Assembly (NCBI GenBank): GCA_002841405.1
Contig: PGZR01000006.1
Coordinates: forward strand, 1 to 48,412
Direction of reading: 5' to 3'
DNA length: 48,412 nucleotides
DNA from: Firmicutes bacterium HGW-Firmicutes-4
Lineage (GTDB): Bacteria; Bacillota; Clostridia; Eubacteriales; Eubacteriaceae
Made by a program: the position numbers and the translations under genes. How positions within the stretch are numbered: position 1 is the stretch's first letter; each line of letters begins with the position of its first letter. This document shows positions 1 to 48,412 of the stretch, in pieces. Below the pieces are notes generated by a model, which worked only from the letters and a program-made list of their open reading frames with translations, was not told the DNA's origin and searched no databases.

Positions 1-1128
1 ATTGCCAAGAAAAAAGACGGCCATCAGATTGTCGTGGTGGTTTCGGCCATGGGCAAAACCACCGATGATCTGGTCAAGCTGGCCTATGCCATCAATCCCA
101 CCCCGCCCAAGCGGGAGCTGGACCGGCTACTGTCCACCGGCGAGCAGATCTCGATTTCGCTGCTGTCGATGGCGCTGCAGTCCCTCGGTCACGACGCCAT
201 TTCCTTTACCGGCCCTCAGGTTGGCATCCGCACCAGCGGCCGCCATACCAAATCCCGGATTGAAGGCATTGAGACCACCAAAATTCTGGAATCATTAAAC
301 GAAGATAAGATCGTCATCATCGCCGGCTTTCAGGGCGTCAATGAAAATGACGATGTCACCACCCTCGGTCGCGGCGGCTCGGATACCAGCGCCGTGGCGC
401 TGGCCTGCGTACTGAATGCCCCCTGCGAAATTTATACCGATGTCGAAGGCATCTACGGGGTCGATCCCCGGCTTTATCCCCAAGCCAAAAAGCTTTCCAC
501 CGTTTCTTATGAAGAAATGCTGGAAATGGCCAGTCTCGGTGCCGGGGTGATGCATCCCCGGGCGATTGAACTGGGCAGTAAATATGACACCCCGATCTGG
601 GTCGCCTCCAGCGAATTCGACGTCCCCGGCACCATTATTACAAAAGGAGAAAACAACATGGAAGGACAATCCATCACCGGCGTGGCCATTGACAATGACG
701 AAATTATGATTACCATCCGTGATATTCCCTTTGACCGGAATATCACCTCCCAGTTTTTCAGTCAGTTTGCCACCAAAAGCATTAACATCGATATGATCAG
801 CCAAAGCGCCCCTATTGATGATCTGATTAACATATCCTTTACCGCCCCGGTCACTGATCTGGACGATGCCCAGAAAATCCTGGCCGCTTTTCAGGAAAAA
901 CATCCCGGCATCGGCGTCATCATCAACGAGCAGGTTTCCAAGCTGTCGGTGGTGGGCATCGGAATGCGCAGCCAGTCCGGCGTGGCAGCCAAATTTTTTG
1001 CCCTGTTGGCCGACAACAATATCCAGATGCTGATGATTACCACCTCCGAAATCCGGATCAGCTGCATCATTCCCTCCAAAGATAAGGACAAGGCCGTCAC
1101 CGCCACCGCGGTCGCCTTTGATTTATAA
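1..1128 (+). CDS. lysC: Aspartate kinase, 5' end outside the window
   Basis: Aspartokinase phosphorylates L-aspartate with ATP, the first step toward lysine, threonine, methionine and diaminopimelate. The frame is open from base 1, so only a short N-terminal piece is missing. Visible kinase motifs are VVVSAMGKTTDDL, the GFQGV segment and the substrate-binding stretch TTLGRGGSDTSAVALA; VEGIYGVDPR follows. The last ~165 residues form two ACT domains (GVAIDNDEIMITIRDIP and LSVVGIGMRSQSGVAAKFF), the usual site of lysine/threonine feedback. This matches the monofunctional aspartokinase of Bacillus type, with no homoserine dehydrogenase fused. It stands alone here; the next gene is convergent. An internal ribosome site before codon 658-660 suggests a separate small subunit. 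Family assignment is very secure. Confidence 0.95.
   Translation: MAKKKDGHQIVVVVSAMGKTTDDLVKLAYAINPTPPKRELDRLLSTGEQISISLLSMALQSLGHDAISFTGPQVGIRTSGRHTKSRIEGIETTKILESLNEDKIVIIAGFQGVNENDDVTTLGRGGSDTSAVALACVLNAPCEIYTDVEGIYGVDPRLYPQAKKLSTVSYEEMLEMASLGAGVMHPRAIELGSKYDTPIWVASSEFDVPGTIITKGENNMEGQSITGVAIDNDEIMITIRDIPFDRNITSQFFSQFATKSINIDMISQSAPIDDLINISFTAPVTDLDDAQKILAAFQEKHPGIGVIINEQVSKLSVVGIGMRSQSGVAAKFFALLADNNIQMLMITTSEIRISCIIPSKDKDKAVTATAVAFDL
643..660 (+). promoter_or_regulatory. Internal ribosome site and ATG for an aspartokinase beta subunit
   Basis: AAAGGAG at 643-649 lies 8 nt before an in-frame ATG at 658-660, at the boundary between the kinase domain and the ACT domains. Translation from here would give a ~156-residue regulatory polypeptide. 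Bacillus subtilis aspartokinase II is known to make its beta subunit from such an internal start. The same use here is an inference from the perfect spacing and position. Confidence 0.6.
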
Positions 1129-1151
1129 GCTTTATAGTTAAATGATAACCC

Positions 1152-1210
1152 CGGCAAAAAATAATAAGCCAGCATATCAGACCCGATCCGGTCTGATATG
1201 CTGGCTTATT
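1152..1210 (-). terminator. Intrinsic terminator of the comFB-family gene
   Basis: A perfect 21-bp inverted repeat (1163-1183 with 1190-1210) encloses a 6-nt loop. On the minus strand it is followed by a T-rich run (ATTATTTTTTG), so it ends transcription of the gene at 1230-1499. On the plus strand the stem lies just after lysC but lacks a T run; it may still serve both convergent genes. Confidence 0.85.
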
Positions 1211-1229
1211 GATTCAGGAAGAATTCTTG

Positions 1230-1499
1230 TTATTGTTTGGGGTGACGGGGATTGTTTGAGACGATATCGATTGCCCGTGTCAGTTCACTGGTCAGATCCG
1301 CCTTATGCTGGGTTGTCATTTCATCAATTTTCGAAAATAACAGCCCTTCGTGGGTCACAAAATAAGCCGGTTTCAGCTTATTCAGGGCGATGGCTTTAAT
1401 ATCTTCAATGCAGAGTTCGCAGGTGCATAGATCCGGATACTGTTCAAGCATATGTGGTAAAAACGAATCAACTGCATCCTCCATGTAATTTTTTAACAT
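1230..1499 (-). CDS. ComFB family protein
   Basis: An 89-residue protein matching the late-competence ComFB family: YMEDAVDSFLPHML at the N-terminus, the cysteine cluster CTCELC, then IKAIALNKLKPAYFVT. The start is supported by GGAGG at about 1506-1510. ComFB proteins were long without a function; I recall recent work describing the family as cyclic di-nucleotide receptors. The adjacent codirectional gene encodes a diguanylate cyclase, which fits that idea. No competence genes are near. The family call is confident; the ligand is an inference. Confidence 0.85.
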   Translation of the reverse strand: MLKNYMEDAVDSFLPHMLEQYPDLCTCELCIEDIKAIALNKLKPAYFVTHEGLLFSKIDEMTTQHKADLTSELTRAIDIVSNNPRHPKQ

Positions 1500-1664
1500 C
1501 TTTTTCCTCCAAAGTTTGTCGATTTAGTTTGCGGAGATCGCATTTTTTTATCTTCTTCATTCAGGCAACACTTTCCTGACACTAGTATACTATTAAAACA
1601 ATTCCATTTCAACCGTTTCATTTCAATATTTGCAATTTACTTTTTGGGGCCGATAAAACCCATT

Positions 1665-2708
1665 TCACATCTGACAAACCTGGTTTTTACCAGTTTTCTT
1701 GGCCTGGTATAATGCCTGATCGGCCCGGTAAATGATGCTGTGCACGGTATCATCGTCACTAAAAACAGCTACCCCCAAACTGATGGAAATGTGTTCCTGT
1801 TCGAGAAAATGTTTCTCATTTACCCGCTGCCTGATTGTTTCAGCTAGCGCCATTGCCGCCAAGCCATCCGTATCCGGGAGAATGAGCAGAAATTCTTCTC
1901 CACCCCAGCGGCCGATCAGATCAGCAGCGCGGATAGTGGCTTTAAACAGCTTGGCCAGTTCGAACAAAACCAGATCACCTGCCAAATGTCCAAAACGATC
2001 ATTGATCTGTTTAAAATCATCGATATCGATCATGATCAGGCTAAAAGTTGAAGCCTTTGCTTTGGCCCGACACAATTCAAGCTCCAGGGTATAATCCAGT
2101 TTCATCCGATTACAGAGCATGGTCAGTTTATCAGTTTCGGAGAGTTCGATGATTTTTTTGCGTATTTTTACCTTTTCGGTAATATCCCGACTAATCGCCA
2201 GCAGTTCCCGGAATTTATCTTCTTCATCATATATTCCGGAGAGGACGGTATCGGTATAGATACTGGTACCATCCTTGCGAACCTGCCGCTGTTCAAAATT
2301 GATGGCATCAAAGCGCTCCCCCTTTTCAACCATTGTTTTAATCCGCTCCCTTTGACGGTCCATCTCTTTTTGTACCCCGGGAAGAAAATAGCCAATTTCG
2401 CGGTAATGCCTGATGACTTCGGTCGGAGTGTAACCCGTTATTTTTTCAACGGATGGGCTGATATAGGTAAAATTACCGGACAAATCCACCGTTGCAATAA
2501 TGTCGCAGGCATTTTCGGTCATCAGCCGATGACGCTCCTCACTGTCTTTATTTATTTTCTCCCAATTTTTGATCGTCCGCAGGCTCTGTTCCAGTTCTAA
2601 AAAGTCAGCATCACCCTCAGCAATCTCAGGGATGTCATTATTCAGTTTTTTATTAGTTAATATTGCATTAACATAGTTAATCATTGCTTTCGCATCATTA
2701 CTTAACAT
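1665..2708 (-). CDS. PAS-GGDEF diguanylate cyclase
   Basis: This 347-residue soluble protein makes c-di-GMP from two GTP. An N-terminal helical segment (~1-55) leads into a PAS domain (~60-180: ENACDIIATVDLSGNFTYIS, ending LLAISRDITEK), then a GGDEF domain (~190-345). The catalytic loop is GGEEF and the metal/GTP motif is MIDIDDFKQIND. The inhibitory site is intact: RAAD sits exactly five residues before GGEEF, so product inhibition is expected. No transmembrane segment is visible, so the PAS domain probably senses a cytoplasmic signal. GGGGAGG lies 13 nt upstream of the ATG. It lies upstream of the comFB-family gene on the same strand, with about 165 nt between them. Confidence 0.92.
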   Translation of the reverse strand: MLSNDAKAMINYVNAILTNKKLNNDIPEIAEGDADFLELEQSLRTIKNWEKINKDSEERHRLMTENACDIIATVDLSGNFTYISPSVEKITGYTPTEVIRHYREIGYFLPGVQKEMDRQRERIKTMVEKGERFDAINFEQRQVRKDGTSIYTDTVLSGIYDEEDKFRELLAISRDITEKVKIRKKIIELSETDKLTMLCNRMKLDYTLELELCRAKAKASTFSLIMIDIDDFKQINDRFGHLAGDLVLFELAKLFKATIRAADLIGRWGGEEFLLILPDTDGLAAMALAETIRQRVNEKHFLEQEHISISLGVAVFSDDDTVHSIIYRADQALYQAKKTGKNQVCQM

Positions 2709-2908
2709 TGTTTATCTTTGGCCTCCCCTTACTTTGCTGTTTTTGCGTAATTAAAGCTATTATATCATGAAAATCTTAATATTCTATTCTTCTCGCTGCA
2801 GGACTTGTAAAATGTCACTTGCCACTGGTGGATCTGTTTTTCTTCATCAGCGGTAGTAATTATTTGTGAACTTGCGCTGTTTTTCTTTCTCGGCCCTTTG
2901 TAATTTTC

Positions 2909-2937
2909 TTTACATTAACGGCTTCACTGGTTAGAAT
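2909..2937 (+). promoter_or_regulatory. Probable sigma-A promoter for the NRPS gene
   Basis: TTTACA (2909-2914) and TAGAAT (2932-2937) are separated by 17 nt, a near-consensus vegetative promoter about 110 nt before the chosen start of the synthetase. The rest of the 2709-3048 gap is AT-rich, with no further gene seen. Confidence 0.5.
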
Positions 2938-3048
2938 TAATGTAACAATTAATAATCGGCTATCTCATTGATCCAAATGAATAATAAAAATGGGGTGGCC
3001 GACACCCACCAACTCAAAATATTGCAATCAGAAAGGAACGTACTCTGC

Positions 3049-6000
3049 ATGAAAAATTTTAACAATAGCCAATCTGATCCGACGGTAACCGTTTCCAACG
3101 AAAAAGATCCCCTGATCGGCGCAAGCCGTGATTATTTCACCGCTATCTTCGCCGGCCTGGAAATTGATTCCCACCCAATTTACGACTTTCCCGAGCGCCT
3201 CAGCCAGGAGACCGCCCCGGACGCCTGGATCACGACTGATTTTTCACGGATTTTTGCCACAGCCGATATCAATGCGCGACTATGCACCGCCCAGATCAGC
3301 CCCGAGGTGCTTTTTTTAGCGGCCTTTGCCTATACCCTGGCCAAGTTCAGTGGTCAGGATGAAAGTGTTTTTTGCTTCCAGCCAGCCCCCAACCCCGACG
3401 GGATCCTGCCCCTCTTTCTGAAAATCGATGAAGAGCTGCCGATCAGTGCCTACCTTGCTGCAGTTCAGAGCAACTATCAGGAGACCCTCCGCCATAGTGG
3501 CTGGGCCTTTGAAAAATTGGCTCGGGAATTTGAACTCAGTGCCGATCTGCGCTTTATTTTTAATCAGACAGCTGCGGCCCCCGATCTCGGTCACGCCCAT
3601 CTGGCCGCGTTTATCACTCCCAAGGGCGACAACTATACCCTGCGTCTTTTCTACCGCAGTGATTTATATAAGGAAGAAACAATTCTCGCCTTTGCCGATC
3701 TGTTTGAACGCAGCCTGGGTGGTTTTCTGACAGCCAGTAAGCTGTCCGAGATCACCCTGATTTCCGAAGCCGAGCGGCTCCGCTGTGAAGCCTTCAACCG
3801 CACCGCGGTGGCCTATGATTCCAGCCTGACGATGGTCGATATGCTGCGTCAGCAGGCCCGGAAAACCCCGGACAATATTGCCCTGGTTTATCAGGAAGTG
3901 CGGCTTACCTATGCGCAACTTGATGATGTGACCGATCGGTTGGCCAAACATATTAAAAGTTTTGGCATCGGTCGGGAGGACATTGTCCCGATTCTGCTGG
4001 CCAAAAGCGAACTGATGACCATTGCTGCCATCGGGGTGCTGAAAGCCGGCGCCGCCTATCAGCCGCTGGACCCCAGCTATCCCAGCGAGCGGTTGAGCTT
4101 TATGATTGGCGACACCAGGGCCCGGCTGATGATCATCGAAGACGGACTGCGGGGTCTGGTACCGGATTACACTGGTCAGTTGATCCTGACTAAGGACATT
4201 TACACCCTGCCCGACACTGAGATGGTGCTGGCCGATCCCCGGCCCGAGGACCTCCTGATCATGCTGTATACCTCCGGCTCCACCGGAATCCCTAAAGGGG
4301 TAATGCTGGAACACCGCAACCTGGTCTGTTTCTGCCACTGGTACAACCGTTACTATGACCTCGATGAAACCGCCCGGGTAACCGCTTACGCCAGCTTTGG
4401 TTTTGATGCCAACATGATGGATACCTATCCGGTGCTGACTGTCGGCGGGACCTTGCATATCATTGCCGATGAGATTCGCCTTGATCTGCTGCGGCTCAAC
4501 GACTATTTTGAAACCCATGGTGTCACCCACGCCTTTATGACCACTCAGGTGGGCCGCCAATTTGCCGATACCATCAGCAATTATTCGCTGAAACACCTGT
4601 CCACCGGGGGCGAAAAGCTGGCCACGATCCACCCGCCCCGCTACCATTTCCACAACCTTTACGGCCCCACCGAAACCACCGTTATTGCCACCAGTTTTCT
4701 GGTCGATGATGACTATGACAATATTCCCATCGGTAAGGCTCTCGACAATGTCAAGATCTACATTCTTGACCGCTATCAGCGGCCGGTGCCGATTGGCGTC
4801 CCCGGGGAGCTGTGCATTGCCGGGATGCATGTCGGGCGCGGCTACTTAAACCGTCCCGAGGCTACTGCCGTAGCCTTTGGCCCCAATCCCTTTGATGACG
4901 AGGCCCCCTACGACCGGATCTATTATTCCGGCGATATCGTCCGCTATCTGCCTGATGGCAATATTGAATTTGTCGGCCGCCGGGACGCCCAGGTCAAAAT
5001 CCGTGGTTTCCGGGTCGAACTGTCGGAAATTGAAGCGGTGATCCGCCAGTTTGACGGCATCAAGGACGCCACCGTGGTGGCCCATGAAGATCCCAGCGGT
5101 GTTAAATATATTGTCGCCTATGTGGTGGCGGCAGCGCCGGTCGACACCGCTGCGCTTAACGCCTTTATCGAGGCCGAAAAGCCGCCCTATATGGTGCCGG
5201 CCGTAACGATGCAGATCGAGAGTATTCCGCTTAACCAGAACATGAAGGTCAATAAAAAGGCTCTACCGCTGCCGGTCAAGCAGCAGACAGACCTGACCCC
5301 GCCGGAAAACCGCACCCAGCAGCAGATCTTTGACTGTGTTGCCGCAATTCTCGGTCACAATCAGTTTGGTATCAATACCGACCTCCAGGAAGCCGGGTTA
5401 ACCTCCATCGGCACCGTCTCCCTGAACGTGCGGTTGTCCCAGCTTTTTGGGGTTGTTGTCAAGACCCGGGATTTAAAGGTCCACAACACCGTTGTCAAAC
5501 TGGAGGCTTTCCTGACATCGGCTGAGTCCACTGCACCGGCCACCGCCACGGCCAAACTGGATGCCTACCCGCTGACCCAAACCCAGATGGGCTTGTTCGT
5601 CGAATCGATGGCCAAACCGCAGGAACTGCTTTATCATATCCCGTTCTTGTTTAAACTCCATCCCGATGTTGATCTGCCCCGGCTGAAAACCGCGGTTGAA
5701 GCGGCTATCGAGGCCCATGCCTATATTAAAACCCGCTTCTTTATGGATGATGACGGCGAAATCATGCAGCGGCGCCGGGACGACAGCCCCTTTACTCTGC
5801 GAATTCGCGATTTTCTCGATAAGGACAAGCTGGTCACGCCCTTTAAACTGATTGATGGGCGATTGTTCAATGCGTCCCTGTTCAAGACCCGGGACGGCAA
5901 CTATTTCTTTATCGATATCCATCACAGTATCTGTGACGGCACCTCGCTGGTGATCCTGATTGAGGACATCAACCGGGCCTATGGCGGGGCGGCTCTGGAA

Positions 6001-9000
6001 CCGGAAAGCTACAGCAGTTTTGAGGCCGCCCAGGACGAGCAACAAAGCCGGGCCGGGGCCGAATACCCTGAAGCTCAGGCCTATTATGCCAGCCTTTTTT
6101 CTGACTGTGACACCGATTTTTTACCCGGTCCGGACAAAAACGAAGCCGTCAAATCCCTCGGCGAAGTCAGCCTGGCCCCGGCGCAGCTGGATGTCGCCGC
6201 CGTAGCCAGTTACTGCGAAGCCCGCAAGCTCAGCCCCAACGCTTTTTTTGTCGGGCTGTTCGGCTATCTGTTGGGCCGCTACAACCACAAAGACCACAGC
6301 GTCTTTACCACCATCTACAACGGCCGCAGTGATTCCCGGACCGACCGCTCGCTCGGGATGTACGTTAAAACCCTGCCGGTAACCTGCCGGCTGGGGGTGC
6401 CAGCCACTGAGCTGTTTACCACCACCAAAAATCAGCTGCTCGACAGCATGGATCACGATATCTACTCCTTTGCTGAAATCAGCCGCGCCTTTGGCATCAG
6501 CGCCGATATCATGTTTATTTATCAGGGCGATAATTTTGAATTTGACACCCTCGCCGGTCTGCCCACCGAAGCCCTGGAAGTGATGAGCGAAGGGGTCATC
6601 GCCGCGATTTCGGTGGAGGTCTCAATCCGCGACGGCCACTACCATTTCCGGGCCACCTTCGAGAGCAATCAGTATGAGGACAGCTCGATGGAAGCCCTGC
6701 TTGACAATCTCGCCCGGGCTGCCGAACAGGCTTTGCATACCGACGATCTCGATCAGATCCAGCTACTCTTTGACGAAGAACGGGAAATGGTTAACGATCC
6801 GCGCTTCTACGGCCGGACCTTTGTCGATCTGTTCACCGCCGCCGCCGCCCAATACCCGGATCACATCGCCGTAAAAGACCGTCAGGGCAGTATTACATAT
6901 GCCCAGCTCGACGCTGCCTCCGACGCTCTGGCCACGCAGCTGCTGGCCGCCGGCGTTCAGAAAGAAGATTTTATCGGGGTGCTGTCCGGCCGGACCCGGG
7001 AATTTATCATCGGTGTCATCGCCGCGATGAAGGCCGGTGCTGCCTATGTGCCGCTGGACCCCGAATACCCGGAAGACCGGATCCGCTATATGCTGGAGGA
7101 TTCCGCCGCCGACATTCTCCTTTATGTCGATGAATTTCAGGAGCTGACCCGCTTTTTCCCGAACCAGACGATTAATCTGGATGCCATTTCGGCAGTCGCC
7201 CACCAGCCTGATAAAAGCTGGCTGGCTGCCGCCCCCCAGGGTGACGACCTGGCCTATATGATTTACACCTCCGGCTCTACCGGCAAACCCAAGGGTGTGA
7301 TGATCAGCCATGATAACCTCAGCAACCTGATTTTTAATGAAACCGTCAACCAAAAGGTCACCGCCGCAACCCGCTGCGCCCAGTATTCGAGCTTCTGTTT
7401 TGATGCCTCAGTGGTGGGGATCTTCCCCTATCTGGCCCACGGCGCGCTGCTTTATCTGTTTGCCGAAGCCGACCGCAAAGATGCCGTCAAGGTCTGTCAG
7501 ATCTTAAAAGACGAAGCCATCCATGTGGCCGTCTTCCCGACCCAGATGGGCGAAATCATTATCGACAATATGACTGGTGATTCCAGCCTGACCCATATCG
7601 TCGTCGGCGGCGAAAAATTGAAGCATTATTACGAACGCCCCTATACCGTGGTCAATGCCTACGGCCCCACCGAAAGCACCGTCGAAACCACGATCTTCAA
7701 CGTTGACCGGGAATACCGCAATATCCCGATTGGTAAATCATTGATTAATGTCCGTTCCTATGTGGTCGATGAGCAGCTCCATCCGGTACCGGTGGGGCGA
7801 CCCGGTGAGCTCTGCCATGCCGGCCGCCAGATTGGCCGGGGCTATCACAACCTGCCCGAAAAAACCGCTGCCGCCTTTGTGCCCAACCCCTTTGCCAGTG
7901 GACCTGACGATCAGGTACTGTACCACACCGGGGATATGGTGCGCCGCCGCGGCGACGGTCTGATTGAGTACATCGGCCGGATTGATTCCCAGGTCAAGAT
8001 CCGCGGTTACCGGATCGAACTGAGCGAAATAGAAGGGGCGATGCTGGCCCACCCGGGCATCAAAGAAACCGCCGTGACGGTGCTGGAACAGGGCGGCAAC
8101 CAATATATTATCGGCTACTACACCGGCCCGGCTGCCGCCATCGACCCCAAGGTCTGGCACCATCTGCTGCTGTCCCAATTGCCCGAATATATGATTCCGA
8201 CTTTTTATGTACTGCTTGACACAATGCCCCTGACCCCCGGCGGCAAGGTCGATAAAAAAGCCCTGCCACAGCCCGAAACCGGCATCAAGACCGCCGACTA
8301 TCTGGCACCGGAAACCGCGCTGGAAAAACAACTGGCCGACATTTTCGCCGCCACCCTGGGCCTGGAAACAGTCTCGGTGCTCGATGATTTCTTTGCCATC
8401 GGCGGCACCTCAATCTCGGCCACCAAGGTCGCGATGAAATGCCTGAGTCAGCAGATTCCCCTGGCCTATGCCGATCTGTTTGAATACAAAACGGTTCAGA
8501 ATCTGGCCGCCTTTATTGAAAACCACGTCGCTGCCACCATTGATCCCGCCGACGTCGTCAAAAACTTTGACTACCAGAAGCTGAGCCCGGTGCTGGCCGC
8601 CAATGATCTGACCAACCTGGCCAGCCTGGCCACCAGCGATCTCGGCGATATCATCTTAACCGGCGCCACCGGCTTTTTAGGGACCCATATTCTCAAAGAA
8701 TTCCTTGATCATTATGACGGTAAGGTCACCTGCTTTATCCGCAAGGGCAAGGCCCGATCGCTGGAACAGCGGATCAAAACGATGCTGGTTTACTATTTCG
8801 ACCGCGATTATGAGGAACTGTTCGGCATCCGGATTTTCTGTGTCGAAGGTGATATCACCAACCCCGCCAGCCTCACCGCCCTGGAAACAGTGGCCGCCGG
8901 CACCGTCATTAACTGCGCCGCCTGCGTCAAACATTTCGTGGCCGATGATACCCTCGAAAAAATCAATGTCCGGGGGGTCGAAAACCTGATCGATCTGTGT

Positions 9001-9756
9001 CTGAAAACCGGCCAACAGCTGATTCAGGTGTCCACCGTCAGCATTGCCGGAGAAGGCATCAATGGCGCCCCGCCGCAGGATAAACGGATCCGCGAAAATG
9101 AGCTGTACTTTGAGCAGAGTCTCGAAAACGCCTATGTCCATTCCAAGTTTCTGGCCGAACGGGCGGTGCTGGCCGCTGTTGCCGAGGCCGGTCTGGCTGC
9201 TAAAATCATGCGGGTCGGTAATCTGATGAGCCGCAACAGCGATGGTGAATTCCAGATCAACTTCCTTCACAATGGCTTTATGCGGGGCCTCAAAGGCTAC
9301 AAGATTCTCGGTAAATTCCCGGTCAGTGCCCTCAGTCAGGCAGTCGAGTTTTCACCGATCGACACCACTGCCCATGCCATCCTGAAGCTGTCGCAGACCA
9401 ACCGCGAGCTGACGGTGTTCCATCCCTACAACAACCACACCGTCTATATGGCTGACGTGCTTCAGGAAATGAACGCCTACGGCTTTACCATTGCGGTCGT
9501 TTCTGACGCCGACTTCGGCGCCGCGCTCCAGGCCGGAATGGCCGATTCCGAGATGGCTCCGGCGATTTCGGGGCTGATCGTCTATCTGACCAGCGACGCC
9601 GTCAATCAGGTTTATCCGATTGATCCCGAAAACCGCTTTACCTCCGAGGTGCTGTACCGGATCGGCCACAACTGGCCGATTACCAACGAAACCTATATGC
9701 ACAAATCGATTGCGGCCCTGGATGGGCTGGGCTTCTTTGATATTGACGAGAATTAA
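3049..9756 (+). CDS. Dimodular NRPS with terminal thioester reductase (partial C-A-T-C-A-T-R)
   Basis: A 2235-residue multienzyme that should activate two amino acids, join them and release the dipeptide reductively as an aldehyde. Order: C-terminal half of a condensation-like domain (~80-245, no HHxxxDG); adenylation 1 (~260-750; TSGSTGIPKG near 407, YGPTETT, NMKVNKKALP); carrier 1 (Ser 786 in GLTSIG); condensation (~845-1240; HHSICDG at 958); adenylation 2 (~1260-1720; TSGSTGKPKG near 1407, YGPTEST); carrier 2 (Ser 1788 in GGTSIS); reductase (~1865-2235; GATGFLG near 1872, YVHSK with Y2029 and K2033). The architecture resembles AusA of Staphylococcus and gut clostridial pyrazinone synthetases, whose dipeptide aldehydes cyclise. 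An earlier TTG is possible, but ATG 3049 has AAAGGA upstream. No phosphopantetheinyl transferase or exporter is adjacent. Product unknown. Confidence 0.93.
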   Translation: MKNFNNSQSDPTVTVSNEKDPLIGASRDYFTAIFAGLEIDSHPIYDFPERLSQETAPDAWITTDFSRIFATADINARLCTAQISPEVLFLAAFAYTLAKFSGQDESVFCFQPAPNPDGILPLFLKIDEELPISAYLAAVQSNYQETLRHSGWAFEKLAREFELSADLRFIFNQTAAAPDLGHAHLAAFITPKGDNYTLRLFYRSDLYKEETILAFADLFERSLGGFLTASKLSEITLISEAERLRCEAFNRTAVAYDSSLTMVDMLRQQARKTPDNIALVYQEVRLTYAQLDDVTDRLAKHIKSFGIGREDIVPILLAKSELMTIAAIGVLKAGAAYQPLDPSYPSERLSFMIGDTRARLMIIEDGLRGLVPDYTGQLILTKDIYTLPDTEMVLADPRPEDLLIMLYTSGSTGIPKGVMLEHRNLVCFCHWYNRYYDLDETARVTAYASFGFDANMMDTYPVLTVGGTLHIIADEIRLDLLRLNDYFETHGVTHAFMTTQVGRQFADTISNYSLKHLSTGGEKLATIHPPRYHFHNLYGPTETTVIATSFLVDDDYDNIPIGKALDNVKIYILDRYQRPVPIGVPGELCIAGMHVGRGYLNRPEATAVAFGPNPFDDEAPYDRIYYSGDIVRYLPDGNIEFVGRRDAQVKIRGFRVELSEIEAVIRQFDGIKDATVVAHEDPSGVKYIVAYVVAAAPVDTAALNAFIEAEKPPYMVPAVTMQIESIPLNQNMKVNKKALPLPVKQQTDLTPPENRTQQQIFDCVAAILGHNQFGINTDLQEAGLTSIGTVSLNVRLSQLFGVVVKTRDLKVHNTVVKLEAFLTSAESTAPATATAKLDAYPLTQTQMGLFVESMAKPQELLYHIPFLFKLHPDVDLPRLKTAVEAAIEAHAYIKTRFFMDDDGEIMQRRRDDSPFTLRIRDFLDKDKLVTPFKLIDGRLFNASLFKTRDGNYFFIDIHHSICDGTSLVILIEDINRAYGGAALEPESYSSFEAAQDEQQSRAGAEYPEAQAYYASLFSDCDTDFLPGPDKNEAVKSLGEVSLAPAQLDVAAVASYCEARKLSPNAFFVGLFGYLLGRYNHKDHSVFTTIYNGRSDSRTDRSLGMYVKTLPVTCRLGVPATELFTTTKNQLLDSMDHDIYSFAEISRAFGISADIMFIYQGDNFEFDTLAGLPTEALEVMSEGVIAAISVEVSIRDGHYHFRATFESNQYEDSSMEALLDNLARAAEQALHTDDLDQIQLLFDEEREMVNDPRFYGRTFVDLFTAAAAQYPDHIAVKDRQGSITYAQLDAASDALATQLLAAGVQKEDFIGVLSGRTREFIIGVIAAMKAGAAYVPLDPEYPEDRIRYMLEDSAADILLYVDEFQELTRFFPNQTINLDAISAVAHQPDKSWLAAAPQGDDLAYMIYTSGSTGKPKGVMISHDNLSNLIFNETVNQKVTAATRCAQYSSFCFDASVVGIFPYLAHGALLYLFAEADRKDAVKVCQILKDEAIHVAVFPTQMGEIIIDNMTGDSSLTHIVVGGEKLKHYYERPYTVVNAYGPTESTVETTIFNVDREYRNIPIGKSLINVRSYVVDEQLHPVPVGRPGELCHAGRQIGRGYHNLPEKTAAAFVPNPFASGPDDQVLYHTGDMVRRRGDGLIEYIGRIDSQVKIRGYRIELSEIEGAMLAHPGIKETAVTVLEQGGNQYIIGYYTGPAAAIDPKVWHHLLLSQLPEYMIPTFYVLLDTMPLTPGGKVDKKALPQPETGIKTADYLAPETALEKQLADIFAATLGLETVSVLDDFFAIGGTSISATKVAMKCLSQQIPLAYADLFEYKTVQNLAAFIENHVAATIDPADVVKNFDYQKLSPVLAANDLTNLASLATSDLGDIILTGATGFLGTHILKEFLDHYDGKVTCFIRKGKARSLEQRIKTMLVYYFDRDYEELFGIRIFCVEGDITNPASLTALETVAAGTVINCAACVKHFVADDTLEKINVRGVENLIDLCLKTGQQLIQVSTVSIAGEGINGAPPQDKRIRENELYFEQSLENAYVHSKFLAERAVLAAVAEAGLAAKIMRVGNLMSRNSDGEFQINFLHNGFMRGLKGYKILGKFPVSALSQAVEFSPIDTTAHAILKLSQTNRELTVFHPYNNHTVYMADVLQEMNAYGFTIAVVSDADFGAALQAGMADSEMAPAISGLIVYLTSDAVNQVYPIDPENRFTSEVLYRIGHNWPITNETYMHKSIAALDGLGFFDIDEN

Positions 9757-9793
9757 AAAAAGCCGGCCGGGGTATCTCCGCTGGTCGGCGTCT
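9755..9793. terminator. Possible hairpin terminator after the NRPS gene
   Basis: GCCGGCC (9762-9768) can pair with GGTCGGC (9783-9789) with one G-T pair. The flanking A run is on the left, so the T run is better placed for the minus strand than for the NRPS transcript, where only GTCTT follows. A weak call. Confidence 0.35.
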
Positions 9794-9843
9794 TAAAAAT
9801 ATCAGATGGTTGCCAGCCTGTTTGGATAAAAGGTGAGCATCCC

Positions 9844-9878
9844 TCGACAAAAGCTGTCGAATCTGATATAGTTATAAT
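9844..9878 (+). promoter_or_regulatory. Operator-like palindrome and -10 box
   Basis: TCGACA-AAAGC-TGTCGA (9844-9860) is a perfect 6-bp inverted repeat 12 nt upstream of a consensus TATAAT (9873-9878), before the small membrane protein gene. It could be a repressor or activator site overlapping the -35 region; no good -35 box is visible. The binding protein is unknown. Confidence 0.4.
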
Positions 9879-9902
9879 TAACAAAATATTTGGAGGTATG
9901 GA

Positions 9903-10205
9903 ATGAAAGATGATGAATTTGTAACTATAACCCCAAATCAAAAAGCGAAGTCACCGGAGACTGCTGACAAATCCCAGGACTTTGGGTTAATCGGTCTCGT
10001 GGTTATGTTTATCATACTCCTGGGTTATAATCTGTATAAAGGCCTTCCCATCAGTGATTTAAATGCCATGTTCTGGGGGTACCTGGGGATGTCTTTTGTT
10101 ATTAAGTATCAAAGAGAAAGAATAACCAGCAACCTGATCGTCGCCATTGGCGGGATCGTCGCCTCACTTTCAGCACTTGCAAATTATATCCTGACGACCT
10201 GGTAA
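9903..10205 (+). CDS. Small membrane protein of unknown function
   Basis: A 100-residue protein with a charged, polar N-terminus (~1-27) and about three hydrophobic segments: LIGLVVMFIILLGYNLY, the AMFWGYLGMSFVI stretch and LIVAIGGIVASLSALANYIL. The start is fixed by GGAGG at 9892-9896, six nt before the ATG; an ATG at 9898 is followed at once by a stop. It has its own -10 box and ends in a strong terminator, so it is probably a single-gene transcript. I do not recognise the family. Similar small three-helix proteins occur near transcription regulators in Clostridia, but no regulator is next to it here. Confidence 0.75.
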   Translation: MKDDEFVTITPNQKAKSPETADKSQDFGLIGLVVMFIILLGYNLYKGLPISDLNAMFWGYLGMSFVIKYQRERITSNLIVAIGGIVASLSALANYILTTW

Positions 10206-10217
10206 CATCAACAGCTT

Positions 10218-10259
10218 AAAAAGCTGAGCAGATTAAAGAATAATCCGCTCAGCTTTTTT
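10218..10259 (+). terminator. Strong intrinsic terminator, possibly bidirectional
   Basis: AAAAAGCTGAGCAGATTA pairs with TAATCCGCTCAGCTTTTTT around a 5-6 nt loop, with a T run on the plus strand and an A run on the left arm. It lies between two convergent genes and can serve both. The next ~145 nt (10260-10407) hold no convincing gene. Confidence 0.85.
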
Positions 10260-10407
10260 CGCGTGCCGCTATTTGATTTTGTCGGTAATCGTGAAAAATT
10301 GTCACCGTAATATTTGGTCATCGTTTGTGAGAACTCACCAAGAGGTAATGCAAGAACCCACCAGATTACCGTGAACCAGCCGGTTAGCTGCGTTTCAAGC
10401 TGCCCTA

Positions 10408-11070
10408 TCAACCGTTAACGCGCCGGCCGCATTCCGGACAGAAGTTATCATCTGCTGCCAGGGCAGTGCCGCATTGGCGGCAAAATGCCGGTCGTTCCGG
10501 GGCGGTTGCCGGCACGTCTGGAACGACACCATCCCGGACCCCAGCCAGCCGGGTTTCTTCCAGAATTTCCGGTTCAATAAAACGTTCGGTATCCCCTTCC
10601 AGCGCCACCATTTCAACCAGGGACAGGTTTGGATCATCGCCCCAGTCATCATCATCCCGCCAGCACAGCCAGGCGGCGGCGTCATAATCTGGCGCTCCGA
10701 TGGGCGGGTGCTGTTGCCGCATGGTTTGGATGTAAGCCAGAATGGCGGCCCGATCGGCCGGATCAAAACAAAGCTCAATGGTATCCTGACGATTGCCCGA
10801 AACGATCAGGCCGTCTTCGCCAGCCTCGCTGATCCGGGTGATCTTATGCCAGAGAATGGCATTGCGATCCAGCGGCGCGGCCCGATAATCGGTGCCGGGG
10901 ATGGCCGCATAGCCGATCCGAAAACCGGTCAAAGCCGTAAACTTGGCTTTTTTGGGCATCCGTTTTTCGCGCTTGACAAAGATGCCCCGTTCATTGAGCA
11001 GATATTCCGAAACAATCACCGGCAGGTCACCCGCCGGGCTGGTTGGTTTCGACCAGGTTAATCTTTCCAT
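10408..11070 (-). CDS. Zinc-ribbon protein of unknown function
   Basis: A 220-residue soluble protein. The last 25 residues form a zinc ribbon with two CxxC knuckles (FCRQCG and FCPECGRR). The first ~130 residues look like a compact beta-rich domain (VIVSEYLLNERGIFVK, TRISEAGEDGLIVS, TIELCFDPADRAAILAYI) that resembles a pleckstrin-homology-like or sporulation-type beta domain; this is only an impression. An acidic linker (RDDDDWGDD) follows. AAAGGAG lies six to nine nt upstream of the ATG. It sits between the NRPS region and the chemosensory operon with its own ribosome site, and neighbours do not suggest a role. A short hydrophobic ORF overlaps its stop codon (see rejected items). Confidence 0.75.
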   Translation of the reverse strand: MERLTWSKPTSPAGDLPVIVSEYLLNERGIFVKREKRMPKKAKFTALTGFRIGYAAIPGTDYRAAPLDRNAILWHKITRISEAGEDGLIVSGNRQDTIELCFDPADRAAILAYIQTMRQQHPPIGAPDYDAAAWLCWRDDDDWGDDPNLSLVEMVALEGDTERFIEPEILEETRLAGVRDGVVPDVPATAPERPAFCRQCGTALAADDNFCPECGRRVNG

Positions 11071-11151
11071 TTTTTTCTCCTTTGGTTAACGCACTTGAAG
11101 TGGCCATTAGTTTGATGGTTCACTTTTGGGCGGGTGTGTTAAGTTGATAAA

Positions 11152-11247
11152 TTAACACCCAGCACCGTAGGATTCCGTGGCCATCTTGACGGCGTCATCG
11201 CTGATACTGATGCCAGGATCGGTCTGATATCCATCACTTATCCCCAT
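11152..11247 (-). CDS. 31-residue ORF at the end of the chemosensory operon
   Basis: Seven nt after the stop of the GGDEF response regulator an ATG opens a 31-codon frame, MGISDGYQTDPGISISD continuing to ...SYGAGC. An AGGAG sits 5-6 nt before the ATG and overlaps the stop codon of the upstream gene, the arrangement expected for translational coupling. The peptide is soluble, mildly acidic and ends in cysteine; it has no transmembrane segment or leader. I do not recognise it. It may be a small regulatory protein, a peptide precursor or the start of a lost gene. The remaining ~80 nt to the next gene hold nothing clear. Confidence 0.5.
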   Translation of the reverse strand: MGISDGYQTDPGISISDDAVKMATESYGAGC

Positions 11248-11253
11248 GGTCTC

Positions 11254-12927
11254 CTAAATTAATCGTTTGACACTTTGCTCAAGCCGTTCCAGCGAAATCG
11301 GTTTTTTGATAAAATCATCATAGCCTAATTCGTGGAGCAGCGGGGCATTGTCGCCTAAATTTTTTACACTGATCAGTATCACCTTGACCTGCTTTTCCTG
11401 CTCCATACTTCGGATCTCCTGAAGTACCAGCGCCCCATTTAAATCTGGCAGAATGATATCCAGAATCAATAAGTGCGGTTTAAAATCCGGAAAAATAGCC
11501 AGCGCCTCTTTGCCGGTCGCTACCACCTGGGTCTCTAAACCTAACCGGCTGAGTCGGCTTTTGATTAAGCGGCTGACGGTTGACGAGTCATCGCAGATCA
11601 GGACCCGGTTTTTTTCCGTGCCGGTATCCATCGCATCAGATAAAAAACTGGTACAGGCCCGTCCCCGTTCTTTGGCCCGGTATAACTGGCGGTCGGCTTC
11701 CTCCAGGACTGCTTCGAGGGTTTTATCTCCGCCATTAAACTCGCTGATGCCGGCACTAAAGGTGATATAAATCTGGTGCGTAGAATCTGGCGGATTAAAT
11801 GCTTTACGCTGAAATTTCTGGCGGATGCGTTCAACCACCTTAAACGCCTCGATCGCATCCGTTTCTGGTAACAGCAATAAGAACTCATCACCGCCAAATC
11901 GCGAAATTTGATCGGATGGCCGGAAACTCTTCTTAAATTCCGCTACGAAACTTTTTAACACCCCGTCACCAAAGAGATGCCCATAGCTGTCATTAATCTC
12001 TTTGAAATGGTCAATATCGATAAATACCACTGAAAAAACCTGTCTGTCTCGCTGAAACTTCGCTTTTTCCTGGGCAAATCGATCCGCAAAATAACTGCGG
12101 GTATAGGCCGAAGTCAGGGCATCCTTCAACAGCGCATTTTTGTGTTTGAACTCTTTTTTTACCAATTTCTCGACATTGGCCACTAACACATCCGCTTCAA
12201 AGGGTTTTCTCAGAAAATTATCAATCCCTTCCTTAAGCGCCAGGACGTGGTCCTCCTTACTGGTGGAAGCCGTCAGAACGATGGTTGGAATCACGATTTT
12301 TTCCTGTTTTAATTCCCGATAAAACTCGATCCCGTTTTTGCCTGGCATGACTAAGTCAAGAATCAGAATATCGGCATCATGGGATCTTAATATTTCCAGC
12401 GCCTGATCGGCATCATTGGTGATCAGAACATCATAACCACGATTCCGTAAAACGCTTTCGATAATGTTTAAGACCAGCATATCGTCATCAAAGACCAATA
12501 CCCGTCCTAAGGTCAGACTACTGATTTGATCATTTTGGACCGATCGATTGATCACCTCCCGGGTCTGAATGTTACAGACTAAATTCTCCGCGCCACTTTC
12601 CTGATAAGCTGTGACAGCCAAAAGATTTTCCAGGGACTGGGTGACCTCGCCAAATCTTTTGGCCAATTTGATCACATCGATGCTGTCGTTTAACAGTTCG
12701 CCCTCGTTTTGCTTGATGAATTCTTCACTCTTCAGGCAAAGATATCCCAATTCGCGAAAATTATTCTTGATTGCCAAAGCCTTGACTTCTGCGAAAAAAG
12801 CGGACATCAACCGCAGCCTGATGGTGTTTGGTTCGATACTAAACACGACAAAATTTTGCAGTGCTTGATTGAGCTGATTCTCTATTTCAGATAATATTGC
12901 TAACTTACTTGGTTCAATTGTGTTCAT
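11254..12927 (-). CDS. REC-GGDEF-REC response regulator (diguanylate cyclase)
   Basis: A 557-residue output protein for the chemosensory operon. Residues 1-~135 are helical and histidine-phosphotransfer-like in size but lack an HxxKG motif. REC1 (~140-260) carries DDD, the phosphoacceptor Asp in LDLVMPG and the KPF lysine. The GGDEF domain (~270-430) has FIDIDHFKEIND, an intact GGDEF loop and the inhibitory RPSD five residues before it, so it should be an active, product-inhibited c-di-GMP synthase. REC2 (~440-557) has LDIILPD and KKPIS. Of two adjacent ATGs the second (12927) is better spaced from GGAG. It lies 16 nt after cheX. Phosphorylation by the operon's CheA is inferred from position. 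Confidence 0.92.
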   Translation of the reverse strand: MNTIEPSKLAILSEIENQLNQALQNFVVFSIEPNTIRLRLMSAFFAEVKALAIKNNFRELGYLCLKSEEFIKQNEGELLNDSIDVIKLAKRFGEVTQSLENLLAVTAYQESGAENLVCNIQTREVINRSVQNDQISSLTLGRVLVFDDDMLVLNIIESVLRNRGYDVLITNDADQALEILRSHDADILILDLVMPGKNGIEFYRELKQEKIVIPTIVLTASTSKEDHVLALKEGIDNFLRKPFEADVLVANVEKLVKKEFKHKNALLKDALTSAYTRSYFADRFAQEKAKFQRDRQVFSVVFIDIDHFKEINDSYGHLFGDGVLKSFVAEFKKSFRPSDQISRFGGDEFLLLLPETDAIEAFKVVERIRQKFQRKAFNPPDSTHQIYITFSAGISEFNGGDKTLEAVLEEADRQLYRAKERGRACTSFLSDAMDTGTEKNRVLICDDSSTVSRLIKSRLSRLGLETQVVATGKEALAIFPDFKPHLLILDIILPDLNGALVLQEIRSMEQEKQVKVILISVKNLGDNAPLLHELGYDDFIKKPISLERLEQSVKRLI

Positions 12928-12943
12928 CATTTGCTCCGACTCG

Positions 12944-13426
12944 TTATAATTTATAAAGCCTTAACATCAGATCAATCTCGTCACAGACCAGTCTGGCGAT
13001 AAAGCTATCGGTTCTCTTTTTAACTTCAATTTTCACGCCTTCACCCACCAGCGTAAAGGGAACGGATAAAATGAATTTATAATTGGTGGCTTCCAAACGG
13101 GCCCGAGCCGATCCACCCACCATATTGATCAACTCCGTAACCCCATCATTTAACAGGTTATCATCTAAGGCGGCAGTTTCAATGCCGGTCATAAATGAAA
13201 CCAGGAGGGAGGCACTGGTTTTATTGGTTCCCAAGGTCAAGAGCATGGCGTTCTCACCCTGCAAAACCATGGCGCCAATAATTTCATGATCCGGCGCGGT
13301 TGCCTGATCATTTTTAACCTCATTCAGAACAAAGCCACTCATCCGCTCAACACTTTCCAGTAAAGCAGCGACAAAAACCTGTCCGGGAATTTCTTCGTAT
13401 TGCCTGATCTCCGCTTTTGTATTCAT
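12944..13426 (-). CDS. cheX: CheX-like chemotaxis phosphatase
   Basis: A 160-residue protein of the CheC/CheX/FliY class, which removes phosphate from CheY. The signature DGVTELINMVGGSARARL contains the E-x2-N catalytic pair (ELIN), and SVPFTLVGEG follows as in CheX. Only one such motif is present, as in CheX rather than CheC, which usually has two. The ATG overlaps the cheY stop (ATGA) and GGGGAGG is well spaced. In this operon it should quench CheY and perhaps the REC domains of the GGDEF regulator. Confidence 0.85.
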   Translation of the reverse strand: MNTKAEIRQYEEIPGQVFVAALLESVERMSGFVLNEVKNDQATAPDHEIIGAMVLQGENAMLLTLGTNKTSASLLVSFMTGIETAALDDNLLNDGVTELINMVGGSARARLEATNYKFILSVPFTLVGEGVKIEVKKRTDSFIARLVCDEIDLMLRLYKL

Positions 13427-13800
13427 CCGTTGACCTCCCCACCCAAACTGTCGATGATTTTTTTCATCAGTTCTTCAATCGAAAAGGGCTTGGTGATGTA
13501 CTGGGACACCCCGGCCTTAACCGCTTCGATGACACTCTCCGGCATATTTTCAGTGGTCACCATGACTACCGGAATGTGTTTGAACTGGTCATTTTTTTTG
13601 ATCGTTTTGAGAAATTCCAGACCGTTCATACCCGGCATGTTCCAATCCAGAAAGATCAATTCAATTGTCTCCGGACCGTTTAGCAGATTCAGTCCATCCT
13701 GGGCGGACTCCGCTTCCAGACATTCGTGACCAAGCACTTCCACCGCCGCCGTAATAATTTTACGGACAACGGCCGAATCGTCAATCGTCAACATCTTCAT
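13423..13800 (-). CDS. cheY: CheY-type single-domain response regulator
   Basis: A 125-residue stand-alone receiver domain: acidic pair IDDS, phosphoacceptor Asp in LDWNMPG, the switch threonine in MVTTEN and the conserved lysine in TKPF. There is no output domain. It overlaps cheR by four bases at its start and cheX by four at its end (ATGA junctions), with AAGGAGG placed inside the end of cheR. It should be phosphorylated by the operon's CheA. Whether it drives a flagellar motor is unknown because no flagellar genes are in the window; in a c-di-GMP-output system it may act as a phosphate sink. Confidence 0.92.
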   Translation of the reverse strand: MKMLTIDDSAVVRKIITAAVEVLGHECLEAESAQDGLNLLNGPETIELIFLDWNMPGMNGLEFLKTIKKNDQFKHIPVVMVTTENMPESVIEAVKAGVSQYITKPFSIEELMKKIIDSLGGEVNG

Positions 13801-14651
13801 TTGGTTGCCTCCTTCACTGTAAAATAAGTCCCATCACTGGTGATGTTCTTGTTAAAATAATCATCCATCGCATAATAAATCTCAGCGGCTCCGATTAGCA
13901 GAAATCCTTGCGGTTTTAACACCTGGGTGGTCTTTTTAAAGACGGCGTGGCGCAGCGCTTCGGTAAAATAAATCAGCACATTGCGGCAGAAAACCAGGTC
14001 AAATTTCCCCAACAGCAAAAAGCTGTTTTGCAGATTGAAGGGTTCAAAACGCACCCGTTTTCGATAGGCCTCGTTTAACACCCAGGAAGTTCCCTCACGG
14101 ATAAAATAGGCCTCCCGGAGATCTGGTTTTAAGCCCCGCATGATCGTAATCGGGTCGTAGTGGCCACGTCTGGCAATCGTTAAAACATTATTTGAAATAT
14201 CGGTCGCCACAAACTCAAAATCATCGAGGGAAACCGTGGTAATCTGATGGTCCTTTAAATACTCGCTAATCAGGATGACCAGCGAATAGATTTCCTGACC
14301 GGTTGATGCGGCGGCACTCCAGACCCGAATTTTGTCCGACCGGCCGGCTTCCATTTCGGCAATTTTTTGCGGCAGCCAGATTTGTGCAATAATCTGCCAC
14401 GAGCCCGGATCGCGAAACCAATAGGTCTCATTGGTGGTAATCGCGTCGATGACCCGGGTTTCGATATTGGCGTCGGAATGGTTTTGCAGCAGCAAAAATA
14501 ATTCTGCAAAGCTATCACAATGGGAATCAATCAATAGCTTCGCCAGCCGTGATTCGACCAGATAGGCCTTGTTCTCGTCCAGCGCGATCCCGCATTTTTC
14601 AGCGATATAGCCCTGAAATAACTGGTATTCCTGTTCTGACAAAGCAGCCAT
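13797..14651 (-). CDS. cheR: CheR, chemoreceptor glutamate methyltransferase
   Basis: A 284-residue S-adenosylmethionine-dependent methyltransferase that methylates glutamates of chemoreceptors. Motifs: the N-terminal helical domain (YQLFQGYIAEKCGIALDENK), TNETYWFRDP, RVWSAAASTGQEIYS (SAM loop), VATDISNNVL, and FDLVFCRNVLIYF. The longest frame starts at 14681, but AGAAAGGAGG precedes the ATG at 14651, which gives the family's usual N-terminus. It overlaps cheY by four bases. The partner esterase CheB and the deamidase CheD are absent from this operon, so demethylation must come from elsewhere or not occur. Confidence 0.93.
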   Translation of the reverse strand: MAALSEQEYQLFQGYIAEKCGIALDENKAYLVESRLAKLLIDSHCDSFAELFLLLQNHSDANIETRVIDAITTNETYWFRDPGSWQIIAQIWLPQKIAEMEAGRSDKIRVWSAAASTGQEIYSLVILISEYLKDHQITTVSLDDFEFVATDISNNVLTIARRGHYDPITIMRGLKPDLREAYFIREGTSWVLNEAYRKRVRFEPFNLQNSFLLLGKFDLVFCRNVLIYFTEALRHAVFKKTTQVLKPQGFLLIGAAEIYYAMDDYFNKNITSDGTYFTVKEATK

Positions 14652-14693
14652 CGTATTCCTCCTTTCTAACCAGCACCACAAGTCTGGCGAACG

Positions 14694-17072
14694 CTAAAAT
14701 TTAAACTGCGTGACCGAATCGCTAAGCTGCAGCGACAGATCGACCAGCCGATTGGCGGCAACTGACGTCTTGGATGCGCCGACGGCGATTTCTTCCGAGG
14801 CTTGATTAATCTCCTGGATACTCTGGGAGATTTCGACGGCGCCTTTGACCGTTTCTTCGGTGGCACGGCCTAATTGGGTCATGCTGACCGACATTCTTTC
14901 GGTGTTCAGCGCAGCATCATCGGCGGCCCGGGCCAGCTCGGCGGTGCTCTTGGCAATCTCGCCAACTGCCTGTCCGGATTCTTCTGCGCCATGTTTGACT
15001 TCGCCAGCTTTTTGATCGATTTCTCTGATTTCCACGGTAATCGTATCGAGCCGCTGGGAAGCCCGGATCGCTGCTTCGGAAATCCCCTGGGTTGAAGCAC
15101 TTTGTTCGGTGACGGCCGTGGCAATTAAGGTTGTGATCGTCGTGACTTCGTCAACGACATCATTGATGCGGGCCACCGCCGAAACTGCCTGTTCCATATT
15201 TTCCTGCATCCCCTCGATCTGGTCGGCGATTTCATCGGTGGCTTCCGATGTTTGCTTGGCCAGCTCTTTCACCTCGTTGGCAACCACCGCAAAACCCTTA
15301 CCCGCTTCGCCGGCCCCGGCCGCTTCAATGGCGGCATTCAGGGCTAACATGTTGGTCTGATCGGCAATATCATCAATGATCTTAATGATTTTATTAATTT
15401 TTTTAGATGACTGATTCAGGGTGCGAATGATCTCGGCAGTATTTTTGGCTTCATTGTCGGCCACCTGGGTAATGTGCAAAGATTTTTCGCAGTTGTTATT
15501 AATCTCATTAACCGACAGGTTTACTGCTTTAACGGCCTCAACCACGGTATTGACTTCGGCATTGACATTTTCTGCCGATGTTGACACCTCACGGATGCTG
15601 GCAAAAATATGACCCATCAGTAAAATGGTCTGATTTACACTTAACGCCGTTACTTCCGAGGCGGCCGCCAGATTTCTGGTGGTGCTGCTGATTTCTTCGA
15701 TGGCCGCAGCAATCTGATTGGTATTATCCGCCGTTGTCAGGAGGGTCGCACTGGATTGTTCCATACTGGCCGAGATTTCTTCGACAGCGGCACTAACCAC
15801 ATTGATTTTCGCACTGGTTTCCTCGGAGCTCACGGCAATGCTGCTGGCGACCCGATCCATCGCATCGGCGGAGTCGTTTAAGACTTCTGTAGCCTGGACG
15901 ATCGCTTTTAATGAACCGCCAATTTTTTCAACCAGCTGATTAAAATCGAGACAGAGTTTACCAATTTCATCGCGGCTGGAAAACTCCCCACGGACGGCCA
16001 GGTTTCCCTGACCGGCTTCGTTCATCAGCGCTGAGACGGTCTGCAGCGGCTTGGTAATGCGTCGCGATAAAACCGACACGATGATCACACTGGCGGCGAT
16101 CGCGAGGATTAACACCAGCACCATCAGCAGCTGCAAACTTTTAACCGGGGCTAAGGCTTCAGCTTCATCGACCTCAATAATCAGGCCCAGTCTGGTTGCG
16201 CCAATATCGACAAAGGAAGCCGTCCCCAGAACCTGTTCACCGCGATAATCCGGATAAAGCCCGGTGAACCTGAAATCACCGCTGTCACTGTCAAAATGTG
16301 GGCTGAGTTGTGCCACCGCGTCCGTGGTAATCGTCGTTGAGAAAGCTGTCGCATCGGCTTCTGCTCCCAAAATCGGGTTCGTATTGAGTAACCCCGTCTG
16401 ATCGACCAGATAAATATCACCGGTTGTACCAATATCACCGATTCCTTCACTGAGGATGGCTTCAATGCTGTCCATCAAAATGAGGGAATTGACGGTTCCA
16501 ATGATCGCATCATTTTGAGAACTGTAAAATGGCGCCGACAGGGTCACATAATATTTTTTGATGATATCCGAATATTGTACCGGCGTAATACTGCTTTGAC
16601 CTTGGATAGCGGCTTTGAAGTAATCTCTGGCAGACAGATTGGTCCCTTCCAGGGTCGCCTTTAATTGCCCCGACGCATAGATACAATTACCGGCCACATC
16701 GGTAATATAGATGCTTTCGATTTGATTGGCGGCTTGCTGAGCCGTCAGCCCGGCTTCAACCCGGGCATAAGCCGCATCCCATTGTTCCCCTTTGCCACCG
16801 CCTGGCTGTGCTTGGGTCAGCAGATTTTCAACAATCGCTAAATTTGATAGAAAAGTGCTGGTATAAAAGGCTTTATCGGAAAATTCGCGAGTAAAACGGT
16901 TTTGGGTTACTTTTGAATAAAGGGCCATTTCCTGAAGTTTCATTTCGACCAGACTGTTCCGGGCCTGATTATAGGCGAGTCCCGAAATAATTGCGATCGG
17001 GATCAAGCCGGTCAGAATAAAAAAGATGATTAACTTGGTCCGCATTTTTACATTATCAAAATATCTTAACAT
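14694..17072 (-). CDS. Methyl-accepting chemotaxis protein with extracellular dCache-type domain
   Basis: A 792-residue chemoreceptor. TM1 spans ~14-34 ([20 protein letters not shown]); a ~265-residue extracellular region of dCache type follows ([28 protein letters not shown]); TM2 is at ~305-328 ([18 protein letters not shown]); then HAMP and a long coiled-coil signalling domain with the conserved hairpin tip ([18 protein letters not shown] and [16 protein letters not shown]). I chose the ATG at 17072, six nt from GAGG, over a GTG four codons earlier. It is the only receptor in the operon, sits between cheW and cheR, and is the probable sole input. The ligand cannot be read from the sequence; dCache domains often bind amino acids or carboxylates. 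Confidence 0.93.
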
Positions 17073-17088
17073 TTGACACCTCACTCAC

Positions 17089-17502
17089 TTAAAATAATTT
17101 TTCTTTATCAATGATAATCAGCAATTGCTGCTCCAGTTTGGCAATGAATTTAATGGTTTGGCCATATTCATTTTCTAACGATGGCGTTGGGGGCTCGCAT
17201 ATTGCTTCGTCAACGTCAATTACATCGGCCGCTTGTTCAACCAGAAAAGCCATCACATCGATTTCGCCCGCTTCTTTTTTTAAAATAATACAATGCTTCT
17301 TTTCCGCCCTCGTCGGAACCCCAATAAGGGCCTCAAAATCCAGCAGATTGACAATCTGGCCTCGCAAATTCATGATCCCGGCCATCATCGGCGGGGCCAG
17401 CGGAATGACGGTTATTTCGGGATGGCGATTGATTTCTTTGACATAGCGCGTTTCGATGCCATAAAGATTATCGCCGGATTTAAAACAGAGAACTTTTAAC
17501 AC
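17089..17502 (-). CDS. cheW: CheW scaffold protein
   Basis: A 137-residue SH3-like adaptor that links receptor and CheA. Typical features: VLCFKSGDNLYGIETRYVKEI, IPLAPPMMAGIMNLRGQIV, and VIDVDEAI. The longest open frame reaches back into cheA, but AGAGGTG upstream of a GTG at 17502 gives the normal CheW N-terminus one base after the cheA stop. It lies between cheA and the receptor gene, as expected of a single coupled signalling unit. Confidence 0.92.
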   Translation of the reverse strand: MLKVLCFKSGDNLYGIETRYVKEINRHPEITVIPLAPPMMAGIMNLRGQIVNLLDFEALIGVPTRAEKKHCIILKKEAGEIDVMAFLVEQAADVIDVDEAICEPPTPSLENEYGQTIKFIAKLEQQLLIIIDKEKLF

Positions 17503-17503
17503 C

Positions 17504-20440
17504 TTATTCACCTCTTTGGGATGCTGCGATGACCTCATCAAGGGCCCGCAACAGACTTTCCCGATCCAATTTATATTCATAGCGGTCGAAGCCGCTGGTC
17601 AAACCTTTCTCCCGGTTAAGGGCACCGGTCAAGGCGCTGAGCGCGACGATCGGGATGCTGTCATAGGCCGGTTTCTGTCTGATTTTTTTAAGCAGTGCAT
17701 AGCCATCAAGCTGCGGCATCTGAATATCGGTCAGGACCACATCGATTGCTTCACGGTCGAGGATTGCCAGGGCCTCAAGGCCATTGGCGGCCAGTACTAC
17801 CTGATAGCCGCCGCTTTCTAAGTAATTTTGTTCGACCTTCTGAAAAAACGGTGAATCTTCAACCAGCAGAATTTTTCGGCCGCTTGCCTGGGGTGAGGGA
17901 ACAAAGGTAAAGGCTTCCGGTTCAGCCCGCTCCAGCAAGGCATAAAGATTAATGATCAAGATCATTTTTTCACGAAAAAGCGCCGCCCCAAAGATCCCCG
18001 TCATGTTAAACTGCTGCGCCTCAATGACCGGTTCAAAGTTGACATTTTCAATAATTTCAGTCGCTAAAATACCAATCGGCTGGGGCACCAGCTTGGGTGT
18101 GATGACATAATAGTCTTCGCCGTCATCCAGACCACTGTTAAGGGCCAGATAATCCTCGGCCCTGATGACGCGCAGTGGCATGTTGCCCCGACTAATGTAT
18201 GTACGATCGCCGATGCGCTGAATTTCGGTTTTTTTAATTTTGTCAATGCGCTTGATCAAGGCAATATTTAAGGCCAGTATTTCATTTCCGGTACCTTTAA
18301 ACAAGACAAAATCTTCGCGGTCATCCCCCGCCAGCGCGGTCCGGCCCAAATCATCAATCAGTGTTTGGGGCTTTGTATTGGTATCACTCACCAGCGCCGT
18401 TGTTCGGGCAATACCGGCAATATCCAGAATCGGGGCGACTTTGCCATCACCCATAATCGTTAAGCCCGAATAAATCCCACATTCCTTGAGGATCGCCGGC
18501 AAGGGCTTGATCAGGGTCTCTTCAATTCCCAACAACGTTTCGACCAGCAAGCCAAAACGCTGCTGGCCGAGTTTGAGGACAACAAGCTTATGGTCGCGTG
18601 GGGCCCGGCCGGCTTGCTGGGGCTGCCATAAGTCACTCAGGTAGACAACCGCCAGTAGTTCGTTTCGGAGTCGATAAAAGTATTTTTCATTGATCGCCTC
18701 TATTTTTTCATTAAAAGACTCTTTATTGATCTTGATGGTCTCCTGCACATCGGCCTGAGGAATCACCATTTTTATCGCGCTGGAAGCGACCACCAATGAT
18801 TGGATAATCGAAACCGTTAACGGCATCATCAGTTTTACACTGGTGCCCCGGCCGGACTGGGTCGTTATTTCAATACTGCCACCCATCTTTTCAAGATTCG
18901 TTCGGACCACATCCATGCCGACACCGCGGCCGGATACCTCGCTTAAGCTGTCCGCCGTCGAAAAGCCGGGGTCGAATAGCAGGTTCAGCAGTTCTTTTTC
19001 GGACATCAGGTTGAGTTCATTTTGGCGATAAAGCTTTTTTTTGCGGGCGATTTCCTGGATTTTGGTAAAATCGATCCCATTGCCGTCATCACTGACTTCA
19101 ATGTTGACCACACTGCCCTGATAACTGGCCTTGAGGCTAATCGTGGCGATTTCATTTTTGCCGTTTTGTTTGCGGATCGCCGCACTTTCAATACCATGAT
19201 CAGCCGCATTACGCAGCAGATGCACCAGCGGATCACTTAACCCTTCGAGAATCGACTTATCGAGTTCAACCTCACCGCCTTCTATCTGCAGCGTCAGTTT
19301 CTTATTCAGTTTTTTGGACAGGTCTCTAATCAGCCGCGGATAGCGATTAAACAGGGTTCCGATCGGCTGCATCCGGGTCAGCATAATTTTCTCCTGAATG
19401 CTGCTGGTTAAGCGATCAACATTTTGCAACACCTGCGGGAGCTCCGCAATCCGTTTCTTTTCGGGTTCCAGCAGGGTCAGCAGCCGGTTTCGCCCCAGCA
19501 CCAGTTCACTGGCAAGATTCATTAAATCATCCAGCAACCGGATATTGACCCGGAGGCTCTCAGATCCTTCATTGAACTCCACCAGGGGTAGTTCAAGCAG
19601 CTTGTCCTCGTTGGCTTCGGGCTCATTGCTTAGTAACAGCACCGGCTCAGCCACTGTATTTTCCTTATTTTCGGCCAGAACACGAACGCTGCTGGCCGGG
19701 AGGCCGAGGACCTGGCGTAACAGGCTTTCTTCGAGGATACTTGACGCCAGGATCAGAACCACCGGATTGTTAAATTGCTCTGCTTTGAGATCGTCCCAGC
19801 TGAGCGGATCGCCGGCCGGGCTGATCATTAAAATTACATTGGCGACTGAAGTAAAATTGTCAATAATTGCATCAAGCCCGTCGCAGCTCGCCAGATATTG
19901 AGCGGTTAGGGCCATTTCAATGCCATAAATATGATGACCAAATTTCCTGAATGCCGTGATTTTCTCTTGGGTCTGCGGATTAAAATCAAAATGAGCGAAA
20001 AGCTGACTGGTATCTGGCGGCTCTGGTTTCGCAATCGGATCAGCCGCGTTAGCATCCTGCTTCGCAAAGCCAGCCTCAGCGACCTGCAATTTGACAAGGA
20101 TGTCATCAATGGGATAGGTTTCACTCTGCTTGACATCATTAACCAGCACCTTTAAGCGATCTTTCGCTTCCAGCAGCAAGTCAATCTCAGCGTCAGTTAA
20201 CGGGATTTGTTTGCGATTAACAAAGTCTAGAATTGTTTCCATGGAATGGGCAATGGTGACAATCTTGGTTAAGCCAAAAAAACCGGCGGTACCCTTGATA
20301 CTATGGACTGCCCGAAAGGCATCGTTGATCTGTTCGGCACTGATCTCTGCCAGGTTCGTCAACACGACCCGTTCGAAATTTTCGAGATGATCCCGGGCTT
20401 CTTCGACAAATTCCTGGATAAAGTCTTCGTTTTTAAGCAA
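17504..20440 (-). CDS. cheA: Hybrid CheA histidine kinase with C-terminal receiver
   Basis: A 978-residue kinase. Hpt domain (~1-110) with phospho-His46 in AVHSIKGTAGFFG; a linker region; dimerisation domain (~300-370: LASELVLGRNRLL); ATPase domain (N-box HLLRNAADHG, G-box VSDDGNGID, GRGVGMDVV); then two CheW-like domains (LVVASSAIKMVIP and EDFVLFKGTGNEILALN); finally a receiver (~855-975) with LVEDSPFF and Asp in LTDIQMP. Two CheW-like domains and a receiver make it larger than flagellar CheA (~670) and place it with chemosensory systems of alternative function. The start is TTG at 20440, eight nt from AGGAGG; no better ATG exists. First gene of the operon. Confidence 0.94.
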   Translation of the reverse strand: MLKNEDFIQEFVEEARDHLENFERVVLTNLAEISAEQINDAFRAVHSIKGTAGFFGLTKIVTIAHSMETILDFVNRKQIPLTDAEIDLLLEAKDRLKVLVNDVKQSETYPIDDILVKLQVAEAGFAKQDANAADPIAKPEPPDTSQLFAHFDFNPQTQEKITAFRKFGHHIYGIEMALTAQYLASCDGLDAIIDNFTSVANVILMISPAGDPLSWDDLKAEQFNNPVVLILASSILEESLLRQVLGLPASSVRVLAENKENTVAEPVLLLSNEPEANEDKLLELPLVEFNEGSESLRVNIRLLDDLMNLASELVLGRNRLLTLLEPEKKRIAELPQVLQNVDRLTSSIQEKIMLTRMQPIGTLFNRYPRLIRDLSKKLNKKLTLQIEGGEVELDKSILEGLSDPLVHLLRNAADHGIESAAIRKQNGKNEIATISLKASYQGSVVNIEVSDDGNGIDFTKIQEIARKKKLYRQNELNLMSEKELLNLLFDPGFSTADSLSEVSGRGVGMDVVRTNLEKMGGSIEITTQSGRGTSVKLMMPLTVSIIQSLVVASSAIKMVIPQADVQETIKINKESFNEKIEAINEKYFYRLRNELLAVVYLSDLWQPQQAGRAPRDHKLVVLKLGQQRFGLLVETLLGIEETLIKPLPAILKECGIYSGLTIMGDGKVAPILDIAGIARTTALVSDTNTKPQTLIDDLGRTALAGDDREDFVLFKGTGNEILALNIALIKRIDKIKKTEIQRIGDRTYISRGNMPLRVIRAEDYLALNSGLDDGEDYYVITPKLVPQPIGILATEIIENVNFEPVIEAQQFNMTGIFGAALFREKMILIINLYALLERAEPEAFTFVPSPQASGRKILLVEDSPFFQKVEQNYLESGGYQVVLAANGLEALAILDREAIDVVLTDIQMPQLDGYALLKKIRQKPAYDSIPIVALSALTGALNREKGLTSGFDRYEYKLDRESLLRALDEVIAASQRGE

Positions 20441-20544
20441 ATGAATCCCTCCTTTTAACTGATCTTTTTTTACAATTAGCCTTGTATTTGGACTGGTAAC
20501 CGGTCTTCCCGATCCGGTTGCCGGTACATTATTCTTTCATACAG

Positions 20545-20592
20545 AAAAACCCCAGGGAACCCGTCGCGAAAAGACCGGTATTCCGTGGGGTC
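20545..20592 (-). terminator. Intrinsic terminator between lplA and cheA
   Basis: On the minus strand a long imperfect hairpin (GACCCCACGGAATACCGGTC pairing with GACGGGTTCCCTGGGG) is followed by TTTTT. It separates the lipoyl operon from the chemosensory operon. A second 9-bp stem (20495-20503 with 20514-20522) lies in the cheA leader. No clear promoter box was identified in 20441-20544. Confidence 0.75.
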
Positions 20593-20616
20593 AACCACTG
20601 TAACTATTATAACAAA

Positions 20617-21645
20617 CTATCCGTTATGGGACAACGCAGAACACGATTTATTTAGACACTTTTGATAAGCAGCCGGGATAATACGATCAAAAATCTGTTT
20701 TTCATCAAAAGCAGTCGCGATCAAACCGTTTTTGATGCGATTGGCCAAATCGACATCAAGGGCATCGGTGCTGACCGCGATTTGATCGATGATGCCATCG
20801 TTAACAACCAGCAAGAGCTCGACCTCGCCCCACTCATATCGTCTGGCAATGGCCACATTAAAGGCTGGCGACGCCCCGTAGTTCCAGTCCCAGCTGTGAT
20901 ATTTGGTTTCAATTTTCGCAATCGCTTGCCGGTCAGCCGCCGTTAAAAACGACTCATTATCTGCCGGGATCGTTTCTGGCACCGACTCTGAGCTTCTTTC
21001 CGGGTGATTTGGTTCGGCTGTTGCTGCGGGCCGGTTAGTGAAGGCCGTTACCAGTGCTTGTTTAAAGCCCGGGACGGTGATGGCGGGATTGAGGGCCTTG
21101 AGATTGATGACTCTGGCCTTGACGGAGTTGATCCCTTTTGATTCCAGTTTAAGTTTAGAAGCCGTCAGGATCGTTGCCAGCTGCGACAGGTCGGAATCCA
21201 GCAACAAGGTGCCATGGTGGCAGATGAAATTATTTTGTTCAAAATAAGCATTGCCCGAGACTTTAAAGGCGCCCACCTGAATATCATTCTTGCCACTGAA
21301 AACGGCGTCGATGCCATAGGATCGGATCGCGTTAATAACAATTTCAATATTGTCCCGGACACAATTCGGATGAAAGCGCGAGATAAAGGTGAAATTTAAA
21401 TTACCTAAATCATGGTAAACCGCGCCGCCACCGGATAGCCGTCTGACCAGGCGGCATCCTTTCTGTTCAAGAACATCCAAATCACACTCTTTCCAGGGAT
21501 TCTGATTGCGGCCGATCACCACTGTTTTGTCATTCTGCCACAGAAAAAGGATGTCATCCTCCGAGGCCGCCTGGCCCAGCAAGTATTCCTCAACGGCCAG
21601 ATTATAACCAGGATCAACCCGGTCTGAAAAGTATATTTTACGCAA
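20617..21645 (-). CDS. lplA: Lipoate-protein ligase A
   Basis: A ~342-residue enzyme that activates free lipoate with ATP and attaches it to the lysine of lipoyl domains. Motifs: NLAVEEYLL, LFLWQNDKTVVIGRNQNPW, the lipoate-binding loop RRLSGGGAVYHDLGNLNF, and the lysine segment GAFKVSGNA. The C-terminal ~90 residues form the accessory domain. The longest frame starts inside the upstream gene; the TTG at 21645 (protein RKIYFSDRVDPG) is the normal LplA N-terminus and overlaps the lpd stop by eight bases. Its probable substrate is the lipoyl domain fused to the neighbouring dehydrogenase. Confidence 0.93.
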   Translation of the reverse strand: MRKIYFSDRVDPGYNLAVEEYLLGQAASEDDILFLWQNDKTVVIGRNQNPWKECDLDVLEQKGCRLVRRLSGGGAVYHDLGNLNFTFISRFHPNCVRDNIEIVINAIRSYGIDAVFSGKNDIQVGAFKVSGNAYFEQNNFICHHGTLLLDSDLSQLATILTASKLKLESKGINSVKARVINLKALNPAITVPGFKQALVTAFTNRPAATAEPNHPERSSESVPETIPADNESFLTAADRQAIAKIETKYHSWDWNYGASPAFNVAIARRYEWGEVELLLVVNDGIIDQIAVSTDALDVDLANRIKNGLIATAFDEKQIFDRIIPAAYQKCLNKSCSALSHNG

Positions 21646-23335
21646 AATGAATGGCCTCGCCGGTAATCCCCAGGATCGCCTCCTGCACCGCTTCAGCCGT
21701 GGTCGGATGGGCAACGATTAAATGTTTGATGGTGCGATAATCAATTTTTGCACTGATATAATAACTAAAATTGGCGATCATATCGGTTGCTCCGGGGCCG
21801 ATGACGGCAGCCCCCAGGATGCGATGATCACTTTCATCACTGATCACTTTGACAAAGCCAGTCGCTTCGCCCTGACTCAATGCTTTGCCATTGGCGGCAA
21901 ATGGAAATTTACTGACCTGATACTTGATACCCGCGCTCTTTGCTTCCCGTTCACATAATCCCACCACACCGATTTCCGGTGCAAGAAAAATAGCACTGGG
22001 GATTGCCGAATAGTCCATCGTTGCGGTTAAACCCATGCAATTCTCCGCGGCGACAATGCCTTGATGGCTGGCTACATGAGCAAGCTGGATTTTATTGGTA
22101 ATATCGCCAATGGCATAAATGTCCGGTTGTGATGTTTGCATTGCCGAATCGACTGCAATACCATTTTTTCGTTCATTAAATAAAACCCCCAGTTCGGCCA
22201 AATCAACTGCGTCGAGGTTTGGCTTGCGCCCCACTGCCATCAGGATCAGCTCAGCTACGGCATAATTGCGGGCGCCGTTTTGTTCAAACGCACACAGCCC
22301 CTGGCCATTGACGGTCATTGAAATCTCTTCAACCTTGGCCCCGGTCATCAGTTTGATTCCCCGTTGCCGGCACTCGTCGACGATGATCTCAATAATATCC
22401 TGGTCTAACGTGCCCAGGATATCGCTCATGTATTCCACGACGGTCACCTGACTACCCAATGAATTGAAGATGAAGGCAAATTCCATCCCAATCACCCCGC
22501 CTCCGATAATTGTCAGGGTTTCCGGAATTTTTTTCAGCTCTAACATCTCTTGACTGGTCAGCACAATCGGCAGCTCGGCTCCGGGAATAGCCAGTCGCGC
22601 CGGTGATGACCCGGTAGCAATAATGATTTTCTCGGCCTGAATAGACGCCTCGATTTTATTATTTTTTACAGTAATCAGCTTACCCGTTAGCTTTGCTTCA
22701 CCGGAAATAACCTTGACCTGCCATTTTCCCAGTAAATACCGGATCCCATCGGTTAAGCCGGCCACCACGGCATCTTTTCGTTCGATGATCTTTTCCATGG
22801 CAATTTCGGTTACTGCCGTTTTGACACCAAAAAGTTCGCTACTATTTATGGCATCGACCAGATGCGCACTTTTCACCAGGCTTTTTGTCGGGATACAGCC
22901 ATAATTGAGGCAAGTCCCGCCAAGTTTATCTTTTTCAATCAACGTCACCGTAGCCCCCAGTTGGGCCGCTCGAATGGCCGCCACATAGCCAGCCGGACCA
23001 CCACCGATAATGGCAATATCACAGCAGATGTTTTCTATTTTGGGTTTGGCTAAGCCAAAACTATAGGCCGGTGCCGCTTGGTTAGACTGTTGACAAACTT
23101 TTTTGCCCTCAATCTCAGCGATACTGCCACCTATTTTGATCTGCTGACCTTCTTCAATCAGCAGCTTAACAATCGCGCCATCATATTCCGATTTAACGAT
23201 AAAGTTTCCTTTTGCCGACTCCACATTAAATAGGGCATCGCCACTCTTGATGACATCGCCATCCTTGATCAATAGTTTCCCGACCGTGGCGCTGCGATCT
23301 TCCCCCGACAGTTTATTCAGTATCATCTTTATCAT
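21638..23335 (-). CDS. lpdA: Dihydrolipoyl dehydrogenase with N-terminal lipoyl domain
   Basis: A 565-residue flavoprotein that reoxidises dihydrolipoamide with NAD+, or runs in reverse. Residues ~1-80 are a biotinyl/lipoyl domain with its modification lysine in VESAKGN (the usual DK is AK here). Then the disulfide oxidoreductase: FAD loop IIGGGPAGYVAAIRAAQLG, redox disulfide GGTCLNYGCIP, NAD loop IGGGVIGMEFAFI, second FAD motif IYAIGDIT, and the catalytic His-Glu near HPTTAEAVQEA. AGGAG precedes the ATG. The fusion makes electron transfer within one chain possible. No 2-oxo-acid dehydrogenase or glycine cleavage genes accompany it; the neighbours are an AhpD-like protein and lipoate ligase. 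Confidence 0.94.
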   Translation of the reverse strand: MIKMILNKLSGEDRSATVGKLLIKDGDVIKSGDALFNVESAKGNFIVKSEYDGAIVKLLIEEGQQIKIGGSIAEIEGKKVCQQSNQAAPAYSFGLAKPKIENICCDIAIIGGGPAGYVAAIRAAQLGATVTLIEKDKLGGTCLNYGCIPTKSLVKSAHLVDAINSSELFGVKTAVTEIAMEKIIERKDAVVAGLTDGIRYLLGKWQVKVISGEAKLTGKLITVKNNKIEASIQAEKIIIATGSSPARLAIPGAELPIVLTSQEMLELKKIPETLTIIGGGVIGMEFAFIFNSLGSQVTVVEYMSDILGTLDQDIIEIIVDECRQRGIKLMTGAKVEEISMTVNGQGLCAFEQNGARNYAVAELILMAVGRKPNLDAVDLAELGVLFNERKNGIAVDSAMQTSQPDIYAIGDITNKIQLAHVASHQGIVAAENCMGLTATMDYSAIPSAIFLAPEIGVVGLCEREAKSAGIKYQVSKFPFAANGKALSQGEATGFVKVISDESDHRILGAAVIGPGATDMIANFSYYISAKIDYRTIKHLIVAHPTTAEAVQEAILGITGEAIHFA

Positions 23336-23351
23336 GCTTTTCTCCTCAAAT

Positions 23352-23380
23352 GAAAAAAGAGGGGGATATCCCCCATCTTT
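23352..23380 (-). terminator. Hairpin terminator or attenuator between the AhpD-like gene and lpdA
   Basis: On the minus strand AAAGA-T-GGGGG-ATAT-CCCCC-TCTTTTTT forms a 10-bp stem with a T run, within the 50-nt gap between two codirectional genes. It probably lowers lpdA/lplA expression relative to the first gene rather than ending the operon, since no other promoter is evident. Confidence 0.75.
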
Positions 23381-23385
23381 CCCGA

Positions 23386-23739
23386 TTATTTAAAATCGTT
23401 CTGGAATTCATTGATACAATCATCCAGCAGGGTGACGGAATAGGCCATCGACGGGCCGCCGCCAAAAGCAACCGAAACCATTGCCGCTTCGCGGATTTCT
23501 TCTGCTGTTGCTCCGGCTTCCAAGGCTTTGTATGAATGATAAACGATACAATATTCACAGCGGTTGTAGCAGCCAATTGCCACACTGATCAGTTCTTTTG
23601 TTTTTAAATCGATTGCCCCGGGTTCATAGCTAGCACCTAATAGACCCATAAAGGCTCCAACAACGGGACCATTTGTTTCCCCCAGTTTGCCCAGACCTCC
23701 AACAAAATCATTTAACATACCGCGTACATCTTTAGCCAT
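23386..23739 (-). CDS. Carboxymuconolactone decarboxylase / AhpD-like protein
   Basis: A 117-residue all-helical protein with the AhpD signature: two cysteines and a histidine in CEYCIVYH, preceded by KTKELISVAIGCYNR and followed by ALEAGATAEEIREA. In Mycobacterium, AhpD uses this disulfide to pass electrons from a lipoylated protein to a peroxidase; members without peroxidase partners also exist. GGAGG sits seven to eight nt before the ATG. A strong promoter with an embedded palindrome lies upstream, next to a MarR gene, and lpdA and lplA follow. A thiol/peroxide role linked to the lipoyl domain is inferred from context. Confidence 0.9.
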   Translation of the reverse strand: MAKDVRGMLNDFVGGLGKLGETNGPVVGAFMGLLGASYEPGAIDLKTKELISVAIGCYNRCEYCIVYHSYKALEAGATAEEIREAAMVSVAFGGGPSMAYSVTLLDDCINEFQNDFK

Positions 23740-23767
23740 TTGATTACCTCCACATTTATTTAGTTTG

Positions 23768-23808
23768 TATACTAATATTTAGTATAGCAATTAATATGTG
23801 TTTGTCAA
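23768..23808 (-). promoter_or_regulatory. Promoter of the lipoyl redox operon with a MarR-type operator
   Basis: On the minus strand TTGACA (23808-23803) and TATACT (23786-23781) are spaced by 16 nt. A perfect 8-bp inverted repeat, TATACTAA-TAT-TTAGTATA on the plus strand (23768-23786), covers the -10 box and start region, so a bound repressor would block transcription. The adjacent MarR protein is the obvious candidate. Confidence 0.75.
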
Positions 23809-23836
23809 TAAAAAAAATAGCAGGTTGTCCTGCTAT
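23809..23836 (-). terminator. Terminator of the marR gene
   Basis: ATAGCAGG-ACAA-CCTGCTAT followed by TTTTTTT on the minus strand, about 20 nt after the marR stop codon. A textbook intrinsic terminator lying just upstream of the -35 box of the next promoter. Confidence 0.9.
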
Positions 23837-23856
23837 CGCAAAATATTTATGGCTGA

Positions 23857-24306
23857 TTATTCTTTTTTTGCTGGGTCGTGTTTGATATTGAGCATCATTT
23901 TATCGAGGACATTCTGAAAGATATCCAATTCTTCACTGCTGATATTGGCCAGTAGCAGATCACTGAAATTTTCACCAATGGGCATCAGATCACTAATCTT
24001 CAGGCGCCCTTTTTCGGTTAGTTCAATGAATTTTACCCGTTTATCGGCTTGATTTTCAACCCGCACCAGCAGCTCATCGCGGACCATTCGATCTACTAAT
24101 CTGGCCAGGGTCGAATCTTGAATATTCATCATTAAAGCCAATTCCTTCTGGCTGGTTGGCTTTTCGGCTCTGTTTAAAAAATACAAGGCAATCCACTGAA
24201 TTCTAGTAGACCCTTCTTTTTCAAGGCGTCGATTAAAATCTTCCATGATGTATTTAATGGCGGTATCGGTCACAAAGCCAATGCATTTGGATAAATCAAA
24301 ACTCAA
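23857..24306 (-). CDS. MarR family transcriptional regulator
   Basis: A ~149-residue winged-helix regulator: LSFDLSKCIGFVTDTAIKYI forms the N-terminal dimerisation helix, LYFLNRAEKPTSQKELALMM and DSTLARLVDRMVRDELLVR form the HTH, and NQADKRVKFIELTEKG the wing. The frame stays open to 24387, but that stretch contains this gene's own promoter; the TTG at 24306 preceded by AAGGTG gives the usual MarR length. One cysteine (in SKCIGF) could sense oxidants. It lies upstream of the AhpD-like/lpdA/lplA genes, whose promoter holds a palindrome, and is probably their repressor. Confidence 0.88.
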   Translation of the reverse strand: MSFDLSKCIGFVTDTAIKYIMEDFNRRLEKEGSTRIQWIALYFLNRAEKPTSQKELALMMNIQDSTLARLVDRMVRDELLVRVENQADKRVKFIELTEKGRLKISDLMPIGENFSDLLLANISSEELDIFQNVLDKMMLNIKHDPAKKE

Positions 24307-24337
24307 ATCAGTCACCTTCTGTAAATAAAATTTTATC

Positions 24338-24387
24338 TCGACCGAAATCGACCTATTGAAAATATCATAATTAACCGTGATAGTCAA
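24338..24387 (-). promoter_or_regulatory. Promoter of the marR gene, with GGTCGA direct repeats
   Basis: TTGACT (24387-24382) and TATTTT (24364-24359) are separated by exactly 17 nt on the minus strand. Just downstream two GGTCGA copies are spaced by one helical turn (plus-strand TCGACC at 24338-24343 and 24348-24353), a possible binding site. This placement argues for the TTG 24306 start. Confidence 0.6.
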
Positions 24388-24464
24388 TAGGCGATCTTAA
24401 ATCCAACGCCCTCACAACTTGTACGGTGTCTGAGCTGTTTTGATGAGGCCGATGCTCATTCGCA

Positions 24465-26648
24465 TCATGATTTTTCGCCGATCACCTGACTGACAAAAAC
24501 AGCGACGATTTCCGGATCAAAATAAGTGCCGGCACATCTTTTAAGCTCGGCGACCGCTTCTTTTTTCCTTAAGGGGTCACGATAGGTTCTTTCTTCGGTC
24601 ATCGCATCATAGGCATCGCAGATTGCGATGATCCGGGCCATAAAGGGTATTTCTACGCCAGCTAAACCCTTCGGATAACCGCTGCCGTCATAGCGCTCAT
24701 GATGGGAACTGACAATCTCGGCGATATCACCATACTCTCGGGTTGTTGCCAGTATTTCAGCGCTTTTTGAGGGATGAAGTTTCATGATTTCCCACTCCCG
24801 CTGATTGAGCTGGCCGGGCTTATTAAGAATGGCTTCGTCGATCCCGATTTTTCCAATATCATGCAGGTATCCCGCGATGCGCACCTTATCAATCTGAGAC
24901 TTATTCAAATTAAGTCTATCAGCCGTTTTCTCGCAAAGCTTTCCAACCCGTTCAGAATGTTTTTTCTCCCGTTCACTCTTGATGAACAGGGTCTGCATAA
25001 TGACATTAATTGTTTTGCTTCGGATACTTTTTTGATTGTAAAACTTACGGTTGTTCATGAAGGCTTCGGCTTCATCGTAAATCTTATCTAAGGGGTCCTG
25101 CCGGTTTTTTTGGATACCATAACCCCAGGAGATACCAATCAATTTATATTTTTCCTGGTTCATGAAATCATTGAGCACCTGATGATTGAACTTCTCCAGA
25201 TATTGTCTGATTTCTACTTCCTGCCTGCCGGATACGAGAATGGCGAAATCATCCCCCCCTATTCGGGCGAGAATATCAAAGTCACTCATACAGGCTTTGA
25301 TGCGCCGGGCGATGTTAATTAATAGCTGATCGCCTTCCAAATGCCCATATGTGCTGTTAAATTCATTAAAAGCATCGATATTTCCCCTCAAGATGGCGAT
25401 CGGAAATTCATCGTGATCGACTCTCCGGTTAAATTCTTTCTCAAAAAATCGGCGGTTATAGATGCCAGTCAGATAATCATGGTAGGCTAAAAACTCATTT
25501 TGTTTGGCTATTTCTTCTCTTTCGCTCAAATCTGCTTTGCTTTTGGTTATATCATCAATCAAACATAAATGCATCGTGTGCTGATAGGGCAGATCCAGCA
25601 GTGGCGCCACCTTCATATTGGTCCAGACACTTGATCCGTCTGGTCTGATGAAGCGCTTTTCCATGGAATAACCGGCAATGACGTGCTGCTTGAACAAATC
25701 AAATTTTTCCAGATCCGCCTGGAGATCCTCCGGATGGGTAATTTCGGTCCACTTCAGTTGCTCCAGTTCCTGGCTGCTCCGCGCCAGGATCTTTTCAAAC
25801 ATCGGATTAATATTGACGCGCCCCAGTTGCGACTGCGATAAAAAGCTTTTATCATTGACGATTGCAATACCGACCGGGGTTTGATCAAAGACACTGCGAT
25901 AGAGAGCTTCATCCAATGCTATTTTGCTGACAAGCTTTCTAATGCTCCGATTCTGAAACGAAATATAAAGAACCGCTGATAAAAGCACCAAGATGAAGAA
26001 AACGATGATCAGGTCCGGCACTATCTTTTTCCAGAGGGCGGCATTCCACTCCGAGGCCGAATAGTCAAGTCCAAACACGGCCAGGGTTTCACCACTGATG
26101 GGATCTTTTACCGGCACCAGGGCACTGATCCAGGTGCCCCAACGATCGCTGGTCGGCTCGCTTAAAACTGTTTTACCCGAAGTAAACACCTCCCATAAAA
26201 CCGCCCCCGCTTCATCATAAACCTGGCCCGGTGGGGAGTAATCCGGGGAGTCGGGTTCCTCTGAATCGAGAAGGAAGATAATTTCGCCATCTTTTTCCTG
26301 CATCAGGTAGGCAAAATGAAAGGGATTGGTGGCCGCAACCAGACGAATAAAACTCGCCTTCGTCATCATGTATTCGGGAAGGTCAAGATCAGCAGCCGTT
26401 CCTGATAGTTTGGCAATATGATCGGTGTGGAGCAGAGCTTCCACCGATTCTGCCAATTGGATGGCTTCATTGGCCGCCATCGCCTGGTAGCGATGCCATT
26501 GAAACCGTAAAAACAAGCCGCTTAAGCAGAGAATGCAGAGGGCTAGTAAAATGCCCCCCCAAATCATCTGTTTTTGGCTTAAGTTCTTTTTCAATTGATT
26601 ATAGCTGCTTTTGCCATGATTACCTTGATTTTTCATTAGCTCAATCAT
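24465..26648 (-). CDS. Membrane sensor with PAS, degenerate GGDEF and HD-GYP domains
   Basis: A 727-residue c-di-GMP enzyme. TM1 (~29-49), an extracellular Cache-like region (~50-205, including FAYLMQEKDGEIIFLLDS), TM2 (~210-232), PAS (~250-370), GGDEF-like domain (~385-550) and HD-GYP (~560-725). The GGDEF domain is degenerate: the loop is GGDDF, the metal-site D-x-D-x-F-K is replaced by NIDAFN, and there is no RxxD. The HD-GYP domain keeps HDIGKIG, HHERYDGSGYPKG and downstream histidine/aspartate residues, so the protein should act mainly as a phosphodiesterase, perhaps with GTP sensed by the GGDEF part. AAGGAAACAG precedes the ATG. It follows 73 nt after the next HD-GYP gene. Confidence 0.9.
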   Translation of the reverse strand: MIELMKNQGNHGKSSYNQLKKNLSQKQMIWGGILLALCILCLSGLFLRFQWHRYQAMAANEAIQLAESVEALLHTDHIAKLSGTAADLDLPEYMMTKASFIRLVAATNPFHFAYLMQEKDGEIIFLLDSEEPDSPDYSPPGQVYDEAGAVLWEVFTSGKTVLSEPTSDRWGTWISALVPVKDPISGETLAVFGLDYSASEWNAALWKKIVPDLIIVFFILVLLSAVLYISFQNRSIRKLVSKIALDEALYRSVFDQTPVGIAIVNDKSFLSQSQLGRVNINPMFEKILARSSQELEQLKWTEITHPEDLQADLEKFDLFKQHVIAGYSMEKRFIRPDGSSVWTNMKVAPLLDLPYQHTMHLCLIDDITKSKADLSEREEIAKQNEFLAYHDYLTGIYNRRFFEKEFNRRVDHDEFPIAILRGNIDAFNEFNSTYGHLEGDQLLINIARRIKACMSDFDILARIGGDDFAILVSGRQEVEIRQYLEKFNHQVLNDFMNQEKYKLIGISWGYGIQKNRQDPLDKIYDEAEAFMNNRKFYNQKSIRSKTINVIMQTLFIKSEREKKHSERVGKLCEKTADRLNLNKSQIDKVRIAGYLHDIGKIGIDEAILNKPGQLNQREWEIMKLHPSKSAEILATTREYGDIAEIVSSHHERYDGSGYPKGLAGVEIPFMARIIAICDAYDAMTEERTYRDPLRKKEAVAELKRCAGTYFDPEIVAVFVSQVIGEKS

Positions 26649-26721
26649 CTGTTTCCTTCACATGTATTTAGCCCGTCGATTATTTGACCGCAGCCAGACC
26701 CCGCCAACCTTAGTAGTACTT

Positions 26722-28617
26722 TCACCATTTATAGCCCAAAACCTTTTCGATAAATATTCTGGCGATTTCCGGATCAAATTGCGTTCCGGCATGCTTTTTT
26801 ACTTCATCAACGGCTGCTGCTTCACTGAGGGCTTTTCGATAAGACCGATTGTTCGTCATCGCATCATAGGCATCCGCTATCGCGATTACTCTCGCTTTCC
26901 ATTGAATCGACTCCCCTTTCAATCCCTTTGGATAGCCTGTTCCGTCCCATCGCTCATGGTGTTCAAAGATATATTCGGCAATGTTATTAAACGCGGTTGT
27001 GGAGCTTAATAACCGATAACCGGTTTCTGGATGGCGTCGTATTTCCGACCATTCCGCATTCGTTAACGTTCCAGTCTTTCCGATTATCGCTTCATCCACG
27101 GTGATCATGCCGATATCATGCAATTCTCCGGCGGCCCGCAACGCTTCGATCTCATCTTCTTTTAAATGATAGGCTTTACCGATATCCTGACAAATTAAAC
27201 TGACTCTTTTGGAATGGACTTCTTCCCAGGGGGATTTAATCTGCAGTGCATTGAGGATCGCCTGAATGATGCTATTTCGTCGACTGGAACTGTTTAGCAT
27301 TTTCTTTTGGTACATAGAATCTTCGGCGTTTTTTAGAACCGCCATGACCGATTGATTTTCTTCATGCTTGGTATCCCATCCAAATGAAATCGATACGTTA
27401 ATATTCATTATTTTTCGCTGTTCGATTTTTTCTTTTATTCTTTTTACCAGAATTTCGGTCGACTCATTATCGGTACCGGGAAATAATAAGACAAATTCGT
27501 CCCCACCGATCCTTGCCATGATATCGTCTGCACGGCATTCGGTTTTAAACACATCGGCAACACACCGAATCAGCTCATCGCCGCTTTCATGACCAAAGGC
27601 GTCATTGACCATTTTCAGGCCGTTCAAATCGGCGTATACGATCGATAAAGGCAGGTTCCTTTTGGTATTGATCCGCTTTAATTCTTCTTCAAAATACCTG
27701 CGATTATAGAGGCCGGTCAGTTGGTCATGGTAGCTCAGGTATTCAATTTGTCTTTGTTTTTCCTTTTTTTCACCGAAATCCCGAAAAACTAACACGCAAC
27801 CAATGATATGTTCGTTTGCGTCTTTTATCGGTGCGGCAGTATCCTCAATCGCCCGTTCGGTGCCATCGCGCGACATTAGCAGGGTGTGATTGGCCAGCTG
27901 GACAATTTTCTTTGTTTCAAACACCAGCTTAACGGGATCTGGGGCTGACTCGCGGGTATATTCATTGACAATCTTAAAAACCTTTTCGAAGGGCTCGCCA
28001 ATGGCCTGCTGATTATGCCAACCGGTCAACCCTTCGGCAATCGGATTCATAAATTCAATTTTGCCATGTTGGTCGATGGTGATCACGCCATCGCCAACCG
28101 ATTCTAATGTCAATTTGAGTTTTTCTTCTGATTTAGTAATGGCGTTAAACTGATTGTTTAGAGTTTCCGCCCGCCGGACGCCAATATTATGGACGGTAAT
28201 GACAACAAATGCCAGGATTATCAATGTGATTATTTCGGCTATATAAAACAGCTGCCAATTGCTAAAAATAAAGCTGTTATTTGCATAATGCCCCGCTAAT
28301 AATATCGTTATTGTTAATACGGTAATTAACATCTGCCTACTTGTATATAAAAGCGAGATGGCCATAATTACAATTGCCATGGTTAGTAATGCCGGTCCGG
28401 TATAAGGAAAAAACCGCAACGCGATAAATACTAAAAATACCGCGTAGACTGCGGTTACGATCTTTGATGTCAGTTTTTCATTTGTAAGGACAGCCGGAAG
28501 CAACAGCAAAATGATCCCCAACACAAAAAGAACCCCACTGCCAGGCCATATTTCAGAAATCCGAATCTTCAGAAGATTGTGAAGCAGTAAGAAACTTGCC
28601 ACTGAACCAACCAGCAT
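26722..28617 (-). CDS. Membrane PAS-GGDEF-HD-GYP protein (5' end shifted out of frame)
   Basis: 631 residues from the first in-frame ATG: about five to six membrane helices (~1-165), PAS (~180-300: ESVGDGVITIDQHGKIEFMN), GGDEF (~310-465; ADLNGLKMVND, GGDEF, inhibitory RADD five residues before it) and HD-GYP (~470-630). The cyclase half looks active. In the HD-GYP half HDIGM replaces HDIGK, while HHERWDGTGYPKG is kept, so phosphodiesterase activity is doubtful. The ATG at 28617 has no ribosome site and falls inside the first membrane helix; coding sequence continues upstream in this frame until a homopolymer shift (see next entry). Neighbouring genes encode close paralogues. Confidence 0.85.
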   Translation of the reverse strand: MLVGSVASFLLLHNLLKIRISEIWPGSGVLFVLGIILLLLPAVLTNEKLTSKIVTAVYAVFLVFIALRFFPYTGPALLTMAIVIMAISLLYTSRQMLITVLTITILLAGHYANNSFIFSNWQLFYIAEIITLIILAFVVITVHNIGVRRAETLNNQFNAITKSEEKLKLTLESVGDGVITIDQHGKIEFMNPIAEGLTGWHNQQAIGEPFEKVFKIVNEYTRESAPDPVKLVFETKKIVQLANHTLLMSRDGTERAIEDTAAPIKDANEHIIGCVLVFRDFGEKKEKQRQIEYLSYHDQLTGLYNRRYFEEELKRINTKRNLPLSIVYADLNGLKMVNDAFGHESGDELIRCVADVFKTECRADDIMARIGGDEFVLLFPGTDNESTEILVKRIKEKIEQRKIMNINVSISFGWDTKHEENQSVMAVLKNAEDSMYQKKMLNSSSRRNSIIQAILNALQIKSPWEEVHSKRVSLICQDIGKAYHLKEDEIEALRAAGELHDIGMITVDEAIIGKTGTLTNAEWSEIRRHPETGYRLLSSTTAFNNIAEYIFEHHERWDGTGYPKGLKGESIQWKARVIAIADAYDAMTNNRSYRKALSEAAAVDEVKKHAGTQFDPEIARIFIEKVLGYKW

Positions 28618-28741
28618 GATGATCGAGCCAAATAAGCAAACTAAATAGTTTTCATTTTCCAGCGAAGTGGACCCTTCCGGTGCGGTATAAAAGTCATTGA
28701 GAACAGTATTGAGATTTTTAAACCTTTTTTTGTAATTTCAT
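28618..28741 (-). other. Displaced 5' end of the preceding gene, with an A7 frameshift
   Basis: An ATG at 28741 with AAGGAG nine nt upstream opens MKLQKKV and stops at once. Just before the stop lies a run of seven A on the minus strand (28731-28725). Removing one A gives a continuous frame (MKLQKRFKNLNTVLNDFY..., then ENENYLVCLFGSII) that joins the 631-residue ORF and completes its first membrane helix. This is a +1 shift relative to the ATG frame. It may be a sequencing error, a real mutation, or a phase-variable or slippage tract. Confidence 0.75.
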
Positions 28742-28833
28742 GTTCGTTAGCTCCTTGTGCGGCTCCTTTTTTGCCGGCTTGGATCGTAGTCATGATTATT
28801 TAAATTGTCTGGCGACAGTACGCCTATCTTTTA

Positions 28834-28861
28834 ATTATACACGATCGGAACTAATTACAAA
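28834..28861 (-). promoter_or_regulatory. Possible promoter for the frameshifted GGDEF/HD-GYP gene
   Basis: A consensus TATAAT (28839-28834) with a poor -35 TTTGTA (28861-28856) 16 nt upstream, about 90 nt before the ATG at 28741. It lies in the only sizeable gap (28742-28927) between these two genes. Confidence 0.4.
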
Positions 28862-28927
28862 CCACTTTTTGGGGCACGGCGAGAATATTTTTTTACTCAG
28901 TTACGTTCACTCTGCCGAGGGGCAGGT

Positions 28928-29985
28928 TTACTCGTACACGATCTGAAAGCTGGGATTGTAAAATTGGACATTGTTACGGCCATTGTTCTTAACATGATAC
29001 ATCACCTGATCCGACTTTTTGATCAGCTCATCAATCTCGCTGCCGTCATTCGGATAAAGGGCAATCCCGGTGCTGGCGGTCACCCTAATGCTGTTTTTTC
29101 CGTGATCAATTGGCACTGCGACAGCCGCCTGAATTTTTTCGGCAATTTGGGCGACAACCGTATCGGTATCAACCTCGGTTAACAGGATCATGAATTCGTC
29201 ACCGCCAAAGCGGGCAAAGGTGTCCATTTTTCGTAAGACCGCCGAAACCCGGTTGCTGATGGTCACCAGCACCTTATCCCCGGCATCATGGCCAAAGCCG
29301 TCATTAATCTCTTTGAGATGATCAACATCCAATGAAATCACCGCAATTTTTTGATTGTTTCGCTGGGCACCTGCTTTGGCGATCTCAAAGCGATCATAAA
29401 AGAGGATCCGATTGGGCAAACCGGTCAAACTGTCGTGGGTTGCCAATGCCAACAATTGATTCTTAATCGCATTCATTTCGGTGATGTCACTGATACTGGT
29501 AACAAGACATTTTTCACCATGAGCGATGATAATTTTTGATGAAACAATCCCCGTGATTAAACGGCCATTTTTAGCTTGAAATTGCATTTCGACCGCATTT
29601 ACCTCATGCCCCTCGGCTAAAGCCGTTGTAATCACCCGGCGATCCTCGGCTCGGATCCACAGATCCATTTCCAGACTGGTTTTGCCAATTACTTCAGCTG
29701 GTTGATAGCCGGAGATCAACACAAAACCGGTGTTGACTTCAAAAATCTTGCCGTCAGACAAGCGGGTCAGCATAATCGCATAGGGTGAGGAATTAAAGGT
29801 GGTATTGTATTTTTCTTTTTCGGTTTTAACATCTTCCAGCAGCCGCCGACTGACCAAATTGCTGATGCTCATGGTGATTAATATACTCAGGCTGAGATAA
29901 CAAATCAGTGCCAGTGCATCGACCAGGCCGGATTTGAAAAATTCACTGGTGTGGGGCGAGTAAATCAGCAGAAAAACGATCCGCC
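28928..29985 (-). pseudogene. 5'-truncated membrane PAS-GGDEF gene
   Basis: The frame encodes the end of a membrane region (FLLIYSPHTSEFFKS, then ALALICYLSLSILITM), a PAS domain and a complete GGDEF domain with SLDVDHLKEIND, GGDEF and the inhibitory RKMD five residues upstream. Its 5' part is missing: the frame runs into the 3' end of the preceding HD-GYP gene, and the stretch before ~29985 is a shadow of that gene. The only ATG near the membrane segment (29872) has no ribosome site. The 3' end is intact. It looks like the survivor of a deletion; a fragment started at 29872 would still contain PAS and GGDEF, so residual activity is possible. Confidence 0.65.
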
Positions 29986-32396
29986 GCGCAGACGACCTTG
30001 ATAAAGGGCTCCACCAGCTGAGGGTCAAATTGGCTACCGGCATTTTTTCTAATTTCTTCACAGGCTTGCAGATCAGTCCGTTTGTTGCGGTAGCTGCGAT
30101 CGCTGGTGATGGCATCATAGGTATCGGCAATGGCAATCATTCGCGACTGGAGCGGAATACGCTCGCCTTTTAAACCGCGGGGGTAGCCTTTGCCATCCCA
30201 GCGTTCATGATGATTAAGGACCACTTCGGCCATTTCCGCCATGTCATTGACGGTACTTAAAATACGGTAACCAATCTCCGGATGACGCTTCATTTCTTCA
30301 TACTCAGCGTCAGTCAGCTTGCCTGGTTTATTGAGAATCGCTTCGTCAATGGCAATCTTTCCAATATCATGGAGTAATCCCACCGATTCAAATTCCTGAA
30401 TTTCCTGATCCGAGAAATTTAAGGCCATTGCGAATTGCCGGCAGAGTGAAGAGACCCGGTGGGAATGCAACTCCTCCCGTTTATTTTTTTCGTTCAAGGT
30501 CGTGATTATGGCATGAATGGTATTGCCTCTGATACTGGGACCTTCAAAGAGCTTCTGCTTGTACATTTTAGTTTCCGCTCGTTTCAGGACCTCCTGGACG
30601 TCTTCATGGGCGGCTGTTTTGATGCCCCAACCTAATGAAATTGATAAATCGATGGAACCAACCTTTTCCCGGCCACTTAGTTTTTGGATCCGTTCGACCA
30701 GCCGTTTTGTCTCTGTCACATTGCAATGGGGCACCAGGATCACAAATTCATCGCCGCCCATTCTGGCGATTGTGCCCTGCTGGCCGCAGGCTTCCTGTAA
30801 AACCAGGGCCACCCGGCTCAGCAATTGATCACCGATACCATGTCCAAAGGTGTCATTAATCAGTTTGAGACCATTCACATCGGCCATCATCAGGCAAAGT
30901 GGCAGATTATCGGGCTTGTCCAGACGAAGCAACTCATCTTCAAAAAAATGGCGATTATAGAGCCCCGTTAACTGATCGTGGTAACTCAAATACTCGATCC
31001 GCTCCCGGGATAACTTCGCCGCGGTAATATTTCGGGTAATGCCAATCACTTCGTGGCGATTATTTCTGACCAGTCGCATTTCAAAAATCAGCCGTTGCTC
31101 ATTGATGAGCCGTTCATATTCAAAGGTTTGCAGCTGCCTGGTGGCAATCGCGGTGCTGATTTTTGACAGCACTTCAGCGGCAATGTCAGCCGGAAACACC
31201 TCACTGAGATATTTACCCAGATAGCGTGCTTTCACATCGGCCTGGTACGTTTCATCACTGGCCTGACAATCGAGATATCGGCCTTCTTCATTGAACGTAA
31301 AGACGATATCCGGCAAGGCCTGAACAATGGAGCGGTTCTTTTCTTCACTGTGCTGCAGCTGAGCCTGACTGGCCCTGAGCAAATTATACTGCTCGCGCGC
31401 AGAGGCCTCCAAGGTGATCAGTTCATTCATCTTGGCTTCCAACTGAGTATTGGCCTCTTCAAGCTGTTCCTGATTGGCCTGCAGTCTGGTATTCATTTCG
31501 TTGAGTGTCTTTGTCCGGATGGCTACCATCCGGTTGAGCAACAAATTAATGGCCCCCAGCATCATGATGACCATTAAAACGATTGCGATCGGCCAGCGGT
31601 ATTCTTCAATCAGGCTAAACACCGTTTTTTCTTCATAAACACCGAGCCAGCGCTCGTAAATCTGATCATACTCACCGGTGGCCTTGATGATCTGCAAGCC
31701 ACTATTTAAGGTGACCAGCATTGTCTCGTTATCTTTGGCCACTGCCATACAATAATCATTTGGCGTCAAAACCAGATTTTGGGCCCGGAGATCCTTCAGC
31801 CCCTGCTGTTTGATGCTATACAGCCCTGGCAGTTTTAACACCGCGGCGTAGTCATAGCGGCCCTCGGCCACTAACTTCAAGGCTTCATTAACCGTAGCGA
31901 CCTCGATCAGGGTGATATTTAAATCCAGTTGGGCCAGATATTCCGCAACAATGTCACCGCGTTGAACCACCACGGTTTGATCTCTCAACGCTTCAATCTG
32001 ATCGATCGCGATATCATTGCGGGTAAAGATATCACCATTGGTAACACTGTGTCTGGCGGTGAAGGAATAGGTTTCCTGACGCTGGGCCGAATAGAACATC
32101 CCGGCAATGGCATCAATCTCACCGGCTTCCAGTGCGGCCCGGGTTTTGTCCCATTCATCAAGCCGGAACTCGACATCATAGCCCATCGCCGCCGCCACCG
32201 CCCTGGCCAAATCGATGTTAAAACCAGCCGGCCTGCCACTCGCATCACGAAAGCTGTAGGGCGGATAGTTAATGTCATCACCGATTATTAGCACTGGTTT
32301 TTCGGGCGACTGTACCCCCTTAGCAGCGGCCATCATTACCGGCAGACAAAATAATGCAATGACGATCATAACGATAATTCTGTTAATTGATTTCAT
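29943..32396 (-). CDS. Solute-binding-protein-like sensor with PAS, GGDEF and HD-GYP
   Basis: An 817-residue c-di-GMP enzyme. Signal/anchor helix (~3-22), a family-3 periplasmic binding domain (~33-260: LIIGDDINYPPYSFRDASG, AGFNIDLARAVAAAMGYDV, YDQIYERWLG), TM (~270-292), coiled coil (~295-355), PAS (~360-480), GGDEF (~490-640; MADVNGLKLIND, GGDEF, no RxxD) and HD-GYP (~650-800; HDIGKIAID, HHERWDGKGYPRG). Both catalytic sites look complete. The binding domain suggests sensing of an amino acid or similar small molecule outside the cell. The start at 32396 follows AGAGGTG. The C-terminus carries about a dozen residues beyond its paralogues, apparently from fusion with the next gene. Confidence 0.92.
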   Translation of the reverse strand: MKSINRIIVMIVIALFCLPVMMAAAKGVQSPEKPVLIIGDDINYPPYSFRDASGRPAGFNIDLARAVAAAMGYDVEFRLDEWDKTRAALEAGEIDAIAGMFYSAQRQETYSFTARHSVTNGDIFTRNDIAIDQIEALRDQTVVVQRGDIVAEYLAQLDLNITLIEVATVNEALKLVAEGRYDYAAVLKLPGLYSIKQQGLKDLRAQNLVLTPNDYCMAVAKDNETMLVTLNSGLQIIKATGEYDQIYERWLGVYEEKTVFSLIEEYRWPIAIVLMVIMMLGAINLLLNRMVAIRTKTLNEMNTRLQANQEQLEEANTQLEAKMNELITLEASAREQYNLLRASQAQLQHSEEKNRSIVQALPDIVFTFNEEGRYLDCQASDETYQADVKARYLGKYLSEVFPADIAAEVLSKISTAIATRQLQTFEYERLINEQRLIFEMRLVRNNRHEVIGITRNITAAKLSRERIEYLSYHDQLTGLYNRHFFEDELLRLDKPDNLPLCLMMADVNGLKLINDTFGHGIGDQLLSRVALVLQEACGQQGTIARMGGDEFVILVPHCNVTETKRLVERIQKLSGREKVGSIDLSISLGWGIKTAAHEDVQEVLKRAETKMYKQKLFEGPSIRGNTIHAIITTLNEKNKREELHSHRVSSLCRQFAMALNFSDQEIQEFESVGLLHDIGKIAIDEAILNKPGKLTDAEYEEMKRHPEIGYRILSTVNDMAEMAEVVLNHHERWDGKGYPRGLKGERIPLQSRMIAIADTYDAITSDRSYRNKRTDLQACEEIRKNAGSQFDPQLVEPFIKVVCAADRFSADLLAPHQ

Positions 32397-32486
32397 ATCC
32401 GGCTGACACCTCTTTATCATCGTTTTAAATAATGGTTTAAATAACTACATTGTATAAAGGGTGATTGCAAAAGTCAAGCGTCGCTG

Positions 32487-32569
32487 TGATATGTTTTATT
32501 TCAGCAACTCTTTTAGAAATAACTCAAAAGTTACATACGAAAAACAGTATTTGAATGATCGTGCTAAAA
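32487..32569 (-). pseudogene. Remnant of a tetR gene 3' end
   Basis: About 83 nt match the 3' end of the tetR gene at 36248-36805, including the last codons (TFELFLKELLK against SFELFLKQLLE) and the bases after the stop codon (TAAAACATATCAC against TAAATCATATCAC). A two-base length difference breaks the frame upstream. It is fused directly to a GGDEF fragment. Confidence 0.6.
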
Positions 32570-32784
32570 TCCTTGTGGCGGTGGCTTCTTCGCATTGGGT
32601 CAGCAGCAGCACAAATTCATCACCACCAACGCGAAAGGGATAATCCAAACCAGCCCGGATATTTTCTTTGCATAATTCCGCAAATCTCTTCCGCATCCGA
32701 TCACCCTCCTGATGGCCAAGACGATCATTGACTTGCTTAAAATTATTGATATCGATCATTTCATCGTACAAGGGAAACCCGCCC
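32570..32784 (-). pseudogene. Internal GGDEF-domain fragment
   Basis: The frame reads MIDINNFKQVNDRLGHQEGD, then DYPFRVGGDEFVLLL, the core of a GGDEF domain, with no N-terminal half and no C-terminal half. Upstream it abuts the stop codon of the flavodoxin-ferredoxin gene; downstream it joins a tetR remnant. It has no start codon or ribosome site of its own and is a deletion fragment. The sequence differs from the other GGDEF genes here, so it derives from another family member. Confidence 0.75.
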
Positions 32785-33588
32785 TTACGCCTCCGGCCCC
32801 TGATAACGGGGAAACTTCTGGGGATCGGCGACCACGCCGTCGATGGTGATGGCGCCGGTGGGACAAAAATTGTAGCAGCGCATGCAGGCGGTGCAGCCCG
32901 ATGAAAAGACAAACTTATCGCCCTTAAGCTGGATACTCCCGGTGGGGCAGTTTTTAATGCAGACCATGCAACGGGTGCAGCGGGCGCGGTCAACACCAAG
33001 GGTCTGATAAAACTTGGCAATCGCCTCCGGTACTTTTTTGCGGATCAGCGCGCCGATCAACAGCTGCGGGCCGTGGCCCTTAATCCGTTTACGGCCGGCA
33101 ATCAGGCAATCGGCCAGGCGCTGCAGTTCCTGGCGGCCCCGGTCCATCCGTTTGGCCAGCCTGGCCCGGTCCAGTGGTTTGCTGCTGGTGACATTATTGC
33201 AGAGCTGAATATTGACGTAAGCCGTCAGTGTCAGCCCCGATCCCGCCAGCAGCGTTTGCATCTCAGTGGGGCCAAAGGCATTGACATAACCGTAGGTATT
33301 GATAACATAGGTGCTTTTGGGGCTTGGCAGCGGCCCGATCAGGCCCACCACCCGGCTTAAAAAGGCCCGCATCAGCGGTGGAATGTCGCCACCATAAATG
33401 GGGTTGGCAAAACCGATCGCATCGGCATCCGCCACAATCGCCCGGATCTGCTCATCACTGAGCTGAGAACCGATATCGATACTAAACTGCGCGGCCTGAT
33501 GGCCCTGCTCCTGGATGCGCTTAGTAAATTCCGCAACGGCCCAGCGGGTGTTGCCGGTACCGCTGAAATAAAAGGTTGAATAGTTCAT
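32785..33588 (-). CDS. Flavodoxin/ferredoxin fusion (EFR1 family)
   Basis: A 267-residue electron-transfer protein. Residues ~1-150 are flavodoxin-like with the FMN phosphate loop FSGTGNTRW and GFANPIYGGDIPP. Residues ~205-260 hold two [4Fe-4S] motifs, CTRCMVCIKNCPTGSI and CTACMRCYNFCPTGAI. This layout is the EFR1 type common in strict anaerobes. GAGGAG lies five nt before the ATG at 33588; the longer frame starts five codons earlier at a TTG. It sits between c-di-GMP genes and overlaps no gene; the electron partners are unknown. Confidence 0.92.
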   Translation of the reverse strand: MNYSTFYFSGTGNTRWAVAEFTKRIQEQGHQAAQFSIDIGSQLSDEQIRAIVADADAIGFANPIYGGDIPPLMRAFLSRVVGLIGPLPSPKSTYVINTYGYVNAFGPTEMQTLLAGSGLTLTAYVNIQLCNNVTSSKPLDRARLAKRMDRGRQELQRLADCLIAGRKRIKGHGPQLLIGALIRKKVPEAIAKFYQTLGVDRARCTRCMVCIKNCPTGSIQLKGDKFVFSSGCTACMRCYNFCPTGAITIDGVVADPQKFPRYQGPEA

Positions 33589-33610
33589 CGTAGCTCCTCG
33601 CAAATAATAA

Positions 33611-35341
33611 TTACGTTCCGATCACCCGGTTAATAAAAACCGCGGCGATGGCCGGGTCAAACTGCGTGCCGGAATTGTGAACAATGGCGCGGACAGCCTG
33701 GCTCTGGTCCATTGCCGGCCGGTAGGGGCGATCGGTGAGCATCGCATCGTAGGCTTCGGCAATCGCGATAATCCGGGCCAGCAGCGGGATTTTCAGACCG
33801 ACCAGGCGCGTGGGATAACCGCTGCCATCCCACCATTCGTGGTGACCAAGAATCGCCAGGGCAATTTCGGCTCTGTCCGCCGAGGTATTGGTAATATGGT
33901 AGCCGATTTCCGGATGTCGTTTAATCGCCACCCACTCATCGGCGGTCAAAGCGCCCTTTTTATCCAGTAGCTGGGGATCAAGGGTGACCTTGCCAATGTC
34001 ATGAAGCAGGGCCACCCAATTTAGGGTCTCCAGCTCCTTGTCACTGAGATGCATTTCCATCGCGATCAGCCGGGCATAGCGGCTGACATTCTCGCCATGG
34101 GTTTTTTCAATCGCGCTTTTTTGATACAACGACGCCATGATCATGCGAATGGTATTGTCCCGGACCTGGGGTTTCATCTCCAGTTTGTGCTTGTACATAT
34201 AATTTTCGGCATTCTTAAACACTGTTGTGATATCTTCAGACAGGTTTTTTTTGGTATCCCAGCCAAAGGCGATCGACAGCACCCCCTGGTCAACCGGGGC
34301 CAAAGCCACGGCCTGATTCATTCGTTCGACAATTTTAATGGTGGTTTCCTCATCGGTATTGGGCAACAACAGCACAAATTCATCGCCGCCCCAGCGCGCT
34401 GCGACATCATTGGGGCGACAGAATTTTTTGATGATTTTGCCGGCGGCATAGATCACTTCGTCCCCCGCCAGGTGACCGAAAGAATCATTGATCATTTTCA
34501 GACTGTTGATATCGCCCATAATAATCGACAGCGGAAAATGGCGGCGGCCATCAATCCGTTTCAGTTCTTCTTCAAAATAACGGCGGTTATAAAGCCCGGT
34601 CAGGTGATCATGGTAGCTCAGGTACTCAATTTGCTCATTTTGGGCGGTCCGCTCGGTGATGTCCCGAAAAATCAGCACCACTCCGGTGGTGTTTCCCTCA
34701 CTGTCTTTGACTGGGGTGGCGCTGTCCTCAATATTAAAGCGGTTACCATGGCGGTCGGTGATGACGGCGTGGTTGGTCGAGGCCGTACTGAGATCGGTTT
34801 TGAGGACCTCATCGACCGGATTGGGGACCTGATATTCGGAATTTTCATGGGTCAGGTTAAAAACCTGGCTAAAGCTTTGGCCCTGCGCCGCATCATTGGT
34901 CCAGCCGGTCAGCTCTTCGGCGACTCGATTTAGCATCGTCACCCGCTGCTCCAGATTCACCACGATAATGCCATCCCCGACGCTTTTCATAACCTGATCC
35001 AGATTTTTATGGCTCCATTCCAGCTGGTTGATGAGCAGATAAATCCCCGAGGCAACAAACAGCAAAATGCTGGCCCGGAGGATCGGCGGCATTAAAAAGA
35101 CGCCGTTGCTAAGATAGTCCATGACGATATGGAACACTCCCAGAAACATCGCGACCTGGATCACATATTGTTTGTACCACAGACCGACCATCACGATCAC
35201 GACGTAAAAGAGATGGGTGTAGACCACATCAATGCCCTTGAAATAATTGAAATAAACCGCTACAAAAATCGTTCCCAGCAAACACAGGCCGACCATGGTG
35301 ATGCGGATCTGATGATTGACATTTTCCTGAAATCTTTCCAT
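33611..35341 (-). CDS. Membrane PAS-GGDEF-HD-GYP protein
   Basis: A 576-residue bifunctional c-di-GMP enzyme. Four to five short membrane helices (~14-106; VGLCLLGTIFVAVYF, LFYVVIVMVGLWY), PAS (~115-235: VMKSVGDGIIVVNLEQRVTM), GGDEF (~245-400; MGDINSLKMIND, GGDEF, inhibitory RPND five residues before it) and HD-GYP (~410-574; HDIGKVTLD, HHEWWDGSGYPTR). Both active sites look complete. The ATG is 23 nt from the nearest recognisable AG-rich site, so the ribosome site is weak. It is a close relative of the proteins at 26722 and 36997 and ends 22 nt before the flavodoxin-ferredoxin gene. Confidence 0.92.
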   Translation of the reverse strand: MERFQENVNHQIRITMVGLCLLGTIFVAVYFNYFKGIDVVYTHLFYVVIVMVGLWYKQYVIQVAMFLGVFHIVMDYLSNGVFLMPPILRASILLFVASGIYLLINQLEWSHKNLDQVMKSVGDGIIVVNLEQRVTMLNRVAEELTGWTNDAAQGQSFSQVFNLTHENSEYQVPNPVDEVLKTDLSTASTNHAVITDRHGNRFNIEDSATPVKDSEGNTTGVVLIFRDITERTAQNEQIEYLSYHDHLTGLYNRRYFEEELKRIDGRRHFPLSIIMGDINSLKMINDSFGHLAGDEVIYAAGKIIKKFCRPNDVAARWGGDEFVLLLPNTDEETTIKIVERMNQAVALAPVDQGVLSIAFGWDTKKNLSEDITTVFKNAENYMYKHKLEMKPQVRDNTIRMIMASLYQKSAIEKTHGENVSRYARLIAMEMHLSDKELETLNWVALLHDIGKVTLDPQLLDKKGALTADEWVAIKRHPEIGYHITNTSADRAEIALAILGHHEWWDGSGYPTRLVGLKIPLLARIIAIAEAYDAMLTDRPYRPAMDQSQAVRAIVHNSGTQFDPAIAAVFINRVIGT

Positions 35342-35468
35342 AAGTTAATCCTCATTTCGTTGATGTTGATTCGCTGTTGGTTTGATTGGATACCGGCCTA
35401 ATCCGGCTGGATGGAGCTGTCGTAGTTAAGCGGACGATGGTGGTCCTGTACGGCCTCAATATTACGAG

Positions 35469-35695
35469 TTAATAATTAAGGTCAGGACCGGTATTGTAAA
35501 AATGGGCACTGTTTCTCCCGTTGTTCTTGACCTGATAGATAACCAGGTCCGATTTTTTTATCAGCACCTCGATATCCCGGTCAGTATCGGGATAAATTGC
35601 CATCCCGATACTGACAGTTACCGTCAGCCTCTCGTTTCCGAGATTGATCGGTGCCGCCACACCGGTTAGAATCTTATCTACAATTGGTCTCCATT
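35469..35695 (-). pseudogene. 3' remnant of a GGDEF gene
   Basis: About 75 codons of a GGDEF C-terminus (IVDKILTGVAAPINLGNE, VSIGMAIYPDTDRDIEVLI, VKNNGRNSAHFYN). They resemble the C-terminus of the truncated gene at 28928-29985 (TASTGIALYPNDGSEIDELI, VKNNGRNNVQFYN). Everything upstream, including the catalytic loop, is missing and a stop lies just before. The 35342-35468 gap next to it holds nothing recognisable. Confidence 0.8.
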
Positions 35696-35771
35696 AACCC
35701 TTTTCGGGTTGATGATTTATTATACACTATCAGTACGGTTGCTGAACAGGCTTTTAATTTGAAATTAGCAG

Positions 35772-36140
35772 TTAAAAGGCCACCCCAAAAATCGCCCCGG
35801 AAACAAAAGGAATCAGCCAGATCAGCCAGACGATCAGACTGAGTTTGTGAAAATTGGCCCGGGCTTTTTGATCATTCCTAACCAGAACTACCGTGGCCCA
35901 AACCGCATGGAAGAGCATCAGCAGAATCGCCAGCAGACCGGTAAGGCCGTGGAAACTCAACAGCGTGACGTCGCCTGCCAGTTCGCTCATCAGCATGGTG
36001 CCGGTGGTATCACACATCAGGCCAAGATAAAACACGACCAGATGCCACACTTTTAGCTGGCCCTGAAGCTTCTCACCCCACACCCCAATTGAATAGAACA
36101 CCAGCGCCAGGGTAATGGCGGTGCTTGCATAAATTAACAT
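35772..36140 (-). CDS. HsmA-family membrane protein (TIGR03987-like)
   Basis: A 122-residue protein with four predicted membrane helices (TAITLALVFYSIGVW, VWHLVVFYLGLMCDTTGTML, LTGLLAILLMLFHAVWATVV, LIVWLIWLIPFVSGAIFG). Histidines lie in or near the helices (WHLVVF, FHGLTG, FHAVWA, FHKLSL), a pattern I associate with the HsmA/TIGR03987 family; the biochemical role is unknown to me. AGGAGG is seven nt before the ATG. It follows the tetR gene by ~107 nt on the same strand, and the gap contains a copy of the palindrome found in the tetR promoter, so it is probably the regulator's target. Confidence 0.8.
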   Translation of the reverse strand: MLIYASTAITLALVFYSIGVWGEKLQGQLKVWHLVVFYLGLMCDTTGTMLMSELAGDVTLLSFHGLTGLLAILLMLFHAVWATVVLVRNDQKARANFHKLSLIVWLIWLIPFVSGAIFGVAF

Positions 36141-36194
36141 TATAAATCCTCCTGATTATTATTGTGACTTTGATAAAATAAACTAACCCAGTAC

Positions 36195-36209
36195 CTGAAC
36201 ATCGTTCAT
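36195..36209 (-). promoter_or_regulatory. TetR-type operator before the hsmA-like gene
   Basis: CTGAAC-ATC-GTTCAT on the plus strand matches the palindrome in the tetR promoter (ATGAAC-TGC-GTTCAT at 36830-36844) with one arm base changed. It lies ~55 nt upstream of the hsmA-like start. Confidence 0.65.
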
Positions 36210-36247
36210 TTGCTTATAAAAATAAAATCACATCCTAGTGATATGAT

Positions 36248-36805
36248 TTATTCCAGTAGCTGTTTCAGAAATAACTCAAAGGATTGATACTGAAATAGCG
36301 GCATCTGAACGATGGTGATGCAATTCGTAATGATGAATTTTGCCGTTTCCTGAGCCCCCAATCTGATTTGGATGGTATTGTCCGCCGCCGCTCTGGTCAG
36401 CTCCGCAGCAATCAGGTCAATCAACTGATCGATAAAGCAATGATCTTTTTGTAATCCGCCATCGCTATACGCCTGATCCCCATAGAGTTCCGGAGTCAGC
36501 CAATACTGCCGGAAGTTGCTGATAAAGATCTCCAATTCAGTGAACACCCGATGCAGCTTCGGATAAATGTCAGCATCTGTTGCGATAATTTCCGTAACGG
36601 CATCAAGGAAGCGTTGCCAATAGTCGGTCATCATTTCGAACAGCAGGTCTTTTTTGGTCGGATAGTAATTATAGATGGTACCGAGGGCAATGCCACAGGC
36701 TTTTGACAAAGCCCGCATGCTTAATTTCTGATACCCCTGTTGATATAAGATCTCCTTGGCGTGACTTATGATCAGCTGTTTGGGATTTTCAATGATCCGG
36801 GCCAA
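36248..36805 (-). CDS. TetR family transcriptional regulator
   Basis: A ~185-residue repressor. The HTH spans ~15-60: IISHAKEILYQQGYQKLSMR, ALSKACGIALGTIYNYYPTK, DLLFEMM. The C-terminal ligand domain is not diagnostic. The frame is open to 36934, but that stretch contains the promoter and operator; a TTG at 36805 follows GGAGGGAGG and gives a normal TetR N-terminus. A perfect 15-bp palindrome sits on its promoter and a second copy precedes the downstream hsmA-like gene, so it likely controls itself and that gene. A decayed copy of its 3' end lies at 32487-32569. Confidence 0.9.
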   Translation of the reverse strand: MARIIENPKQLIISHAKEILYQQGYQKLSMRALSKACGIALGTIYNYYPTKKDLLFEMMTDYWQRFLDAVTEIIATDADIYPKLHRVFTELEIFISNFRQYWLTPELYGDQAYSDGGLQKDHCFIDQLIDLIAAELTRAAADNTIQIRLGAQETAKFIITNCITIVQMPLFQYQSFELFLKQLLE

Positions 36806-36829
36806 TAACCTCCCTCCTTCCGTCTTCAA

Positions 36830-36871
36830 ATGAACTGCGTTCATTCTATAATATCTTACCGGGATTGTCAA
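36830..36871 (-). promoter_or_regulatory. tetR promoter with overlapping operator
   Basis: TTGACA (36871-36866), 17 nt, TAGAAT (36848-36843) on the minus strand. The perfect palindrome ATGAAC-TGC-GTTCAT (36830-36844) overlaps the -10 box and start point, the usual position for autorepression. Confidence 0.8.
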
Positions 36872-36891
36872 GCCGGTCGTCAGGGGGGAAT

Positions 36892-36998
36892 CAAGGGGAC
36901 GGTTCTTTTGTGTTCTGTTCCGCGTTGCATTCATGCGGACACACTACCTCCGTCCCCTTGTGTCGTCTCCCCTTGTGTCGTCCCCTTGTGTCCCAATC
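36892..36998. repeat. Extragenic palindrome and short tandem repeats (GGGGACGG type)
   Basis: CAAGGGGACGG (36892-36902) is an exact inverted copy of CCGTCCCCTTG (36950-36960). The right arm is followed by two further copies of a CCCCTTGTGTCG-like unit, giving three tandem units in about 45 nt. The left arm continues GGTTCTTTTGTG, a pattern I recall in extragenic repeats linked to Y1-type REP transposases in Firmicutes. It fills the space between the tetR promoter and the stop of the next gene. Confidence 0.7.
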
Positions 36999-39267
36999 AC
37001 CAGTGGGACACCTGGTTAATGAAGCGCTCCACCAGCCGCGGGTCAAACTGGCTGCCGGCCTGAGCCCGTAATTCGCGGATGGCCTCTTCACGGGAACGGG
37101 CCGGCTGGTAAACCTGATCATGGGTCATCACGTCATAGGCATCGACAACGGCCAGAATGCGGCTGTTAAGCGGGATTTTCTCACCGCTGAGCCCCGAGGG
37201 ATAGCCGGAGCCGTCCCATTTTTCATGATGATGGAGGATTTCCTCGGTGACCACATGGAGCTCCGGCACATTGACGGCGATCCGATAGCCGATTTCCGAA
37301 TGGGTTTGCATGATCTCCCATTCTTCCTCGGTGAGACGCCCGGGCTTGCTGAGAATATGATCGGGAATCCCCACTTTGCCGATATCATGGAGCATCGTCA
37401 GCAGGATCAGGCGGTTTTTGGCTTCGACGTTCAGGGCCAACAGCTCGGCCAGTTTCATGACGTGATCGGACAAGCGCTGGGTATGGGCCTTGGTTTCAGC
37501 CTTATTTTCATCCAGCGCCGCCAGCAGGGCGTTAATGGTGGTGCCCCGCATGCTTTTGCTTTCTAACAGCTTGATCTGATACATCATCTCCTCGGCTTTT
37601 TTAAGAACCGCCCCGGGTTCATCATCCCGGCTCTTTTTCAGCGCCACCCCAAACGAGACGCTGGCTTCAATGGTGCCATTAATGCAAATATCCTGGAGTT
37701 GCTCCTTGATCCGTTTGACCAGCACTTCGGCATCCTTCAGATCCGAACCCGGCATCACGATCATGAATTCATCGCCACCCCAACGAATCACCTGATGGCG
37801 GGAACCGGCCGCAACCTTGAGGGTTTTGGCAATATCCGTAAGCAGTTGATCGCCGATGGTATGGCCAAAAACGTCGTTGGTCATCTTCAGGCCGTTGACG
37901 TCACCCATGACAAACGCCATCGGATGGATCAGCTTGATCTCTTTCTGACTGAAATACTGCTCATAAAAGCGCCGATTGTAAAGGCCGGTCAGGGCATCGT
38001 GGTAGCTTAAGTATTCAATGCGGCGTTTCTTTTCCCGGGACAGGGTAATATCCCGAAAGACCATTACCACGCCGCTGATGGTGCCGTTTTGGGCGCGGAT
38101 CGGGGCCAGGCTGGTTTCAATGGGAATCATCATCCCCTCCTTATTAAACAGCACGGTGGGCGCGGTGATTTCCTGGCTCTGGCCGTCTTCAAGCACCTGG
38201 GCCACCAGTCCGGCCAGGGGCTCCCGGGTATATTCATGACAGATCGAGAAAATGGCCTCAAAGGGTTGGCTCTGCACTTCACCGGTCTGCCAGCCACTGG
38301 CCTGCTCGGCCGCCGGATTGAGGTAGCTGATGTTACCCTCGGCATCGGTGGTAATCACCCCGTCATGAATGGCATCCATGGTGGTTTTATGGAGCTCCTT
38401 TTCGCGATAGAGGGCGGCGGCATTCTGTTCCCGTTCGGTGGCATCGGTGATGACTGAAAAAAGATACGGCTGGCCGTCTAGTTCCAGCGGGCTGGAGTGG
38501 ACATCGACCATTCGGATTTCGCCATTCTTCAGCCGGTGGGGAAACAGAAAGTACTGCTGCCGACCCGCCAGCGCCTGGTGGCGCCGATCAGCCACCGCCG
38601 CCGGGGACAGGGTGTTGATCTGGTCAATGGTCATGGTCTTGAGCTCTTCCAGGGAATAGCCGTAAAAGGCCAGGGCCGCGGGGTTGGCATCGACAATGCG
38701 CCCCGACGCCGGTTCGATCAGCAGCATGGTGGCGGTGTGGGTCTGAAACATCTGGTCAAAGCGGGTCGTGGCCAGATGGTTTTTTATCATCCAGTCCTTC
38801 AGCACTTTGGTGTTCAGCTCGGTCACCACAATAAAGTCCTGGTCAGCGGCAGCAACCGGAGCCATGCGGCACAGCTGTTCCCTGACTTCGCCATTCCAGC
38901 AGGCCCTGCCCTTAAAAAGAATGGTTTGCCCGCTTTCCCGGCAGCCGTCAGCGTTTTTTTCGTAGACCTGGTAATAGGCTTCCCCGAGCACCGTTTTTAA
39001 ACTCTGATTACGAATCGCTTTCTGACCGAACCCGGTCATTTTTTCGTGCTCCCAGTTGTTATAACAATAAACCCAGCCAGCCGCGGTTTTAACCAGCAGC
39101 GCCATCGCCTCGGAATTATACTCCACCATCATCTCCAGATAGTCCGCTTGGCTCAGCCGTCGGTGCCAGCCTTTCCGGGCTTTCGGGGCGATGGTCACTG
39201 GCTGACTCCCAGTGTTTTTCTTTTTGGCAATGCGTCGCCACAAAAAGTTCTGGTCATTCTGTTTCAT
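36997..39267 (-). CDS. Multi-PAS GGDEF-HD-GYP protein, soluble
   Basis: A 756-residue cytoplasmic c-di-GMP enzyme. Three PAS-like modules: ~40-165 (YNSEAMALLVKTAAGWVYCY), ~175-290 (MLLIEPASGRIVDANPAALA, ending ITDATERE) and ~300-420 (TMDAIHDGVITTDAEGNISY). GGDEF follows (~430-580; MGDVNGLKMTND, GGDEF, no RxxD inhibitory site), then HD-GYP (~590-750; HDIGKVGIPD, HHEKWDGSGYPSG). No membrane helix is visible, unlike its paralogues nearby. The ATG at 39267 follows AGAGGAAAAACC; the frame extends 28 codons further without a ribosome site. Both catalytic centres look complete, so the net direction depends on signals to the PAS domains. Confidence 0.92.
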   Translation of the reverse strand: MKQNDQNFLWRRIAKKKNTGSQPVTIAPKARKGWHRRLSQADYLEMMVEYNSEAMALLVKTAAGWVYCYNNWEHEKMTGFGQKAIRNQSLKTVLGEAYYQVYEKNADGCRESGQTILFKGRACWNGEVREQLCRMAPVAAADQDFIVVTELNTKVLKDWMIKNHLATTRFDQMFQTHTATMLLIEPASGRIVDANPAALAFYGYSLEELKTMTIDQINTLSPAAVADRRHQALAGRQQYFLFPHRLKNGEIRMVDVHSSPLELDGQPYLFSVITDATEREQNAAALYREKELHKTTMDAIHDGVITTDAEGNISYLNPAAEQASGWQTGEVQSQPFEAIFSICHEYTREPLAGLVAQVLEDGQSQEITAPTVLFNKEGMMIPIETSLAPIRAQNGTISGVVMVFRDITLSREKKRRIEYLSYHDALTGLYNRRFYEQYFSQKEIKLIHPMAFVMGDVNGLKMTNDVFGHTIGDQLLTDIAKTLKVAAGSRHQVIRWGGDEFMIVMPGSDLKDAEVLVKRIKEQLQDICINGTIEASVSFGVALKKSRDDEPGAVLKKAEEMMYQIKLLESKSMRGTTINALLAALDENKAETKAHTQRLSDHVMKLAELLALNVEAKNRLILLTMLHDIGKVGIPDHILSKPGRLTEEEWEIMQTHSEIGYRIAVNVPELHVVTEEILHHHEKWDGSGYPSGLSGEKIPLNSRILAVVDAYDVMTHDQVYQPARSREEAIRELRAQAGSQFDPRLVERFINQVSHW

Positions 39268-39374
39268 GGTTTTTCCTCTTTCTCCAAAAACTTTGCGATC
39301 CCGCTGATTCTTATTGACACAATAGCTAAGAGCGATCCTTTTTTCCGCCAATGGAAGACGTTTTTAAATTGATG

Positions 39375-40877
39375 TCAGTCAGGCAAGCTCTTTTTGGCGG
39401 CCTTTTCGGTATACATCCGTTGATCAGCCTGATGAAAGAGCTCCTCCCAGGTCAGGCTGCCGCCGACCTCATCACCATGGCAATAGCCCACCGACAGGCT
39501 CAGTTTTAGAATCGGATCAGCACGATCATGGTTATGTTTATCAATGATGGCGGCAATCCGTTGTTTTAAGGTTTGGGCGGTATTGAATTGACAATTCGGC
39601 ACAATGATATAAAACTCATCGCCACCGACCCGGGCCACCAGGTCGCTTTCGCGAAAGGCTTTTTTGAGGACCCGGCCAATCCCCCTGATCAGTTCGTCAC
39701 CACTGGCATGGCCGTAATCGTCATTGACCCGCTTGAGGCCGTCGATGTCGCAGACAAAGGCGCAGGTGCCGGGCTGGATCTCATTCCGGCTGGTATATTG
39801 GTTAAAATAATTGCGGTTATAGAGCCCCGTCAGCGCATCGTGATAGCTGATATAGGCGACCTCATCGCGGGACCGTTCCAGCAGTTCATACTGGACCGAA
39901 TTAGAAATCGCCAGGGCGCTGACCCGGGCAATGCTGAGGGCAAAATTGGCATAGTCATTGATTTTTTCGGGCCGCTGAAAATCGCCGATTTCCAGGGCCC
40001 CAAAGGTCTCGCCGTAACGGCTCAGCTTGACCACCAGATAATGCCGGTCAGCATCGATTTTAAACTCATCATCGATGTCGTCGAATTCGGCCGCCAGATA
40101 GCTATCAAAATAATCATCATCGCCAGCTTCCAGAAAACGGACCCGGCCAGCCCCAAAAATAAATAAAAAGAGCTCTTTGATCTTGGCAATAATATCCCGC
40201 TTTTTAGTATAGCCGGTGATGGCCTCAATGATGTGCAGAACGGCCGCATATTCGGCCCCCTGTTTTTTGAGTTCATCCAGCTGCAAACTCTTCTCACTTG
40301 GGCCTGCCTGGACCTGCCGCCAGTCATTAATGACTTGGCTGAGATAAAGGGTCAGGCTGTCCATGCCCACATAGATCATCCGGTAAGGCAGCTGGATATA
40401 GTCGGCCAGCGCCGCTAGCCGGCTTTCAATACCGGGATCATTGCCAGTATCCAGCAGCACCAGTTCCGTGCAGGTCTCTCCGTAGAATTGGCGTGCCGTG
40501 GTCTGATTAAAGCCCCCCAGGAACAACCATTTTTCCCAGTTGAGCAACCAGCCACCAGTGATAATGTAACCGCCTTTGGCAATAATATAATCAATGAATT
40601 TTTCGTTGACGTAGTCGTGAAAACAATGGCTGCCGACCAGCACGGTGGTGTTGGCATCATCCCGCTCCGGCATTTGCGCCACCAGACAGGCGCGGCTGGT
40701 GATGATCAGCTTAGGCCCGGTATCCGCCGCCATTTGCTGGCCCACCACACCACGCTTTTTACGGTCATGACAGAGGCAGTTAAAAGGCCGGATCGTGACA
40801 AAATCAAAGCCCTTGTCCTCAACAATCTGCCGATAGTCCCCGGCATAAATTTCACAGACATAGAGGTTAAGATGCAT
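39375..40877 (-). CDS. DUF1638-like domain fused to GAF-like and GGDEF domains
   Basis: A 500-residue diguanylate cyclase. Residues ~1-190 resemble DUF1638 (LYVCEIYAGDYRQIVEDKG, TVLVGSHCFHDYV, YIITGGWLLNWEKWLFLGG, ELVLLDTGNDPGIESRLAAL), a domain I know from genes beside corrinoid methyltransferases. Residues ~195-340 are GAF-like (LFLFIFGAGRVRFLEAG, GALEIGDFQ). The GGDEF domain (~345-495) has VCDIDGLKRVND, GGDEF and the inhibitory RESD five residues before it. GGAGG lies eight nt before ATG 40877; the start overlaps the end of the methyltransferase gene by 11 bases, so translation is probably coupled. It should convert a methyl- or corrinoid-related signal into c-di-GMP; the signal is inferred. 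Confidence 0.85.
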   Translation of the reverse strand: MHLNLYVCEIYAGDYRQIVEDKGFDFVTIRPFNCLCHDRKKRGVVGQQMAADTGPKLIITSRACLVAQMPERDDANTTVLVGSHCFHDYVNEKFIDYIIAKGGYIITGGWLLNWEKWLFLGGFNQTTARQFYGETCTELVLLDTGNDPGIESRLAALADYIQLPYRMIYVGMDSLTLYLSQVINDWRQVQAGPSEKSLQLDELKKQGAEYAAVLHIIEAITGYTKKRDIIAKIKELFLFIFGAGRVRFLEAGDDDYFDSYLAAEFDDIDDEFKIDADRHYLVVKLSRYGETFGALEIGDFQRPEKINDYANFALSIARVSALAISNSVQYELLERSRDEVAYISYHDALTGLYNRNYFNQYTSRNEIQPGTCAFVCDIDGLKRVNDDYGHASGDELIRGIGRVLKKAFRESDLVARVGGDEFYIIVPNCQFNTAQTLKQRIAAIIDKHNHDRADPILKLSLSVGYCHGDEVGGSLTWEELFHQADQRMYTEKAAKKSLPD

Positions 40878-41931
40878 CCTGATCCCCTCCAATCCCGTTC
40901 AGCGGATACTGACCCCACTCCGCCACCGTTTCGGTAATCGTCGACAAGACCTGGGGCGGCACCTGATAAGGGATTTCGCCGTGGGAATCCGACAGCAGGA
41001 AGCCGCCGCCAGGAGCCGCCTGGCGGATCAGGCTTGTAACCTTTTCCCGCGCTTTAGCCGTAGTCCAATTGATCATCTCAATGCCGTTGAGATTGCCCAG
41101 CAAAGCAATCCGGTTGCCGGCCCGGGCCTTTAACAGCGCCACATCGTCGCCCTGACTAAAGCCAATCATGGCGGTTTTACTGGCGATGATCTCGTCCAAG
41201 ACCGGTAGCGTTATGCCCGAGGCCAGGTGGGTGGCGGTGGGCCCCTTGATTTTGGCCAGGGTCTGACAGTCAAGGGGGTAGCCAGTTTTTAAATAGGTGG
41301 CTTTTTCAATGATGGTCGGCGAGGCCAAAGGATTAAAATAACAGATGGCCGTAGCCCCAGCGGCCAGCTGGGCATTGGCCCAGTTGACACAAAAAGCACT
41401 GTTAAGGGCCATCAGTCGGGCAAAGAGCTCCGGCCGGAAATAAAGCAGCTCCAGATAGGGCTCAAAGCCCAGCTGCATCACCGGCAGCGAGAAGGGAGAC
41501 ATCACCACCCCGATAATCGGAATGCTGTCCCCCACTGCTTGTTTCAGGCCCTGGGTGATGTCGAGAATCCGTAACAGCCCGGGGCTGTCGGCCAGCTCCG
41601 GCAGGGTCAGACCGGGGATATCGTCCAGGCGGTCAAGCAGCGGTTCGCCGGAATTGGGCGGGCCATCATCGACAAAGACGACCTCACCACCCCAGGCCTC
41701 GGTTTCCAAGGCCGCATAGGCAAAGCTGTAAAGACAGTCGCTGCGGTATTTTTCTTGCAACAGCAACTGGGTTTTGATCACCAGTTCGGCATCGCTAAAA
41801 TAGTCTTTGACGGATATTTGCCGTTCCCGGGCGCCATAAAGTGAAAAGAGCAGCATCAGCGGCACCCGATCCGGTTCCTGATGGGATAGGGCGGCTAAGA
41901 CCCGTTCCATTGAAGTCATGTCGTTTTTCAT
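40867..41931 (-). CDS. Uroporphyrinogen decarboxylase-fold (MtaA/MtbA-like) methyltransferase
   Basis: A 354-residue TIM-barrel protein of the URO-D/MtaA group, which moves methyl groups between corrinoid proteins and thiols or other acceptors. Family features: SMERVLAALSHQEPDRVPLM, ETEAWGGEVVFVDDGPPNSG, FSLPVMQLGFEPYLELLY, and GNLNGIEMI. The usual zinc motif HxC is HLA here (THLASG), and the late cysteine region reads LSDSHGEIP, so the classical Zn-thiolate site is not conserved. It overlaps the corrinoid gene (ATGA) upstream and the DUF1638-GGDEF gene downstream. It may use another metal or act as a binding subunit; the substrate is unknown. Confidence 0.85.
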   Translation of the reverse strand: MKNDMTSMERVLAALSHQEPDRVPLMLLFSLYGARERQISVKDYFSDAELVIKTQLLLQEKYRSDCLYSFAYAALETEAWGGEVVFVDDGPPNSGEPLLDRLDDIPGLTLPELADSPGLLRILDITQGLKQAVGDSIPIIGVVMSPFSLPVMQLGFEPYLELLYFRPELFARLMALNSAFCVNWANAQLAAGATAICYFNPLASPTIIEKATYLKTGYPLDCQTLAKIKGPTATHLASGITLPVLDEIIASKTAMIGFSQGDDVALLKARAGNRIALLGNLNGIEMINWTTAKAREKVTSLIRQAAPGGGFLLSDSHGEIPYQVPPQVLSTITETVAEWGQYPLNGIGGDQDAS

Positions 41932-42569
41932 GGTGCGGTCACCAGCCTTTCGATAATCTCAATCACCGCCGTGGCATTTTTGCCATCGGCATCGGCCCCT
42001 ACCTGCTGCCACAGACTGTTGTCAAAGCGGAAAGGCGCTCCGCCGACAATCAGCCGGGTGGTGATCCCACGGGCCTCAAACTGCTGGCGAATTTCCTTGA
42101 TCTTCAGCGCCGAAGGCAGCATCAGGGTCGAAACCAGCAAGACATCGATGCGATAGGCCATGGTTTTTTCCACCATTTCATCGACACTCAGGCCATAGCC
42201 AAAATCAAAGATCTCAAAACCTTCAGCCTGAACTACCGCTTTGACAATCCGTTTACCCAGGGCATGATGATCAATCAGGACGCCAATGCCAATTTTGGGG
42301 CTGTTTTTGCGGACCATCCGGAATTCCGGCAGCATCCGCCCAACGATTTCTTCGCAGATTACCCCACTCATATATACCTGCGACAGCGAGTAATCGCCGA
42401 CTTCCCAGCCCTCACCGATAAGCCCCAGGGTCTCGGTGATGACCTGTTCAACATCGCTAAAGGACTGCCGCTGAGCTGCTACTTCGCGGAGCACCTGTTC
42501 CGATCCGATCCGGTCCATTGAGAGTAACCCTACTAGAAATGCTTGAATCTGTTGCGCCTGCTGTTCCAT
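41928..42569 (-). CDS. Corrinoid (B12-binding) methyltransferase protein
   Basis: A 213-residue two-domain corrinoid protein of the MtaC/MtmC class. The N-terminal helical cap (~1-90) includes SLSQVYMSGVICEEIV. The Rossmann B12 domain (~95-213) carries the cobalt-ligating motif D-x-H-x-x-G as DHHALG, then SVDEMVEKT, LLVSTLM and GGAPFR for the corrin tail. It carries the methyl group between a substrate methyltransferase and an acceptor. It is first in the three-gene overlapping operon with the URO-D-type methyltransferase and the DUF1638-GGDEF protein. AGGTGAG precedes the ATG. It is the only corrinoid protein in the window, so it could also serve the methyltransferases at 44617-46946. Confidence 0.93.
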   Translation of the reverse strand: MEQQAQQIQAFLVGLLSMDRIGSEQVLREVAAQRQSFSDVEQVITETLGLIGEGWEVGDYSLSQVYMSGVICEEIVGRMLPEFRMVRKNSPKIGIGVLIDHHALGKRIVKAVVQAEGFEIFDFGYGLSVDEMVEKTMAYRIDVLLVSTLMLPSALKIKEIRQQFEARGITTRLIVGGAPFRFDNSLWQQVGADADGKNATAVIEIIERLVTAP

Positions 42570-42703
42570 TTACTCACCTGCTTTCCATAATCTTACCAAA
42601 ATGTGCCTGCCAAGTGCCGCCTTTTCCAACCACCGTATTTGGGTTTGCCACGCCACACTGCCATTGTCCTTAATCTACCCGATTTAGGCTGAGATATGCA
42701 TAA

Positions 42704-42728
42704 TAAATTAAGGCAGACTCTGTCTACC
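42704..42728 (-). terminator. Possible terminator overlapping the stop of the small upstream gene
   Basis: On the minus strand GGTAGAC-AGA-GTCTGCC (42728-42712) is followed by TTAATTTATT. The stem includes the stop codon of the 71-residue gene. It separates that gene from the corrinoid operon. The rest of the gap (42570-42703) shows no clear promoter or riboswitch. Confidence 0.6.
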
Positions 42729-42939
42729 TGCTCAAGGTTTTTTCAAAACGTTTATAAATCTCCTTCAGATTGACGTCCACCAGTGACAGCACCGTGTCAC
42801 CGCCGATTACATCATCCGCCGGATCGCGGATCTGATACTGTAGATTGTGGTCACAGTAATAGCTCAGGGTCCGCCCAAAGTCGGCAAAATCGATTAATTC
42901 TCCGTCAATCTTCAGCGTGGGATTGAAAAAATCATCCAT
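42724..42939 (-). CDS. Small acidic protein of unknown function
   Basis: A 71-residue soluble protein (MDDFFNPTLKIDGELIDFAD, ending IYKRFEKTLSR) rich in aspartate. No family is recognised. The ribosome site is weak: AAAATTAGT before the ATG. Support comes from its position 42 nt after the molybdoenzyme gene on the same strand, a reasonable amino-acid composition, and a hairpin at its stop codon. It could be a small partner of that enzyme, but nothing shows this. Confidence 0.55.
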   Translation of the reverse strand: MDDFFNPTLKIDGELIDFADFGRTLSYYCDHNLQYQIRDPADDVIGGDTVLSLVDVNLKEIYKRFEKTLSR

Positions 42940-42981
42940 ACTAATTTTAGGTTGATCTTTACTGTTGTTTAATTTTTCATT

Positions 42982-43671
42982 TTAATTCACGGTGGCGTCG
43001 TTGTCATAACCCCGCTTTTCCCAGTAACCCTGGTAGTTTTCATCACTGGACAGTTCGATATCACTGACCCAGCGAGCCCACTTATAGCCCAGTTTATCTT
43101 CGGCCACAACGATAAACGGAAAACCCATCGACGCCGGCAATACCACGCCATTGGCTGAATATGCCAATAACATCTCTTTGTCTTTAATGGTCGCCAAGGG
43201 CAGCGAAGTGGTATAGCCATCGACACAGTGAAAGATAACGGTGTTGGCATCGTCTTTAATCCCGGCATCGGCCAGCAAATCAGTGATCCGCACCCCTTCC
43301 CATAGCACTGTGGCCTGCCAGCCTTCAACACAATAGAGGGTAATCAGGCGCTGCGCCGGTGCTTTGGCCAGGACCTGTTCATAGCTGAAGCTGACCGGTG
43401 TCTCAACCAGACCGGTCAGCTGGAGCTGATAGCTGTCAAGATCGACCGTTTGAATCCCGGAGATTGAATTATCCCGGGGACCGATGGCCGGGTCCAGCCG
43501 GACTCCCTGATAGTCACGGATTTCCAGTTCCTGATAGCGGTCGGCCGTCGCCTGGGAAACCCCATCTGGCGGGCCATTGTTATTGTCTGAAAACAAGTTC
43601 ATCGTACTGACCAGGTAAACGGCAATCCCAGCTGCGATAACCGCACCCACCAAAATAATTTTTCGTCTCAT
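42982..43671 (-). CDS. Membrane-anchored sulfite-oxidase-fold molybdopterin oxidoreductase
   Basis: A 229-residue protein with an N-terminal signal or anchor helix (KIILVGAVIAAGIAVYLVST) followed by a sulfite oxidase/YedY-type molybdopterin domain: DSYQLQLTGLVETPVSFSYE, the molybdenum-ligating cysteine in LYCVEGWQA, DLLADAGIK, FHCVDGYTTSLPL, and GYKWARWVSDIEL. Such proteins sit outside the membrane; YedY (MsrP) reduces methionine sulfoxide, but the substrate here is not evident. AGGAG lies before the ATG, which overlaps the stop of the upstream truncated hydrolase. No heme partner (YedZ) is adjacent. Confidence 0.88.
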   Translation of the reverse strand: MRRKIILVGAVIAAGIAVYLVSTMNLFSDNNNGPPDGVSQATADRYQELEIRDYQGVRLDPAIGPRDNSISGIQTVDLDSYQLQLTGLVETPVSFSYEQVLAKAPAQRLITLYCVEGWQATVLWEGVRITDLLADAGIKDDANTVIFHCVDGYTTSLPLATIKDKEMLLAYSANGVVLPASMGFPFIVVAEDKLGYKWARWVSDIELSSDENYQGYWEKRGYDNDATVN

Positions 43672-44156
43672 AACCAGATCTCCTTGATTAAGAATCTCTT
43701 TATAAGATAATTAGTATTACTGTACGACCATTTTTCACCAACCGGAAATTTCAATTGGTAACCTTTTACAATTTGTAGTATTTCTTGGGGTGTATGACGT
43801 TCGCCCCATTTTATTTGTTTTTTTAGCATTAAGTAGTTAGGGATCCCTGAAGTATGGGTTAGAAGGTGATGAATGGTAATTCCATGACCCTTGTAAAAGT
43901 CAGGAAGATAATCTTCAATATGCTGTTGTGTTGAAAGCATCCCTTTTTCTGATAACTGCATAATGCTTAATGCCGTTATTGTCTTTGTCATCGAGCCAAT
44001 CATGAATTTTGTTTGAGGTGTGTTTTTTATTCCTTTTTCCCTATTTGAATAGCCATATGATTCATTAAAGATAATTTTATTATTTTTTGATAACAATACA
44101 TTTCCGCTAAATTTCTTTTGTTTTTTAAAGTATTCATTAAAATTAATATTCATCAT
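43668..44156 (-). pseudogene. C-terminally truncated serine hydrolase (beta-lactamase/class C family)
   Basis: 162 residues of a penicillin-binding-protein-like hydrolase: SGNVLLSKNNKIIFNESYG, the nucleophile motif SMTK, HHLLTHTSGIP and the second motif YSN in WSYSNTNYLI. It then ends abruptly (KRFLIKEIWL) where the family normally continues for 150-200 residues to a third motif. It is clearly more AT-rich than its neighbours and uses AAA/AAT/ATT codons heavily, so it may have been acquired and then cut when joined to the molybdoenzyme gene. GAGG precedes the ATG, so a stable fragment may still be made, but it should be inactive. Confidence 0.75.
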
Positions 44157-44254
44157 TGATATCCTCTAATAATTTGCCCATATTTCAAGTTTAATCGGTG
44201 TCAGGTACGAAACCAATTATTTGGAAACCATCCTGGCTGAATAAATTAATGTCA

Positions 44255-44284
44255 GGCACTGCCGTCTAAGGCACTGCCGTCTAA
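44255..44284. repeat. 15-bp perfect tandem duplication
   Basis: GGCACTGCCGTCTAA occurs twice in direct succession (44255-44269 and 44270-44284). It follows a TGTCAGG motif; a related TGTCAGGTACG lies at ~44200. Probably a slippage product in an extragenic repeat. The region 44157-44285 holds no gene. Confidence 0.8.
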
Positions 44285-44285
44285 A

Positions 44286-44455
44286 AAATCCATCGGTTGG
44301 TGGGGTCTGGCTTCCGGCGTTCTGATAATTGTCCCCTCATCGGCGGGTCTGGTCGGGATGATCTTCTCGCTGCTGTCGCTGTTCCCTGGATAGTTTTTAT
44401 CACCTTGCTGATCGGCGTTTTAAAAAAGCCGCAACTGAAGCCCGGTTTAATCCGC
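44286..44455 (+). pseudogene. Decayed fragment of a membrane protein
   Basis: Two plus-strand frames join to give a hydrophobic stretch: SIGWWGLASGVLIIVP, AGLVGMIFSLLSLFP and, after a frameshift near 44388, WIVFITLLIGVLKKP. No start or ribosome site is present. It looks like the C-terminal two helices of a lost membrane protein; the family is not recognised. The region to 44536 holds nothing else clear. Confidence 0.45.
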
Positions 44456-44536
44456 CCTCAGCCAACGGCCCAGGGCAACCCCGCCGCAGGACGGTCTGGG
44501 CCAAGCGCTTTCGGCACAGCCCTGTTTTTAATAGCA

Positions 44537-44591
44537 GATAAAAACAAGCCCCTGGCCACCAGATCATCGTCTGGCTGCCAGGGGCTTGTTT
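44537..44591 (-). terminator. Strong terminator of the methyl-THF methyltransferase gene
   Basis: A 15-bp perfect stem (44542-44556 with 44577-44591) encloses a second small stem (CCAGA/TCTGG). On the minus strand it is followed by TTTTTATC, 25 nt after the stop codon at 44617. Confidence 0.85.
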
Positions 44592-44616
44592 GCGTTTTAA
44601 TTAATGATCGTTGTTG

Positions 44617-45423
44617 TTACTTCCCCACCGCGCCAATCTCCCTGGCCCGGTAGGCCTTGCTGTACTTGCGGCAATGCTTATCCTGACCCAGCAGGGCATA
44701 GCTGGCAAAGATGGTACCCATCATGTCCCGGTTTAACGGGTCCAGTACCGCCGAGTCCAGCCCCGCCGCCATCGCGAAGGCCATCGCGGTTTTGTTGAGC
44801 AGTGGCCGTAGGGGTAAACCAAAGGAGATATTGCTGATCGCCCCGGTTACATGAATGGTCGGATAGAGGGCTTTGATCGCCCGGATTTCGGCCTCCAGAT
44901 TCAGTAGCGCATTGTTTTCCGTCGACAGGGCCATCACGCAGGGATCAATATGGATCCGATCCGGGGTGATGCCAAATTTGTCCGCTTTTTCAACCATACT
45001 CGCGGTGATTTTAAGCTTCGTTTCCAGATCGCAGGGAATCCCGTTGTTGTCGCAGGTCAGCCCCACCACCTCCCAGCTGTTGCCAGCCAGCAGCGGTAAC
45101 AGCACGGCGCACTTGTCACCTTCTTCTGAGATCGAGTTGAGCAGCCCCGGCTTATTGGCGTATTGAAAAACCGCCTCAATCGCCCGAGGGTTGGGACTAT
45201 CAATACACAGCGGCGTTTCGACGGCCTCCTGAACCACTTCAATCAACCATTTCAGGGTTTCAATCTCCAGCTCCGGAGTGGTACTGGCGCAGACATCGAT
45301 AAAATTCGCCCCAGCCGCCGCCTGTTTGACTGCCCGGTCGGCAATAAAAGCGGCGTCACGCGTCTCGATTGCCTCCTTAACCGCCGGAATGCTGCCATTA
45401 ATTTTTTCTCCGATTATAATCAT
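44617..45423 (-). CDS. Methyltetrahydrofolate:corrinoid methyltransferase (MtgA/AcsE-like)
   Basis: A 268-residue pterin-binding TIM barrel that moves a methyl group between a corrinoid protein and tetrahydrofolate. Motifs: IIIGEKINGSIPAVKEAI, GANFIDVCAST, CIDSPNPRAIE, VGLTCDNNGIP, HIDPCVMALST, and HVTGAISNISFGLP. It resembles MtgA-type enzymes of demethylating anaerobes and is shorter than methionine synthase modules. AAGGAG lies upstream of the ATG. It follows the URO-D-type methyltransferase and the 45-residue gene, from which it is separated by a terminator, so it may have its own promoter. In an acetogen it would feed methyl-THF into the Wood-Ljungdahl pathway. Confidence 0.93.
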   Translation of the reverse strand: MIIIGEKINGSIPAVKEAIETRDAAFIADRAVKQAAAGANFIDVCASTTPELEIETLKWLIEVVQEAVETPLCIDSPNPRAIEAVFQYANKPGLLNSISEEGDKCAVLLPLLAGNSWEVVGLTCDNNGIPCDLETKLKITASMVEKADKFGITPDRIHIDPCVMALSTENNALLNLEAEIRAIKALYPTIHVTGAISNISFGLPLRPLLNKTAMAFAMAAGLDSAVLDPLNRDMMGTIFASYALLGQDKHCRKYSKAYRAREIGAVGK

Positions 45424-45582
45424 CTCGTCGCTCCTTATTTTGCTTAGCTATTTATTTCGAAATTAATACTATCGCACAATTTTTTCTAAATCAGCAGGTT
45501 CATGTAAAAATCAAAGGTTTCGAACCGTCTGGGACCTTGTGTTACTGCGATCAAGTAAAATTATCAATCCCATTTATTCAGT

Positions 45583-45621
45583 TTAAAAAATACAACCCCG
45601 GTGTCAGCAGGAGTTGTATTT
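45583..45621 (-). terminator. Terminator after the 45-residue gene
   Basis: AAATACAAC (minus strand from 45621) pairs with GTTGTATTT (to 45588), with partial pairing inside and a T run after it. It lies 14 nt beyond the stop of the 45-residue gene. Confidence 0.8.
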
Positions 45622-45634
45622 AGTTTAAGCGTAC

Positions 45635-45772
45635 TTAAGCCGATAACATCGTAAATTTCATCATCTCAATAAAACCAGCCGCAACTTCTTCCGGCATGCC
45701 GGCCAGCTCGATGTTCTTAATATCTTCCAATACTTCTAATACCGTTTTTTCATTTTCTAAGTTATTTTCCAC
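45635..45772 (-). CDS. 45-residue acidic protein cotranscribed with a methyltransferase
   Basis: A short frame starting at GTG 45772, 13 nt after the methyltransferase stop, with GGAGG eight nt before it. The peptide, MENNLENEKTVLEVLEDIKN then LAGMPEEVAAGF, is acidic and helix-forming and ends FTMLSA. A terminator follows directly, so gene boundaries are tight. A longer frame on this strand reaches back into the methyltransferase and is not real. No family is recognised. The tight placement suggests a small subunit or regulator of the methyltransferase. Confidence 0.7.
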   Translation of the reverse strand: MENNLENEKTVLEVLEDIKNIELAGMPEEVAAGFIEMMKFTMLSA

Positions 45773-45785
45773 TTTCCTTGCCTCC

Positions 45786-46946
45786 TTATTTATATACACC
45801 ATATTTATGAACAAAATCGTGAGTCGCGATGAGGTTTTCCACATTGACATCATAATTTGACAATAGCTCCCGGCTGGAACCGAAGATGTATCCGCCACCG
45901 GGTGCCAGTTCGTCCACGAGTTTTTTTGCGTAGTCAATACAATCTTCTTTTTTACCCAGTTTGAGCATTTCCATTGGCATCCCGCCGGCAATGGTAATGT
46001 TATCACCAATGCGTTTCTTGGCTTCAAAAATATCGTCGCCCTCGAGGATACCGATCGCAAAATCTTTTGGCAGGCTGTTCAGCCAGTCATATTTGTTTTC
46101 CCATTCACCTTCCAGCAGCATGATCAGTTTTCCGCCACGTTTGTGAATCTGATAAATTTGTTTCTCGTAGGTTGGTACAAAGAATTTTTCAAATTGTTTG
46201 GGACTGAGAAAGGTTGGCAGATGCATCATGGTTCCAAAAAACGGAAATTCCGGCACGGCTGTCGTTTCTTCCTGAAAGCCCAATAATATATCGGCCAATG
46301 GTTGAACAGCTTCACAGGCCGCCACTAGGTCATCCTGGTTTCGCCGCAAATCCATTGAAATCCCTTTGAATCCACGCAAATAATCAAAAATATAGTCAAG
46401 CGGTGGATAGGCAACACCGCCTACAATCACAGGAAGCTGATAATCGGTTTTCAGTTTTTCCTTCAATTGGCCCAGCATCATCCCTTTCACTTTCCAGTGA
46501 TCCACCAGGTCTTTTATGGCGGCATATTTTTCAGCCGTCGTTCCGGCCAGTTTGGTCGCTTTACGGGGAAGCATTTTATTGAAAATATACCCTTCCGGGT
46601 CGCCAATCAACTCCTGATATTCACCGGCTTCCATGGGAGCAATTTCCTTATGCTGAATGGTTGCGCCGTCTTTTGAAACAAAATGGCTTGCGCTGCCAAT
46701 ACACTCCGCACTTTTGGCATCACTGACACAGCCGGCGGATAAGGTGACATCGGAATAGAGTTTTTTATGTGGTTCGCAATAATAATCAATTTCCTTTTCC
46801 GGATGGTCTTCCATTTCCTTAATGGTTCCGCCTGCGTAATGAATCGCCCAGGTGCCAATCATTGATAGAATTGGTACCTTGTCCGGTTCCTGATGATTAA
46901 CCGTGGTTTGAATCCGATTGATTCGTTCTTGATAAGTATCGCCCAT
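45786..46946 (-). CDS. Uroporphyrinogen decarboxylase-fold methyltransferase (possible O-demethylase component)
   Basis: A 386-residue TIM-barrel protein: INRIQTTVNHQEPDKVPILS, SDVTLSAGCVSDAKSAECIG, LPVIVGGVAYPPLDYIFDYL, GFQEETTAVPEFPFFGTMMH, LLEGEWENKYDWL and GGMPMEMLKLG. URO-D-fold methyltransferases of this length include the vanillate/syringate-type O-demethylases of acetogens, which transfer a methyl group from a methoxylated aromatic to a corrinoid protein; glutamates rather than cysteines may bind the metal in that group. The substrate here is unknown. GGAGG precedes the ATG. The promoter contains two TetR-type operators beside a divergent tetR gene, so expression is probably substrate-induced. 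Confidence 0.88.
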   Translation of the reverse strand: MGDTYQERINRIQTTVNHQEPDKVPILSMIGTWAIHYAGGTIKEMEDHPEKEIDYYCEPHKKLYSDVTLSAGCVSDAKSAECIGSASHFVSKDGATIQHKEIAPMEAGEYQELIGDPEGYIFNKMLPRKATKLAGTTAEKYAAIKDLVDHWKVKGMMLGQLKEKLKTDYQLPVIVGGVAYPPLDYIFDYLRGFKGISMDLRRNQDDLVAACEAVQPLADILLGFQEETTAVPEFPFFGTMMHLPTFLSPKQFEKFFVPTYEKQIYQIHKRGGKLIMLLEGEWENKYDWLNSLPKDFAIGILEGDDIFEAKKRIGDNITIAGGMPMEMLKLGKKEDCIDYAKKLVDELAPGGGYIFGSSRELLSNYDVNVENLIATHDFVHKYGVYK

Positions 46947-47038
46947 TTTTTCCTCCAGTTCAAAATTAGAATAACGTTTTCATCACCGTTTTAAGATTAG
47001 TTGACCCTCACTTTTATTAAGCTCTGAAAACCTTTAAC

Positions 47039-47089
47039 CATACTCTTAGTATGTTTTGAATTGTACCATACTAATAGTATGGTTGTCAA
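47039..47089 (-). promoter_or_regulatory. Methyltransferase promoter with two TetR operators
   Basis: On the minus strand TTGACA (47089-47084), 18 nt, TACAAT (47065-47060). Two palindromes, CATACT-AAT-AGTATG (47067-47081, filling the spacer) and CATACT-CTT-AGTATG (47039-47053, just downstream of the start point), have identical arms and centres 28 bp apart. This is a clear double repressor site. A weak TTGACA at 47137-47142 may belong to the divergent tetR gene. Confidence 0.88.
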
Positions 47090-47248
47090 GGGTGATCCGA
47101 ACCTTGCTTTTTTGTGAAGTTTAAGTTATGATTTTATTGACATAAACCGCAGCCCGTTGTTACAGCTGGCTTGCCATCATGTGATTAACAAAAAATAAGT
47201 GAATTCTTTTTGTTTAGAAGATGCAACTTTTATTGACGAAGGATAATA

Positions 47249-47848
47249 ATGGATAATAACAATAAACAAAACCGATATACAAAAGAAACCATGATGGAAG
47301 CTGCCATTCAGATCACCAATGAAAAAGGCTATGACAATGTGACCGTTGATCAGATCTGTGAAGAACTTGGGGTCACAAAGGGCTCTTTTTACCATCATTT
47401 CAAATCAAAATCTGATTTGATTTTTCAGCGCTACAAACTGTTTGAAGGTCAATATTCAGATTATTACAACAAACGCATCCATTTACCGGCTGAACAACAA
47501 CTCCGGGAAATGTTTGACTTGTATGTCACTTCTTTTGACGATGCCTCATTCAATGAAACCCAGATGATTTTACAATTCAGTATTGAAAGAAAGTGGAAGA
47601 ATTTTGGCACCAACAATACCTTTCAAAAGGATATCATGACGAATATTATCCGCCGGGGCGTTGCTGAAAAAGTATTCCGGAAAGAGCTCGATCCGGTCGA
47701 AACCACTGAATTCATTTTCAATAATTACTATGGTGCGTTAATTCAATGGATTGGCAATCCCGAAAAATTCAAGTTCGGTGAGAATTTCAATCATTTTTAT
47801 GAAGCCTATTTAATTCCTTTGTTGCTTATTAATCCTGATAAACAATAA
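47249..47848 (+). CDS. TetR family regulator of the methyltransferase operon
   Basis: A 199-residue regulator. HTH at ~10-55: TMMEAAIQITNEKGYDNVTV, DQICEELGVTKGSFYHHF, KSKSDLIFQRY. The C-terminal half is a TetR ligand domain (ETQMILQFSIERKWKNFG, FIFNNYYGALIQWIG). AAGGA lies five nt before the ATG. It is divergent from the methyltransferase operon, and the shared gap holds twin palindromes on that promoter. The ligand is likely the methyltransferase substrate or a product, an inference from position. Confidence 0.92.
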   Translation: MDNNNKQNRYTKETMMEAAIQITNEKGYDNVTVDQICEELGVTKGSFYHHFKSKSDLIFQRYKLFEGQYSDYYNKRIHLPAEQQLREMFDLYVTSFDDASFNETQMILQFSIERKWKNFGTNNTFQKDIMTNIIRRGVAEKVFRKELDPVETTEFIFNNYYGALIQWIGNPEKFKFGENFNHFYEAYLIPLLLINPDKQ

Positions 47849-47900
47849 TTTTGGATTCTTGTCTTCAATAACGCATCAAAAAAGACCTCCATTTAATTCA

Positions 47901-47950
47901 AAATAAAAACGGCCAAAATTGATCGCTTCAATTTTAGTCGTTTTTATTAT
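47901..47950 (+). terminator. Terminator after tetR, possibly bidirectional
   Basis: AATAAAAACG and AAAATTGA pair with TCAATTTT and CGTTTTTATT around a five-base loop, giving a stem with a small internal loop and flanking A and T runs. It separates the converging tetR and phosphatase genes. The remaining ~180 nt to 48129 show no gene. Confidence 0.8.
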
Positions 47951-48129
47951 TGTCTTTATTTAAAACATTGGTAATACGAAACACGAGTGCCAGAGAAACG
48001 AAATGCTTGTCATTTCAATGGCAATATTCATCAGTGTCTTTTAGTATTAGAAAAAATCGATTGACTGCCCCGATGATCAGATGTTATTGATTTATACTTA
48101 TAAATTGATGTCCGGCACCGTCAGATTTC

Positions 48130-48412
48130 CTAAATTCCAATTTTAAAGGCGACCATTGTAATATCATCAAATTGGGGGGCTCCATTGACAAAGCAGTCAA
48201 TGTCATTTTTTACACTTGAAAGCAACTCATCTGTATTTAAGTCCATATTATTATTGAGTGTCGCAAGCAATCTATCCTCACCATACAATTCGTCATTGAT
48301 ATTTGTTGCTTCAGTGACGCCATCGGTATAGAGATATAATTCATCGCCACTGGTCAGCTGCATTTCATGTTGTTTATACTTAATCTCTTCCATTCCGCCA
48401 AGCACAAAGCCG
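48130..48412 (-). CDS. SpoIIE/RsbU-type PP2C phosphatase, C-terminal end
   Basis: The last ~94 residues of a PPM-type serine phosphatase; the gene continues past the right edge of the window. Motifs: GFVLGGMEEIKY, SGDELYLYTDGVTEATN with its metal-binding aspartate, and QFDDITMVAFKI. Such proteins dephosphorylate anti-sigma-factor antagonists, often with N-terminal sensor domains that cannot be seen here. The stop is at 48130, and the nearest neighbour is the convergent tetR gene. Confidence 0.9.
   Translation of the reverse strand, partial: GFVLGGMEEIKYKQHEMQLTSGDELYLYTDGVTEATNINDELYGEDRLLATLNNNMDLNTDELLSSVKNDIDCFVNGAPQFDDITMVAFKIGI

Follow-up and report, generated by a model that had tools for sequence, protein, structure and literature searches.

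A corrinoid/URO-D/DUF1638-fusion gene cassette with alternating signalling outputs, a likely chemosensory module

Introduction

Why would a corrinoid protein and a methyltransferase homologue be encoded in overlap with a diguanylate cyclase? This arrangement is found on the minus strand of a 48,412-nucleotide stretch (contig PGZR01000006.1, hereafter the window) of Firmicutes bacterium HGW-Firmicutes-4, an Acetobacterium-like bacterium. A sequence-only reading had taken the locus for a corrinoid methyltransferase operon merely ending in a cyclase, whose DUF1638-like N-terminus would sense the state of the corrinoid and report it as c-di-GMP. We asked whether the pair belongs to metabolism or to signalling; a description of this gene cassette was not found in the literature searched.

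Results

Layout of the locus

The genes and domains, all on the minus strand, are as follows.

41928-42569, minus strand: corrinoid (B12-binding) protein of the cassette subfamily, 213 aa; PF02310 59 bits, PF02607 24.2 bits
40867-41931, minus strand: URO-D/MtaA-fold methyltransferase homologue of the cassette subfamily, 354 aa; PF01208 168.3 bits
39375-40877, minus strand: transducer, a DUF1638-like, GAF-like, GGDEF protein with start ATG, 500 aa; GGDEF 121 bits
40308-40877, minus strand: DUF1638-like putative input domain, residues 1-190; PF07796 25.6 bits, cut-off 27
39873-40295, minus strand: GAF-like middle domain, residues about 195-335; conserved alignment block and model fold
39390-39845, minus strand: GGDEF diguanylate cyclase domain, residues 345-496; PF00990 121 bits; I-site RESD
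36997-39267, minus strand: PAS-PAS-GGDEF-HD-GYP neighbour of c-di-GMP phosphodiesterase type; HD_5 134.7, GGDEF 110.1, PAS_4 89.6 bits

The three genes overlap as first read, by 4 bases between corrinoid protein and URO-D homologue (41928-41931) and by 11 bases between URO-D homologue and transducer (40867-40877). Open reading frames came from a crude caller that greedily takes the longest frame; for the transducer we favoured the ATG at 40877 over an upstream TTG at 40892 because GGAGG lies 8 bases 5' of the ATG. The HD-GYP neighbour, with its ATG placed by eye at 39267 (TTG 39351 in the ORF list), begins 107 bases past the cyclase gene and is possibly on the same transcript. Upstream of the cassette, by 2-4.4 kb, lie a MeTr-type gene (44617-45423) and another URO-D gene (45786-46946).

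The corrinoid protein and the URO-D homologue

The corrinoid protein exceeds the cut-offs of both cobalamin-binding families and carries D-x-H-x-x-G as DHHALG together with VGGAPF; it falls far below TIGR02370, the methyltransferase corrinoid protein family (62.5 bits vs. a cut-off of 215.3). It groups with 15 other cassette members in one clade (support 98/97); for the addition of Azoarcus the tree was remade without the long-branch row L152. Each of the 16 cassette genomes has exactly one protein of this subfamily (196-333 bits), with other corrinoid matches at 101 bits or less among the matches listed for 24 genomes; when each lineage was left out of the profile, which was done for the corrinoid protein, cassette members scored 186-281 bits vs. 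at most 103 for 37 others. The D-x-H-x-x-G motif is kept in 16/17 cassette corrinoid proteins, as DNHMLG in Azoarcus; the remaining one, L090, has Ser for Asp.

The second gene product is a member of the URO-D superfamily (PF01208 cut-off 23.9 bits) that lies well outside the MtaA/CmuA family, scoring 80.9 bits against the TIGR01463 cut-off of 235.4 and 88 of 244 bits on another NCBIfam model. The HIC of the M. mazei MtaA structure 4ay7 aligns with HLA in the window protein; cysteine at this His-x-Cys site is found in none of the 17 cassette URO-Ds, and the histidine is also missing in 6 of them. We take these residues of MtaA to be part of its zinc-binding site.

The transducer

The GGDEF domain greatly exceeds its Pfam cut-off (23.8 bits), has its signature whole and matches solved diguanylate cyclases in Foldseek; the GGDEF loop and the inhibitory RESD are both intact within RESDLVARVGGDEF, as had been stated. 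The AlphaFold2 model of the full transducer has a mean pLDDT of 88.6.

The resemblance of the N-terminus to DUF1638 held in part. The match is significant (E 1.3e-5), and the orthologue from a congener of the window organism (G015), 67% identical across the N-terminal 192 residues, reaches the cut-off with 32.3 bits; the window protein itself remains below it, and we therefore term its domain DUF1638-like. Among 16 proteins of the same type, the window's counted, 12 pass in the Pfam scan, those below being the window's own, Acetobacterium fimetarium (18.9 bits), an orphan kinase (16.8 bits) and Azoarcus (22.5 bits). We accordingly dropped the cut-off as sole proof, since the window protein lies below it, and relied on orthologues and the conserved alignment. 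Cys8, Cys36 and Cys85 are invariant across 20 aligned rows; Cys8 and Cys85 are common to fused and stand-alone DUF1638 rows, whereas position 36 is Cys in the fused rows vs. His in 17/17 stand-alone ones. The domain is modelled well (pLDDT 95.7, pTM 0.89), and a Foldseek search of this model against the PDB gave no match at E <= 0.001. We rejected a fold assignment based on the best hit, a CcpA chain (E 2.8e-3, TM 0.35), followed by weak LacI-type and other matches; a sequence search likewise yielded no related solved structure, with 4 saposin-type matches (E 0.05-0.09) judged to be chance. Between the DUF1638-like and GGDEF domains the model shows a separate GAF-like fold, absent from the earlier reading; it has no Pfam call in the window transducer and corresponds to an alignment block common to GGDEF and histidine-kinase fusions.

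Distribution of the cassette and its outputs

As the sequence-only reading required, the gene order is conserved in relatives: corrinoid protein, URO-D and DUF1638 fusion follow one another at 17 loci, of which 16 belong to the window's phylum and 1 lies on a plasmid of Azoarcus sp. KH32C. At these loci the corrinoid/URO-D pair is constant and the output is not: the third gene carries GGDEF at 6 and a histidine kinase at 11. On both the URO-D and the DUF1638 trees the GGDEF/kinase label requires 2 changes, and 0% of 200 bootstrap trees permit 1; this swap depends on G480 alone standing apart, and the well-supported branches force just 1 change.

In a 398-genome sample of the phylum, scoring the best 5 or fewer candidates per genome, cassette-type URO-D was found in 7 genomes (559.7-599.7 bits, inflated scores as the profile includes these seven), with the next best at 226.8 bits and then 171.5 or less; the same 7 genomes are those having DUF1638 fused to an output. 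A 391-genome search used the same limit and another search the best 10, and the class and phylum samples overlap. The DUF1638/GAF profile matched 42 of the 398 genomes on the same basis; 35 were not counted as fused by frame length (120-303 aa), with 23 of their loci read. Two URO-Ds below the cassette scores (G120, G195) were rejected as cassettes, their fetched loci giving no DUF1638 match by profile search; that of G195 adjoins a corrinoid protein and a ferredoxin-like ORF, like an ordinary methyltransferase cluster.

Within the genus only 3/19 genomes carry the cassette, which is therefore dispensable; a short match in G013 (32 residues, 22 bits) was left out of this count. By eye, the ORF tables showed no constant flanking gene. 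Two of the 6 GGDEF cassettes (window and G818) have an HD-GYP gene next to them on the cassette strand; in G015 such a gene lies about 1 kb away on the opposite strand and was left out of this count. Profiles for MeTr, MttB and RamA, built from 1-2 sequences each so that distant forms can escape, gave no match within 6.5 kb of the cassettes, two of them on short contigs, save the window's own MeTr gene; for Azoarcus the annotations were read instead. The URO-D profile found no match in the viral contigs searched, nor did the window cassette match a defence-system library.

Searching plasmids with the window URO-D returned 7 records, only Azoarcus (53.8% identical) being of cassette type, with the other 6 at 21.6-27.9%. 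Against three cassette profiles built without Azoarcus its proteins scored 263, 520 and 207 bits. As judged from annotations, the Azoarcus cassette sits amid genes of aerobic methylotrophy: PQQ methanol/ethanol dehydrogenase, H4MPT and RuBisCO. A distant relative of the cassette (G780, 227 bits) has no DUF1638; its corrinoid domain is fused to MCPsignal, a chemotaxis domain, and overlaps a URO-D gene. In a Clostridia family, orphan DUF1638-kinases have no corrinoid/URO-D neighbour at the 9 loci with visible neighbours (in a tenth, G943, the upstream side runs past the contig end, and the context reading did not include a second DUF1638-kinase of G966), and a cassette-type corrinoid protein is missing from all 8 genomes that have orphan kinases only. 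The DUF1638 domain can therefore function without the pair.

Discussion

We surmise, with a probability of roughly 0.6, that the cassette is a chemosensory unit complete in its three genes, with the corrinoid/URO-D pair as receptor and DUF1638 reading the state of the corrinoid. The pair looks like a sensor part because its subfamilies were found only in cassettes in the samples searched, the His-x-Cys site is lost and it occurs in an aerobic methylotroph; that relatives keep the pair and swap the signalling part suggests that its task is chemical sensing, not metabolism. Accordingly, the framing as a methyltransferase operon with no more than a cyclase at its end probably needs revision. The alternation of outputs beside a constant pair lends support to the proposal that DUF1638 senses the state of the corrinoid. 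As an output, c-di-GMP has at least one alternative. In such a cassette, the URO-D protein would bind a methylated compound and either transfer the methyl group between compound and corrinoid, in one direction or the other, or simply dock on the corrinoid; the compound would be recorded as the methylation or redox state of the corrinoid; and the DUF1638 domain would dock on the corrinoid protein, read this state and switch the output via the GAF-like/coiled-coil linker, leading to c-di-GMP synthesis in the window and to phosphorylation by histidine kinase in 11/17 cassettes. Docking, state reading and the direction of control are what we infer from these patterns. As to the ligand, the neighbourhood of the single Azoarcus locus leads us to guess at methanol or another C1 methyl donor. 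A fuller version, to which we would give somewhat less than even odds, is that a non-catabolic corrinoid is methylated by a sensory URO-D from an environmental donor such as methanol, with DUF1638 relaying its state interchangeably to c-di-GMP or a phosphorelay, and chemotaxis being reached by fusion.

An ordinary catabolic methyltransferase I/corrinoid pair, co-transcribed with a regulator that gives pathway feedback, would also account for the locus: acetogens hold many such pairs, with 27 corrinoid matches in the window genome, the MeTr-type and second URO-D genes lie close upstream, and regulators do occur in true catabolic clusters such as mec, as described in the part of that report consulted (PMC9768040). 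We consider this unlikely given that both subfamilies are cassette-only in the samples searched, with a single corrinoid copy per genome, that the cassette URO-Ds lack the MtaA-site cysteine, that the profiles for catabolic partners, built from 1-2 sequences each, matched nothing within 6.5 kb of cassettes other than the window MeTr, and that the Azoarcus cassette lies amid PQQ-dependent methylotrophy genes. It is clearly improbable, in our view, that the DUF1638 half is a corrinoid reactivation partner, a role suspected for stand-alone DUF1638, with the GGDEF or kinase part controlling or reporting this repair and nothing else. The shared Cys8 and Cys85 would fit such a role, as would the stand-alone DUF1638 of Phaeobacter inhibens, whose fitness tracks methionine synthase genes and which co-occurs with a RamA-like gene, according to the part of the study consulted (PMC5764234); yet the one-sequence RamA profile found no match beside cassettes, the orphan kinases retain DUF1638 without a corrinoid neighbour, and Cys36 sets the fused rows apart from the stand-alone ones.

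Light or oxygen acting on the corrinoid, with the transducer reporting, is a further reading, modelled on photocobilins, in which B12 domains sense light and a diguanylate cyclase is the output (PMC11796333, in the part consulted). We regard it as highly improbable: the URO-D partner present in 17/17 cassettes would serve no clear use, one carrier (Acetobacterium fimetarium) is an acetogen, and the corrinoid domain and output are in separate genes. That only 3/19 genomes of the genus have the cassette could hint at a chance neighbourhood of unrelated genes, but the gene order shared by 17 loci across two phyla and the one-to-one linkage in the 398-genome sample make this very unlikely, to the point of being negligible.

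If the chemosensory reading is true, corrinoid methyl-transfer chemistry, known from catabolism and biosynthesis, doubles as a receptor, and the DUF1638 family gains a testable role in recognizing corrinoid protein state, which fits its genetic link to B12 reactivation. It would also add a class of c-di-GMP stimulus missing from a broad 2022 review of inputs, in whose text a term search finds cobalamin, corrinoid, B12, methanol and DUF1638 not once (PMC8846402). With three small proteins, one could then test directly how acetogens, and perhaps aerobic methylotrophs as well, sense C1 compounds.

Comparison with known systems

The cassette corrinoid protein shares with MtaC/MtbC/MtgC-type proteins (TIGR02370) a helical cap, a B12-binding domain and D-x-H-x-x-G, but stands in its own clade far below their cut-off. 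Similarly, the cassette URO-D has a fold in common with MtaA/CmuA proteins (M. mazei MtaA, profile match 69.5 bits), in contrast to which it has lost the His-x-Cys cysteine and stays far from the NCBIfam cut-offs. Among stand-alone DUF1638 proteins (PF07796), PGA1_c13340 of Phaeobacter inhibens is implicated by genetics in corrinoid reactivation that serves methionine synthase; the part of the report consulted proposes no specific function for it (Price et al. 2018, PMC5764234). Such proteins resemble the fused ones in Cys8, Cys85, a GWL-type motif in aligned rows and the link to a corrinoid enzyme; unlike the cassette transducer, they have no output domain.

To our knowledge, CarH and photocobilins have no methyltransferase partner. 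They employ a B12 domain for signalling as the cassette may do, photocobilins with a diguanylate cyclase (PMC11796333, in part), but they are light-driven and join B12 domain and output in one polypeptide, whereas these are separate genes in 17/17 cassettes, the one direct fusion being the distant MCP protein of G780. The mec cassette of dichloromethane degraders also clusters a corrinoid protein, URO-D-superfamily proteins and a histidine kinase; as far as the consulted part of its description goes (PMC9768040), it differs in that its kinase has a PocR domain and its larger cluster is tied to dichloromethane metabolism.

The three-gene unit and its proposed DUF1638-like transducer

The sequence-only reading had claimed a corrinoid methyltransferase operon ending in a DUF1638-GGDEF cyclase. 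Coordinates and Pfam matches bear out three genes on the minus strand at window 39375-42569, overlapping by 4 and 11 bases, with the start codon of the third preceded by GGAGG at 8 bases.

Genes of the window cassette and HD-GYP neighbours
Window 41928-42569, minus strand: corrinoid protein gene (Pfam B12-binding, 59 bits)
Window 40867-41931, minus strand: URO-D-fold protein gene (Pfam URO-D, 168 bits)
Window ATG 40877 to stop 39375, minus strand: gene for the 500-residue DUF1638-like/GGDEF protein (Pfam GGDEF, 121 bits)
Window 36997-39267, same strand: PAS-PAS-GGDEF-HD-GYP gene, 107 bases downstream of the cyclase gene
Genome G818, locus L079 7110-9485, same strand: GAF-PAS-GGDEF-HD-GYP gene upstream of the cassette

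The GGDEF motif and the I-site RESD are both intact in the third protein, as had been claimed. Its AlphaFold2 model (20-row alignment) is confident (mean pLDDT 88.6) and shows an N-terminal alpha/beta domain followed by a GAF-like domain, from which a long helix leads to the GGDEF domain, with unreliable domain-to-domain orientation (pTM 0.45); Foldseek with this model returned solved cyclases, with phytochrome-cyclases at the top.

The supposed resemblance of the N-terminus to DUF1638 also held, in a qualified form: judged by sequence, it is a divergent branch of DUF1638. The window protein scores 25.6 bits, slightly below the Pfam cut-off of 27, and its orthologue in genome G015 (67% identity across the N-terminal 192 residues) scores 32.3; 12 of 16 proteins of this type reach the cut-off, the window's being among the four that miss it. 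Cys8, Cys36 and Cys85 are invariant across 20 aligned fused rows; in a 35-row alignment including stand-alone DUF1638s, Cys8 and Cys85 remain invariant and position 36 is His in 17/17 stand-alone members. The domain itself is modelled very confidently (pLDDT 95.7, pTM 0.89), with no clear relative among solved structures.

Conservation and two-way linkage

Within the genus, the cassette occurs in 3 of 19 genomes (the window's, G015 and G016, Acetobacterium fimetarium DSM 8238). A 391-genome class sample added G423, a 398-genome phylum sample six more (G818, G540, G796, G480, G732, G487), and 194 genomes of one Clostridia family another six (G923, G972, G966, G863, G1000, G970), the order corrinoid protein, URO-D, DUF1638-like protein on one strand being kept at 16/16 of these loci. 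Plasmid tblastn found an additional cassette in Azoarcus sp. KH32C, annotated in order as cobalamin-dependent protein, URO-D family protein and 'ATP-binding protein'. Pfam points to a DUF1638-like histidine kinase for this third protein (HATPase_c 64 bits; sub-threshold DUF1638 22.5 and HisKA 24.5 bits), as does its match to the cassette profile at 207 bits across 352 residues. The three-gene order, whose lack of conservation in relatives had been named as refuting, is thus kept at 17 loci in two phyla. The G015 corrinoid protein (L025 6778-7323) misses about 32 helical-cap residues relative to its relatives, a gap that may reflect faulty assembly or loss.

The phylum sample was searched with a DUF1638/GAF profile and then with a URO-D profile. 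Cassette-type URO-D (559.7-599.7 bits) was found in seven genomes, exactly the seven with an output-fused DUF1638; the next URO-D scored 226.8 bits and the remainder at most 171.5. Since the same seven sequences were inside the profile, inflating their scores, the corrinoid profile test was run with whole lineages left out, giving 186-281 bits for left-out cassette corrinoid proteins vs. at most 103 for 37 non-cassette ones. Azoarcus, outside all profiles, scored 263 bits for its corrinoid protein (next 100.5) and 520 for URO-D. In the tree, all 16 corrinoid proteins from cassettes group in a single clade apart from the 37 others (support 98/97; 100/100 with Azoarcus included and one long-branch row removed). 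A scan of 24 genomes found exactly one cassette-type corrinoid protein per cassette genome (16/16) and none in the eight genomes having orphan DUF1638-kinases only. In the samples searched, both the corrinoid and the URO-D subfamily are found solely in the cassette.

Exchange of the output domain

GGDEF is the output in 6/17 cassettes (window, G015, G016, G818, G540 and G480, the last with a PAS domain between the DUF1638-like part and GGDEF), and a histidine kinase in 11/17, five with a Pfam receiver domain and three (L089, L092, L094) identified as kinases solely by our own profile. In G487 (L084 5604-7831), the DUF1638 and kinase parts lie in two overlapping frames, either a break or a sequencing error. 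The GGDEF label requires two changes on the URO-D tree and likewise on the DUF1638/GAF tree, and 0/200 bootstrap trees gave a single-change history; the second change depends on the position of G480, as well-supported branches by themselves force just one. The five remaining GGDEF members group together as a clade (support 100/98 for URO-D, 100/99 for DUF1638/GAF).

The cyclase and an HD-GYP neighbour would form a synthesis/breakdown pair, at only two of the six GGDEF loci. The gene for another PAS-GGDEF-HD-GYP protein (window 33611-35341) lies downstream of the cassette at a distance of about 4 kb, and a divergent HD-GYP-type phosphohydrolase gene lies near the Azoarcus cassette with one small gene between (L153 5281-5907).

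The corrinoid/URO-D pair as a probable receptor

Besides the cassette-only subfamilies, several observations make the corrinoid/URO-D pair look like a receptor: 1) the HIC of MtaA (4ay7), a site that we take to serve zinc and thiol activation, aligns to HLA in the window URO-D, and the Cys is absent at this position in all 17 cassette URO-Ds, with the His missing too in six (L085, L087, L089, L090, L092, L094); 2) small profiles of one or two sequences each for MeTr, MttB and RamA gave no matches within 6.5 kb of cassettes besides the window's own MeTr gene; 3) the Azoarcus cassette has H4MPT formaldehyde-oxidation genes at 3 kb, a PQQ methanol/ethanol dehydrogenase gene at about 7.5 kb, and RuBisCO and furan-phosphate synthase genes inside about 16 kb, and a C1 oxidation route of the PQQ/H4MPT type is not known to need corrinoid methyl transfer; 4) genome G780 (L184 4238-6924) encodes a 556-residue fusion of an MCP signalling domain (86.9 bits) with a corrinoid domain (82.6 bits), its gene overlapping, in a GTGA arrangement, a URO-D gene whose similarity is intermediate (227 bits). 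Point 4 suggests that wiring to chemotaxis, too, is open to a corrinoid/URO-D unit; in the G780 family, this URO-D recurs at 76% identity in one of four other genomes, at a contig edge.

A catabolic link of the window cassette is possible, the contig holding further methyltransferase genes 2-4.4 kb upstream. These, at window 44617-46946, include one of the methyltetrahydrofolate:corrinoid methyltransferase type and another URO-D gene, from a different subfamily; inspection of the ORF list turned up no corrinoid gene in between. A 162-residue beta-lactamase-fold ORF (window 43668-44156), whose PF00144 match is confined to positions 10-152 of 329, appears to be a truncated remnant. DUF1638-kinases also occur with the pair absent next door, at nine loci in one Clostridia family; at a tenth, G943 (L098), the contig ends upstream, leaving that side out of view (L020, L021, L086, L088, L091, L093, L095, L096, L097 and L098, some with PAS). 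Hence the target read by the domain may be a corrinoid protein from outside the cassette, or not a corrinoid protein at all. Best corrinoid matches in the eight orphan-only genomes (93-101 bits) are frames of 799-837 residues which look like methionine synthase.

Under the receptor reading, the URO-D protein would probably sense a methyl donor by passing its methyl group to the corrinoid, the state of which DUF1638 probably reads. That DUF1638 works with corrinoid proteins is supported by genetics in Phaeobacter inhibens: fitness of a stand-alone DUF1638 gene, and likewise of a gene resembling RamA, correlates with that of the methionine synthase genes, and in the text consulted the authors propose no specific DUF1638 function (PMC5764234). 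A 2025 paper counts DUF1638 with proteins for which a role in enabling the reductive recharging of cobalamin is predicted (PMC12478193).

Relation to known systems

In the accessible portions of the DUF1638/PF07796 literature, no mention was found of a GGDEF or kinase fusion, and URO-D, corrinoid and c-di-GMP were not found together in the literature searched. Nor was a description of the cassette found among the matches listed, a body of text exclusive of preprints (bioRxiv) and most subscription papers. The cassette is a real, conserved signalling cassette and, as far as searched, undescribed. We file it as known signalling outputs, cyclase or sensor kinase, joined to a receptor that is unusual; should reading of the methyl state be demonstrated, the receptor itself would be of a new kind.
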